The position numbers and the translations under genes are program-made. A stretch of 64,000 nucleotides of DNA from assembly GCF_037975245.1 (NCBI RefSeq), contig NC_092577.1, positions 10,387,513-10,451,512 on the forward strand. The letters are read 5' to 3'. The stretch's first letter is position 1. Each line of letters opens with the position of its first letter. Source of the stretch: Apostichopus japonicus (lineage: Eukaryota; Echinodermata; Holothuroidea; Aspidochirotida; Stichopodidae). The notes under the pieces were generated by a model. That model was not told the DNA's origin. It searched no databases and was given only the letters and a program-made list of their open reading frames with translations. Positions 1 to 64,000 of the stretch are shown one piece after another.

Positions 1-3000
1 CCTACAGTAATCAATATTTAGATTCTCTATAATTGTATACAAGTCCTATCAAGGTATATATGCAGAGATGTACAGTGAGTGTTAAGTAGGTAATATTAGT
101 GTTTGAGCCATTGCCTTAATTTTGGTACTATGAAAGTTCCCATATAATGGTCTAGATACATTCATTTGAATAAATTTTCAGGCCCATAAGAATCATTGAT
201 TGTTGCCTATTCTAAGTTTCCTACCAACATCATGACCCCCTCCCTACAGTAATCAAACTCTTGATTCCTTGCAATCGTATACAAGTCCTATAAGTATATA
301 TGCAGAGATATACAGTGAGTGTAAAGTAGGTATTATTATTGTTTGGATCAACGCCTTAATTTTGGTACTATGAAAGTTCCCATATAATGGTCTAGATACA
401 TTCATTTGAATAATTTTTCAGGCCCATAGGAATCATTGACTATTTCCTATCTTCAGTTGTCTACCCATATCCTGACCCCCCCCCCTGCAGTTATCATTCT
501 TTAGATTCACTGCAATTGTATACAAATGCAGAGATTATTGCCTAGATCCTCTATTCCCTACCCAGATCCTGACCCCCACCCCCTGCAGTAATCAATCTCT
601 AGATATATGTTTATAGCTCCATGATTTAATTGACCAGGGCTGTACAGGCCTACAGTAATAAATATTTAGATTATCTATAATTGTATACAAGTCCTATCAA
701 GGTATATATGCAGAGATGTACAGTGAGTGTTAAGTAGGTACTATTAGTGTTTGAGCCATTGTCTTAATTTTGGTACTATGAAAGTTCCCATATAATGGTC
801 TAGATACATTCATTTGAATAAATTTTCAGGCCCATAAGAATCATTGATTGTTGCCTATCCTAAGTTTCCTACCAAGATCATGACCCCCTCCCTACAGTAA
901 TCAAACTCTAGATTCCTTGCAATCGTATACAAGTCCTATAAGTGTATATGCAGAGATATACAGTGAGTGTAAAGTAGGTATTATTATTGTTTGGATCAAC
1001 GCCTTAATTTTGGTACTATGAAAGTTCCCATATAATGGTCTAGATACATTCATTTGAATAATTTTTCAGGCCCATAGGAATCATTGACTATTTCCTATCT
1101 TCAGTTTTCTACCTATTTCCTGACCCCCCCCCCCTGCAGTTATCATTCTTTAGATTCACTGCAATTGTATACAAATGCAGAGATTATTGCCTAGATCCTC
1201 TATTCCCTAGCCAGATCCTGACCCCCACCCCCTACAGTAATCAATCTCTAGCTATATGTTTATAGCTCCATGATTTAATTGACCAGGGCTGTACAGGCCT
1301 ACAGTAATCAATATTTAGATTCTCTATAATTGTATACAAGTCCTATCAAGGTATATATGCAGAGATGTACAGTGAGTGTTAAGTAGGTAATATTAGTGTT
1401 TGAGCCATTGCCTTAATTTTGGTACTATGAAAGTTCCCATATAATGGTCTAGATACATTCATTTGAATAATTTTTCAGGCCCATAGGAATCATTGACTAT
1501 TTCCTATCTTCAGTTTTCTACCCATATCCTGACCCCCCCCTGCAGTTATCATTCTTTAGATTCACTGCAATTGTATACAAATGCAGAGATTATTGCCTAG
1601 ATCCTCTATTCCCTACCCAGATCCTGACCCCCACCCCCTACAGTAATCAATCTCTAGCTATATGTTTATAGCTCCATGATTTAATTGACCAGGGCTGTAC
1701 AGGCCTACAGTAATCAATATTTAGATTCTCTATAATTGTATACAAGTCCTATCAAGGTATATATGCAGAGATGTACAGTGAGTGTTAAGTAGGTAATATT
1801 AGTGTTTGAGCCATTGCCTTAATTTTGGTACTATGAAAGTTCCCATATAATGGCTTAGATACATTCATTTGAATAAATTTTCAGGCCCATAAGAATCATT
1901 GATTGTTGCCTATCCTAAGTTTCCTACCAACATCATGACCCCCTCCCTACAGTAATCAAACTCTAGATTCCTTGCAATCGTATACAAGTCCTATAAGTAT
2001 ATATGCAGAGATATACAGTGAGTGTAAAGTAGGTATTATTGTTTGGATCAACGCCTTAATTTTGGTACTATGAAAGTTCCCATATAATGGTCTAGATACA
2101 TTCATTTGAATAATTTTTCAGGCCCATAAGAATCATTGATTGTTGCCTATCCTAAGTTTCCTACCAAGATCATGACCCCCTCCCTACAGTAATCAAACTC
2201 TAGATTCCTTGCAATCGTATACAAGTCCTATAAGTGTATATGCAGAGATATACAGTGAGTGTAAAGTAGGTATTATTATTGTTTGGATCAACGCCTTAAT
2301 TTTGGTACTATGAAAGTTCCCATATAATGGTCTAGATACATTCATTTGAATAATTTTTCAGGCCCATAGGAATCATTGACTATTTCCTATCTTCAGTTTT
2401 CTACCTATTTCCTGACCCCCCCCCCCCTGCAGTTATCATTCTTTAGATTCACTGCAATTGTATACAAATGCAGAGATTATTGCCTAGATCCTCTATTCCC
2501 TAGCCAGATCCTGACCCCCACCCCCTACAGTAATCAATCTCTAGCTATATGTTTATAGCTCCATGATTTAATTGACCAGGGCTGTACAGGCCTACAGTAA
2601 TCAATATTTAGATTCTCTATAATTGTATACAAGTCCTATCAAGGTATATATGCAGAGATGTACAGTGAGTGTTAAGTAGGTAATATTAGTGTTTGAGCCA
2701 TTGCCTTAATTTTGGTACTATGAAAGTTCCCATATAATGGTCTAGATACATTCATTTGAATAATTTTTCAGGCCCATAGGAATCATTGACTATATCCTAT
2801 CTTCAGTTTTCTACCCATATCCTGACCCCCCCCTGCAGTTATCATTCTTTAGATTCACTGCAATTGTATACAAATGCAGAGATTATTGCCTAGATCCTCT
2901 ATTCCCTACCCAGATCCTGACCCCCACCCCCTACAGTAATCAATCTCTAGCTATATGTTTATAGCTCCATGATTTAATTGACCAGGGCTGTACAGGCCTA

Positions 3001-3616
3001 CAGTAATCAATATTTAGATTCTCTATAATTGTATACAAGTCCTATCAAGGTATATATGCAGAGATGTACAGTGAGTGTTAAGTAGGTAATATTAGTGTTT
3101 GAGCCATTGCCTTAATTTTGGTACTATGAAAGTTCCCATATAATGGTCTAGATACATTCATTTGAATAAATTTTCAGGCCCATAAGAATCATTGATTGTT
3201 GCCTATCCTAAGTTTCCTACCAACATCATGACCCCCTCCCTACAGTAATCAAACTCTAGATTCCTTGCAATCGTATACAAGTCCTATAAGTATATATGCA
3301 GAGATATACAGTGAGTGTAAAGTAGGTATTATTGTTTGGATCAACGCCTTAATTTTGGTACTATGAAAGTTCCCATATAATGGTCTAGATACATTCATTT
3401 GAATAATTTTTCAGGCCCATAGGAATCATTGACTATTTCCTATCTTCAGTTGTCTACCCATATCCTGACCCCCCCCCTGCAGTTATCATTCTTTAGATTC
3501 ACTGCAATTGTATACAAATGCAGAGATTATTGCCTAGATCCTCTATTCCCTACCCAGATCCTGACCCCCACCCCCTACAGTAATCAATCTCTAGATATAT
3601 GTTTATAGCTCCATGA
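1..3616. repeat. Satellite array with a 648-bp higher-order unit
   Basis: Six head-to-tail units start at 1, 649, 1298, 1704, 2591 and 2997, each with the word CCTACAGTAAT. A full unit has four monomers, each opening with CCTRCAGT: A (1-242), B (243-483), C (484-591) and D (592-648). A and B are clearly paralogous (shared GTATACAAGTCCTAT, TGCAGAGAT and a nearly identical ~70-bp segment around GGTACTATGAAAGTTCCC); C and D are shorter relatives. Unit lengths are 648, 649, 406, 887, 406 and about 620 bp; the odd sizes are loss or gain of one ~240-bp monomer. The array runs off the left edge and ends near 3616 inside monomer D. No coding potential; a reading frame at 2376-2558 lies wholly inside it. 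Confidence 0.95.
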
Positions 3617-4410
3617 TCTTCAGTTCATCTTCAGTTCCCTACAGTTGTAAGTATACATTTATACATAGATTCCGATACGAGTGCATGTGACTTTACCTAC
3701 GTACACTTAATAACAGCCTCTGTGAAGTCACCATGTTAATGATTAACGTTAGTCTATCACTCAATTTGTCCTAATGTCGTTTTCGATCTTCTTTAGTTGA
3801 CGGACTATTATGTAGACAAGCCTTATTTTTAACTTCCAGGGGTCATAAAAATGTAACTTTACTACCCACAAAGCTCAAGAAGTCAAGAGTATGAAAAAGT
3901 TAGGTAATTACTGAGTAAAAATGTAAGTTTACACGGGCAAGTTGTGCACTAATGACTCAACATTTAAGATTGAACCTTTTTTGCGAAACTAGCTGTTCCA
4001 GTGTCCATCCTATGAATACTTGCCAAACATGATTTGGCTGTGTAAATTCGAACTTTGAATATTGATTTCAACTTTATTTCATATGAAAAGAACCTGAAAG
4101 TACTGACCATTGGGTAAATAGGTATGTTGTTTTCAGGCCATATCGGTACATCTATCAAATTTGAAAAACTTGGACGAACAAAGTTGTTTTCGTTCACAAA
4201 ATATGGACATTTCAACATACTATGTGATAGCCATGCTGATTTGTGTGTGCGTATTGTCATGTGATTGTCATTTGGCAGCAATGCTGGTTTGCGAATTTTT
4301 TGTGAATTTTTTAGAGTAATTTTGAGTTGCCCCTCTGACTGGACTACGGAATTGCAAGAAAAACGGCCTTGCCCCACGGTCTAAGACTGATAATAGTGAT
4401 GTAGACCAAG
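3617..4410. other. Noncoding stretch, nothing recognised
   Basis: Single-copy-looking AT-rich DNA to the right of the satellite. Two overlapping minus-strand reading frames (3964-4480) have no recognisable motif or composition bias and are judged chance. Confidence 0.5.
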
Positions 4411-4629
4411 CCCTGGTTAAAATATACCAGGATGGGGTCAAAATTTTACCAGGTTCCGGGTCAGTTTGCCACCTACACAATCCTGGACAACTTGACTAGG
4501 AAATTCTGGTCAAATAAGCTTCACCAAGATCCTGGTTAATTTGTGACCAGGATTAATGGTCAGTTGGTACCAGGATTAATGTCAGAGGTTTAACAAATTA
4601 CCTGGTTCTTTATCCATAGCATAACCAGG
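4411..4629. repeat. Cluster of CCTGG/CCAGG words, possible short TIR element
   Basis: About ten CCAGG or CCTGG words fall within 220 bp, many extended to ACCAGGAT or CCTGGTTA. The outermost pair, CCTGGTTA at 4412-4419 and TAACCAGG at 4622-4629, are inverted copies of each other. No target duplication was found, so the element interpretation is weak. Confidence 0.35.
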
Positions 4630-5218
4630 ATTTTATTCATTATTTAATGAGACATCATTGTCAGATTGTAAACCCACCTCTTTGTCAAATAACCTTAATA
4701 ACCTAGGCCCAGGACAAAAACAGCCTATAGACTTAACACAATTTTGGTAAATTAAGTACTAAGAATCCTTGTTAGATACAGACCCTTAACCTATTCAGCT
4801 GTCTCAGATGTCCTCCTTATGAATGCATCAGGCATTAAAAACTGTCATTTCCCTGGATATTGCATAACAATAGCATTGTAACGTGGCATGGTACGTATTG
4901 AACAAACTGAAACACCAACAAGTAAAAACGTGTACAAAAATAAACAAGTACAAAAACTTGAGGGTGTAACTATCTATTCATAAAACATCTTTAGTAAATC
5001 TTCAATAAACAAATAGTAAAACATGAATGTAAATGTAAGAGAATGTTTGATGGCAAGTGGTGTAAATATATATATAGATTTATAATCAGGCAAATGCATT
5101 AAAAGAATGAGAGGCATAATGGACAGATATTAAGAAGGTAATACTTTAACTAGTGTTTGTATCATATCAATAAGTAAACATGTAAACATTAAAACAATAT
5201 TATGGAGGGTGTTTTACA
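4630..5218. other. Noncoding stretch, nothing recognised
   Basis: AT-rich sequence without a plausible exon, tandem repeat or terminal repeat that I can see. Confidence 0.5.
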
Positions 5219-5862
5219 CAAGGGTGGCTGAAGCACTTTTAATCTGGGGGGGCACCGACATCAAAGGGCACTTTGCAGAAATTCGATTCGACTGATGCAG
5301 CCTTATATTTAGCACCCTTTATAACTCTTATTGTACTATCTTATTTGCGTATACAAATCACTCCATCAACCCCCCCCCCCTCCTCAAGCAAAATTTGTAT
5401 GCTAGCACTGCAATATCCAATGTGCAAATTGGGAAACAAGGAAGTAGTTTTCTTTTGAGACCAAATGAGGTGAAATCATGCTAGTTGCTAATGTAGGAAT
5501 CTTCCGAATTAGAGTTTATTTCTTGTTAGTATCTTAACAAAGTTTTCCTGCAGTGGAAATAGCTTTGAGTTTGACCCACAGAGATTCTTTAAAAGTCTGG
5601 GTCGTGCCAGGATTTGCAAAGTTGTATGCACCACTACCTGAGCGGAGCGCCACCATCGGTTGGCGCAGAGCGTACAATAAAATTGTTGGTTTTACAAACC
5701 CCTCAGATGGCCGGAAACGGCCCTTCCCGAGTGTTCATTCTGGTTCTCTTGCTAATTGAGGCACCTCAATTTTTATGTAGAAAAAGGACACATTTTTAAC
5801 CTGAGGAAAAGTGGGGGGGGGGCACATGCCCCCTGTGCCCCCCCCCGGTTCCGCCGCCCTTG
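5219..5862 (+). mobile_element. Nonautonomous hAT-like element with target-site duplication
   Basis: Ends are CAAGGGTGGC (5219-5228) and its near-inverse GCCGCCCTTG (5853-5862). The 8 bases outside are GTTTTACA (5211-5218) and GTTTCACA (5863-5870), 7 of 8 identical, which fits the 8-bp duplication typical of hAT transposition. The interior has poly-C/poly-G tracts and, around 5640-5740, the core shared by copies near 8.1, 11.1, 28.4, 29.3 and 42.8 kb (GCGGAGCGCCACCATCGG, then AGATGGCCGGAAACGGCCC). No transposase is encoded, so it would depend on a transposase supplied from elsewhere. Confidence 0.75.
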
Positions 5863-6864
5863 GTTTCACATACTTAAAGTACAGCTATTACTACTAAAAT
5901 AATACAGCTAAAATTACTATTGTACAAAAAACATGGATAACACACATGGTGAAAGATTTGAAGTTTAAAGTAAGCATATAACTACAAGTAATTAATTACT
6001 TCAAAAATTTTTTAAGAAAAATAGTGTTTTACTACTGCCTTTAGTCATCTTTCTTAAAATACTCCAGCAGGAGTTGAATAGGGAAATCTTTTGAACTGCT
6101 GAAAATGTTTAGTCATTATTATTCAAAACCCATTGAAATCAATCAAATACAAGGAGGGTTTTGCATACCATGATGAACCATACATGAATTTTGCATCACA
6201 TGTTATTTTTTGCTACAAGGTTGTCAGATGTTGACCTATGTTCCCTTTTGATATGGAACCATGAAAACTATGTACTTCAAACAAGTTTTGATTTCAGTAA
6301 GATTTAATGATAGTTTGAAATTTTCATCACAGTTTCAGTTTGTCAAATGACCCTTGATTCCATGAACAGCAATACCATGTCTATGAAGTTTTAAATATAC
6401 AGCTGATTCTGATTTATCATGCTATGAGTGAAAATAAAAAAGTGTTAAGAAATTGTTCACGAACTGAAAAGTCTTTGACTATCTAAAACAAAAAGTGTTA
6501 TAGAGGACTAGAGGAGAAACTTGATGGACTCACCTCTCCCTAAGGTTGAACTATTAATACTAACTGAATGCATCGTTCTGGTCTTTGACAGATAAGTACA
6601 CACAAATTGAAAGCTCATTTGTAGTTACAATGTATTGAAAACTTAATAACCCGTATGAAGGACGGTAGATTCCCCTTGGGAGACTGGTTGGAAGAATTGC
6701 TACAAATGTTGACAAAGATAGGCCAACTCTAGTACTGAAGATAGGAAGAAAAGTTATAACAAACAAATGATATTGATGTCACGTTTCGACACATTACAAA
6801 CCATTACAATAAAAGAGAATGAACAATAGTTGGAAATAAGTGATGCTGTTTCAAGCGCCTGGCA
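5863..6864. other. Noncoding flank 3' of the SAM-domain gene
   Basis: AT-rich DNA between an hAT-like element and the last exon of the minus-strand gene; its right part is probably 3' UTR or downstream sequence. The frame at 6560-6766 has no recognisable feature. Confidence 0.4.
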
Positions 6865-7185
6865 TCAGTCATCCATTCCTGCTTTCAATGCAGCCCTCAT
6901 TGCAATCAGGGCAGTTGATGTTTTTGATTTGACGTTACTGTCCAGTTCGTAAAGAACCTTCTGGGCAAACTCCCATGTGACCGCACATTGCCACGGATAG
7001 TGAAGGTCTAATACATAGAACAACTTGAAGCAAACATCAAGAGCTTGTAGTAGGGTCTGCTGCTCTAATCCATGCCCATCCGCCACAACAAAATATTGAT
7101 GGGCAGCATTCCGATCACCCATTATTAAGACAAAAGGCTGGCGGTTGTCAACTTCCTCCAAGTATTTGGGCATGTTGGTGCCAAC
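6865..7185 (-). CDS. Exon 3 (terminal) of the SAM-domain gene
   Basis: The acceptor is CTGTTTTTGAAG|GTTGGC. It encodes about 106 residues from VGTNMPKYLEE to ALKAGMDD and a stop. The central FKLFYVLDLHYPWQC block is the most family-like part. The frame stays open upstream to an ATG at 7281, but that extension lies in a repeat (7241-7350) and is probably intronic. Confidence 0.6.
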   Translation of the reverse strand, partial: VGTNMPKYLEEVDNRQPFVLIMGDRNAAHQYFVVADGHGLEQQTLLQALDVCFKLFYVLDLHYPWQCAVTWEFAQKVLYELDSNVKSKTSTALIAMRAALKAGMDD

Positions 7186-10100
7186 CTTCAAAAACAGAAA
7201 AGTGCAGATTAAATATACACTTGCTGGAAAAGAACACTTTGAAGGTATGCTGCATTGGCCCCAAGTATGCCAGATATTCAAATATGGTCACCTTCGGGCA
7301 AAATTGTTAAGTCTTTAACCACCCTGAAAGAAATTTACCTCACAAGACATTCAGTCATCTTTAAGTAACTAGTCATGTCTATAAACAGACTGCAACCTTG
7401 TCTGTTGTAGCCTTATTTTTGGAAGTTCCTTTTTAATTCTTTAAAACAATCAAAACCTTGGAAAATAAGTCCATTAGGAGAGTTCATTTACAACTTTAAA
7501 CAAGGGAAGCTCCCCACTTTTCCCACTACTGCCAGTACTATAAGAACACAAAAAGAAAGCATTTTACAGCATAAAAGAGCATTATAAAAGACTGGTTGTA
7601 AAGACCCAATTGGTTGAAGATACTGCATAGTCACTGCAATTTATCCCATGATTACTAAAATTAACTATTCACTGTGTGTCAGTCCAAAATAGTATGTACC
7701 TGTTCTTCTTGTAATTTTTTCAGGAACTTTTTCATGGTCCCACAGCTTTCACCATTTCTGTTGAGGCTGCTTGGTTTAGCAACAAGAAAGCTTCCTCATC
7801 GATCATGTTCTCTGAAGAAAAAATAGTGAAACATGGTTCAAATGTAATCCCTTTGGTACAGTACGATTGAAGTTAGTTCCCCCACCAAGAGCATTCATCA
7901 AAAAATTATATGAAACATTTTTAACCATTTCTGATTTGAAGCTCCATCTACATAAAATTTGTATTCTATAATCATGTCAATTTAATAAAAACTGTCATTC
8001 ATTAGATCACTACCAGTGTTTCCTCTAAGATCTAAGAGACAGTATTAGTACCAGGGGTGTAGCCAGGATTCTCAAAGTTGTAGGCATGACTATCTGAGTG
8101 GAGAGCCACCATCGGTTGGCGCGAAGCGTACAAGAAAATTTTGGTTTCACAAACCCCCCAGATGGCCGGAAACGCCCCTTCCCGAGTTTGCATTTTGGTT
8201 CCCTGGCCTCTTGGAAGCTTGAGCCACCTCATTCAACATCACTTTTAAACCCCCCCCCCCAAAAAGAAAAAAAAAACGAATTAAAAAAGTACTTAATTCA
8301 ATATTACATAATGTAATTAAAATTAGCAAGGTACATGTACAGAGTAAGCCAGTAACAACAGGCAACAAAGTGCTGCAGCTCTATAAAGTCTGTTAATTAG
8401 CAATAGGCTTATTTGACTGTGGAATGCTTCTCAACTGAAATATTATGTCTGCATTAACGAGTTCTTAACTAGATGTTAAAAATCTGACAAGATCGGATCC
8501 GAGTCTTTTTCGGCAGGTAGAGTGTTGATTAAAACGGCACGCGATACAAATGAGATAAAGCTAAAGTTGGCTCAAATATAGTGCACCACTTGCAATGCAG
8601 GGTAGGAATTTAGATTTGGCTCTGGGGGGCAATTTTGGAAAATGAAAAGCTAAAAAAGCCCCCCTTAATGTATTTATGAGGGCATTTTTAAGGTTTAAGG
8701 GGGCGCTTTCCCAAAGTTCAATATGCTGTTCATGAAAAAGGTTGTAAGCATTCATTCATTCATAAACTGAGCACTACACTTTTTTCCATTTGTGTACAAT
8801 TTGACTAGATTGTGTAGCAAAATGAGATGGGATACTGAACAAATTATTCGGGAGTGTAATTGTAATTTGTAAGTGTTTTTTTTCGCACACGTTACTTTAC
8901 GCACATTACTTTCCACTGAAAAAATTCTTGTGCGGAAAGCAACTTTTTCTTCATCTACCTGTACACTATATTTTTACTCAATTTTAGGATACCAAATTCA
9001 GGCAGGATGATGAAAATAACATGAGAAAGTATCAAAGAACGTTGATAAAGGATGGTTAGACTGAGTTCATGTCAGAAAAGTTAAGCTGAGCTTATAATTT
9101 ACATTTTACAGGAGGCTTGGGGTGTTGGTAATTAGGGATTATTAAAGGAGTATGAGGCAGTCAGCGGATAAAAGGGCAAAGGAACGCCCGCGTTATGAAG
9201 GATTGAGTTTCTAATAAAGTATTAAAAATGCGGTCTGCGTTATGATGGTTTAAAAAAAAATGTTGTAAAAGGCGGTATCTTTTTGATTTTCGCTGGAAAT
9301 GGCTGTATAAGTAAGGGGCTGAGCACGCATTTTGCACCAGATTTACATCTAAAATCATAGGTGATTTTTGTCTTAGCTGCATCGCTTTTGTCCATCCGTG
9401 TCAGGAGGCACTTCATTCTGTTCCTCCCAAAAAAACGGTACTTTCCGCTGAAAAAATCATTGTTTTCTGCTGTCAAATTTGTGTACGGAAAACACTGTTT
9501 TGTTTCAGCTGAAAGTAACGTGTGTGGAAAATAACATTACCCTTGATAGACTAGTTTAACACGTTTATAGGCCTGACACACAGTCCTAGCCTAACTAAGC
9601 AACAATTAACAGTGGGAATTAACATTAGTATGCCTAGCCATTAGTATCAGCAGGCCTAGCCTAATACTGTTAGGCTATGCGTAGCCTATGCACAAACTAT
9701 AAGAGTTGCAATTGTAATATTGTAGTTGCTACACATAAATTTCTGTCATAAAATTTAGCAAAAACACACAAGAGTAACCATTTTTAGTGACCGTTCGCTC
9801 CTTTTTAGGGCATTTATTTACAGGGCGGCATAAGTCACGGCAACTGGTTTAATGTAGGCCTAGCCTTGGCATTGTCTGCATTATATTAGCCTTCGAACAG
9901 GACTGTGCAAAATTTAAGGTACTAAAGTAAAACACATTCCTGTTCGACAGCTAGCAATGTATAGGCTTATCCATTGCTAGACCTGTCCTAACGTTGGGCC
10001 TATAGCCCTTTTACTATGTCAACTTAGTGTTAGCCCACTTCATTGGCCTACCGAACGTCTGTTAAGACAATCGCACGTATTTCAAAGAAAATAGGTTAAA

Positions 10101-10202
10101 CCTTTCTGCATCACAATAATCAAAACAAACGTTACCTTCAAATATGTCATTCAGTGATGATAGGTTCCATTCTGCTAATTTTTCTTTGACAAACTCATCC
10201 AT
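6865..10202 (-). CDS. Three-exon gene: SAM domain plus conserved C-terminal region, exon 2 broken by one base
   Basis: Exons are 10136-10202 (ATG at 10202), 7700-7811 and 6865-7185 (stop at 6865-6867), all with GT/AG borders. Exon 1 ends in phase 1 and exon 2 completes that codon (GAG). Exons 1 and 2 give about 60 residues resembling a SAM domain: MDEFVKEKLAEW, then IDEEAFLLL, then AVGP and MKKFLKKLQEEQ. Exon 3 gives about 105 residues with AAHQYFVVADG and FKLFYVLDLHYPWQC, a combination I associate with uncharacterised multi-copy proteins of fish and marine invertebrates. Between AVGP and MKKF one base is missing (near 7739), shifting the frame. It is not in a long homopolymer, so it may be a real mutation or an assembly error. 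Full product would be about 165 aa. Function unknown; SAM domains usually mediate protein-protein contacts. Intron 1 (7812-10135) holds two repeats. Confidence 0.6.
7241..7350. repeat. Dispersed repeat, pair of 57985-58105
   Basis: About 110 bp similar in the same orientation to 57985-58105: shared GGTATGCTG, ATTGGCCCCAA, TTCAAATATGGT and AATTTACCTCAC. It lies in intron 2 of the SAM-domain gene. No terminal structure was identified. Confidence 0.65.
7700..7811 (-). CDS. Exon 2 of the SAM-domain gene, frameshifted
   Basis: The acceptor is TTTTCTTCAG|AGAAC and the donor AACAG|GTACAT. The 112 bases would need to be 113 to keep frame into exon 3, which starts in phase 0. The two in-frame halves read IDEEAFLLL...AVGP and MKKFLKKLQEEQ, which together complete the SAM domain, so one lost base explains the break. 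Confidence 0.55.
8052..8240 (+). mobile_element. Partial copy of the hAT-like core family
   Basis: Starts with CAGGGGTGTAGCCAGG and contains the core (GAGAGCCACCATCGGTTGG, AGATGGCCGGAAACG). A right terminal repeat was not recognised, so it is truncated or rearranged; it fades into a poly-C/poly-A tract near 8240-8280. It lies in intron 1 of the SAM-domain gene. Confidence 0.6.
8886..9524. mobile_element. Element bounded by 13-bp inverted repeats
   Basis: CACACGTTACTTT (8886-8898) is perfectly inverted as AAAGTAACGTGTG (9512-9524). Inside each end, ACTTTCCRCTGAAAAAAT occurs at about 8908 and 9431 in the same orientation. No target duplication was found and the outer limits are uncertain. Within intron 1 of the SAM-domain gene. 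Confidence 0.45.
10136..10202 (-). CDS. Exon 1 of the SAM-domain gene
   Basis: Sixty-seven coding bases: 22 codons plus one base. The donor is TGAAG|GTAAC. The encoded MDEFVKEKLAEW matches the first helix of SAM domains, which supports this ATG as the start. Confidence 0.55.
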
Positions 10203-10277
10203 GGTTTCTGGCCTGATGTGAAATATTTCGACCGACACTGTGCTAGTTGTGAAAAGCCCGTGAAGTTAGCATGTCAA

Positions 10278-10285
10278 TTACGTCA
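10278..10285. promoter_or_regulatory. CRE-like site upstream of the SAM-domain gene
   Basis: TTACGTCA lies about 76 bp upstream of the exon-1 ATG (minus strand), a usual position for a CREB/ATF half-palindrome in a promoter. No TATA box is evident. Function not shown. Confidence 0.25.
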
Positions 10286-10994
10286 CTGAATTCAACCAGG
10301 AAAGTAGTTAAAAGTTAGAGCGTGATAAAATTCACGTCAGGCTAACCAGAATACAGGGTGGCTGCTAATATTTGAACCCCAATGGTGTCACTTTGAGGTA
10401 ACCAAGATTATTACACCAGGACGTTTTTAGAGTGTATGATTAAATAGGATTTTACACCACATAGATTAATGAGAATGCTGTTACAAACAGTGTGGCTTAT
10501 AACCCAAAACAATCTGATTAGGCTATGTTTTGCACTAAATATTAGAAGAGAAAAATCCATACATTCTAAGCAAATCGACGAATCATAAGCAGGTGCCACT
10601 GCCACATGACTGCCTTTCTAAACTTTACTGGAGAAAATTGAACTTCAAGATGTTCACACCAATTTTTTTTGCTAGTAGTTTTTCGATATCAATGTCTCAT
10701 TTGAAAGAAATATTACGGACAGGATCTCTCTCATCAAACAATCAATATAGCTGAGAGTTCTCAAAACCTATTTACAATAATTCATATTTTTAATGTCAAT
10801 GAAGAATGTCATATTGTCGATGTATCATGCGAAATAAAATAAAAGTAAAAATAGCACAACATGATTTACACTTCATACAGCATATAGCTGCATATCGGAA
10901 ACAGAAACTGGCCAACATGTGAGTAATTATACAGCCTGTTCCCTCCATGTTCATGTGCAAAACCATATTTGACTATTTTTCCTTCTAAGTCAGT
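10286..10994. other. Noncoding stretch, nothing recognised
   Basis: AT-rich DNA between the SAM-domain gene promoter region and the next hAT-like element. Short frames at 10411-10605 and 10866-11048 show no motif. Confidence 0.45.
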
Positions 10995-11285
10995 CAGGCG
11001 CGTAGCCAGGAATTTGCCAAGGGAGGGGCGAAACTGTAGATTCGGCATTGCAAACTATCTAAGCGTAGCGTCATCATTTTGGCGCGAAGCGTACAAGAAA
11101 ATTGTGGCTGAAAATGCCTTCCAGATCGCTGGAAATGGCACTTCCCAGGCCTTGTAAGTTGCATCTTAGCATTTTCTCTTTTGAAAATACTAGCGATATC
11201 ATAAAAATTTTTTTTTTTTTAAATATGCTCAAGGAGGGGGGGGGGGGCGGCTGCCCCTTTCGGCCCCCCCCCAGCTACGCGCCTG
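10995..11285 (+). mobile_element. Short hAT-like element with TIRs and target-site duplication
   Basis: Ends are CAGGCGCGTAGC (10995-11006) and its exact inverse GCTACGCGCCTG (11274-11285). Flanking 8-mers are AAGTCAGT (10987-10994) and AAGTCGGT (11286-11293), 7 of 8 identical. At 291 bp it is the most compact complete copy in the window and defines the family: core near 11060-11150 (GCGCGAAGCGTACAAGAAAA, CGCTGGAAATGGCACTTCCC), then a poly-T tract and a G/C-run block. Confidence 0.85.
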
Positions 11286-11816
11286 AAGTCGGTCATCTTT
11301 CCAAAAGTTACAAAATGTTACCCAGTAAAGTGGCTTCAAAGGATCCAGTAGCGCTGTCCGACACCTGGGGAATTGGAGTGTTAACCCTTCAGAAGTTCCT
11401 GATACTTAAAATCCAATTACATAAATAAAAGAAATAAAAGTCTGATATTTTCTCACCATTGTTCTATGTATAAGGAACACTACATGGTCCAGAACTATAG
11501 CTTTTAACTATGAAAGTGATGTATAGAATTGCCTGCAAATTTCAGTATTAAGTAATATTTTAATTTTGTTATTACATTTCTCATTTACAACATTACAATA
11601 AGAAATAAATTGAAAGAAATTTGTTGTTCTAAATAAGGCAAAACACAATAGGATTTGTAAGAGAAATCTGCACCCTGGGACCTTACTATGATGTGTGGAA
11701 ACGTATTACAATGTGTTTCTTCCCATGTCTGCAAATTGGTCCAAAGATACAAATCTGTACCCCAACTATGGGTTTAATATGTACCAAGAGTGGTGTCCCA
11801 ACACTGAGGTGTCGGT
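11286..11816. other. Noncoding stretch between repeats
   Basis: No exon-like segment recognised. Two overlapping frames here run on into the GTAT microsatellite and are artefacts of it. Confidence 0.45.
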
Positions 11817-11942
11817 CTGTATGTATGTATGTATGTATGTATGTATGTATGTATGTATGTATGTATGTATGTATGTATGTATGTATGTATGTATGTATGT
11901 ATGTATGTATGTATGTATGTATGTATGTATGTATGTATGTAT
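11817..11942. repeat. (GTAT)n microsatellite, about 31 copies
   Basis: Near-perfect GTAT tetranucleotide run of about 125 bp. It directly abuts the 3' end of the minus-strand SINE at 11943-12161, so it is the expanded (ATAC)n tail of that element. It produces long repetitive frames on both strands that are not genes. Confidence 0.95.
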
Positions 11943-12161
11943 TTCAGATCCTCCTGTAAGCAGGAACTCGCGAAGAAGCCTCATTGGCTTATCAAAGCCG
12001 CAAGCTGACCAAAGTCAGTCTCTTAGATTCATATTTAACGTCCATGATTATGAATTGTCAACAAATCTGTAACTGGACGACATACGTTAATCTTGGAGTG
12101 ACTCGAACTCGGGACCTTATGATTGAAAGACACTGGCGTTAACCACTGAGCTAACACTCCT
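11943..12161 (-). mobile_element. tRNA-derived SINE, copy 1
   Basis: Read on the minus strand it begins AGGAGTGTTAGCTCAGTGG (internal A box of RNA polymerase III) and continues with a B box (GAGTTCGAGTC). Six of the seven acceptor-arm pairs form (GGAGTG with CACTCC), after which the tRNA homology ends. The tRNA-unrelated body includes GGCTTATCAAAGCC and ends at GGAGGATCTGAAATAC, leading into (ATAC)n. It is closely similar over its length to 20481-20726. Transcription would be by RNA polymerase III from the internal promoter; mobilisation would need a partner LINE. Confidence 0.85.
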
Positions 12162-13246
12162 ACGTAGTGCTTCAATTTTCTGGCTTGTACGTACAGTCCG
12201 TGCTAGTTGGTATATAGTATTTATATAAGTCAAGTTAGGTAATTTCCAAAGGGTCAGAAAACCAACATAAGCTTATTTGATACCATATGTGATGATCATT
12301 GATAAACACCGGTTTTTATCAAGCCTTCTCTTTTCGATGAGTGTTCAGAGAATTACCGAGGCAGGCGTGTCATTGTCCTACCCATTCCTGAGTCCTGGGA
12401 CCGTGACTTAACGTCACCCGACCGCCCCCCCCCCCCATTCGACGGATGAGAGTATCTTTACATTAATCCAACTGTGACAATTTTAATTAACTGGAAAACG
12501 CTTTATATGAATTGCAACCCAATGTACATTGCTTGATCAGTTTGTACTGTGAATAAGAGACAGCGGTTAATGAAGTGTGTTATATAACAACGTAACACAT
12601 CATGTTAGACCTGTCAGCAGATGATACTGTGGAAAAATGACCTAACAGACGAATTTATTACTCAAAGGCTGTTTCAACTTATGACTGGTTAGGAGTCTAA
12701 AAAACTGTCCCTACGTTTGACTAGTAAGTGCACCTTGTAAAGATGGTTCAAATTGCAGATTTAAAGCGTTTTGCAGTAAAGTTTCATATATACTTTCTAT
12801 TAAAATGTGAACGAAATTATTGGCGAAAGCTTTAGAGTAGTCTTGTTAGTCCAGTCAATCAGTATGCATAGGATTGTGTGTTTAGTATTTTCTGCTTGTA
12901 AGTCTTTCTCAGTAGCGACTGGTCATAAATGTAAACACATGTTAAGAAATGATAACACACATCAGTTTTATCTGATAAACGGCTACTCACCATTACCAGT
13001 TTTAAATAATAAAGCCGTGAGGATTGGGTGGACTTGCACGCAAATTTCATCGGGATAGGCCTTCTTAGGGATATATATTTTCATCTTTTATCAGTCAAAA
13101 ATGTATTTCCGCTTGGAATATCCTTTATAAGTTCATCATTTCGGCACAGGCGATGGCCCATTAGATAGACATATACGTAAATGAAGCATTCCTACACCGA
13201 TCAACCAAGAAATAAAATCTTATTCTTTGCAGGGATTTTCGCAGTC
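12162..13246. other. Noncoding stretch, nothing recognised
   Basis: AT-rich sequence with a poly-C tract near 12424. Small frames at 12807-13058 overlap on both strands without recognisable motifs. Confidence 0.45.
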
Positions 13247-13862
13247 TTAAAGGGAACTTCTGACGGATATATAGCTTAGTAACATTCCTGTATCTCTATA
13301 GGTCAAGCTCACATCCACCTATAAAGTATGTTGTATCGCGAAGTAAGGAAATTTTTTCCCTCCAAATTTGGTGACATTTCGTGATTGCATCTGGCAAAAG
13401 CACATTAAATGACGTCATGATCAGGGCAATAGTGCAGCAGAAATATTTATTATGTTATTATTTTTATTTGTTCTTCTTTACAATGTTTCGATCATTTATC
13501 CACAAAAGAAAATTGATTCTAATTTTTTTCTTAAAGTAAACGAGTTGTATTTATTTGAAATTATAATTATAAAGACAACACAGGCAGATATACGCTGTAT
13601 GGCAGGTTTAAAGGATAGTTCGAAAAAAATATTATAAAAACCTCAGTAAGCATTCGAAGAACATCTGTCTAGGATGACGTCACATGCCACCAATATTATG
13701 ATTTCTTTCCTGGATTCAAGAAAACATTACTCTGTCCTATTAATGGTTCCGTTGTATCAAGAATATCTTGAGTCAGGGGCAAGCTACTGAGATGGGAATT
13801 TGATTTCCTAACAGCGTGGAATATTTCCCCCCTCTTGTTTCCCCACCAGAATAGCCCTTTAA
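13247..13862. mobile_element. Possible TTAA-flanked (piggyBac-type) nonautonomous element
   Basis: TTAA at 13247-13250 and at 13859-13862 bound a segment whose ends read inward TTAAAGGGAACTTCTGACGG and, on the other strand, TTAAAGGGCTATTCTGGTGG: 15 of 20 positions agree. TTAA target duplication with short TIRs is the piggyBac signature. No transposase frame inside. The match could be partly chance. Confidence 0.4.
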
Positions 13863-14280
13863 TTTTCTTTCAGAAAGAATAAGACTTTAGTAAGTTTAAA
13901 ATATGACATCATAATAGCCACATGTACTTCAATTGCTGAATAGTTTCCTTCCATTGATTACTATGTTTATTTTATGTTCTGCCAGTTACTTGCTGTTTCA
14001 GTAAAACTTTGGACGATTTTAACAACGAGGTCTTAATGCTCCCATTATTTTCCCTGTCTGTTTCCGTTCAACTTGGAAAGAAAAACATAAAAACAAAAGG
14101 GGGAAAATAATGACTTCATAAAATGGCTGCTATTGACGCGGCGAAGTAAGTTAAATCTCGATCTCTCACAAACTGAGTAAAATATTCGCTCCATGGATAT
14201 TTGGATATTATGGTCGGGTTAAAGATATCATCATAAATAGGTTAAAAGAAAATGGTTTGGTTTGATTCTTTACTTGATTA

Positions 14281-14430
14281 AAAAGTAGCATAGCATTAAA
14301 GCATTAGCATAGCATTAAAGTAGCATAGCATTTAAGTAGCATAGCATTAAATTAGCGTAGCATTAGCATAGCATTAAAGCATTAGCATAGCATGAAAGTA
14401 GCATAGCATTAAAGTAGCATAGCATAGTAA
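14281..14430. repeat. Minisatellite of AGCATAGCATTA words
   Basis: About ten degenerate copies of AGCATAGCATTAAAGT in direct order over 150 bp, with internal variants AGCGTAGC and GCATTAGC. Confidence 0.85.
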
Positions 14431-15649
14431 CAGTAAAAATATGAATCTGCTCGGTATTTTAACCGGGAAAAGTACTTTAAAAATGACCTAATGACCATCT
14501 TTTAAATTCTCACTGCTTGTGTATGTTCATGAGCACAGACTTAACGAAGGCATGTAGTTGGTGAAAGTTGGTGCCAAGTAAGTATCGAAGGTGATTTAAA
14601 GCATTTTTCGAAATTCTTTTGGTTCAATATGGATTGGCTTATTACTCCGAGCGAGCGTTCGGAATGGTGGAGGGTTCAGTATTCTAAACGTGCCCCCTCT
14701 TCTACCTTAAAATCTAGACTGTTTATGGTATGTGCAATGACGAATATAAAAAATCAAGCCGGTGAGTGGGTCGTATACCAGCTTGAAATGTCTATAATAT
14801 GCTTCACCGGGCTTGGATATAGTTACGAATGTTTATGCATGTTTAATTCATTGGAACAATTAATTGTGAAGAGGCTAGGAAACATTTAGGGTTTCTAGGA
14901 ACTATTTAAACCTGACTTTTATCCAAGAAAAAAAAAACTTTTTGTTCAACATTGATAAATTTACCAGAAATTATATTGCTTTTATTGACGTGGTATGATA
15001 ACTAAACGTTTAGAGAGGAGGTGAAGTAGTTAAACAGGAAGTTGGAGGTTAAATAAAGATATGACGCACTTCCGTGTCTCACACCGCTCCATACGTTTTA
15101 CTTGGTTATTTTTTTTTTAATCTCCCTTTTTATCTGTCACGAAAGCAGGAAGAAGAAAAAGAAAGAAACAAAGTAAAAGAAAAGAAAAGAAAACGATGAC
15201 GAATCTAGATCATCGTGTATTTTGTTACCATAGAAACACAACGATTCAAATTCCTGTACAGATACTGCTTGCAATAGTTTAATGGTCACCGGTATCGTTA
15301 CTACAGATGCTACTAAGTGGAAAAGAGGAGAAAAAGGAAAACAAAGACCACTCGTTGATTTTGTTTTAGAAGTAATCTCCCGACACCCTTAAAGTGTGTC
15401 AAAGTGTGAGTCAATGGGCGAAACGTGGCTCACCAGCTACGCCCAAAGTAAAGAGTGGGCGCTGTTATATCGGTCCTATCAAGAGTAACGTTACGGTGAC
15501 GAAGGCGCTGTTCAATATCTTTGGTCTTCTCTTGATGAGTCACAGTCTCTGGGTGTAGAATATAACGGTACCGTGAGTTGATCTTAAAAACAGATCTTAC
15601 CTTCGATAAACAAGAGAAGATTTGCAGGTATATACGGAGCTTGTAAAGT
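14431..15649. other. No recognised gene
   Basis: An 86-codon frame at 14629-14889 (+) and a 74-codon frame at 15430-15654 (-) are the longest; neither has a family motif I recognise nor convincing splice context. A poly-purine A/G stretch lies near 15140-15200. Confidence 0.4.
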
Positions 15650-16135
15650 GCCAATGAGATATTAATATATTTGAGATGAATTATGTTAATATCTTAAAAT
15701 GTTTGCATTAAGGTATTATAATATTGACATAAGAGATATTAATATCTCAGTATCTACACGGAGAGATGTTGAAATATGAGATACAAGATCTTAATATCTT
15801 AATATCCTTATAACTGTACATTAAGATATTGAAATATTAAGATACGATCTTTAATATTTTAATACCCTGTACATCAAAATATTGAAATATTAAGATACCA
15901 AATGATCTTAATATCCCAGTACCTGAATATTAAGATATTGATATATTTAGATACGATATCTTAATATATCATTATCTGAACATTAAGATATTGAACAATT
16001 TAGATATATCGATATCTTCATATCTCAATATCTGAACATTAAGATATTGAAATATTATAAGATACGAGATGTAAATGTACTAAATACCCAGATATCTAAA
16101 TATTTAGATACGATATCTTAATATGCTAATATCCT
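15650..16135. repeat. AT-rich degenerate tandem array of TTAAGATATTGA words
   Basis: TTAAGATATTGA or close variants recur at about 15831, 15872, 15931, 15985 and 16038, alternating with the inverse-type words TTAATATCTTAATATC. The spacing is about 40-60 bp. Because the motif is close to self-complementary, each unit can form a hairpin. Confidence 0.75.
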
Positions 16136-17704
16136 TATTAGTTCAAACGTACCACTATGTGTGAATTAGGGAATGAGGGCATGCGCAGGTATACTTCGCC
16201 CAGAAATGACCGACGGATTCCTCAAGTTAATTCTCAGTGATTTCAGAGACTGCAAATTGCCAAGTTTTTCGGGGGAACTAGGAAGGACCGATATATGAAA
16301 GCGCCTTCTGTTAATTTAACGGCGAGGCTGATTATCCCCATGGTTCCAAGTTCCCAGCTCTTTAATCCCCTAACTTATTTCGTAAGGGGGGAGGGGGGGG
16401 GTGGCATCAGCCTTTTTATCAACACTACTTGTTTTAAACTTCGGTTTATTTGTATTTTTTCTCAACATGTTGATGAAGGTGATGGAACCTATCATCATTT
16501 CATAGAAATCATATTATGTTATTCATTTGATATAACCTAGATCCACATATCCGATAATAACCAAACGAAATACACCGGACGTTATACGGCTTCCTGCTCA
16601 GCGGTACTGCAGTAATAAGGGATGCAACAGGGACACTTAAATCTATACCAATAAAAACCGACACCAGACTGACCCCACGACGCCAGGATTGTCGGAAAGT
16701 GTCGTATTATTTTAGTGGGTTACTCCCGCTGCGTATGTCCAACCGTCCGAAATGATGACCGCTGCATGGTGTGGTGGAGTGAGGGAGGGTGTGAGGGAGG
16801 GGCGAGGGAGGGGATGGCAGTACTTGCAAGTTAGATCCTGAAGAGAAAGTAGTGTTAGTAATGGACGGCTTACGTTACTTTTCTGCGTAACGTTACACAT
16901 TCGTTAGGTATACATGTTGAGACATATCTATGTATTAAAAGCATTAATTCATACCTCCCTCTCCAGATCACAGCAAAGATATGGTGACGTATTAAGGACC
17001 CTCAAGGATTCCTAGCCTCATGCGGAGATAAGCTATACCTATGACAAAGTAGCTTGTAAAAAATAAAACCTGTATGAAAATATCAACCATGCAAGCTATC
17101 TGAGCAAGAATGTGACCACAATCAGTTCCAAAGCCCAATGACATTAAAGTAAAGAGATTACAATTTTTCGCATAGTAAGTTTTTGAGTAAAGTAAACTAT
17201 TTTGCATGATAAGTATTGTACAGATTAAATTTCTACCGAATAATGATTTGTAAATATTAAAGATTTAAGAGATCATATTTTATACAGATCCAGTATAGTG
17301 CGAAGATACCGATTAAATATTATAATGAAACTAAAATTATATATTAAATATTGTACGCCCTAGATTTTGTACCTTATATTAAATATAGAAAAAAAAGTTA
17401 AATATTGTATCTACAAAATTACGTATTGTCCATATAAACGTATACAGTATAAATTTGTAATTATAACACAGATAATATAGGCCTACTGTACAGATTAAAC
17501 TATTTCGTTCATCGTCCGGTAATGTTTATATACAGATGTATAGGGAAATGATAATCAATATATCCTGAAGGTTCAATCAGCGAGCTTCAGGTTTTCAAAT
17601 GTTCTGTCCCTCCAATATTTTCCAGACATAGAAAATTGACTCATTAAGGCTAAATGCTTTCAAGATTGGCGATTTAAACGGTTTATTAAATATTGAATAT
17701 GAGG
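16136..17704. other. No recognised gene; AT-rich with one G-rich island
   Basis: Frames at 16295-16540, 16712-16900 and 16992-17207 show no family motif. The 17250-17480 part is AT-rich with repeated TTAAATATTGTA words. The only distinct signal is the G-run cluster at 16782-16814. Confidence 0.4.
16782..16814 (+). other. G-quadruplex-prone G-run cluster
   Basis: Six runs of three or four G separated by 1-5 bases: GGGAGGGTGTGAGGG, then AGGGGCGAGGGAGGGG. This satisfies the usual G3+N1-7 rule for quadruplex formation on the plus strand. Confidence 0.6.
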
Positions 17705-17975
17705 GACCTTTGCTCTGTAAATGCTCTGTAATTGCTATGTAAATGCACTGTAAATGCCCTGTAATTGCTATGTAAATGCACTGTAAATTCTCTGCAATGC
17801 TATGTAATTACTCTGTAAATTCTATGTGATGCTATGTAATTGCTATGTAAATGCACTGTAAATTCTATGTAATACTACGTAATTGCTCTGTAAATGCAAT
17901 GTAAATTCTAGGTAATGCTATGTAAATGCTCTGTAATTGCTCTGTAAAATGCTCTGACCATTTACTCTGTAATGT
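17705..17975. repeat. Minisatellite of TGCTCTGTAAT words
   Basis: About 22 direct copies of an 11-12-bp word, TGCTCTGTAAT with variants TGCACTGTAAA, TGCTATGTAAT and TTCTATGTGA, over 270 bp. Confidence 0.85.
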
Positions 17976-18785
17976 AATGTTTGCATTTTATTTTAAACAT
18001 GCTAAACACTGAAAACACTTTGGTTGTGTGTCTGCACATCCAAATTACTTCTAGACATCGTGGTTTGTTTAAAATAAGTTGACAAACGCTCCACTAAGGG
18101 AGGTACCGTAGTAATGTTAAGTGCATGTTGAAGTTGGGCGCATGCGTAATCACTATTTTACTTTCTACTATATCTGGGGCAAAGGCATAGACGTTCTTTA
18201 AAAGCGAAACTAAAGCTAATACCACAGCCCTGTCTCAATAGCAGCATGGTACGGCTTTCCTTGTAAACGGATCTGAGTAAAACAAAAGCCCCTGCTACAC
18301 TACCAGCCACGCAAGGTTAGTTATACAAGCAAGGAGGTAGTTAAGGACAAAGGAGTAAAAACATCCGGTTATTGTTTATGACTTTCCCGGTAATTGTCGA
18401 TATTACGGTATGAATTACACGATTTATGCAAATATCCTTCAACGCCTGTTCCATGAGTTTTCCCAGCGTGTAATAGCATAGGTTATATAGAAATATATAT
18501 ATGGCTCACCATAACCACAAAATACCTGGAAATATCTACTTGTTATCTAGTGTGAATTTCTTCCTGAGTATCAAGTCTTCTTTCAACCAATTTATTCTGA
18601 GAATCGCGCAGATCGGCGGATTTTCTTGGGAATCATGAATATGGTGATACAATGTAACGTAATAAATTGGCGTGAATTAATCTTGCAGTGTGAGTACAAC
18701 AGCTTGCATATGAGTACATTTCAAGTTCAATTCCCCATGGTATAAGCAGGGAGTTGTTATGGAACAACTCCCTGGCATAAGTATA
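17976..18785. other. Noncoding stretch, nothing recognised
   Basis: No convincing exon. GAGTAC words that build the downstream array begin to appear at about 18690. Confidence 0.4.
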
Positions 18786-18960
18786 CACGTACGAGTACTC
18801 TTAGTGTGAGCAGGCAAGTTTTGAATTAGTTCCTATAATAAACTACCATTGAAAGTCCTTCGAGTACCGGAGTACAAATTCACACAATGTCAAGTACTAG
18901 TGTAGATAGTGACGCTAGAATACGAGTACAAACACGGACTCACTACAAGTCTGGAGTCCT
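18786..18960. repeat. GAGTAC-rich flank, duplicated at 20141-20275
   Basis: Shares with 20141-20275, in the same order, GTGAGCAGGCAAGTTT-like, CATTGAAAGTCCTTCGAGTA-like and GAGTACAAACAC...CACTACAAGTCTG words. The two copies bracket the 66-bp tandem array, so array and flanks probably form one expanded repeat family. Confidence 0.6.
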
Positions 18961-19204
18961 AGAATATACGTTTAAAGGGATACTCCGGTGACTGGAACTA
19001 ATGGTTTATTTCATGTTATATGATAGTCGTCAGTAAGCACACATGGAATATATATGGAATGTTTTTATAAGTCCCTTTGGGGGTCCATGGGAGAAATCCC
19101 TGGTAGTTGAAGCATTTAATATAGTATTTAGAACTCTTGCTCTTTATTTTACTACTATAAAGTGCCAGTCTCACCACCATCCCCCCCTTCGGACGCCCAT
19201 GAGA
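18961..19204. other. Spacer beginning TTTAAAGGGATACTCCGG
   Basis: The opening AAAGGGATACTCCGG resembles the ends of TTAA-type nonautonomous elements, but no inverted partner was found before the 66-bp array, so it is only noted. Confidence 0.3.
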
Positions 19205-20125
19205 AAGAGTTAATCATACTGGTACTTCGAGTACAACAGCTGAGTACAGGTAGAATTCCCCTTGATATGAGTATTAATCATAATGGTACTTTGAGTACAA
19301 CAGCTGTGTACAAGTAGAATTCCCCTTGGTATGAGTATCAATCATACTGGTATTTTGAGTACACAACAGCTGAGTACAAGTAGAATTCACCTTGATATGA
19401 GTATTAATCATACTGGTACTTTGAGTACAACAGCTGAGTATACAAGTAGAATTCACCTTGATATGAGCATTAATCATACTGGTACTTTGAGTACAACAGC
19501 TGAGTATACAAGTAGAATTCACCTTGATATGAGTATTAATCATAATGGTACTTTGAGTACAACAGCTGTGTACAAGTAGAATTCCCCTTGGTATGAGTAT
19601 CAATCATACTGGTATTTTGAGTACAACAGCTGAGTACAAGTAGAATTCCCTAGATATAAGTATTAATCATACTGGTACTTTGAGTACAACAGCTGAGTAT
19701 ACAAGTAGAATTCACCTTGATATGAGTATTAATCATACTGGTACTTTGAGTACAACAGCTGAGTATACAAGTAGAATTCACCTTGATATGAGTATTAATC
19801 ATACTGGTACTTTGAGTACAACAGCTGAGTATACAAGTAGAATTCCCCTTGATATGAGTATTAATCATACTGGTACTTTGAGTACAACAGCTGAGTATAC
19901 AAGTAGAAACACCTTGATATGAGTATTAATCATACTGGTACTTTGAGTACAACAGCTGAGTATACAAGTAGAAACACCTTCATATGAGTATTAATCATAC
20001 TGGTACTTTGAGTACAACAGCTGAGTATACAAGTAGAATTCACCTTGATATGAGTATTAATCATACTGGTACTTTGAGTACACAACAGCTGAGTATACAA
20101 GTAGAATTCACCTTGGTAAGAGTAC
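19205..20125. repeat. 66-bp tandem array, about 14 units
   Basis: The word ACAACAGCTG recurs about 14 times, 64-68 bp apart. Each unit also holds AAGTAGAATTC, TTGATATGAGTATTAATCAT and ACTGGTACTTTGAGT. As 66 is a multiple of three, stop-free frames arise on both strands (for example 19274-19603 minus and 19331-19579 plus); these are not genes. Confidence 0.95.
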
Positions 20126-20140
20126 CAGTACAAGGCTATT

Positions 20141-20275
20141 AAGCACGAGTGTGAGTACGCAAGTTTGCGTAAGTTCCACTATGCTATTAGTGAAAGTCCT
20201 CCGAGTATGAGTACAATCTCTCAAGGTCGAGTACGATTACAATCGAGTACAAACACCTATTCACTACAAGTCTGT
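20141..20275. repeat. Right flank copy of the GAGTAC-rich repeat
   Basis: Counterpart of 18786-18960, sharing GTGAAAGTCCTCCGAGTA-like and GAGTACAAACACC...CACTACAAGTCTG words in the same order. Confidence 0.6.
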
Positions 20276-20480
20276 CGAAAGCCATACCTAACATTATGAT
20301 TAAAACAGGTATATGTAATGTTTGCGTTTCGTTATAGACAGTACCAAAACGATAAGCCATTTTACGTTTACATAGTTGTCCATTGGTAACGCTGAAGGTT
20401 GTATGCTATAGTATATATTATATAAACTGAAAGAACGACAAGCGGAATCAATTGTGACGTAGATAATTAATAAATAATCA

Positions 20481-20726
20481 AGGAGTGTTAGCTCAGTGGT
20501 TAACGCCGGTACCTTTCAATCATAAGGTCCCGAATTCGAGTCACTCCAAGATTAATGTATGTCATCCAGTTACAGAGTTGTTGAAAATTGACAATTCATA
20601 ATCATGGACATTATAATGAATATGAATCTAAGAGACTGACTTTGGCCAGCTTGCGGCTTTGATAAGCCAATGATGGCTTCTTCGCGAGTTCCTGCTTGCA
20701 GGAGGATCTAAAATACATACATACGT
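20481..20726 (+). mobile_element. tRNA-derived SINE, copy 2
   Basis: Starts AGGAGTGTTAGCTCAGTGG (A box) and has B-box-like GAATTCGAGTC at about 20533, with tRNA-like acceptor pairing GGAGTG/CACTCC. The body matches copy 1 and ends GGAGGATCTAAAATACATAC, so its (ATAC)n tail is only about three repeats, against about 31 in copy 1. Target duplications were not resolved. Confidence 0.85.
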
Positions 20727-21258
20727 AATTCAAAGTATATTAGATAACCTTGAGAGAGTCGACAATTTCCATTGTTCCGGTTAAGTCACCAATGCGCCTT
20801 TCCAAAGAGAAAGAGAAAAAAAAAACCACTGTAGATCTCAAATTTACTACTGACTTCAGAACATTTGCTCCAAGCGAATGCTTAGAAGACACCCAACCTC
20901 CCCTTAATTCTTGCTTTGTCCCCTTTGCTCGCCTCCTAACACCTCACACTGCACCCACACCTCTGTTTTATGAATGTATGATAAAACAAGGTAATTTAGT
21001 ATATCGACAAAAAGGTCTTCAGGAGAACCGAACCATCTTAGGAACCTTCACCTGGCTTCATCAGCATTGTGCAAGCTGTCGCCAGGAGGAGGTGGAGGCC
21101 GGGGGGGGGGAGGGGTACGGACAGTCTGATCGAGATCCTGCTCCGGGATAGCAAACTTAAGGCCATTGACCCTGGGGTGGGGGAGGGACAAGAAAACGGC
21201 GCAGAGAAGAAAAGCAAAATAATACCCACTTCCCCGGTGGCTAGGCTGTTCCCTGAAT
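20727..21258. other. No convincing gene
   Basis: A 133-codon frame (20750-21151, +) overlaps a 142-codon frame on the other strand. Neither shows a domain, and both run through G-rich low-complexity sequence near 21100-21180. Judged chance. Confidence 0.4.
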
Positions 21259-22540
21259 CAGGGTTGGGTTTTGACCGGTCAAAACCTGTTTTGACCACAA
21301 AGCGGTTTAAACCTGGTTTAAACCGGTCAAAACTAGGTTTAAACCGGTCAAAACTCAAAATAATTCGGAAGCTCCCGACAAAGTTCTTCAGATGGTCTTG
21401 GGTAGTGTGAAGTATAATGCATAACATTGGAGTGTTCATAATATCTGTTCTTAGGTATTCTCCCATTTGGTTGCTTCTCTTCCCAAGAATCAGTATGAAA
21501 TTATATACAAAATTGTGAAGCTGATGAAGATGTCACATGTATGTTCTGACTAGGCTATGCCTCAACTTTAATGTTCTTATGAGGTACACCGTACCAGGCC
21601 AGGCCTACAGTACTACTCTAGATATCACGTATCATGACGTATGTGCTCAATGTCGGACTCACTCAGTCTCCCACGAAATGCATTGTCAAGAACAGAAAAA
21701 CTAATCTCAGATATGTGTTGGGTGCGAAAATTTTAGTTTTAAGAAGTGTATGTGTAATTAGTTAGCACACTCAGTATTGCACTACAGCATACAATTATCA
21801 GCATGGTTGCAATTGCAAGAAATCACCTTTATATATATGGTTGGTGTCGGACGTACATTTTTCTCTTGGAAAATATTTGAACACCAACCAAAGAATGTAG
21901 CGGGAATATGCAAAATGTCATTCACATGTTGATAATTAGTATCAGACATATTAGTTGTATCTTTTCACTAATTGAATGATGCAAGTTAAGTAGCTCAATT
22001 GGGAACAAGTGTTGAGAAACAGATGTTTTAAAGTTGGCATTTTTTGGAGATGTACTGTACGTCCGACACCAATTGTACTTCTTGACCAAATTTCATTTTT
22101 TATACCTACCTACAGAAGTCCTGACATGCCTTTTTTGAGCTGTAGTAAATTAGTTGTTCCAAATTCAATTGCAGTTTAACTTTAGACTGTAAATTGTACT
22201 TAGGAAGTTTCAAGAAATAAAAGTTCTCCAATTTAGATAGGTTACAGTATGTGTCAGTAGGCCTACTCTTTAATAAAACTGTATCTGTATTCCACATGTG
22301 TCCTTTGAATATTGCTTGATAGGGGCCTACTTGGTTTAGATACTTGCTATGTATAGGTAGATGAAAATCTCTTATTGGGTTGACAAAAATGTCAGTTTAT
22401 GCACAAAATTTGTTTTGACCAGTTTTGACCACTTTTAGGTGGTCAAAACCCCCCGGTTTAAACCAGGTTTTAACCGGTTTAAACCGGCCGGTTTAAACCG
22501 CCCCGGTTTAAACCGCCCCGGTTAAAACCGACCAACCCTG
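21259..22540. mobile_element. hAT-like element with perfect 8-bp target duplication
   Basis: The left end is CAGGGTTGGGTTTTGACCGG and the right end inverts to CAGGGTTGGTCGGTTTTAACC. The flanking 8-mers are identical: CCCTGAAT at 21251-21258 and 22541-22548. Total 1282 bp. Both ends are packed with palindromic GGTTTAAACC and with TTTTGACC/GGTCAAAA words (21270-21360 and 22410-22530). The centre (about 21370-22400) has no transposase-like frame, so it is a nonautonomous member. CAGGG termini plus 8-bp duplication are the hAT signature. Confidence 0.9.
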
Positions 22541-23729
22541 CCCTGAATTGAACTTCACTAAAAAGTTTCTACACACAAGCCCTTTATTCACATGGGTTCC
22601 TATACTAGGGGTCTCCCTCCCTCTGCTTGAGTCGAAGCCTTATCCCATGTTTACAAAGTCTAGCTTATCAATAGGGTAGTTTCAACCGCATGCCTGCATT
22701 TACTTGACGGTATTTTAGCGATCGTGTAAGCTGGCGTCATTATCAAAACTAAATAACTAAATTCCTTTTCTGACATATGATGTGTGTAGCTATTGTAACG
22801 CTACGTCCCAACAATAAGCGGAGGTCAATCTTGTCGCTCCAAACGTAAAGGTGGAACAAAATCGATACCTTAACGTCAATCAAACTTCATCTCAATTCCA
22901 ATTTACGAAACTAGTTTTGACACTTATCTGAAATAACGTTATATATACGGTCTCAGATATATCTTTATAGTAAAAATATCGCTGCACGAAAGTCAACTTG
23001 TGTGTACGGAATGGCAGTTCCCAAATAGATGGCGCATTTGCAAAATAACATTTTCAAGGTAAATACTAGGTTGACATGCTCACGCTTCTGTTATACTTTT
23101 CCAAAGAAACCTTGTAAGCCACAAACTTACCTCATTTAGGGTAATTTCCACTTACCCACCTACCACAGGGTTATCAATTGACGTGGAAACTTCATAAAAA
23201 AACAAACAGAAACAAACACACGCACTTCATTGTGTTTGCTCTATTACTGGATGTTACGTACAGTATAAGTCAACCTACTTATGGAGTAATTAACAGGAGA
23301 TTTGAAACGTTATTTATTGCATGTTGGAAACTTGTTGGTGGAAGAAAGATAGCCCAAGACGAGAACTGACAGAGAGTGGCAGAAAAAGTATCGGATTAAC
23401 TTTCTCCTTTTGCTGCTAGAAATCTAAAAGGTCTTGGTTTGATACAATGCAAGTGTCTTGAAAGTCAACTCCATCAGATACCACCAGTGACGACTATTAG
23501 TGAGAATGTACTTACAATTTCACTGTGAACTCGGGAAACGCTACACAAGGATGAACGATATTCGCCTAAGGAAGCCTCCCAAAGTCTAGGAAGACTAAGT
23601 ACAGTAACCGACCCCAAAACGTTACAAACACACACTTGAAAACAAACGAGCGCCCTCATCCCTTGGTTCAGGCGACACGCGGTTGCTATCAACGTTATTA
23701 TACTTCCTTATTCGTAAATTGTTGTCAAA
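22541..23729. other. Noncoding stretch, nothing recognised
   Basis: Frames at 23178-23369 and 23474-23692 have no motif I recognise. No terminal or tandem repeats seen. Confidence 0.4.
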
Positions 23730-23801
23730 TTGTCTGTCTGTCTGTGTGTATGTATGCATGTATGTGTGCATGTATGTATGTATGCGTGTGTGTGTATGTG
23801 A
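23730..23801. repeat. Imperfect TGTC/TATG/TG microsatellite
   Basis: Short runs of TGTC, GTAT, GCATGTAT and GTGT over 70 bp. Unlike 11817-11942 no SINE body adjoins it. Confidence 0.85.
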
Positions 23802-24288
23802 AGCAAACTCTTCATCATTCCATGGCCCAAGCAGGTTATTCTTACCTGTTCAAACTTGTCCAAATGAAGAGAAATCGCTTTGACAGAGATCTTTCAGTGC
23901 CCCTACCTTCATGTACTGTAAAATGACAAGAACAAAAAAATTTGAACCGATACCATATCCTTTGGTTTTTGAAGTGGTTTAAAGAACAACTATGGAAACT
24001 TTTCGATGAACATAAAATCCCACCATTTTGCATGTATGTAATCCTTAACTCACTCCAATTACATTGCTGTAATTAACTACCAATTTCGGACGTTAAATAC
24101 GTGAAAAATGGGAAGAAAAGTCAGCTATTTAGGAAACCTATTTCAGACATTCTTGAAACATTCCTAAGACATCAGGTGACCCTTTGACGTCACCGTTGGT
24201 ATACCGCACTGATAACAATACTTTTAGTCTGTAAAGTTGTATATCTGAGCTGCCAAAAACGCCAACGATATTACTCCTTTCCCCCGAA

Positions 24289-24549
24289 ATGCCACAATTC
24301 TGTGTTGTTGGAGGTTACAGTTATACCTCAGCCAACAAAAGCATCAGCTTTTTTAGCTTTCCGAGTAGAAGAACCGACGTAAAACGCCGTAGACTTTGGA
24401 TCAATTTTGTGAGATCCACGGGGAAAGATGTTTCAGCACCCGGAGTATCTCATGCCCATGAGTCCACATGCATGACCCTGCCACTGTGTATGCTGCAAAT
24501 GTCTAATTCTGCGAACATTATATACTTTCGACAGCTGTGGCGGACATAG
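24289..24549 (+). pseudogene. Decayed THAP-type zinc-finger frame
   Basis: An 86-codon frame starting MPQFCVVGGY. THAP domains (DNA-binding C2CH fingers of host factors and P-element transposases) start M-x-x-x-C, have a second Cys a few residues on, a SFHxFP motif, an invariant Trp and a CSxHF motif. Here are Met1, Cys5, SFFSFP at about residues 27-32 and Trp44 followed by INFVRS. The second Cys position reads Tyr10, and the CSxHF position reads SHAHES, so at least two zinc ligands are missing. No transposase domain or clear next exon follows. A degenerate THAP exon is the best reading; chance resemblance is possible. Confidence 0.4.
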
Positions 24550-26114
24550 CTAATGTGAAATTGACCCTTTCAAGCCTCCTCGTAAACACGCCCTGGACGT
24601 TCTTACATGTAACATTATATCATGCGATTGACAGTATAATATTTACTGTTTGAGATGACCGTATGTAGACCGTGTACTAGACCGTGCCTATAGGGTAGCA
24701 TTGTTAGTACATGTAGTAAGTAACAACTCCCGCCGGGGTTGGCTCACAGCATGTGTAAATAGTCATGTTAGGATTTCATCGCATTTATCCATTTCATTTA
24801 TTGTATTCCAGTATCGTGAGTTCGTGATACATGTGCTATATTGTCCGTTATGTTTGTTCCGTCATAGGCATGGTCCAATGAGTGGAATAAAGCGGTACTA
24901 TATAGCGATCGGACGTTTGATTTCGTTAGTGACTGTCTTGTGATTGTGGGATGTTACTGGTCAAGGCCTGTTGCAACTAGACCTAACTCTATGGAATTAC
25001 ACAGAATCACCGGGTATTATTTCGCCCAGGATTGAACGAGAAACGTGGATTTGGATATTCACTGCTAAATTTGGTTTATTGACAGGATACTTTTTCTGTG
25101 TTTGTACTTTTGGATATTAAAACGAGTGAGTAAAACGAGTCGGCTGAAGCTTAGTCATGTATTTGCTACCCTGGTCGATTCGGGCCAGCGTCTTCTCGTA
25201 GTTGTTCGATTATGTTTAGTGTTTTTTGGGTATTTCGTTGACACTACGTAAACGCAAATAAAATAACCCATTATACTAAATTTTCTGCTTAAAATTGTCT
25301 TAAAACTAGTTGTTTACCTTCATGTGTTCTTGTTTTAAGATAACAGCTTTCCAACGCTCGAAATTGGAAGTCAAAAACAGTTGTTCGCTATCTGTGTATA
25401 AACAGTACCTATTTCAGCGTTTGATTTTCGCGGTATACCAAAGATGACGTCACACGGTGACCAGAGGCTCCTTTGGGTCAATCTCTGCTTTCAGACAGTC
25501 CAGAGGTACATGTCATGTGACTCCCCAAAATGTCCATTTTGGTGGGTTTTTTTTGATGAGTTATAGTAGGTTTTCGAAGATTATTTTTTAAACATGTTCA
25601 TTATGGTTACGTTAACTCCCAAATTAATGGAAAAACTCAAAAAAACAATTGTCTCCATAGTTGGTATTTAAGTAACAGACACTAAAGACTCATTTTAATT
25701 GCTCCGAGCGACTATCGTGTACTGCACTTGTACACATTTGACCTTCGCCTATATGAATATGAAAGTTCACGAACACAGGCTGTGTGTACTGAGGTCTCCA
25801 TTTTCTTGTACGTCGAAAAAAATCAGAGGAAAACCACCGCGAAGAATCGTGATCCTTTATTGGCTGCCAACACTGCCTGCTACTGCACTTGCTATAAAAG
25901 ACAGGCTAATGCAACTTGTTCCTTTCCTACAACCGGAACTGATGAAAAAAGGTTTTAAAAAATATTTAGTACAAACTAGTAGACTGAACCAGAAGGCCAG
26001 TGAGATTATAGTGATTCCTTGCCAATTGAGATTTTAATCCAAAGCTTTCGTCATTGTTGATTAAATTGATCAGCAAGATTATTTTGCTGACTGTGGACCT
26101 ACCTACTAAATATT
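24550..26114. other. No recognised gene
   Basis: A 112-codon frame at 25699-26037 (+) overlaps another in a different frame; neither has a recognisable domain. TGACGTCA occurs at about 25443, without a gene to attach it to. Confidence 0.4.
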
Positions 26115-26440
26115 TTAACTTACCATGTTTACAAGCCCTGCCCCCTAATAAATGTGCATAATATCACATTGAACATACATTATCATGTACCCGCTATCTA
26201 CCAACACCTCACACAAAGTATGATTCAATTCTGCAAATGTTTACATTTGACCCTGTGACCTCATTATTATTCTTGAGATGAGCACCAAAATCAATAAGGC
26301 TCTTCTAGTCATTATGGCGCATTAATGTAACAGTTCAACTTGTCGTTGTTTAGTTACCGTGCTTACAAGCGATTTTAGTGAAAATAAACTTAAGCCCCGC
26401 TCCCTAATAAATATGCATAATATCATTTCGAACATATAGT
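26115..26440. repeat. Local direct duplication around CCCTAATAAATATGCATAAT
   Basis: Two segments, about 26124-26182 and 26350-26432, share TTACAAGC...CCC, CTAATAAATRTGCATAAT, ATCA and GAACATA in the same order, an old duplication about 240 bp apart. Confidence 0.6.
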
Positions 26441-26479
26441 TTAGTAGAAAAAAGGATCAGGAGGGACACTCAAGTCCCC

Positions 26480-28010
26480 ATCAAGGACCCTATAGGAGAG
26501 AGAAAAAAATTTAGGACACAAACACTCAGACCCGATTACAATGCTTAAAGTGCTTTTCTAAAGCATTCTTAAACCCATTGACACTAATTGCAAGCACAAC
26601 TTTTCAGGCAAACCGTTCCACTCATTCACAACCCTACTAGAAAAAAAAGTTATGCCGAATGTTAATCCTACTTTGTGACTTTTGGAGTTTAAGACAATGA
26701 CCTCTGGTACAACTACTATTAGCATACATGAAAAAGTCGGTAAAGGATAAATTGGAAAAACCATACACAATCTTAAAAACCTGAATCAAGTCCCCACGTA
26801 ACCTCCTAAGCTCCAGTGTGGTGAGATTCAACAGTTGTAACCGTCTATAATAAGGAACACTCTTTAAGGAAGTACTCACCATAGTAGCCCTCCTCTGGAC
26901 CTTTTCAAGTACTTCCTTATCCGTAGCAAAATATGGGGCCCAAGTCTGCACAGCATACTCCAGATGAGGCCTAACCAGCTGCTTATAAAGCCTAACTACG
27001 ATGTCCTCTTTCAGAAAACTGAAGATCCTCTTGATCATACCTAAAACCATATTACCTCTTCTAGCAGCTTCAAGACAATGTTTAAAAGGTTACAGAGATG
27101 AGTCAATGTAGATACCTAGGTCTCTTTCAACAGAGACCTCCTGTAACTCCACACCATTAAAATTGTAGGTATACTTTTGGTTACTACTTCCAATGTGCAT
27201 TACCTTGCATTTATCAATATTAAAAAGCATTTGCCATCCCTGAGACCAGGAAAAAACCTTATCCAAAATCCGTTTGAAACTTCTCAGAATCGCTTTGGAA
27301 GAGACCTCAGAATACAATTTGGTGTCATCAGCAAACTTCTTAGCTGTACACAAATATCTCCGTCGATGTCATTTATATCGGCAACAAACAACAAGGGACC
27401 CAAAACAGGCCCTTGTGAAACCCCACTAGTAACGTCCTGCCAAGAAGAAGCACAACAAGGGACCCAAAATAGGCCCTTGTGAAACCCCACTAGTAACGTC
27501 CTGCCAAGAAGAAGCACAGCCTTTAATTACCCCCCTCTGTTTCCTATTACCAAGCCAATTCTCGATCCAAGACAGTAAATTCCAATTGACACCCATACTC
27601 TTCAGCCAAAACAAAAGACCCCATGACCTTACAAACATACTAGCGAGACTAACGGGCCTACCATTACAGGGCTTAGACTTATCACCCTTCTTGAAAATTT
27701 GGGGTAATATTAGCACATCTCCAGTCCTTACCTTCTGGTCTGAACCTTCATTCATAAATTTAATGAAGGTCTTAACCTTCATTCAAAAATTTACTAAAAA
27801 CCAATGAGAGTGGAACGCAGAAATGGTGTGCAAAAGCCTTCAACAAATACGGATGGATTGCATCAGGTCCAGCAGCTTTAGAAACATTTAGACGAAGCAG
27901 CTTGTTTAAGACAACCTCTATATATGCATTTGAGGTATAAAATTGAGCTAAATTCAGTAGTACCGAAATCAATATTGAACAAACGTAGTAACTGAATAGT
28001 TTGCGCAGTT
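26480..28010 (-). mobile_element. Dead LINE fragment with reverse transcriptase (CR1/Jockey-like)
   Basis: Reading leftward, consecutive frames give the order of a non-LTR reverse transcriptase: KAAGPDAIHPYLLKAF (about 27880-27830), GDKSKPCNGRPVSL (about 27690-27640), SGVSQGPVLGPLLF (about 27430-27380), the catalytic box as FADDTKLYSEV (about 27330), NIDKCKVMHIG, then the C-terminal region LVRPHLEYAVQTWAP (about 26970) and VVNEWNGLPE (about 26620). It is spread over at least five frames with stops; endonuclease and 5' part are absent. A 64-bp duplication adds a further frameshift. Confidence 0.85.
27388..27515. repeat. 64-bp tandem duplication inside the LINE
   Basis: 27388-27451 and 27452-27515 are nearly identical (one visible difference, ACAGG/ATAGG). 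The duplicated block encodes SGVSQGPVLGPLL, so this reverse-transcriptase motif appears twice. Sixty-four is not a multiple of three, so it breaks the frame. Its near-identity makes it younger than the rest of the decay. Confidence 0.9.
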
Positions 28011-28208
28011 TATTACATACATTTACGTCTGATCGATCACGTAAGTCCAGCTGTAATGTCCAGCATATGATCTTAAATGATATCATGGACCCAAAGGCAA
28101 GGCAATGTTATTGATGTTGAATACTGTAAATTCGTTTAATTTCTATCACGTTATTGTCATGTGGTACACATGCGCCTCATATGTTGAAGTCAAACATTCT
28201 TTACACAC

Positions 28209-28528
28209 TATGGGCGGCGATCATGGGGGGGGGACATGTCCCCCCCAATATTTTAGGTGGAGGGATATAGTATCAAATATCCCCCCCAATATTTGGTGGC
28301 ATAGTTTTTTTTAAGCATATGTTTTGTATTTTTTATGATATCGCTAGTAATTTCAAAATAGAAAATGCTTAGATGCAACTTACAAGGCCTGGGAAGTGCC
28401 ATTTCCAGCAATCTGGGAGGCATTTCGGCCGATTTTTTTTTTGCGCTTCGCGCCAACTAATGGTGGCGCTACGCTTAGAAAGTCTGGGTACAAGCTTTGC
28501 CCCTCCCAAATTCCTCGCAAGGCGCCTG
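28209..28528 (-). mobile_element. hAT-like core-family element, inverted copy
   Basis: Left end TATGGGCGGCGATC (a decayed CAGGGGCGGCGATC) and right end AAGGCGCCTG. Interior on the minus strand matches the 10995-11285 family (AGCGTAGCGCCACCATTAG; TGGAAATGGCACTTCCCAGG). Flanking 8-mers TTACACAC and TCTAACCG do not match. Confidence 0.7.
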
Positions 28529-28729
28529 TCTAACCGTGTCACAATTTTTTACTATATATGACCGAAAGTAGTTTTTACTTTTTTTTCGAAATGAATAGCT
28601 AGACGGACCGCATCCGTAATGAAATTTGGTTTGCATCTTGTGTAAGTACGTACAATCATATATATGATCCACATCGATATGGGTTCACTGGGTTTCCATT
28701 TGTCCTGTTTCCTACAAGATTTCTAACCG
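28529..28729. other. Spacer bounded by the 8-mer TCTAACCG
   Basis: TCTAACCG stands at 28529-28536, right after one element, and again at 28722-28729, right before the next. About 185 bp of unrelated sequence lies between. Confidence 0.8.
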
Positions 28730-29424
28730 CAGGTGAGTAGCCAAGGGAGGGGGGATGAAGGGTGGAGACCGCCCTCTCCCTCGTGCATATTTTTTTGGTA
28801 TTTTCTATGATATCGAAGTTTTATAGCAGCCGTTATAAGAGGTTTTAATATTTGTACACCAATAATTTAACTGTGTCTGAATTTTCGAAAATTCCTTGAC
28901 CAACATTCTTCATCATACTTCCCTCTACTCGTGCAATTTTGAACGGTCTGTTAGGGGTTGAGGTTTTTTTTTCTATATTGGTTGTCCATAGATGAAATAT
29001 TATGCAACATTATGGGTATGTTTTGAAGTGAATTTATTATTCAAATTCTGAACAAATAATGGGCTTAAAACCTTGAAAAGTGGGGCTGACGGGTATTGTG
29101 GGGCGTTACGTAGAATTACCTACAAAAGCAATGATCCACAGGAGATGCAATGAGGTAGAACATGATGTGTGACTGCTGACAATCTTGAAAAAAAGGTTAT
29201 GAATGAAAAAAAAAAACTATTAGGAAAAACTTGGTTCTCAGGCAAAAGTGTACATCTGGTTGGTCAGTTTCAAGCCCGAGAAGTGCCATTTCCGGTGATC
29301 TGGGGGCTATCAAAACCAGAATTTTTTTTTGTACGCTGCGCGCCAACCAATGGTGGCGCTCCGCTTTGATAGTAATTTGCCTGCATGTCCCCCTCCCAAT
29401 ATTTGAAACAGATCGCCGCCCCTG
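28730..29424 (-). mobile_element. hAT-like core-family element, larger inverted copy
   Basis: Left end CAGGTGAGTAGCC, right end GATCGCCGCCCCTG (29411-29424). The core near 29270-29370 on the minus strand (AGCGGAGCGCCACCATTGG; ACCGGAAATGGCACTTC) places it in the same family. Flanking 8-mers TCTAACCG and ATCACGTG differ, so this may be a recombinant. Confidence 0.55.
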
Positions 29425-30639
29425 ATCACGTGTATTTTATGTGTACCCATGCATACGATATCAGTGCGATAGATATAAATTTCGTTCGGTAACACTTTAA
29501 AAGCATAACTGGTTTTGCATTGGACGAATGCGGTTCATAGTCTTCAATCTTTCAAGAAACCTTAGTTTTGCATATCTACATCAACTTGGTTCATTGTTGC
29601 AACACTTTGTTCTGCATCGTGTCAAGAGTTTGTCGCATAATAGAAACATTGGTAAGCTAACTTTTTCAGTAACTGTTACATAAATTGAAAGCGAAAGAAA
29701 TGTCCATTTTGTCTCGCTTGAAATTTACAATACGATGAACACAACTACTTGTGAATAATATGTTCAGCTTGTGTTACAATCAAATTTCAATAAAGTATTG
29801 CTAGCACTACATATGTTGCTAGATCACACAGTGATTTCAGCAATATTCGTCACAAGTATTAAACTGCTTCTTGTATAATGTCATAATTACATCGCTTTCT
29901 GTCATCTTGCATTGAGTAAATAAAATAATAAGCAAAATATGACAACATAAAGAGAAAAAGTAACTTTGCTCATCATATTATTGACAGTGCTAATCAAATA
30001 AAACATATTATATGTAAGATTAATATATGTTGCAACGCGCTACTAAACTTTAAAATTTAATGAGGCATGCTGTGGTCCCTTATTTGCTCCTGAAGTGTCT
30101 AAGGAATTTCTTAACGTCATCATGAAGGTCCAAACTCTCACTTTTCTGCTTCCAATAAGAGCTGACGCTCATTTAGTTTAAAGTTTACTTGAAATATAGT
30201 TATTCTTCTCAACAAATATTAAAATCATTTTTACGTAAGCAGAATGTAATTATTCAAACCATTACCTATAGCTTTCAACATACCAAACAGAAAAACATCT
30301 TATACAATTGCGTTCACTTATGCAGTGGCAGAAAACGGTTTTATTTTCTGTCAAAGGACACGAATAGTGCGGACTGTTGAAATGCTAAATATACCCTTAA
30401 CTATCCAAAGAGAATTTCTGATACATATGATACAAATGTCATGACATGTCAATGAAAAGTATAATTTCTCTAGATAGCACTTATCATTTCGGTTTTTCTT
30501 CTATCAATTTGACTCCTTCTTATAGGCCTTATTCAAGTTTTCTTTACAATGGACTGCAACCTTAACCATAGGCGTCATTACTGAAAGATACCCACCATCC
30601 GCGACAGGTTTTATAGCTCAGACAGTTTCGCACAAGCTT
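29425..30639. other. Noncoding stretch, nothing recognised
   Basis: AT-rich; the only longer frame (30189-30380) has no motif. Confidence 0.4.
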
Positions 30640-32650
30640 GGCTAGTTTGCCTTATTTATATTAATGGAGAGATTCCAAGAAGCACAGTATGATTTGACAC
30701 GCTAATTGTAAGTCCTTCTCACTCTTAGCGAAGGCTACAGTGTCATCCGCGTACAACAAAGTGGAAAGCCTGAAAAAGACCTCTACATCAAAAGAGCCAC
30801 TCAAATCATTTAGTCCTTTATAAATGACAGCTAATAAACTTTTCGAATTCAATTACAAAGATGGCGAATAGGACTGGGAGATTTTCCCCATGTCTAACTC
30901 ACAAATTACAGTCAAATAATTCAGATATTTGTCCCATATTTACAACAAACGATTTTGTATTCATATACAAGGACTGTATCATATTAATATCCCTGTCATT
31001 ATTGTTACTTGCGATTAACTTAGACCACAGGAAAGACCTATTTATCTAAACAAGCGCTTTCTTATATTCGATAAAGGCACAAAAGACACGTTCCTTTTAC
31101 TCAAATAGATATCAATGACTGAAAACTACAAAACTTTGGTCTGATATGGAATGATTAGCCCTGAAACTCCTTTTCGCATCCCCTAATGTCTCAGTACCAT
31201 CTAAATAATTCCACATACGCTCGATTAACATAACGTTAAATAATTTCCCCATTCGGCCTAAAAGGTTAATTACCCGATAAATATCAACATCATTACTTTA
31301 TTAGGCGTACGTTTCCCTTTAAATAGTGGCTTGAATAATCCAATCGTCCAGTCCATGGGCACTGTGCCAGAGGCCAGTAAAACATATAGCAGTTTGGTTA
31401 TGAACTGGACAACAGTAACTGGGGTATGTTTTAATATTCATTTCTAAGTTTATTAACCCCAGGAGATAAGTTTTCTAATTTGTGCAGTAACTGCTCCTTT
31501 ATGTTATATCAACATTCAAATCCTCATCAGCAGTAGAGGTCACGGTACTCAAACCTGGAGATACATTAAAATGCACATGCTCAATTTAAGTGAGATTCAT
31601 CAGATGAATATTAAATTCCTCTATATAAATATGGGAGATACATTTCTGCCATGAGCTAGCCTTCTTAATTATATTCTTATACTTCTTTGGTTCTGCTTTG
31701 TCATTTTTCTCATTTCTATATGTAAATTAGTAACATAATCTGGTTTTGCTTTCTGCAACTTTGTCTTGTACTGCTGGCAGAGAACACGGAGCTTTTGTCT
31801 AGATCTATCGCATTTGCTAAGTTAGTGTGCAAGTTTAGATTTAATGTTCTTTGTCCTGGCCAATTTGCAGTCATTCCTATTCGGTCGCTTCTCCATCAAA
31901 CTCTCTCAGTGATGTCGTGAAATAGTCGCTTCACATTAGTAGACAAATAATCTATTTGTTCTTGAGAAATGTTAATACCTTTTTATCAAATCCCGATGCA
32001 CGATGGTCAACTTCATCCATTTCAAAGAGATTTTAGAAATCATGTCTTTGATCATTCTTCCAAATGATTTTAGTGTTACTACTGTACTGCCACATTCACC
32101 TTCAAAAAAAGATATTGGCTCAGGTATCGTACATGATGCCGGCTCTTTTGAATCGCCTTTAATTTCAACACATATAGGAATGTGATTATACGACTTAACC
32201 TTATCGAACATGTCAAATTCAAAATGGACGATGTTTTGGAAACATATTAGGAGACACTAAGATTCAATTAATGGTGCTCTTCTCTACAAAAGTAAAGTTA
32301 CTTACGCCCGATCACTCTCCAATCTTCAATTTCCAATATGTACATCTAGGCTCCGGCACATGTCAACAAGTCAACGACCGTTGTTTTAACTAGCTTTATC
32401 TAAGTTAACACTTTGTATGAAGGTTTCTAATGCATGTAGCTCGTCCCTGGAATTCATTCCATTGTGGAAGGTATCTAACCCAGCAACAATTGAAGCAAAT
32501 TTATCCAGGTCAACAAAATCAATGATCAGCACTATTCTTGAATTTCAAGATCTAACTATAATGCAGTCTTTGATAATATCGTCAAACATACTAAAGCCAT
32601 GTTGTGTAGATGACTCATTAGGAATGTATACTGCGCCAATTAACAAATAA
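30640..32650 (-). mobile_element. Dead LINE with endonuclease and reverse transcriptase remains
   Basis: Read leftward: YIPNESSTQHGFSMFDDII (about 32630-32570) and LVDMCRSLDVHI (about 32370) resemble an APE-type endonuclease, followed by SYNHIPICVEI (about 32190). The reverse transcriptase follows with GTVPMDWTIGLFKPLFKGK (about 31360-31300), LWSKLIASNNN (about 31030), VRHGENLPVLFAIF (about 30890) and LLYADDTVAFAKSEKDLQLA (about 30760-30700). Many stops and frameshifts. The ENLxPVLFAIF wording differs from both other LINEs here, so it is a third, distinct lineage. Confidence 0.75.
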
Positions 32651-33040
32651 ATCTAAGCACCTAGGCATCAAGCCTGATCCATAAAACTGTTTCAGCACAA
32701 ATGTGCGGTACCGGAATTTCCCTTTCAGAGAACGGGTTACAAGAATTTATCGAAAATGAATTCCACCCCAACCAAAACCGGCTAGAAACATTCTTGGCGA
32801 AAACAGTAAAGAATGCGGGAAATAATTCAGGGACAATTCTGTCAGATTTTTCCTTCTTATAAATATTATCTATACCTTTACCTTTTCAGTCAAAACAATT
32901 AGTCTCTCAAAATCGTAAAAACTCTCTACTCACTGGAAAAATGAGACTAACAATTTGACTCTGAGCGTGTGCTTCATGTTTGGTTGTCGCATTTTCCTTT
33001 CTTATTCAAAAGTTTATTTTCATATTGTTCAAAGTAACTC

Positions 33041-33062
33041 TATTTTCCATTATAGATAAAGA
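33041..33062 (+). promoter_or_regulatory. Probable 5'-UTR splice acceptor before the dioxygenase-like gene
   Basis: TATTTTCCATTATAG, followed by ATAAAGA and the ATG, looks like a pyrimidine-rich tract with AG. The transcript may therefore carry an upstream noncoding exon that I could not locate. Confidence 0.4.
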
Positions 33063-34346
33063 ATGTCTCGTCAACACACCTATGACAAAGCCACCTGGTC
33101 TGGAAGGACAATGCCAATATGGGAAAAATCATTCCCTGTTCTTGGCAAGGGTATGTTACTTTTTAACATCAAACGAGATAAACCATTCTACATCGCAGTT
33201 TGTAACAAGGAAGGGGATGGAATTGCTGAAACCACCATTATGTTAGCAGTAGGTAAAAATGGAGCGTCATTTTGCACACAGCAGGGCTCCATTGTCAGTA
33301 GCATGAACAACATTGGGTATGAGCCATCCAAGATTGTGACATACTGGTACAGTTACGATAGCGATAATATGACAGTAAAATATGGGAAAGGCTATTGTAT
33401 GGAGGAAACTACACTTTTAAAATACACTTTTACAGATGAAAGCGACAGAGCAAAATATTTTGACCCAGCAAAGAGACGAGTTGTTAAACTATTCAACTCC
33501 AATCCTTTGGAACCCCATCGGTCTTCTCTGAGGTCCACGAAGATTGAGAGGTCAACACTGGTAGATGTTGAGAAGGAGATAATGTTTAGCCCGTATCCTT
33601 TTATGTGTAATCGACCACCATTTGTTCGAGACAGTTCGTTGTCAAACCTGTTTGACATTGACCTGGGTAAATACACCTATTCAAGCAGCCTTCCTGAAGC
33701 CTGTCAAGATTTGTATGAAAATGTTAAGGGTATCAATATGAGTCTGGATTATGGGGAGAAAGAGTACAAGTTGACTGACGCAATTAGGCACAGCATCGAA
33801 GACGAAAACGGTCTACTTCATAAAACCTTGGAGAAAAAGAAGGATGAATTTGGTAGTGATGACCAAATTTATCTCCGCATCACCCTCGGTAAGAACTTCG
33901 GAAATTCGCCAGGTACCCCATATGTTTTAGAAATATGGCCAAAGAAATGCGGGAGCCCGATACATAACCATGGCAACTCATGCGCGGTGATTCGTGTTTT
34001 ACATGGAGGCTTAACTATTTCAATTTACAACAAAAACACAACCGATAAAAGTGCAAAGCCACTTAAGGAATTTGACGTCGTAAAAGATGATGTTACATGG
34101 ATTGCACCAAACTGGTACCAAACGCACAAGCTTTGGAACAAAACAGATGACTTCTGTGCGACTATTCAGTGTTATCAGTATGGAGATAAAGACGACATAC
34201 ATTGGCCATTCTTCGATTACCTCGATTCAAAATCTCATACAGTTGATGTATTTGCGCCAAATTCAGATTTCCCTTTCACTGAAATGTACAATATAGTGAT
34301 GAAAGAGTATGAAGAATCTATGGCAGGCAAGAAAACAAACATGTGA
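33063..34346 (+). CDS. Cysteine-dioxygenase-like cupin protein with long N-terminal extension
   Basis: One uninterrupted 427-codon exon, the best-supported host gene here. Residues about 260-390 resemble type I cysteine dioxygenase, a cytosolic non-haem iron enzyme oxidising cysteine to cysteine sulfinate. GSPIHNHG gives His301 and His303, and QTHKLWN gives His355; the 52-residue spacing of the second and third ligand equals that of the mammalian enzyme (His88/His140). HG at 314-315 matches the cupin turn. The position of the Cys that forms the Cys-Tyr cofactor in mammals is Ala308, with Cys307 one residue earlier; Tyr371 and Tyr373 flank the Tyr position. Arg272 may correspond to the substrate-binding Arg. 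Typical members are about 200 aa; residues 1-200 (KPFYIAVCNKEGDG, TYWYSYDSD, VKYGKGYCMEE) are an extension I cannot name. No signal peptide or membrane segment. Substrate unproven; another thiol dioxygenase role is possible. Confidence 0.8.
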   Translation: MSRQHTYDKATWSGRTMPIWEKSFPVLGKGMLLFNIKRDKPFYIAVCNKEGDGIAETTIMLAVGKNGASFCTQQGSIVSSMNNIGYEPSKIVTYWYSYDSDNMTVKYGKGYCMEETTLLKYTFTDESDRAKYFDPAKRRVVKLFNSNPLEPHRSSLRSTKIERSTLVDVEKEIMFSPYPFMCNRPPFVRDSSLSNLFDIDLGKYTYSSSLPEACQDLYENVKGINMSLDYGEKEYKLTDAIRHSIEDENGLLHKTLEKKKDEFGSDDQIYLRITLGKNFGNSPGTPYVLEIWPKKCGSPIHNHGNSCAVIRVLHGGLTISIYNKNTTDKSAKPLKEFDVVKDDVTWIAPNWYQTHKLWNKTDDFCATIQCYQYGDKDDIHWPFFDYLDSKSHTVDVFAPNSDFPFTEMYNIVMKEYEESMAGKKTNM

Positions 34347-34399
34347 GCAGCCAAAGATTGACATTTTTTGATGTTTTTTTGCACGGACAAAACGGACTT

Positions 34400-34405
34400 A
34401 ATAAA
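34400..34405 (+). terminator. Polyadenylation signal of the dioxygenase-like gene
   Basis: AATAAA 54 bases after the stop codon, a normal distance for a short 3' UTR. Confidence 0.55.
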
Positions 34406-35869
34406 GAAATTAAGCGTTTACATCGCCTTAGTTGTGCAATCAAATGGCTGAATGAACAGACCGTTTATCATTTGTTTCTCTTTAATTTAAGCTTGAATAG
34501 GATACATTCACTGATCTATGAATTATCTAACCTCATTACAAGCAGACATAGAAATTATTAAATGTTCAAACTTATTTCCGATTGAATTCGATTTAACATA
34601 CCGAAATTACTCTTTAAAACAAAACAAGAAACTATTTCTAACCATTCGGCTGATTAAATACACATTCTAGTCATTTTAAACTTACAAATCCTCAAATTCT
34701 ACATTCTGGCCATAAACGATATATCTTTTAAAATATCGTATGATTTTTCAAAGAACAATGCTTAAACTGTCATACTATAGAAGGTTTTTGTATGAAAAAA
34801 AATTATGTGACATTTGAGAAATTAAGCAAGGAACAACTATGAAATTGTGTTAAAAAACTGTACTTTCTTTTCAACTGCATCCATAATAACTACAACCTGG
34901 CATGTATCCCCATTATCCACACTTGAAAAGAAATTAGTCTGAGCTGCAATGAGATTGTTTGTTTCTTTGTTTCTTTGTTGGATATGAGAATTGATTACTG
35001 TTATATATACTTAATTTTCATTCTACCTTTCACTTTGACAAAGATTTTTTTTGATAAAAAGTTTTCCAACGCTGTTACTTTAACTTTGTAAGATATTCCT
35101 TTACCTCAACTACTTTGAGCCCTCGTTATTTTCATCCTTCTCCTGTGGATTTCCATGAACAGAAAGACGTTTCAAACAACAGCTTTAGTTACAAACGTCT
35201 TCTGCAACTTTCACTGGCTGTACGAGGCTCTTTTTTTGTCATTGATAACGCATACGCTGATATTTTCATCTCGCTTTCTTTTGTATTATCAATATTGATT
35301 GTCTTTGTTTTTCTTTTATCATTTGCCTTTGGTTGATTTTCTCCGTATAGTTTATACATTTTTTTATAAGTTTACCTACCATAACGAGATACATTCTCTT
35401 ATGATGACTGCGTTATATATTAAAGAAGAAATGCTTGTGTGTAATACGCTGTCTGTTTAGTAGTAACAAGACGAAGGTAATAAATGAATCACAGCGTATA
35501 ACTACCGTGTCTCAATGTCATATCAAGAAACACGCTTCGTTTATATTATTAATAACATATTGTGATGCTTTGCGTTGGAATGATAGAATATTTACAAAAC
35601 TCAAATTCTTAAACCAGAAGGCATAATTAAGGATTATGATATGTGATGATAAGATCATTTTTACCAAACTTAAACTTTATAAAACATAGTATTTCACGGA
35701 TAATAAATTTACCAAAAAATACAGGAAAATAATACAATTCGATTAGTTTATTATCTCTAAGCTGGCACACCAAAGTGGCAACTGAAGAAAGTTTGCCTTT
35801 AGAGCGTCTTCGTCAGAATGTGTTTTCAAAAACGTTTCTGGTAAACGTTGGCACCCGATACTCATAGCT
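34406..35869. other. Noncoding stretch, nothing recognised
   Basis: AT-rich; small frames at 35115-35336 and 35435-35626 carry no recognisable domain. Confidence 0.4.
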
Positions 35870-35975
35870 AGGACAGTAACTACTGTTCATGTTCCACAAC
35901 CGTGCATCAGTAACTACTGTGCCGTGCTCGCAACACGGTAACATGTGTTACAGGTGGCACAGTAATTACTGCAAA
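35870..35975. repeat. Three copies of the dyad CAGTAACTACTG
   Basis: CAGTAACTACTG occurs near 35875 and 35910, and CAGTAATTACTG near 35959. Each is an interrupted palindrome (CAGTA-nn-TACTG). They lie just upstream of a GC-richer segment and may be binding sites. Confidence 0.45.
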
Positions 35976-35999
35976 GCTGTTACACGTTGAACTACGAGT

Positions 36000-36206
36000 C
36001 CAAAAGGTGAAAATGCGCGGCGGCTGGGTAACGAAGACTACTCCCTAGCCGTACAATACGGAGTGCATGGTCGGCGCTGGCACAACACGTAGCCGACACA
36101 CTGCGGCGGTGGTAATTTTATACTGCATGCGAGATTCAGACGGTATCTTAACTTTTCTCCAATCGTTTTGGTAAATCCATTTGATTGAAACCTTCTTCAC
36201 GGACAG
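36000..36206 (+). promoter_or_regulatory. Candidate promoter / noncoding first exon
   Basis: A GC- and CpG-richer patch in AT-rich DNA that ends with a consensus donor, CACGGACAG|GTGAGTGTG, at about 36206. The ATG-initiated frames inside stop before the donor, so it would be a 5'-UTR exon. The downstream exon was not found. Confidence 0.25.
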
Positions 36207-37249
36207 GTGAGTGTGTGCAAGTCTCAAATAGATACAAAACAGATGCACAAAATGGGAACTAGGTGGGGGAGGGGGAACCTAGATCAGCCTTATGTATAGT
36301 TTCACTTCTAAATTAGGCCTAGGCTAGTAACAGTAATACAATAGTTTACCAGCATAATGACTCGGCAGCTACTACATCACTACTACTAGTATACCCTGCA
36401 TCGTGCGTTAGTTTTTGCAAATGCGGGAGTGTTTGATGGTCAGAATTTAACACAAGTCCCACTAGGTTATTAAAGTCGTGCAATCTCTATGTCAGGTACC
36501 TAAGGTTTTTCCATAACAAAAGTAAACTTATAGTAGTATTTAACCCGAATCTAGGTCTAGTGCCATTCCGCCATAGGGTAGGTACATGCCGCCATACCTT
36601 TCCTCCATAGGATTCGAGCATTTCCCCCATGGCACCGCCTAGGGCGGAAACGTACATTTTAGAAAGGAATTTACACTGGTGTACAGGAATGTACCGGTGA
36701 AACTTACTTTAAATCGCATGGAAGTAGAGGTACACCGTCTTCAAATGTTCAATGGTTGGTTGAAGTAATTGAATTAAAATTTGATTTAGAAGACCTATTT
36801 GGGGACAGACGGGCCTTAATTGGTAGTGTGAAGTGGAGCAATATACAGTGTATGTGTTGAACACTGAACAATGCTTGAATCATAAATTGTCCTAACAAAG
36901 CTTTACAAGTAGAATATTCCTTACCTCATAATTCTTGGAATTTTTTATTCCCCTAGCCCATCTTTGCTCCATCCTAACAATCCGTTCCTTGTTATTCCTA
37001 ACCTACATACTAACGTTACCCCTACCCACAGTTATGTACTCTTACCGCCATCATAGAAAAAGTTCTTTACCCCCATGGCGTTAACATGTCGGAAAGGCAT
37101 GCACTTTTTTAAGTGGTAAGTACCCCTTTTGACCCTAATTCCTAAAGGCGCATGTAGTTGAAGAAACCATAGGTATTTTTGTGACATTTATGTTAGGCCT
37201 AAACGGTCACTGACAGACAGGCGTTCCTGGTGTTATACAATTTACACAG

Positions 37250-37292
<43 letters not shown>

Positions 37293-39608
37293 CCTATTTA
37301 TGTACAAGAAGGTGAATCACTTCTACGCAATGTAGCACTAAATTGTCCACCCTTGCCCTTAAGTCTCGGAAACCTTAGCCCAGCCATTTTCACATTATTA
37401 CAGAAAAGTATTTGCACATAAATTTATTTATAGTAGTTATAGTATCCTCTAAGGGTAAAAGTGCATCCATCATAGGGACAGTTTGAGACGATACTACAAC
37501 AGCATTGTAGTTTGAGTTGTATGTAGTTCCAACAGTTTCTTTTGAAAATGAATCTGGATCTTGTGTGTTGCTGGTCCTTCGGGAATTCCACCTTACTCAA
37601 TTAATGAATGGGTTAAGAACAATTGTAAGCTTTAAACTGACTGACCTGTGTATCTGGTGCTTTTGTTATTGCCTAACAATTTGAACTGTTAGTTAAAGTG
37701 TATACTATTAACACTAATACTGTATTGACTACTGTACCCACTTATAACATTCTTCTCAGCAATCAAAGCCTGTCTCTTTAAGTGAACATAGAGAAAAAAT
37801 ATATGGGTTGTCCATTGTGTGGTTTATACACTACTTTGTGAAAAAGTTTTTTTTTGTATACTGTACTTTGAAGTGTTTCACAAAAGTTCTACACATTTGA
37901 ATTAATCAAACACCATGTACATGAATTTATTGATGGACATTTTATAGTTTAAAAAGTCTTTAAATTAAGTGAATTAAACCAGAAGCATACAGTACATTGC
38001 AAATAGTATGACATTGAAATCTGCAGGATAAGTGAAAATGGCTGGGCTACTATCATGTTTGGTGGGGATCCGTTTGGATAAGGACAATGAGTGCCAGAAG
38101 ACTATGTTTACACCTAACACTTAAATACACACTGTACATACACCAAGTACAATGTATGTAATGTACGCACTGTACATGTATGACTCGTTTTGAGTTATAG
38201 GCCGTCAAAGACGACCTCCTTTGTACATCGGAGCAACTTAACAACTTCATAAATTAATATTGAGTAAAGCTAGAACCATGAAATTTCTTTAGGTGTAAGA
38301 ACTTTCTACTTATAAATAAGTATAAAAACCTGACAGCTCTAACATGATTACTTTGTTAAAAAATTGGCATCAAAAACCCTACCTCATGCTGAATCGCAGC
38401 ATGAAATAGCAACTTTAGAGTTGCAAAGCTTGCAAATATATTATAGGGAAGCATTGTAATCATATTGTGTATTGTTTTTACTACACATAATAACCTCTGA
38501 AAAAAATCAAGTACCCTGAAGAAATGGTTTAGGAGCAATTAATCGCTAAATGTAGCACATTTTTTCAGTGAAAAGTACAAAAATCGAATATTTTGACACT
38601 TTAAAGTTGACCTAACTCCACAAGAAAATATATTTGTAGCCTAATTTGTTGCATGGGGTAGACTTTATAGGTATCTGTAATAGAAAGGTAGTAGAATGTT
38701 TAATTGCTGAGAAATGAGACCTCAAAAGTCGAGAAAATGCCAAAATGCAACGGTGGCGACAAATTGCGGAATTTCAAAGTGTGATAAATCGACCAATTGT
38801 AAAGCAATGCAACTGAATTTTCAGAATATGCTTATTTCATAGTGGTCCAATCGTACACAAAATTTGGGAATTTTTAAATGTCGAACTACAACAAACTCCA
38901 AAATTTGGTGATTTGATATGGAAAGACCCGCCTGTATACACCATTACGTATGGATTTCACAAAGGGCAATGTTTATATAGCAGCGCTATTGTGGGTGTTT
39001 GTGACTTCCCCATTGATGTGATCGTTCTATTCAGGTATATATATTAAATACTTGGATTCTGGGTAACCCTGTTCTGTTGGATATTGAATGTTCAGTTAAA
39101 CAGCTAGTGAAGAAGCAGAAAATTATCATAAACATAATTGACCAATGGTTTAAAAGTGTCTGTTGATAGACTTATGACACCAAAGTTGACAGAATTTAGT
39201 GAATGATACTGGTTTTTATATTTGTCAAATGAGGAATGTTGGGAGGGGGTAAAAGGAAGGGGCTGGTGAGGGATTACTTATCATTTGAATAATCTATTTT
39301 AGATCATTTCCCCACTAAAATCCCTTTTGTTATAAAATATTACACTTTCTCAATTGCTGAATAAGTTTGATTTGATAACTTATGTGCTTTTATTTGCACC
39401 ATGGATTTTTTATCCATCCAATTTGATAAACAAGATAAATGTATCACGCGGTCTCAGAACTCAAGACTTTTCAGAGGCAGTATACTGTTGTGGATATTGC
39501 AAGGATATTGCCCAGGAATTTATAAGCACAGAGCAGTGCAGATTGAGTTCCACAGTCCACTATATATAGGATTAAACCATTGAAATCTATGTGTTTAGTT
39601 TAATTAGG
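36207..39608. other. Long noncoding stretch
   Basis: No exon with recognisable homology on either strand. It contains the (TA)n run at 37252-37290 and otherwise only short, unremarkable frames. Confidence 0.4.
37252..37290. repeat. (TA)n microsatellite
   Basis: Uninterrupted TA dinucleotide run of about 39 bp. Confidence 0.95.
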
Positions 39609-40580
39609 GCAGATGGCATCAATTTCAGATAGTCAGGTTCTATTAGCGCCTCGCAAGAAGTGATGTGTACTGAACGCTTTCCGCTTCGGTAATATGGTGA
39701 ATTACCCAGTTGGAAAGTAAGGAATGGGGGGGGGGGGGGGTATAGAGAGAGACTCGAGGACACCGTTGAAAAGATGTACACTAAAAGTGCATTAAGAGTT
39801 TAAAAACTATAATTACATTTACAATGTACCTGTCGTACATCTTTCGTAAAGTAATAAACAAATAATATATACAGAAAATAATACAATACAAGGGTGGCGT
39901 ACATTAACTAGCCCTGTCAAGGGAATGCTAATCCCTAATATGTAAGCTGCCTAGCAGCGCAGCTAACTATAGGCGCTACGTCAAGGACAACGCAGCGCAG
40001 GCACAACGCAGCCCAACTATAGATCTGCGTCAAGGGCGACGCAGCGTAAGGACAACGCAGCGCAGCTAACGATGAGATTCGTCAGCCCGCGAACCCTACG
40101 CTGCGACGACCTTGCGCAAGCACAAGCAGTTATGCAGCGCAGCTGCAGAGTGCATACCTCGATCCTCTGCAGGAGCCATAAATAACCTTAGTCCCTATTT
40201 AAAACAACGTACAAATTCGGCATATATTCTGCCTAGCCACTTACACTAAATATACACCAAGTTAATGCATAAAAACGCTCCTTGCACGCCATTATAAACG
40301 ACCCCGTAACTTTGTAGAATCCTATACACGATTAACTGACCAATTAAGAAATAGCCAATGAGATTGACAAGCGCCATAACCCAATTACAGCCAGTTAACG
40401 CTCTCTACAGTGCTATACGTATGTGAGCTAACCCCGCCCAACTGTCTATGCACCCCAATAGTGCCCGTATACCAAGAACAAAGGCGGCCTTGTCCACCGG
40501 ATGTTTGCATAAAGCCCCGGCAGCAAGACCCAACTCTCGCAGCCAGCAATATACTGAAACTTAAATTACACAAACCAAGG
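39609..40580 (-). mobile_element. LTR-like copy related to the LTR at 54457-54830
   Basis: 39609-39965 matches 54457-54781 at high identity: TTTCAGATAGTCA, CGCTTTCCGCTTCGG, CTTTCGTAAAGTAATAAAC, GGGTGGCGTACATTAACTAG. That sequence flanks Gypsy pol remnants at 54 kb, so this is probably a solo LTR, minus orientation. Beyond 39965 the copies diverge; the rest to about 40580 may be U3 sequence missing from the other copy. The right boundary is a guess. Confidence 0.5.
39950..40145. repeat. GCAGCGCAG-rich short tandem repeat
   Basis: Two imperfect units of about 65 bp, each containing CTATAG, CGTCAAGG, ACGCAGCG and ending in GCAGCGCAG. GC-rich against the surrounding sequence and part of the LTR-like copy. 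Confidence 0.6.
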
Positions 40581-41849
40581 CAGTCGGTAATCTGACCTGG
40601 TGACCCTCATTATGTTCAAGATATGTGACGTCACGCTTTTTTAAATTTTAGCACTAAATTTGAAAAGAAGACAACAAAACTTTACAGTTGAATATCTCTG
40701 AAAGAAGTGGCATAACGATGATTTCACTCACACACACACAACAAAACAACATGATCAACCTTAAAGAAACTTTCGAAGAGAAATTACACACTTACGGCGG
40801 GTCACGACCAACGTGAACGAATCGAGCACTGTGTATCCAAGTTTCAAAACGTGAACACGTGGTTAAAAAAAAAAGGCCAAAATTGAACTTTCCGTGCGTG
40901 AACATACTCGATATCCGCACAAAAGAATCTTGAAATCCCAACACAGATTTAGGTACTTCTTATGGTTTAATCCGAGTTCTAATACGGACACTTACAGATG
41001 TTTTACGACGGCTATTGTCAGTACGAAACCCCAGGTCCATTCTTAAAACGAAAATGGCGGACAGCTTCATAAGGTCATGCATATTCCTTGTATAATAATG
41101 ACAACGTCATCAAATTACGCCTTTTCTGATGAATAGTCATGAAATATTAGATGACTAACAACCATTCTCGGTACTGAAAACACACGCAATTTCCACTGCT
41201 TATGATCCGGTGTGTTTCAGAATACATTTTTGACTTGCTTTGGTTAAGTTAAAACTGAGATTTGAACCATCTTTAAGTATGTGAAATATGAGAAAAGCAA
41301 AAAACCACTCGGATTATTTGTTTTGTACAATTTAGGGCATCAGGATTATTAATTTTAATTGTAAGGACAGGGAAATCAAAACATGCTAGCTGAGGTTGGG
41401 GACTATCCAGGAAAGGGATGGGGTGGAGGGGGTATGTGTGTGTTTGTTGGTCGGTGGGCGGGAGGGGGCATCGGTGATATGGAACAGATTGGAGGGGAAA
41501 GCTTATAGGCTGCCAACACAAAAATCTAACCCATTGGGGTGCTAATGGAATAAGAGGGGGGGGGGGGGGAGTTTGACATGGAAATAAACTCATCATTTAG
41601 AAGTACATCTTCATGTTAGACAAAGTGGTCTTTTTGAACAGTCAAATCCTGGTTTTGATTAGCTAAACCATACTTCTTGGTAGTCATCCTTAATGCATCG
41701 GTAGTAACATTCTGTGCGATCACCATTGTCCTACAGTACCAGTAACAAATAAAGACCAAATGAAGAAGAAAGATCAAGTGTCTCCAAGTCCTTACTTATC
41801 CTTGGAAGTTATCTTTATTATAAACTTCTTGGTACTTAACATGAAACAA
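40581..41849. other. Noncoding stretch with two regulatory-looking words
   Basis: TGACGTCA (40626-40633, CREB/ATF palindrome) and AAAATGGCGG (41051-41060, YY1-type) are spaced about 420 bp apart. G-runs at 41397-41475 and 41562-41570 are the only other compositional signal. The 107-codon minus frame at 41273-41596 reads through these G-runs (as proline) and is judged noncoding. Confidence 0.3.
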
Positions 41850-42752
41850 TGCTATATAAATTTCAACACAAATGTGTAGAGGAATGAATACAAAAATGAA
41901 AAGGTTATGTGTATAATATTAAAATGGCATAGAAGGTAATATATGACATTTATAATTGAACTGTACATGGAGGTACATGGAGGTAAGATGTGGTACATAG
42001 ACATTTCAACAAAAAAGGTGACAAGGCAAAATAAAATATGATACTTTAAAGAAGCTCACCATACACGAAGCATGTAGAGGTGGACAGTGTATACAAAGTG
42101 AAAGAACTATTAAGTATTAAAAGTATAGCAGAGATGATAGTTAAACCATTCACATCACATAATGAAATGTGCTTATCAGGCAGCAAAGATGGAAGTTTTC
42201 TTTTTTAAATAAATGACAGTAATGTGACCAGATGTATGAGTACAGTATGCTATGATTTTGCATCAATATAGCACAGGGCACTGAACAAGGTGGAATGAAA
42301 GATACCAAAAAAGTAATAATGCTTTAAAAATTTCAACAAAAATGTGTAGAGAAAGGCACACAAAAATGAAAAGGGTATTCATATAACATTAAAATGGCAT
42401 AGAAGGTAGTATATAGAGATATTTATAATTATACTGTATATGACCAAAAACAGCTGGTCTGTGTACATGGAGGTAAGATGCACATAGACATTTAAATAAA
42501 TGAGGAGACAAGGCAAAATAATATATGATAATTGAAAGAAGCCCACCATACATGAAGCATGTAGATTTAGACAGGTATATACAAATTGAAAGAACTTTTT
42601 AGTGTTGAACGAATAGCATTATAAAACAGAAAGAGATGATAGCTAAACCATTCACATCACAAAATGAAATGTGCTTATCAGGTAGCAAATATGGCAGTTT
42701 TCTTTTTTAAATAAATGACGGCTTATGTGACCAGATGTATGACTACAGTATG
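41850..42752. repeat. Tandem duplication of about 470 bp, second copy split by an element
   Basis: Unit 1 starts near 41851 (AAATTTCAACACAAATGTG) and unit 2 near 42321 (AAATTTCAACAAAAATGTG). Shared landmarks include TAAAATGGCATAGAAGGTA, CATGAAGCATGTAGA and TTCACATCACA. Unit 2 is interrupted at 42752 and resumes at 44523 with AATATAGCACAGGGCACTGA. Confidence 0.85.
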
Positions 42753-44522
42753 CAGGGTTCTGCCCAGGGTGGATTGAGTGCCGGCAGGACTATCTAAGCG
42801 GAGCGCCACCATCAGTTGGCGTGGAGCGTACAATAAAATTTTGGGTTTTGGAAACCCCCAAGATGGCCGGAAACGGCCCTTCCCGAGTATTCTGAGCCAC
42901 ATGTAGACAGCTTTGAAATGAGATCTCATGTCTGGAATTTTTCATAATTAATGAAAAAAAGTTAGGACAAATATCTGGAGCACCAGAGTACAGACCAGCC
43001 GGTGGTGCCTATTAAATAAATCATTCAGGCTGAGATGATAATTTTAGATGAACAGTGAGTGAGAGTCCACTCCCAAATAAATATTGTTTCCATGTTCTTG
43101 TAGAAAACGTAAACTCCGCAAAATACAATTAGTTGTGATTTTGTAGTTACGTGAGATCCGTTATAACCGCCGAGGTGGTTAGGCTATTTGCTATACACTT
43201 AACTATGGTAGGATATTATTTTTTCGGTATTTTTGGAAATGCTAGAAAATACTTTCTTTTCCCCCGGCTTAACACCAGATGTGGTCTTACGGTATATTCA
43301 TAAATGGATGCACTAGAGCCTAGTTTACATGACATTAGTTGCATTTAGTACGATATGCAAGTTTGGCGTGAATTTTTCGAAAGTGCTTTGCTCGATCTTT
43401 CGTAAAATTTGAAAGGTGTAGCCTACCACCTTTCCGTACACAATTGGTACACAATTGATTTTCAGTTTTTTTTTCTCTGTACGGTCAAGTGAATAAGTTG
43501 TACATTGAGTATAAACTCATGGCGAATGCAAAAAACGATGAGGGGATTTCCAGCAGACAAATGTTCTCTCTGCGGGATTACGGAGTCAGTTGAAGGGAAT
43601 CCCGCACCTTAGTGGGAACACTGAACTGAAGTCAAATTCATACGAAAGAAAACGTTTACTAACCAACATACAATACAAATATAAAAGAACGTGGAATGGC
43701 AATATTGTTCAAAACATTTCCCGCGAGGCTGATTTATTACAGCAACCTCCCCGCGCTGGGCCGTGGGTGTCCGTGTGACACGTATACCCTAAAGCTTGCG
43801 AAATAGCCATTGTAAGTGGGTTGGGGACACATCATTACTCGTTGGTAGTGTGACTAAAATTGCGAGCACGCTCTCTGAACATTTTCCTTTTGTTTCTGAA
43901 ACTTTTCTTGTGAAATTTTACTTTTTTTTTATTGATGTACTTATTTGTCCTTTGTGTTTTTTTTTTAGTTTTTCGTCCCGTTTTTTTATCTATTTTTTTT
44001 TTTTGTCCGATTTTTTTTTTCGCCAGCCGGGCTGGATTTCCCGCGAGCATCGCGGATTTCCCGCGAACCTGGTTCGGACTGTTCGCAAGGTTTTCCAGCC
44101 CTTGTCACTCGTGCCTAATGCAATATGATGTAAATTCACCCGCTACGAAGGTTAACGGCCGTATGTGTACTAGCTAGCTGGATAGTGCCTGTGTCTCGCG
44201 CGATAAAAATAGATATAAATGAAACTGTCAAAAGTACGATCGGGAGTTGGAAACGGAAAACAGTCATTGGTCTGGAATGCGGAACTCTAGTATTTTTTAC
44301 TAAGTATGACACTGTGATGTGTTGGATATTTTGAACAGTTATGAACTGGATTTCCCCTAGTCTCAAACAGATTGTTGCTGTACGTTCGACCCTCCGGCTA
44401 TGGAGCTGTTTTTTTGAGTTCCTATCGAAAATAAGTGCCGGTCGGAAAAGTCACTCAGGCAGATTGTGGCGGTCGGTAATTCAGCGTGCTGGTCGGGCCC
44501 GACCGGCAGCGGCAGAACCCTG
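42753..44522 (+). mobile_element. 1.77-kb TIR element inserted in a tandem repeat unit
   Basis: CAGGGTTCTGCC (42753-42764) is exactly inverted as GGCAGAACCCTG (44511-44522). AGTATG immediately precedes and follows (extendable to AGTATGCA). The intact copy of the host repeat at 42240-42300 reads GTACAGTATGCTATGATTTT without interruption, showing the empty site. The interior starts with the hAT-like core (42790-42895, GCGGAGCGCCACCATCAG), then noncoding DNA with long T tracts (43920-44025) and GCCGGTCGG words near the right end. Frames inside (43590-44560) are short and unrecognised. Probably nonautonomous. Confidence 0.85.
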
Positions 44523-45887
44523 AGTATGCAATGATTTTGAATCAATATAGCACAGGGCACTGAACAAGGTGAAATGAAAGATAAAAAAGTAACTTAGAGA
44601 TGGAGAAAAGAATATATCAAAAATGTACATGTAGAAAAGATGTGACTAAAAATAAAAGTGATGTAAATGTTGAAAGCATCTACAGAATGCAGACATAGCA
44701 ATACAGACACAGCAATCAATGAGCTAGTCACAACACATTACAAACGTATATACTAAGGGGCAGCACATGAAAGGACAGTCTTTAACAGTTTATGTGGTAC
44801 GGAGTGAAAGACGGCATGTAGTGTTGTCACAAGATCAGCTGATATATGAAATATAAATAAAATAGATCATGAGATGTAAAGGTTATGTTGTAATGCCACA
44901 ATGCACAACTACTGGCGATAACATTTATTCATTTTTGCTATGTTTCCCTCTATTTTTTCCCCTCTAATTTTGTCATGTTTCCCTCTAATGCACTAATATT
45001 AAGATAAGTAATAAAATTGGTCTAAAAACACCAGAATGTCCTGAACTTCACAAAGTGGTGAAAGGTGAAATTAGAACCATCCCAAAAGCCCCTTCCCAAG
45101 AAGGGCCACCTCTCACAAATAATGCACCTAAATATCCACTTAGTTCCTCACTCCCCCCCCCCATCACCCACCAACTGAACCCCATAGCTCAACCACCCCT
45201 CTCCCTCCTCCACCCCAAAAACCAAATAAATAAGAACTTGAATGAGTAGAAACAAATTTTGACCACACTATACTTTTGTCTAGAATAGGACTTGTGTTTT
45301 GACATCCAACATGCAAACCAATTCACTATAAATCACTACAGTATTGCAGTATTGAAGGATTAAGGCAGCTAAAGATGTCCAGTTTGTGTATATTTTCATC
45401 CACAAAGCAATTACTCATCATTCATAGTGCAAGTACATCATTCATAGTGCAAGACTTTTTTGACAAAAAAAAAACCTACCACGCATATCATCATAAGTAA
45501 ACAAAGGAACCTCACTACTATTGCTTGACAGTTTAAAAGTTTCTCTTCTTATCTAAAGTTTACTGACAAAGCTTCACAACACATTCTGGATTGAAAGTCA
45601 AGTCTGATCTTTTATTGCACGTGTTGAACAAAACTTGATGGTGACAGTAGTTTTGAAGATAATTTTTTGCATAATTTCTCATGTAATCAACAGTGGTAAG
45701 CACTCACTTTATTTGGCAAACTCACTGTTTAAAGGGGCATAAGTACCTAACAGTAAAAGGAAATAATAATCTTGGATGTCAAAACCCAAACCTGTAACTT
45801 TCCACTATGACTGCTGTGAAGGCACCTGAGAATGAGAAAAACAGTAAACAGTTGATAGACCAGTTCATGTAGAGGCAAAGTTATATA
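44523..45887. other. End of the split repeat unit, then noncoding
   Basis: 44523-44600 is the remainder of repeat unit 2. Beyond it no gene is recognised; the 64-codon frame at 45055-45249 is proline-rich from C-runs and looks like chance. Confidence 0.45.
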
Positions 45888-46450
45888 CTAATGTCATCAA
45901 AATACTCAGTTTCAGTTGCAGCAGCTGCAACTAATTTGCAAAAGTCATCAATATCAAACAATTCAGTTTCATTTTCTTCATCTTGTAATTCATTACCAGA
46001 TAAAAAAGTCTGCACCTGAAGAGTCAGAGCCAGAGTCACTGTCAGACTGTTCTTGATGACTAGCAAGATGTGCTGGATTAGAGGACTCTGGTGAAATTTC
46101 CACGGTATCAACATTTGACAGGGGTTTATTCTCACAACTCTGACGCTGACAAAATATGAAACAGATTTTACCATCTTTCCTACATTTACACCAATTACTG
46201 GTGCAGCCTTTCTTCCATTTGCAACCTTCCTTCAGGTGCTGAATGTTGCGGTTAACTTTCTCCAAGTTTACTTCGGTATCCCACACAACACTAACTTTGT
46301 CATTTGCAACAGTCCAACCATGGGAAGTCAATTCCGGAACTGTTACATTCGAGGAGCATGCCTGAGCCCATACAGTAAGAACCCAGCAACATCTCTGCCA
46401 ATGCAACCGGAGTTCATCTGTAGAAGGCATCCACTCCGACTCTCCAGAAA
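45888..46450 (-). pseudogene. C-terminal HW..CWV block and CXC (tesmin-like) tail
   Basis: MPSTDELRLHWQRCCWVL and WTVANDKVSVVWDTEVN precede KEGCKWKKGCTSNWCKCRK, a CXC/CRC-type metal- and DNA-binding motif in which one expected Cys (GCKC) is Trp. An acidic Ser/Asp/Glu-rich end follows: DSDSGSDSSGAD in one frame, continuing in another to about 45888. Confidence 0.55.
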
Positions 46451-46628
46451 TTATATGGAAGTGTCCATTTCTAATAGACTCAAGAAAGGTTGTGTGATTC
46501 TCAAGGTTATTTTTTTATGTTAACCAGAGGGATAAAAGAAGTTCACGTGGACTCTCAGCCTCAAAGGCACTGCAGTGCTTTCTGAAATAGACTGAACCTA
46601 TTAAACGATGGAAGGCTAGAAGATGAAC

Positions 46629-47318
46629 TCAGTCCCTGAAGAAAACATCCAAAAAACCCTTTTTAGAGTGACCTTTAAAGAAAGAAGTAAAATCACAGCC
46701 GCTAGCCACATACAAAGTCTGGAAGAAAGTAGGGATGTGGTCAATGAGACTTGGTCCAACCTTCTGAAGGAAGACATCACATGTTAGTAAATTAATAAGA
46801 ACTTTCATATGTTTAAACAAATTGTCATTCTTAGCAGCTCTCAACTGCACATACACCTGCTTTGAAGTAAAAGAAGAAATAAGCGGTAGTCCCACATGGA
46901 AGGTGTCTCGATCAGGGAGTAAATAACTACTTGTTCACAACTGGTTTTTCCTGTGTGGAACCAAACCCTAGAGTCACCTTCTTCATGATTGGAGGTCAAC
47001 TCACTGACTACAGATATAGTAGGGTTGTTCTTTTAAACAGATAATGCTTGATCTGTGTTGTCTCCATAGAAACCACCAGCAGTTATCAAAATAATAGGTG
47101 CTGTATCAGCCTGTTTAGTAATATGTAGGAGCTCCATAGGTAAAAAATTCAATAATAACCTCTTCGAACACAAAGAAATTTTCTCCAATCAGAAGGACAG
47201 AGTGTCTCGGGAAGTATTTCAGTGTACAGTGCCTCCTCAACAGTGCCTTCCAGGGTGATCGAACACAATATGTACTTCACAAGCATTAAATTCCCTCATT
47301 GCTTTAACAACTCAACGT
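46629..47318 (-). pseudogene. FEN1/XPG-like nuclease core of the large gene
   Basis: Acidic motifs in family order: VHIVFDHPGRH, EEGDSRVWFHTG, SPDRDTFHVGLPL and LYVASGCDFTSFFKGHSKK. In FEN1/EXO1 enzymes the corresponding residues bind two metal ions that cut flap or bubble DNA. The Asp residues are kept, but a one-base shift near 46915 separates the second and third motif, and stops occur upstream. Assignment rests on motif wording and order only. Confidence 0.45.
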
Positions 47319-48106
47319 CTATACAAAAAAGGCATACTCTCTGAACGTTTTGTGTATTTTTAAGGGGGGACAATTGACCATGAACATACCTTCAATTATA
47401 CATGATGTTTTTGTCTGGGAAGATGCAGGGCATAATTTTGAACAGAAGGCATCTGGGTACCTCTTTTGCAACTCTGATGCAGATTTTGACTTACAGGCTT
47501 TGAAGGGTGATCCATCTGGACAACAAATGGCACGTGGAAGGGAAACAAATTGATATAGACACTCAACAGGCTGATTTGATGCCTTTGATAGAGCAACCTG
47601 TCTCCTAAGAGACAATATCTGTAACTTTTGATCTTTAATTTCATAAGATTGCTTCTGAATAGATTTTTTCTTGACAGTGAATGTCTTCAAATTTCGCCTG
47701 GATCGTTTAGGCGGCTTTGTGCCTGAAGTGTTCAAAATAACACAACGAATAAATGCAACAATTTCTTCCTTCCCTTTGTCATAAAAAGTCTGCAGATCCT
47801 GCGACACAACTTCTGATGAAACCTCACCAGTGAAAATATGATGTATGCGATCAGGTTGCGGATCCTCATTAAAAAGCAGACCAGCATCTGTCAACTTACC
47901 AAAGTACTGCACGACATTCGTCTCATGTGATTGAACAATGAAAGAGTAAGCCTTTCCTTAGACCTTTTAGATTTGTCAGTGCACTGAATTTCACTTTTCA
48001 ATTTTTTTAGTACTCTAGCCCTATATGGTAGGTAATGAAGAAGACGGGACATGCTTCCCATGCCAGCTGTTGTCATGTCCATTTTAAACTCCTTATTAAT
48101 TAGCAT
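47319..48106 (-). pseudogene. Segment between the middle region and the nuclease core
   Basis: DEAHEMLINKEFKMDMTTAG with LLHYLPYRARVLKKLK (48160-47990), then after another frame change FTGEVSSEVVSQDLQTFYDKG, AFIRCVILNTSG and a basic KPPKRSRRNLKTFTVKKKS patch (about 47720-47660) with CPDGSPFKACKSKSASEL. The basic patch could be a nuclear localisation signal. Confidence 0.45.
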
Positions 48107-48126
48107 TTCGTGTGCTTCATCAAAAG

Positions 48127-49689
48127 CTACAGAACATCCATCATTACCAGAAATACTGTAAGCAAATGCACCTTTTTTTTCAAATTAGAAAGAATATCTG
48201 GTGGAAACTGCTTCAGTTCTGTCATGTGAAAAGGGACCAATATGAGGCATATTGGTCTGTCCATTGCATGAATAATGGGAGCAAACTTTCTGATTGAAGC
48301 AGTACACAAATTGAATTGCCACAGCCTTATTGCCATGAACAGACTAGCATAGTGTTGCATGTCTCTATGTATGATATAGTGCCAAAACTGGGAAGTGGCA
48401 TCTGCTGTACTTATAGTTTCAAAATATGGGAGAAATTTCTCCTGAAAAGATGAAAACATGTTTGTAAGTTCATCAATGTTATGAAAAACGTTACTACCAT
48501 TCACACAGATCTGTTCCTTTACAGAACTATAAAGTGACTGGTAAATGTTTACATCAGCTTCTTGAGATGTTATGGCTTGATTTGTAGCAAATGTTGCAAT
48601 TTGTTGCCTATAAAAGGCTTCCCATGACTGCATTAAGAATATATGAGTTTTCCTGAATCCAGATGCTGAAGCAACAGCAGCATGCGTAGCTCCACGATGG
48701 AACATACTCAGTAGGTTTCTCAAGCCTGCGTCATTATACAATTTCATTAATGGTGCTTGTATGCTTTTCAGAAGATACCACTCCCCAAGGCATGGTAACA
48801 ACCAATTTAAATCATCACCATACATTCGTTTCGAATTATGCATGTACTCATATGTTTTAGCATCCCCTGCGACAACTAGATGTTGAATATTTTTACCAAC
48901 TCCATGCTTATCATGCAAAATATCTATAGCATGTCTCATTGTTTCTGCATTATCTGCAGGTTCTCCTAAAATGCATGTGTAATGGACAGATGACTGTTCT
49001 GTTTCACTGGGTGTCATGTGTGTCAAAGCTGTTTTGAAATCAGGAAGAACACAAGTGAGCCCCTCATTGTGACATACATACTTTGTGAAAATATAACAAA
49101 AACCTTGTGTCTTTATGTTGGTAAGTGCATTGTTCTTATCATCTGAGAGTGAAAACGAGTCAATGTTAATGGATACATCTGAAATAAGAGGATGGAAGCG
49201 TGTCGGAACTCCTGATGGATATGAAGACTGAACCTCATGATACTGGTTAAGGGTAATAGAGTCAATCTGCTGTGAAGTAAAAGGCACACAATAGTTTGAA
49301 GCAGGAGTCACTTCTCTAAGTGTCTCTGTGGAAGATGGCAAGGGTTGCACAGCCTGAATGGATGTGCCATGAAATCTCCTGTCCAGCTGACCAGCAGATA
49401 CAGCAACATAACTTGCACTTCTGTCAATGTTATCAATTGTTGCCATTGCAAAGCCACGAGAAAGTAGGGATGGCTTATCAGTCATTTCTTGGGCTGCAAT
49501 TTGTGTCTGGAATCGTTGGTATGTGGATTTGCTGACAGTAATACCAAAGGAAGAAAGATAATGAAAGCATGTTGATGATGATGAACTGAACCTGTCAACC
49601 ACGTCTGAGATAGCTAGATGATTGGGTGAAAAGCAGTTATCGTTAAGTGTATTTAACATGTTAGCACAAATAAAATAACGCTTCAGCAT
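48127..49689 (-). CDS. Longest intact frame of the large gene, 520 codons
   Basis: Starts at MLKRYFICANMLN; the first ATG is unlikely to be the true start because homology-like sequence continues upstream. Contains VVDRFSSSSSTCFHYL, FAMATIDNIDR, IQHLVVAGDAKTYEYM, WLLPCLGEWYLLKSI and LWQFNLCTASI, blocks I associate with the same uncharacterised multi-copy family. No transmembrane segments. The frame ends in a spurious tail after an A8 tract near 48175; the alternative frame continues as SGNDGCSVAFDEAHEM, so the true protein runs on. Function of this middle part is unknown. Confidence 0.6.
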   Translation of the reverse strand: MLKRYFICANMLNTLNDNCFSPNHLAISDVVDRFSSSSSTCFHYLSSFGITVSKSTYQRFQTQIAAQEMTDKPSLLSRGFAMATIDNIDRSASYVAVSAGQLDRRFHGTSIQAVQPLPSSTETLREVTPASNYCVPFTSQQIDSITLNQYHEVQSSYPSGVPTRFHPLISDVSINIDSFSLSDDKNNALTNIKTQGFCYIFTKYVCHNEGLTCVLPDFKTALTHMTPSETEQSSVHYTCILGEPADNAETMRHAIDILHDKHGVGKNIQHLVVAGDAKTYEYMHNSKRMYGDDLNWLLPCLGEWYLLKSIQAPLMKLYNDAGLRNLLSMFHRGATHAAVASASGFRKTHIFLMQSWEAFYRQQIATFATNQAITSQEADVNIYQSLYSSVKEQICVNGSNVFHNIDELTNMFSSFQEKFLPYFETISTADATSQFWHYIIHRDMQHYASLFMAIRLWQFNLCTASIRKFAPIIHAMDRPICLILVPFHMTELKQFPPDILSNLKKKVHLLTVFLVMMDVL

Positions 49690-49935
49690 CTTCTTACGAT
49701 GTACTGCTGATGATACATGAAGCTGTTGAAGAAAATGTGTATGCCAACTGAAGTCACCACAAGACAGCAGTTGCTTCTTCTCAACATCATTTAGTGTGCT
49801 GTGGTAAATAAAATTCCATAGGAAAGGGGTAATGTGAGTATTTCAGCTTCAATGTTGATTTGATCTATCGCAGAATATTTGACTGCTTGGTCTTGTATGG
49901 TCTTGGTTGTAGGAATCATTTGCTCTGAGAGTGTG

Positions 49936-50310
49936 TTACAAAAGTACTCCGAGCTGAGAACATTTGCTGGATCTTGGTTTTGCTTTCTGAGTAAATCTAC
50001 CTACAGTATGAGATCTGCCTTTTTTCGTGAAAAATTGAAAAGAGATGTATGTAAGTATATCAGTCCCACATCGCCGGATGAGTGTACCAAGCGTACGCTG
50101 TTCACTGATGTGAGAAGCAATAAAATAATCATCTATAACAGACTTAGCTCGGGCGAAGAACTGCATTTTGTTTTTCTTACTTGGCAAGTCTTGATTGCTA
50201 TTTTCAACCCATACTGATAAGCAATTGTTATAACTTTTGGAATAAAAATCATTGACTGTTTCAAGCAAAAGTGCTTCATCCTCTAATAACTCTCTACCTA
50301 AAAATAGCAA
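49936..50310 (-). pseudogene. Second segment of the large gene
   Basis: A 124-codon frame (ARAKSVIDDYF, GTLIRRCGTDILTYISFQFF) continuing the same order after a frame change near 50340. The reading continues to about 49700 (FLWNFIYHSTL, then VHRKKMLKRYF), where it joins the next long frame. Confidence 0.5.
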
Positions 50311-50375
50311 AGACTGGGCAAAGGCATAAACCTCACACTTATCAGCACTCTCAAGTGTGGTCGTTCAAAAGGGGT

Positions 50376-51029
50376 CTAACAGCTCAGAGAGATATTCCTT
50401 TGAATTTTAAAACTCTCCAAATACTCTGAGCTAATGGCATACCTTGAAACTGCCTGATAACAGGTGTTACACTGTAAACTATCTCTTTCAAAAGTGACAT
50501 CTGTCTTAGGGGAATGTTTAATATAAGCAGTAACAACACAAGGTTCTCTGTATGAACGCATTGCTGAACTTGTCGAAAGACATATGGAACGATCCTTAAA
50601 GATGATTTTGTTTGTTAGAATACAGTAATGAGCATGGCAAAGAAAAATTCCTGACCTGTTACAGCATAGCTCAATAGCAGTGGCATCATCAATGTCAAAA
50701 AATTTGATTAGAGTGCTACGGTTAACACATTTTGATGTCTGATGCACATTTTCTTGACTAGTGCAATTTGGTAACTGACATGTATTTGACGAAGGCCTTT
50801 TAGAGGGAGGCCTAGTTTCATCTTTGACTGAGCTTAGTCTAAGTTTACATGCAAAGCAAACACAGTCATAGTCCAAAATATTTTCTGCCTTAGCACTATA
50901 ACCAACTGAGAATTAGCAGGAGTGGCTTGAGCTATGTGCCAGTAATCGTGGCTTGGACTCTTTACAAACAGTACATGGTCCAGCAACTTTCTCTATATGG
51001 TATAACTGACAAGCTGTTTTCTTTGGCAT
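50376..51029 (-). pseudogene. N-terminal part of the large gene
   Basis: MPKKTACQLYHIEKVAGPC begins at 51029. CTVCKES, then (after an in-frame TAA near 50915) CVCFACKL, CQLPNC, CNRSGIFLCHAHYC and CNTC provide many Cys/His pairs, so a zinc-binding segment is likely. The stretch before the TAA reads like a splice acceptor (CTAATTCTCAG), but no matching donor is evident. Frame closes at 50376. Confidence 0.5.
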
Positions 51030-52172
51030 GATGTCGTGAAAGTTTAAAAAAAAATTAGAAAAAAAATTAGAAAATTAGAAACTTATATGGTACACATAAG
51101 CACGTACTCATTGTAGTCGGGGTGCAAATTGTTATCTTCCTATTTCCTAAACATACAATTAAATTAAATACACTGAGTAATCAAAACTTTGGACTCGTAA
51201 GCAGCAATCTCTGCTTACTGACATTGAAATTTCTAAGCTACAAGTACAAGCAGAATGTAGGCCAATGTTGTACCCACATCCCAAGATCCCAAGGCTGCAT
51301 GTGTCTCAAAAGGTTCAAGATCATTCCCAAAAAATGAAACCCTGCTTTGTATTGAAATGTTGGTTAGTCGGCATCTGCTACAACTAGTGGGCAAAACTGC
51401 AGCTAGGAAACAGGATCCTGTTTCTACATAACTATTAGGAATAAATAAATATGAAGATAGGCATAGCCTTGTAAATGCCAGGATAGCCTACTAACTTTAG
51501 CCAAGAATTAAAACACCACTCCACCCATGGCTTAAGTAATGTATTGCCTAAAAGTGACACTCCAGTCAACAGATACAAACAGACTTAGGCCATAGCCTTA
51601 CTTTATATCTAAGCTTTACGCCGTGCCCTGCTTTGCACTAATACTACTAGAGCCAAGACCAACGAGGCCATAAAGTTGAAGTTATTAAAATATGAAGATT
51701 TGGGCCTAGCCTAAATAGTACATGACTAGCCTATATAGGCCGGTTGGCTAGGCCTATACTAACTTAGGAATACAGAACCCTAATACTAATAGTAGTATCA
51801 TATATAAATTTAAGAGCGATTAGGAAACAATATAAAATTTGTCACAACGAATTTAAAGAATTTACCGTGTGGCGAAGCCCTACCTACGTTGCTAACAACT
51901 ATGTCCAAGGCTTTAGTATGATAGTAGTTAGTACTGTAGACAAGTTATAGTAACTAAAAGTATGTAGGCCTGTACTATTACTAGGTATATGAAGCCTATG
52001 TGTTAGGCGACATTACAGTGCAACAACAACGTAAAGCTTTGACCTAAATTTTTGTACACTTTTTACGGGTGAACAAAATCCAAACGTATTGCCAACATTT
52101 TGAAACCAACATTATGATATCCTACATTCTAATACGGAAACCTTACAGATCCGAAAAGTCAGAGTTACTTAC
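51030..52172. other. Presumed upstream region or intron of the large gene
   Basis: No coding signal. Rich in AGGCCTA-type words (51700-51760 and 51960-52000). It may be the intron between a first exon at 52173 and the main body. Confidence 0.35.
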
Positions 52173-52215
52173 CTGCAAATTCTCCTTGCCGTTCCACAAG
52201 GGCAGAGAAATTCAT
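52173..52215 (-). CDS. Candidate first coding exon upstream of the large gene
   Basis: ATG at 52215 reads MNFSALVERQGEFA plus one base, ending at a consensus donor TTTGCAG|GTAAGTAAC. The phase fits an acceptor AAAACAG|CTTGTC inside the N-terminus of the large gene (about 51013), joining GCA G|CT as Ala-Ala. If real, the large gene is spliced and has a normal promoter. Only the donor and phase support this. Confidence 0.3.
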
Positions 52216-52394
52216 TGATTGAAGCTAGATGAGAACGAGTTCAACCGAATTCTAACAAAGATGTGTCTTTGCACTATATAAGGATACTCTAATACCATAT
52301 ATGGCAATTCTCGGTGATCAAGATCATGCATAATTCATGTTTTAACGTGCGCTTCGGTATTGGAAACGACTCGGCTTATTTTCGCGCCATCTCC

Positions 52395-52420
52395 GATTTG
52401 CCACTTCCGGTTTGTTCATC
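52395..52420 (-). promoter_or_regulatory. ETS-type site in candidate promoter
   Basis: CCACTTCCGGTTTG (52401-52414) contains the ETS core ACTTCCGG, with GCGCCAT nearby. It lies 190 bp upstream of the candidate first exon in a CpG-containing patch. Confidence 0.3.
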
Positions 52421-52533
52421 GGATTCGTGAAAGTTGCGCAATAACGGTCGTTTTCGGCGAGGAGAGTTTCCACTGAAGGACCTCCCAGCTTAAACATTAA
52501 AGTAAGAAACATTTTATAACGGTAAAACATGCA

Positions 52534-54830
52534 AGATAGAAAATACGTACAACGAGAAAAGTAGGTTGCTTTCTTGTAACACTCTTCCCACCCAAGATAA
52601 AAATGCGTCCTCGCGTTTCTTCACCATCTAAAACATGAACTAGATGTGTAACCTAAATCAAAATGGAATACCTCGTAAATCGAAACGGAATACCTATCAA
52701 GTGCATAACCCGCAAAGTGAACGTTCACGTATGCAAGAACAAATATAACATTCAAATGTTACTTAAAGAGGTTAACAAACATAAAATCAAAATAAAATAG
52801 CATGGACAATGAATAATAAAATGAAAAGTATAAAACTAAACATAAACAGAGTACTTGAAAAAAATAGTTGTAAAACTTGTTTGGTGGAAACAAACTCAGG
52901 AGAACAAAATTCAATGATGACCACTTAAATGTCGCACGGTTATATACATTTCGCAATAGTGTCTGATTTTGACGCCATCTGTGCAGAAACTACTGCTTAC
53001 CCGCACCTGACAGACAGCAAAATAAACAACGATAGAGAACAGCAGCAACACAACAGTTTGAGTGTCACCCATGCAACGCATAAATACATCAGGATAAATC
53101 ATTATTTTGATTTTACTACCCCTTCCCGCCAAAGAACCAAATGCGTCCTCGCATTTACGGCAAAACAAAACAAAAATCAAAGTTCAAGTTACAATCTACA
53201 TCAGCTAATTAGTAACATGAATACAGTACTGACCTGCATACGATCCAAACAGAAGATATGAATGGAAAATATTCATAAACAAGTAATACAAATCGTCCAT
53301 GTAAAAGTCTAACAAAATAAATCTTTGAGTGTCCAACTGTCCATAAACAACTAGTAAACTTTTAACTCCTTGAAAAGTTAATACAGTAGCAGAGCGTCTA
53401 AAGAACAACACGTAAAATATATGTTACCGCGGTCCACAGACAATCAAATTTTGTGGTTACTAAATGAAACAGAAACGAGTTGAAGTTTCGTGTGGTATAA
53501 GTGTCGCTAAAATTTCGGAAGTAATGTAAGATAACACCGCGATTTTCAGGCAGGGAAAGATTTTGAGTTTTCTTGTTGCTTTATCTGCCTCACCTGGACG
53601 TGTGAGTTCTATTTCAAGCTTTGTGCTCAAATTTGTCGACCGTTACGTAAATTTGTAGTGGTGATAGCTCCGGAGGTGTTGGTCTGAGCATGGAGTTAAT
53701 AAAAAATGGCCTGCGATGGTACTGCGCTACGTGGGTATCTTCCCCAACGGGATATCTTCCGGTTAGGACTTCCTTCTTTTGTTTCTGTTTTCCGGGGGAC
53801 ACTTTTGGACGAGCGGTGGTAAAGCCACCAAACAAAGTTATATTTTCTTCTCTGTTTTAGTGTTTTCGCAGTTCCTCTATAATGGGTACAACCAGGGTCG
53901 TTGAAGACTGAGTTTTCAGTGGTTTCAGTAACCACAATAGTGGAGCGTCTCCTATATACGGTTTTAGGCGGTTATGGTGTACAACGGTTGGTTTCTTCTT
54001 AGGTCCCATCTGCACTCGATATACAACCTCCCTTAGTTTCTTAATAACCATCCCGGACCGTCCCATCGTTTCTGTAACTTGGGAGACACACTTTTCTCTC
54101 TCTTAGTGTTCAAGAGCCAAATAATGTGTCCTGCTTTGTAGGTATGGGTATGTACGTCCTTGTCATTGAACTTTTTCTGCTTCCCACCATAGAGTTTGAA
54201 CCGTTTTCTTGCCGGGCGGATAGGTTTCGCAGTACCAGTACCGATCTCGTGTTAAACCAAGTCTGTACGACCAAGGTCTTCTTTCGATCGAGCGAAAACA
54301 TTTGCGTTTTCCGCAGGAAGCTGCCTTACCATATCCGCTTCTTCCTTCGAAAGGTCGACGCAACTCTTTTCGGCTGGAATTTCAAGGTGTTCTCCCAACG
54401 AAGTTATCCCTCTAGCTCCTGACCTCTCCCCTTTAATCACCGTCCGGCATTTCAGGCATTAATTTCAATTTCAATTTCAGATAGTCAAGTTCTATTAGCG
54501 TCTGGCAAGAAATTATGTGTAACGCTTTCCGCTTCGGTAGTATGGTGAGAGACTCGAGGACATCGTTGAAAAGAAGCACACTAGCAGTGCATTAAGAGTC
54601 TAAAAACGATAATTATAGATATACAATTTAGCCGTCGTACATCTTTCGTAAAGTAATAAACAAATAATATCTACAGAAAATAATACAATAAAACCTAAAC
54701 ACAATACAAGGGTGGCGTACATTAACTAGCCCTGTCAAGGGAAAGCTAATCCCTAATATGTAAGCTGCCTAGCAGCGCAGTAGATAGAAAATACGTACAC
54801 ACGAGAAAAGTATGGTGCTTTCTCGTAACA
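52534..54830 (-). mobile_element. Internally deleted Gypsy-type LTR retrotransposon
   Basis: Minus-strand order: LTR (54830 to about 54457), pol start with LSKEEADMVRQLPAENAN, VFARSKEDLGRTDLV, then HEIGTGTAKPIR (about 54400-54210) as found just before the reverse transcriptase of Gypsy elements. It passes in one frame (except a TAA after DLV) into KAGHIIWLLNTKREKSV, SPKLQKRWDGPGW and VHHNRLKPYIGD, the C-terminal tail of the integrase. Nearly all of the reverse transcriptase, RNase H and integrase core is missing. A 48-bp match at 52534-52581 to the LTR start (TGTTAC, AGAAAGCA) marks a remnant of the other LTR. The element cannot move by itself. Confidence 0.75.
54457..54830 (-). repeat. LTR of the Gypsy remnant
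   Basis: Begins TGTTACGAGAAAGC at 54830 on the minus strand and continues into the sequence shared with 39609-39965. It lacks the GCAGCGCAG-rich part seen in that copy. The 3' boundary, near 54457, is where the two copies stop matching. Confidence 0.6.
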
Positions 54831-55448
54831 GAAGCTTGGAGAAATCACATATGCGATATGAAGGTGTACCACCAAATTGAGTACCAGACGCCTATTATTT
54901 TTGTGAGTTGTAGTGAAGATAAGAGGTCATTTGGGTCAACAGTGGTTAAATTGTGAAAACATTGTAAACATGATACCTCAAGGAAAAATTTGACAAATCG
55001 TTAATGTACATGACCATTGCATCATGCATAGAAATAATATTTTTTATATCTTGAAACTTTACCTAGGAAATGTATTGTAGTTAAATGACTCACATATTTT
55101 CACTGCTGTTTTATTGTGCAACAGAGGAGAAGCTATCTTACATCAAATTTGTATAGAAAGTCTTGCTTACTCACCACTTCGATAAAATGTTACGTTGGTT
55201 ACTCAGCATCCCTCTGAACCTAGAAGTGACTCTAAAGCTCTCAAATAATGCCTTTGTTTTTTGAAAAATTGCAATAAGTCGTTCAAGCTTCCATGTGACA
55301 ATAAAACCAAAGAAAAGTAAAACCAACTGCCAGGCATGTACAGGATTGTAAAAAAAAAGATGTAAAAATACTTGTCATCAACTTTTCACAGAGCATCATA
55401 CCTCCAAAGCCACCGATGAAAAAAAAATTAAAGTTTTTCCATACAAAG
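54831..55448. other. Noncoding stretch
   Basis: No recognised feature. It ends in a possible splice acceptor, TTTTTCCATACAAAG, before the exon-like frame that follows. Confidence 0.4.
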
Positions 55449-56027
55449 GTAAACGACGACCTGACCCAGACGAGGGCCCCGTTTGAGTACACAAGATGTA
55501 GTCAAGAGAACGAGAGAAGTGGCCCTTTGACTAGGATATACCCTGAGAGCAGTTTATTTGCAGGGGAGACATACCCATATCCACCTGCTACCGAGAAGCT
55601 CCATCAAGGTGATCCAATCCCTCTCACAGGAGAACTCAGTATTCGTACTGTGTCATCATCGTCATCGTCATCGTCAACATCATCGTCATCGTCATCGCCA
55701 TCGCCATCGCCATCGTAATCGTCATCGTCATCGTCATCATCATCATCATCATTATCATCATCATCATCATCATTATCACCATCATCTGATGGCTGGAAAA
55801 ACAGGAAGAGAGAAGCTGCAAATGCTTGGCAGGCACTTTGTTCCAAGCTTACCAATGCTTTCATTGAGTCAGTTGCCCCAAGCTCCAACATGTGTAATTC
55901 CTGCCACACTGTAACTTCAGAACCAGTTTTGTGTGAAGACTGCACCTCAATACCTATATTCTGCGGGGAGTGTGCGGTAGAAAGTCACAGAGAGAATGCA
56001 CAGTTCCACCATTTAGTACAGTTTAAG
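55449..56027 (+). pseudogene. Exon with KDZ/Zisupton-like zinc-binding motif, one stop in a poly-Ser run
   Basis: A 193-codon frame between an acceptor-like AAAG (55448) and a donor CAGTTTAAG|GTAAAA (56027), in frame throughout except TAA at 55716-55718. The first part (VNDDLTQTRAPFEYTR, YPESSLFAGETYPYPPATE) leads into a long serine run encoded by a TCA/TCG microsatellite; a single C-to-A change of a TCA codon would give the TAA. After the run comes DGWKNRKREAANAWQAL and then CNSCHTV, LCEDCTSIPIFCGECAV, SHRENAQFHHL: a Cys4-plus-Cys/His array like the CxC fingers near the N-terminus of KDZ-type transposases. Catalytic domain not found downstream. Alternative: a B-box-like finger of another protein. 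Confidence 0.45.
55647..55789. repeat. Trinucleotide (TCA/TCG)n microsatellite
   Basis: A TCATCG/TCA run of about 140 bp with CCA and TTA interruptions. It gives Ser, His/Arg or Asp/Met-rich frames in other phases and strands (for example 55604-55945 minus), which are artefacts. Confidence 0.9.
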
Positions 56028-57984
56028 GTAAAAGCCATTTTTGTGTTCAGAGAGCATATTTTACACCATCCCCTCCAGATTGAGGTAGCCAATGCTCTAG
56101 TTGAAGATTAGCAAACTACTTACAAATAACTTTAAAACCAATTATTATATTCACACAAAGTAAACAAAAATAATAAGAATATGTGACTTTGTTCTTTAGC
56201 TCCATGTTAGGGGTTGGCCCTGTGATGCCAATTCCTGAAATTGGATCACAATAAAGTAGATTGTTTTGGTCTGTTTGCTGTGATCTGTAAGTACTTATAG
56301 ATGTATGTCCTGTCAAGTACGATATATCATTATTTCATGCCCAAAATTATAACCTTATTGATGTATAACTTGAACCGTGACTAATTTTTCTACATTGGCA
56401 TTTGGCTCCAAGAGATAGCTGTTCTGAAAGAGATATTGAAACAATAGTATACATTGGCATTTGCTGCAAATTTCACAAAATGGTTACTCATGATTGCTTT
56501 TGGTACCTTTTACTGCATTATCCCAAGGTGGGATATATAGTATGGAAATCACGGCTTTCACTAACAGTAGTTCCTCCTAGCTTTAAGTTTCTGAATAAGA
56601 ACTTACAGTATATGCCAATTTCTAGTGTTCTTGTATGGTTACATTTCTAGGGTACTGTAATGTGTAGTGGCATGGATGAATTAAAACAGTACACTCAATG
56701 AAGCTACAAATTCTTATTCTCCCCTCACCTATTACAGTATGAGCTTTGTGAATTATGAATGTAACGCATTTTGTCATACTGTGTGGTTCACAGTTAAAAA
56801 ACTATGATGTTCTGTGAAGTTCCTGAGATTTAAACTGCAGGTTAGGACAATTGATTTTCATGCTTGTATCGATCATAACCTTATGTAATGCTACACTGTA
56901 CTCTATTAGGCTGAGTTTTATGTAACACAATAACATGCAGGAGAGGGGTTGGGAGAGTGGCATCGAAGAGACCTATTAGCTACTCTACTACTGGTTGATC
57001 AATTCTGGTAAATTTGGATAAATAACGCCTAATAAGTTTAGTGTAACCTTCTTGAATGCATGCAAGTCTTATTGAAGGCTGCCTGTAGATTGCAATGATA
57101 TCCAACCTAACAATGTATAATAATGTACAGGAAGAGGAATATGACACCCACACCTGGTACACTGGGCCTTCCATTTCTGATGGAGTCTGCTTTGGGGCCT
57201 AAAAATCTGGTGCCCTTTATTCAGATAAAAAAGCTTAATGGCATGCCAGACAGACATTACTCTAAGATCCAAGATATTAAAAAGACATGTTATTTAAAGC
57301 AACAGTCTGTGCGAGGCAACCTCTCTTGCTCAAGACACCACCCATCTGCACCCCCTCCCCTTCAAAACACCATGTACAAGGAATCTTGCACATATGGAGC
57401 TTTATAAACTTTCTTCACCACCCTTGTAATACACTGAGATATGGCAGTTGTACCAGGGAGCTGTTAGAGTCCAGCTCGCTGGTTGTACCAAGCTACCAAC
57501 TCGACGTTTGAATCTACTTTTAGCAACGGCTCATAGCTAAACCTGCATCTCTGATTGGTTGGATTCAAACTAGTGGGTTGGGGGAACTGAATGCGATTAA
57601 TATAAAATATGGAATTTGCCGGTGGACACTTTTCTCATTATCTGCAAATGTCCTTAATTACTCGCCAATTAACGCTTTTGTCAGGGAAAACTTGGCTCAT
57701 ATCTTAGTTTGCTGTTTTGTGATTGATATATATATATATATGTAATAAACTTGATGGACTTGTCGAAAAAGTGGAAAACGGCGACAAAACGAAAAGTGCT
57801 GCTTTAAGAAAAGGCCTTTGTGTGAGTGTATAACGAATTTGCCAAAATGAGAAGTACCAATCCAAGGGAGGGATAAGGGAGAGAAAACCAAAAAAGACGA
57901 ATGACCTTCGGCAACGGGGTAAACTGGACTCCTCCAGCTGCCTTTACTACAAACATATGGTGGCTTTCACGGCATTTTTCGATC
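56028..57984. other. Noncoding stretch, nothing recognised
   Basis: No exon with homology seen after the KDZ-like exon. It contains a short (TA)n run at 57726-57741 and C-rich patches near 57350. Frames up to 94 codons (57123-57407) show no domain. Confidence 0.4.
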
Positions 57985-58105
57985 AGGTATGCTGTATTGG
58001 CCCCAAATATACCAGATCTTCAAATATGGTTACCTTTGGTCAAAGCTTTGAAACTGGCTTTATTACCACCTTCGAGGCAATTTACCTCACTGGGACGTTC
58101 AGGGA
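57985..58105. repeat. Dispersed repeat, pair of 7241-7350
   Basis: Same-orientation match to 7241-7350: GGTATGCTGTATTGGCCCCAA, then CAGATCTTCAAATATGGTTA, then CAATTTACCTCACTGGGACG. Element type unknown. Confidence 0.65.
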
Positions 58106-59111
58106 TTTTATGCTTCCAATTAGAATGCCTTAGAAAAATTTGGAAAATAAAGACCTCTAGGAACGTTCTTTTTTAAAATCTTGTAGTAATTATAGCATGC
58201 TAAATTGGGGTCAATACTACATAGCCTACCTTTAAAATATCCTGTTACCTACTCTGGATAAACAGTATCAAATATGGAAGAAATGGTTTGGTTAAAGTAT
58301 GAATAAAGTATTAACATTCAAAAAAATGCAAGTGAGATAGTGGTAAGTTTTCCGTGCTCATGGTTATTGTAGTTGAACTCAATGTATACAACTGAACAGA
58401 TGCAATCAATGTGTTGAAAATAAAAACATGTTACAATACTGACTTACCTAACTTTAGAATAAGCAATACAAACAAAAGTAGGGCAGTGTTCCAAATACAG
58501 AATGCAGGAACATATACCCAAATAAGGCTAGGAGACGCCATGCCTCCATTGTGGAAGTTTTCCATGATATTTATAGCAGCTGTAAATCCAAACGAAACTT
58601 TGCCAAAACTTCAAAGTCCCTATAATGTCCCCTGCATTTCAAACATCTCCTTCTGCCACTTTCTCCATCTACCACTGAGGTTATCATGAGAGCACTGAAT
58701 GAAACTGTTTTATCACTACTAGCTGGAAGGTAGAGTACCTCTTCAACACTCCATGACATCACAATATATGTCATGTTAAATTGATCTCACACAATACAAA
58801 ATAAAGACAAGTTATTCTGTGTCAACAATAAATGTCACATTAGAACCACTGGTATGACTGAACAAACTACAGTAAGTAAACAGGTCAGATATTGCTATGA
58901 TGGAAAGCCAGATGGTGTACAATATTTATGCATATTATATATTTGATGAATATTTGATGACGTCAATTATGTAACTTACATTACACTATGAATGAACTTC
59001 CAAATCAATGCTAAATACTACAGAAAGGAGTAAGATACATAACGCACTGAATGCAACAATCAATATTTGACACCATGAAAAAGATAAATTCTTATGATAC
59101 ATTGCACTAGC
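58106..59111. other. No convincing gene
   Basis: A 67-codon minus frame at 58571-58774 (SVEEVLYLPASSDKTV, RRRCLKCRGHYRDFEVL) looks somewhat protein-like, but I cannot assign it or find clear splice sites. The rest is AT-rich. Confidence 0.35.
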
Positions 59112-59327
59112 TTAGTGACTTATTTTACTGAGACACCATGTTTGTTGTTGTCCGTTATGGTACAGTTTGTTCAATTGTCTTAAAGGCTTGTGATATCTAC
59201 ATTCTGGATACTTGTTACTTCCATTGTCCACTCTTGTGTCCTTGATGTATGGTATTTGAACAAGCTGAGGAACTGCTTTGACATCAGCTACTTCAAAATT
59301 GTCCGTATCCATGTTAACAATGTTCAC
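59112..59327 (-). CDS. Possible terminal exon, 71 codons, unknown
   Basis: MDTDNFEVADVKAVPQLVQ continuing to CLSKISH and a stop. A good acceptor (TTTCTTTTTCTCCAG) lies upstream at about 59350, but the frame directly after it is closed by TGA, so only translation from the internal ATG would work. No recognised family. Confidence 0.2.
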   Translation of the reverse strand: MNIVNMDTDNFEVADVKAVPQLVQIPYIKDTRVDNGSNKYPECRYHKPLRQLNKLYHNGQQQTWCLSKISH

Positions 59328-60566
59328 TATGCAAATCCGTAGGTCTCACTGGAGAAAAAGAAATATGACAATCATCTTACATAAAGTAGAGAAGCACAAG
59401 TTCATTTATAAAACACGCGAACACAAACACTTCCAGTTCCAACCCTTATATCTGCTTACAAAACATCCATCATGCCATAACACTATGCTGTACTGTACAT
59501 CTGTAATGTGAAATAAAAATGGAAAAAAGACATATTTATGGCATTGTGTGAGGACAGAAGTGTCACAAAGATATACCTGTTCAAATGATTTTCCAAGATA
59601 TGATTCATTTGATTTTAATTGCAAAATAGACATTAAGGCTCATAGCCAAGGTAACTGGGTTGGAGCAAGCACAACTGTTATGTTTGTTTATTCACTGAGA
59701 TTGTAACTTGCTTTCATTGTCATAACTAAATCTTATTGTTCAAATATGGGAGAAAGTAGACCCCTAAATGATGCCCCTAACTAGAAATATAGCTCACACT
59801 CAAAATTTGCCAAAAATGTCAATGTCTTTGCTGATATGAAACTATATGCACATAACAACCTGATCAGATGACAACTGCAGTATTGGCAGTGAAGAGTAAC
59901 TATCTTTAAGCAGTGCAAGTATGTACAAATGATGCCACATCATCATGAAACATAAAAAGAAAACATTAGAAAAGAATAAATGCGCAATTTTTCAACACAA
60001 ACTGCTTCAGACAGGTAGGTAGCACATTCTACAAGATTGGTAAATGTCTTTAATTTTCAGAGATAAGGAAAAATAGTACTGTTATCATAAACCTGTAGAG
60101 TTTGAACGTTTTGGGGTCCCTCGCATTTACAGACCTCCAGTCGCTGTATCAGCACATAGTAGGAGCATATGTAGCACTATTTGTCTATGTCATTAATATT
60201 ACATAATACAATAAATGAATAAATGTGACCAATGTTCTAAATCCGACTAGTCATATACAGTCCTACAGTCGTATACTGCAGACCTAGTTGAATTGTAGAC
60301 TTAGTTGCAGCATGGAATGGTTACAGAATGTAAATCAAAAAATTACCAGTCTCCACTGGGGTACAGCTGCTGGAGTGCATTGCTGCATCAGCCTCTGTTG
60401 GGGCATAGCTTTTTGTTGAGGAACTGGTGTTGTCTTTTCTGGTGGATCAGTTTGGATACCAACCTCTCGAGTTTCCTAATTGGGCACACACCTTCAATTG
60501 AAAAAGACAAATAATATCGGGATGTGCAAAGTTAATAATATATCAGAATGCATACTGTATCCATAG
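59328..60566. other. Noncoding stretch, nothing recognised
   Basis: Short frames at 59278-59511, 59406-59633 and 60305-60514 overlap on both strands without motifs. Confidence 0.4.
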
Positions 60567-60877
60567 CAGGGATGTGCTCAGGAATATTTGAGTGCCGGGC
60601 AGATTGTGCGGTAGTGTGATCCACACCCTGGGAGAGGGATCTCAAGGGTGGGTACCCCCTCCCCACTGGATAATTTTGCACATGAAGTATGCTTAGGTGG
60701 TGCTATTTTTCCTATTCTGTGCCATGTATTATCCCAGATTTTGGTTATGGTAAAATTTGTTAAATTATCATCAAAAAAGTGCCGGGCGGGAAAGGTTACA
60801 ATTACTGTTTGTGCTGGGCGGCATTCAAAAATGCTGGGCGCAGCCGCTAGGTGACGCCCAGTGTGAACACATCCCTG
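60567..60877 (+). mobile_element. 311-bp TIR element related to 42753-44522
   Basis: CAGGGATGTG (60567-60576) is exactly inverted as CACATCCCTG (60868-60877). GAGTGCCGGGCAGATTGTG near the left end and AAGTGCCGGGCGGGAAAG near the right end resemble GAGTGCCGGCAGGACTATC and AAGTGCCGGTCGGAAAAG of the 42753-44522 element, placing them in one superfamily. Flanks (ATCCATAG, ACATAGTG) share only CATAG, so no clean duplication. Confidence 0.65.
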
Positions 60878-60980
60878 ACATAGTGAATTATATAACTTCC
60901 AACATAAATTACTGAATACCACATTGCGCCCTTTACTAAATAGTCAACAGTTCACATCAATTTTGCAAACACAGAACAGT

Positions 60981-61007
60981 AATTATTATTATTATTATTA
61001 TTATTAT
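60981..61007. repeat. (ATT)n tail of the LINE
   Basis: Nine ATT triplets directly at the LINE 3' terminus (minus-strand end). Confidence 0.9.
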
Positions 61008-61392
61008 GGATCCTTATATAGCGCAAATACTATAACATATGTATATTCAAATGCGCTTTACATGATGAAGAATAAAACAAAAATAAGTAGAATTAAAAAA
61101 ACAAAACAAATCAAGTTAAATTAAGTTAATAAAAAAGTGGATAAAAGAATCTAATAATTACATGATAAACAGTAAAAGAAAAATATAACAAGAAAACAAT
61201 TAACGAAATAAAAATACATAAAATGAATTCAGATATTATAAGCATTGCAGTATAAATGAGTCTTAAGTTTGGATTTAAACAGGGTAAAACTTTCAATTTT
61301 TCTTAAAACCTCAGGGAGTGAATTCCATAAAACTGGCGAAGCATAGCTAAAAGATCTCGGCCCAAATTTTGCAGTTCTTATGTTAGGAACAG

Positions 61393-63807
61393 TTAAAGCA
61401 GACGGGACGAGGAACGCAACGGTCTAGAGGGAGTGTAAAGAGAAATTAAATCACAAAGGTACTGCGGTGCAATATTGTAAATACATTTAAAAGTGAGTAA
61501 TAAAATCTTATAAGATATTCTTTCTCTAACTGGAAGCCAATGCAAGTTATGTAGGACGGGTTTTATATGATCATATTTGGAAGTACCCGTTACAAGTCTG
61601 GCAGCAGCATTTTGGATTTTCTGAAGTTTATCTATGAGATGTGAAGGTAAGTTACAGTATAATGAATTGCAGTAATCTATGTATGACGTAACAAATGCAT
61701 GAACAAGTGATTTACATGAGGTATCATCCAAGTAACTACGAATATGCCAAAGCTTATGAATACTAAAATTTGCTTTTCTACACACATTTGCAACATGTAA
61801 GTCAAGTGAAAGACTTTTATCAAAAATAATACCCAAATTGCGAACCTTATCAACTGTATGAATTGTTGCCGCCCCCACTTGAAAAGAAAAATCAGGAAGT
61901 TTAGCCAATTGTTGCTTTGAACCTATGACTATCAATTCAGTTTTTGTATCATTTAGTTTAAGATTATTCGTTAAAAACCAGCGACGTGCTTCAGCCACAC
62001 AATTTTCCATTGTAGAAATTGCCTCACCTCTGGCAGTGTCATTGCCAGCATTAAAAGCAAGATAAAATTGATTGTCATCAGCATAACCCTCACAGTTAGG
62101 AAGGTGCTTAAGCAAAACATGATACAATTGGGATAAGTATGTAATAAAAAGTATGGGGCCAGTACAGCTTCCCTGGGGAACACCGTGCTTCAAAAAGAAG
62201 TCTTTAGAAAATGTACCATTTACAAGAACTTTTTGACGCCTATTACATAAATAACTTTGAAACCACTGAAACACCAGGCCTTTGATATTTATACGATTAC
62301 CCAGAGTATTGAAAAGAGTATCATAATGAACGGTATCAAAGGCTGCAGACAAATCAAGCATAATGAGAAGAGTTACCATTCCAGCGTCCATGTTTTTCAT
62401 GATATCGGAATGTACCCTAAGCAAAGTGGTCTCAGTACTGTGATGCTTCCGATAGGCAGAGTTGTTTACTGGCAGGAGATTATTTTTTAATAAATGACAC
62501 TCAAATTGATCCATAACAGCGCTTTCCACCAGTTTGGACAGGTAAGCCAAATTACTCACGGGTCGATAATTCTTAAATTCAAGTGAAAGTCCTTGTTTCT
62601 TTAAAATGGGAATGACAACAGCACACCTCCAACACTCGGGGAAAACTCCATTTTCCATAGACAAATTGATGATTTTTGTTATCACAGGTAGTAAAATATC
62701 AATACATTCTTTAACAATTTTAGATGGAACAGGATCAAGTATGCAATGTTTATTTGCAGACTTATTAATCAGCTTAAGAACCTCCTCAGATGATAACTTG
62801 GTAAAGTGTGAAAAATCTGGGATTACTTCACGTGAATCAACTCTGACTAAATCAGACGGCAACAGATTTTCCTTTGTACAAGTGTCGCGAATATCTGAAG
62901 TAATTCGGTCAACTTTTTGCTGGAAGTAATCGCCGAAACCATTAGCCAGACTCTTGTTGTCAATGCTTGGAGGAAACAGACTGGAATCATTTTTAGCAAT
63001 TAATTTGTTGATGAGGCAAAGTAGCTTTCTTTGGTCACCACCACAATCCTGTATTTTACTGGTGTAATATTCCTTCTTCACACTCTCACATGCATTGGTG
63101 AATTGGTTTCTCGCTTTTTTGAAAGAAATGTAATCATCATGAGAACGTGAATTTAGCCACCTTTTCTCAAGTTGGCGACGATGTCTCCTAAGAACGTTTA
63201 GAGATGATGTAAACCAGGGTCTTGAGGGCTTAACTGTGATGAGTTTTGTTCTAACAGGTGCGTGTTTATCCAGAAGTGAGATTAGCGTACCGTTGTAACA
63301 ATCAATAAGTGACTGTAAATCATTTTGATTGTCATTGTGTAAAGCAGAGTTAACCAGGTCCTCTTTGAATTTATCCATGTTAATACTGTTTATGCACCTA
63401 AACTTGATCAATTTGCGTTCAAAATCAACAGGAATTAGTTTGACATTCGCGTGTATGAAGCAATGGTCAGAGATGAAATGGTCAGCATGGACTGTGGCCA
63501 CATCAAGGCTGCCATCTTTCAGATAGTCATAAGCAGTGGGATTAAGTCGCTGAACCGGAGAAACGGAACAATAGGTGTTTAGCCGAAAAAGTTCTTTAGC
63601 TGTGTACTGTATAATGGTAGAGTAGTTACTATGACAACACATAGTGCTAGGGTAACAATTTTCAAAAACAGCAGATAACGATAAAAGCATGCAAGACAGC
63701 AAATTCAGCATAATCTGGACAGTTCCGCGAGACACAGAATCCGATAGAAAAAGATGTCTCCAAAAATATATGCAAAAACAAAACAAAATGTCAAACGAGA
63801 CAACCAC
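61393..63807 (-). CDS. LINE ORF2-like protein with reverse transcriptase, 804 codons
   Basis: Uninterrupted frame. Reverse-transcriptase blocks in order: LDPVPSKIVKECIDILLP; FKNYRPVSNLAYLSKLVE (about residue 412); TLLIMLDLSAAFDTVHYD; FFLKHGVPQGSCTGPILF; the catalytic GYADDNQFYL (YADD at about 575-578); RWFLTNNLKLNDTKTELIV; then the C-terminal VTSYIDYCNSLYCNLP and LHWLPVRERISYKILLL typical of L2/CR1 elements. N-terminal to this, DYLKDGSLDVATVHADHFI and SDHCF are only the last motif of the APE endonuclease; the first 85 residues (LLSCMLLSLSAVFENCYP, NYSTIIQYTAKELFRLN) look like the start of such proteins. Hence the endonuclease core appears deleted in frame. The product could have polymerase activity but probably not target nicking. 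Confidence 0.85.
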   Translation of the reverse strand: MVVSFDILFCFCIYFWRHLFLSDSVSRGTVQIMLNLLSCMLLSLSAVFENCYPSTMCCHSNYSTIIQYTAKELFRLNTYCSVSPVQRLNPTAYDYLKDGSLDVATVHADHFISDHCFIHANVKLIPVDFERKLIKFRCINSINMDKFKEDLVNSALHNDNQNDLQSLIDCYNGTLISLLDKHAPVRTKLITVKPSRPWFTSSLNVLRRHRRQLEKRWLNSRSHDDYISFKKARNQFTNACESVKKEYYTSKIQDCGGDQRKLLCLINKLIAKNDSSLFPPSIDNKSLANGFGDYFQQKVDRITSDIRDTCTKENLLPSDLVRVDSREVIPDFSHFTKLSSEEVLKLINKSANKHCILDPVPSKIVKECIDILLPVITKIINLSMENGVFPECWRCAVVIPILKKQGLSLEFKNYRPVSNLAYLSKLVESAVMDQFECHLLKNNLLPVNNSAYRKHHSTETTLLRVHSDIMKNMDAGMVTLLIMLDLSAAFDTVHYDTLFNTLGNRINIKGLVFQWFQSYLCNRRQKVLVNGTFSKDFFLKHGVPQGSCTGPILFITYLSQLYHVLLKHLPNCEGYADDNQFYLAFNAGNDTARGEAISTMENCVAEARRWFLTNNLKLNDTKTELIVIGSKQQLAKLPDFSFQVGAATIHTVDKVRNLGIIFDKSLSLDLHVANVCRKANFSIHKLWHIRSYLDDTSCKSLVHAFVTSYIDYCNSLYCNLPSHLIDKLQKIQNAAARLVTGTSKYDHIKPVLHNLHWLPVRERISYKILLLTFKCIYNIAPQYLCDLISLYTPSRPLRSSSRLL

Positions 63808-64000
63808 AGGTAAATCAGTAATATAAAGTTATCCACAGCTTAAAAGTTTGATTAAAATTCGAATCGTAAAAGAGACAAAATGGAGCAAAATCATAGAGCA
63901 AAAGTAGGATGCAGCCTCACACGGCGCAACGTTGCTCATCCAATACAAATTGTATAATTACACTACTAGTAACAGAACTTTGCTATTGGCAGCATAAATT
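63808..64000. other. Upstream of the LINE frame, to the window edge
   Basis: Possibly LINE 5' UTR or flank. No further coding seen. Confidence 0.35.

Follow-up and report, generated by a model that had tools for sequence, protein, structure and literature searches.

The window, by which we mean the whole 64,000-nt stretch of Apostichopus japonicus DNA that was analyzed, contains, on the minus strand at positions 45881-51029, the broken coding region of a transposon's single gene. Its start codon is at 51029 and its stop codon is at 45881-45883. In an intact copy elsewhere in the genome (L012) the gene has 1755 codons. Over 5138 aligned coding bases (45888-51029) the two differ by 4.18%, and the window copy carries 14 insertions or deletions, 13 of which shift the frame, along with five stop codons. 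A sequence-only reading of this DNA had been right to call the frame broken. The window copy is incapable of making the protein, and any mobilization of it would depend on protein supplied by other copies.

The coding region begins with a series of paired-cysteine motifs (PCTVC, CVCFAC, CQLPNC, LCHAHYC, and CNTCYQ; 50454-50978, minus strand). Next comes the likely core of a DDE transposase (48107-49437, minus strand), with IDNID at 49423-49437, VAGDAKTY at 48850-48873, and VAFDEAHE at 48107-48130. Motifs of a predicted FEN1/EXO1/XPG-fold nuclease follow at 46683-47399 on the same strand. They are read in the window itself, and the fold is taken from the corresponding region of L012: IIEG (47388-47399), VFDHPGR (47246-47266), HEEGDSR (46967-46990), PDRDTFHVG (46890-46916), and SGCDFTS (46683-46703). 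The gene closes with a tesmin/TSO1-like CXC cysteine cluster (46128-46226, minus strand), for which the Pfam TCR match lies below cut-off. The alignment with L012 means that this motif series is not a product of chance. The series has the strand and order that the sequence-only reading gave it, spread over several frames, and the catalytic acidic residues are indeed kept. One motif quoted there, SPDRDTFHVG, lies in a single frame in intact L012, but in the window copy the S sits in the preceding frame. When the protein pieces from the window were searched against Pfam and PDB, a CXC match below threshold was obtained and all else was at chance level.

Other features were observed elsewhere in the window. 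Tandem arrays with periods of 237-240 and 406 bp occupy positions 1-3517, and a 66-bp tandem array (14 copies, 93% matches) is present at 19210-20124. An open frame of 428 residues on the plus strand (33060-34346) has no Pfam match at E up to 0.01. On the minus strand, an 811-residue open frame (61393-63828) includes a reverse transcriptase domain (PF00078, E 9.5e-26) and is probably a LINE.

The broken gene lies within a transposon copy that spans 40581-52475, with the minus strand as its coding strand and a length of 11,895 bp when a nested insertion is counted. To define these limits, 30-kb stretches (32 kb for the window) were compared pairwise, and the boundary was placed where homology to four other copies, on contigs C20, C19, C13, and C1, stops. 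Homology starts at 40581 and ends at 52474-52476, and the flanks of the five copies are unrelated when aligned side by side. The limits of 45888 and 51029 proposed earlier for the feature run from the start codon to a few bases short of the stop codon, but leave out about 5.3 kb of the element at lower coordinates and 1.4 kb at higher ones.

The element begins with CAGTCGGTAA on the left (40581-40600, plus strand), a start common to all five copies, and finishes with GTTTCCACTG on the right. The reverse complement of the right terminus (52456-52475, minus strand) begins with CAGTGGAAAC, which is the same in four of the five copies and altered in the one on C1. The terminal inverted repeats are short and imperfect (CAGTCGGTAA-TCT versus CAGT-GGAAACTCT), with only CAGT exact. 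An inverted-repeat search of the window alone found no long terminal inverted repeats above chance (best score 34, shuffles up to 36). Directly outside the ends are the identical target-site duplications AAGG at 40577-40580 and AAGG at 52476-52479. Within the element, a repeat search identified direct repeats spaced about 470-500 bp apart at 41833-42719, where overlapping matches to the other copies also occur. The nested DNA insertion, at 42753-44522, has 12-bp inverted ends (CAGGGTTCTGCC) and a 6-bp duplication, AGTATG, at 42747-42752 and 44523-44528. It is unaligned in all four of the other copies compared, and is a later event than the transposon.

The genome searched comprises 671.6 Mb in 35 contigs, and the window lies on contig C17 at 10387513-10451512. 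A 1-kb probe from the middle of the element gave at least 14 matching stretches at no fewer than 12 loci, a lower bound on copy number because probes were internal only. Five loci, including the window, match the whole probe at 95-100%; the four other near-full copies match at 95-96% and are located on other contigs. A single open frame of 1822 codons, measured between stops, runs unbroken through both L012 (on C19) and L013 (on C13). In L012 this frame yields 1755 codons from a methionine that corresponds to window position 51029. Across 11,079 aligned columns these two copies show 99.78% identity, with a single base difference between their coding regions. These uninterrupted frames and this near-identity indicate that the gene is intronless there, as had been suspected, and that the element moved recently. 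Compared with the intact copy, the C20 copy has three frameshifting indels and no stop codons, and the C1 copy has 10 frameshifting indels and two stop codons.

Exact 4-bp duplications border three of the five copies: AAGG in the window, AGAA on C19, and AGAC on C13. The flanks of the C20 copy, TGTA and TCTA, match at three of four letters, and no target duplication was found at the ends of the C1 copy, whose right end is altered. In this C1 copy (L014, L028), the altered right end directly adjoins a stretch similar to the left terminus found in this kind of element. With nested inserts included, elements of this first family are 10.8-12.6 kb long. Multiple copies, common ends, and target duplications agree with the mobility proposed in the sequence-only reading. 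The alternative raised there of a single-copy, spliced gene does not describe this genome, where the locus is multi-copy and unspliced.

More divergent relatives were found with protein queries. The C-terminal 609 residues match at least 94 stretches of the genome and the middle 567 residues match at least 79 (E up to 0.001); both counts are lower bounds on stretches, and several stretches per locus are common. Five of these more divergent loci (L030, L031, L032, L033, and L034) carry frames of 1770, 1737, 1509, 1519, and 1164 residues, respectively, within the stretches fetched. The long-protein alignment was built from five sequences, L012 and L030-L033, leaving out L034 as incomplete and L018 and L019 for their split frames. 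For loci L015, L016, L020, and L021 the comparison was made at the DNA level, outside the protein alignments, and the frame of L017 was read but left unaligned. Identity between the L012 protein and those of L030-L033 is 21-44%.

A second family (L032, L035-L040) has three copies on C8, C18, and C19, and the flanking parts compared are 99.9-100% identical. All three copies have 3-bp duplications (GGA, ACA, and GTA) when the symmetrical TAGAC, which lies one base in from the homology edge, is taken as the end. Each of these duplications ends in A, and a 2-bp reading is excluded solely by the end symmetry and by an A as the third right-hand base in three of three copies. The element is about 8.4 kb long as judged from coordinates. 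Its terminal sequences are unlike those of the first family, and its conserved regions are in the same order. This second family has apparently been active very recently.

The acidic motifs had been read as a FEN1/EXO1-type nuclease core, and the profile and structure-model approaches named for checking this both found the XPG/FEN fold. The model of the L012 region, together with the profile result, makes a FEN1/EXO1/XPG fold a well-supported prediction, with about 9-14% identity to FEN1/EXO1/XPG and XRN nucleases. When the model is compared with BFVD, viral XRN- and FEN-type proteins, which have the same fold, top the list. Acidic residues D102, E212, D214, D235, D237, and D308 are invariant in all eight nuclease regions aligned from the genome, with catalytic acids matched by motif order rather than by geometry in the model. 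The first acid of the series is Glu in five of these regions and Asp in three. Other motif letters vary between families, as in HEEGDSR, HEESDSR, and HEEADTR. Pairwise comparison of four nuclease regions (six pairs) gives differences of 0.59-0.70 at fourfold sites and of 37-50% in residues. Relative to the intact copy, crude dN/dS values are 0.47 (window), 0.31 (C1), and 0.80 (C20, from 43 changes only). Along with the invariant acids, these values fit, without proving, a situation in which source copies are under constraint and their offspring decay.

The middle region, previously left as conserved and unnamed, most likely is a DDE transposase, and in relatives it matches Pfam family PF20231 (DUF6589). 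Scores for this family exceed the cut-off of 27 in L030 (54.2 bits) and L031 (49.0), and fall below it in L012 (25.2), L033 (15.5), and L032 (12.9). The family is absent from the Pfam listing for the 851-residue L018 frame and for the window pieces scanned, and a literature search found no paper mentioning it. In the five long proteins, DN-D, D, and E columns are invariant, corresponding to IDNID, VAGDAKTY, and VAFDEAHE of L012; counted from the L012 methionine, the putative catalytic residues are D536 or D539, D726, and E977. Seven middle regions were also aligned, with L018 lacking the last part. The model of the L012 middle region is of low confidence (pLDDT 61.1, pTM 0.63), and its best Foldseek match has an E of only 0.78. 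In a VIA-align comparison with 443 chains, DDE-type transposases filled the top five positions, with scores of 7.7 and 7.6 for the P element, 6.3 and 5.6 for Hermes, and 5.4 for ISCth4; a dynein came sixth (4.6). The transposase matches end at model residue 585 or 586, and residue 585 is the invariant Glu. The weak model and the conserved motifs thus point to a likely RNase-H-fold DDE transposase, which suggests that DUF6589 is part of a transposase.

The tail that had been read as tesmin-like is CXC-like by its cysteine spacing. There are nine cysteines with CXC-like spacing in L012, of which the window copy keeps seven, and seven columns are invariant in all five long proteins. Pfam TCR scores remain below the cut-off of 23.5 (18.1 for L012, 17.2 for L018, 17.9 for L019, 16.5 for L031, and 12.5 for L032), such that four of the five long proteins are listed with sub-threshold matches and L030 is unlisted. 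Judging from sequence, the N-terminal cysteine pairs possibly bind zinc, and both they and the CXC tail may bind DNA. The cysteine clusters led us to consider KDZ transposases. Pfam contains KDZ or CxC models, and none appears in its listing at E up to 1 for any of the five proteins. The Pfam listing for these same proteins likewise includes no helicase families. There was no match in PHROGs, and NCBIfam gave none for L012 and one sub-threshold match for L032. Among viral contigs, searches with two window proteins as queries gave 5 and 7 stretches with a pattern match, none encoding a relative. A motif-pattern search of viral contigs gave two further stretches, which were rejected as chance matches because their frames were taken for phage structural genes.

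A tentative proposal, to which we would give somewhat less than even odds, is that one 1755-residue protein unites a DDE transposase, with DUF6589 as its core, with its own flap/5'-end nuclease and a CXC DNA-binding tail. Such a protein could carry out excision, integration, and end repair without host FEN1. In the mechanism that we infer within our main reading, the element ends or other DNA would be bound by the CXC tail and the N-terminal cysteine pairs, and the DDE domain would excise the element and join it to the target with a stagger of 3-4 bp. The fused nuclease would then trim 5' flaps or overhangs at the element ends or at integration gaps, a step for which cut-and-paste elements lacking such a nuclease domain have to rely on enzymes of the host. 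Because intact copies exist, what the fused nuclease does can be tested directly.

We consider it about 85% probable that the locus represents a DNA transposon copy, now decayed, that fits the AcademX lineage of the Academ superfamily, to which it is likened by description. This assignment is based on the nuclease and the target duplications of 3-4 bp. The transposon kind is already known, so that the label 'undescribed-looking' in the sequence-only reading is not supported, and intact relatives are present in the same genome. It is unlikely, though worth weighing, that the element represents another superfamily that pairs a DDE transposase with a flap nuclease, such as a CMC/Chapaev or Sola relative, or one that is uncatalogued. 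The likeness to AcademX is known by description, and the nearest Pfam family is the unnamed DUF6589, on which no paper was found. Duplications of 3-4 bp are, moreover, not unique to Academ. Against this, a nuclease with duplications of 3 or 4 bp is the combination stated for AcademX in PMC10045372.

Far less probable is that duplication or retroposition multiplied a host gene, or a transposon gene that had been domesticated. The frame is long and conserved, and the key nuclease acids are invariant despite the fourfold-site difference of 0.59-0.70 between families. However, copies on different contigs share element ends amid unrelated flanks, three of five have exact 4-bp duplications, and the shared sequence extends kilobases past the coding region. 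We rejected this explanation since the common ends and target duplications speak strongly against it. Least probable of all is a selfish nuclease gene that needs no transposase and spreads through its own flap or homing activity, a reading close to the sequence-only suggestion and one for which the well-supported nuclease fold could be cited. It was rejected because the same gene holds a domain that resembles a transposase and has invariant D, D, and E, and because the element has defined ends with target duplications.

A cut-and-paste transposon is preferred over a new selfish nuclease gene because the catalogued AcademX combination is matched. What appeared to be an orphan nuclease/CXC gene is now placed as the gene of a transposon kind that was recently mobile in this genome, as near-identical copies with their own duplications reveal. 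A confident structure model has been added for its nuclease part, and the unnamed DUF6589 has been linked to a likely transposase core.

Several known systems invite comparison. P-element and Hermes (hAT) transposons create 8-bp duplications, and their transposases are not known to have a flap-nuclease domain, whereas the elements described here have 3-4 bp duplications and such a domain. FEN1/EXO1/XPG and XRN nucleases differ in that the nuclease here is within the same protein as a likely transposase, and in that the first acid in the window family is Glu rather than Asp. DUF6589 matches the middle region and is itself a Pfam family of unknown function. The Academ nuclease is said to be of the XPG type, as Kapitonov and Jurka in 2010 and Kojima in 2020 reportedly described it, and our literature search found no paper combining 'Academ' and 'XPG'.

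Academ is among the DNA transposons of Repbase (PMC4455052) and among the DDD/E superfamilies (PMC9587614), and was found in three of four teleosts compared (PMC4746887). The superfamily has also expanded in bivalves, whose curated elements average 5565 bp (PMC10294476); those described here exceed this length, a minor difference. PMC10045372 distinguishes AcademH, which has a helicase and duplications of 9 or 10 bp, from AcademX, which has a nuclease and duplications of 3 or 4 bp. AcademH belongs to the same superfamily, but the proteins examined here have no helicase listed and their elements have 3-4 bp duplications. With AcademX they share the nuclease and the 3-4 bp duplications, and its DDD/E transposase is paralleled by the likely one found here.
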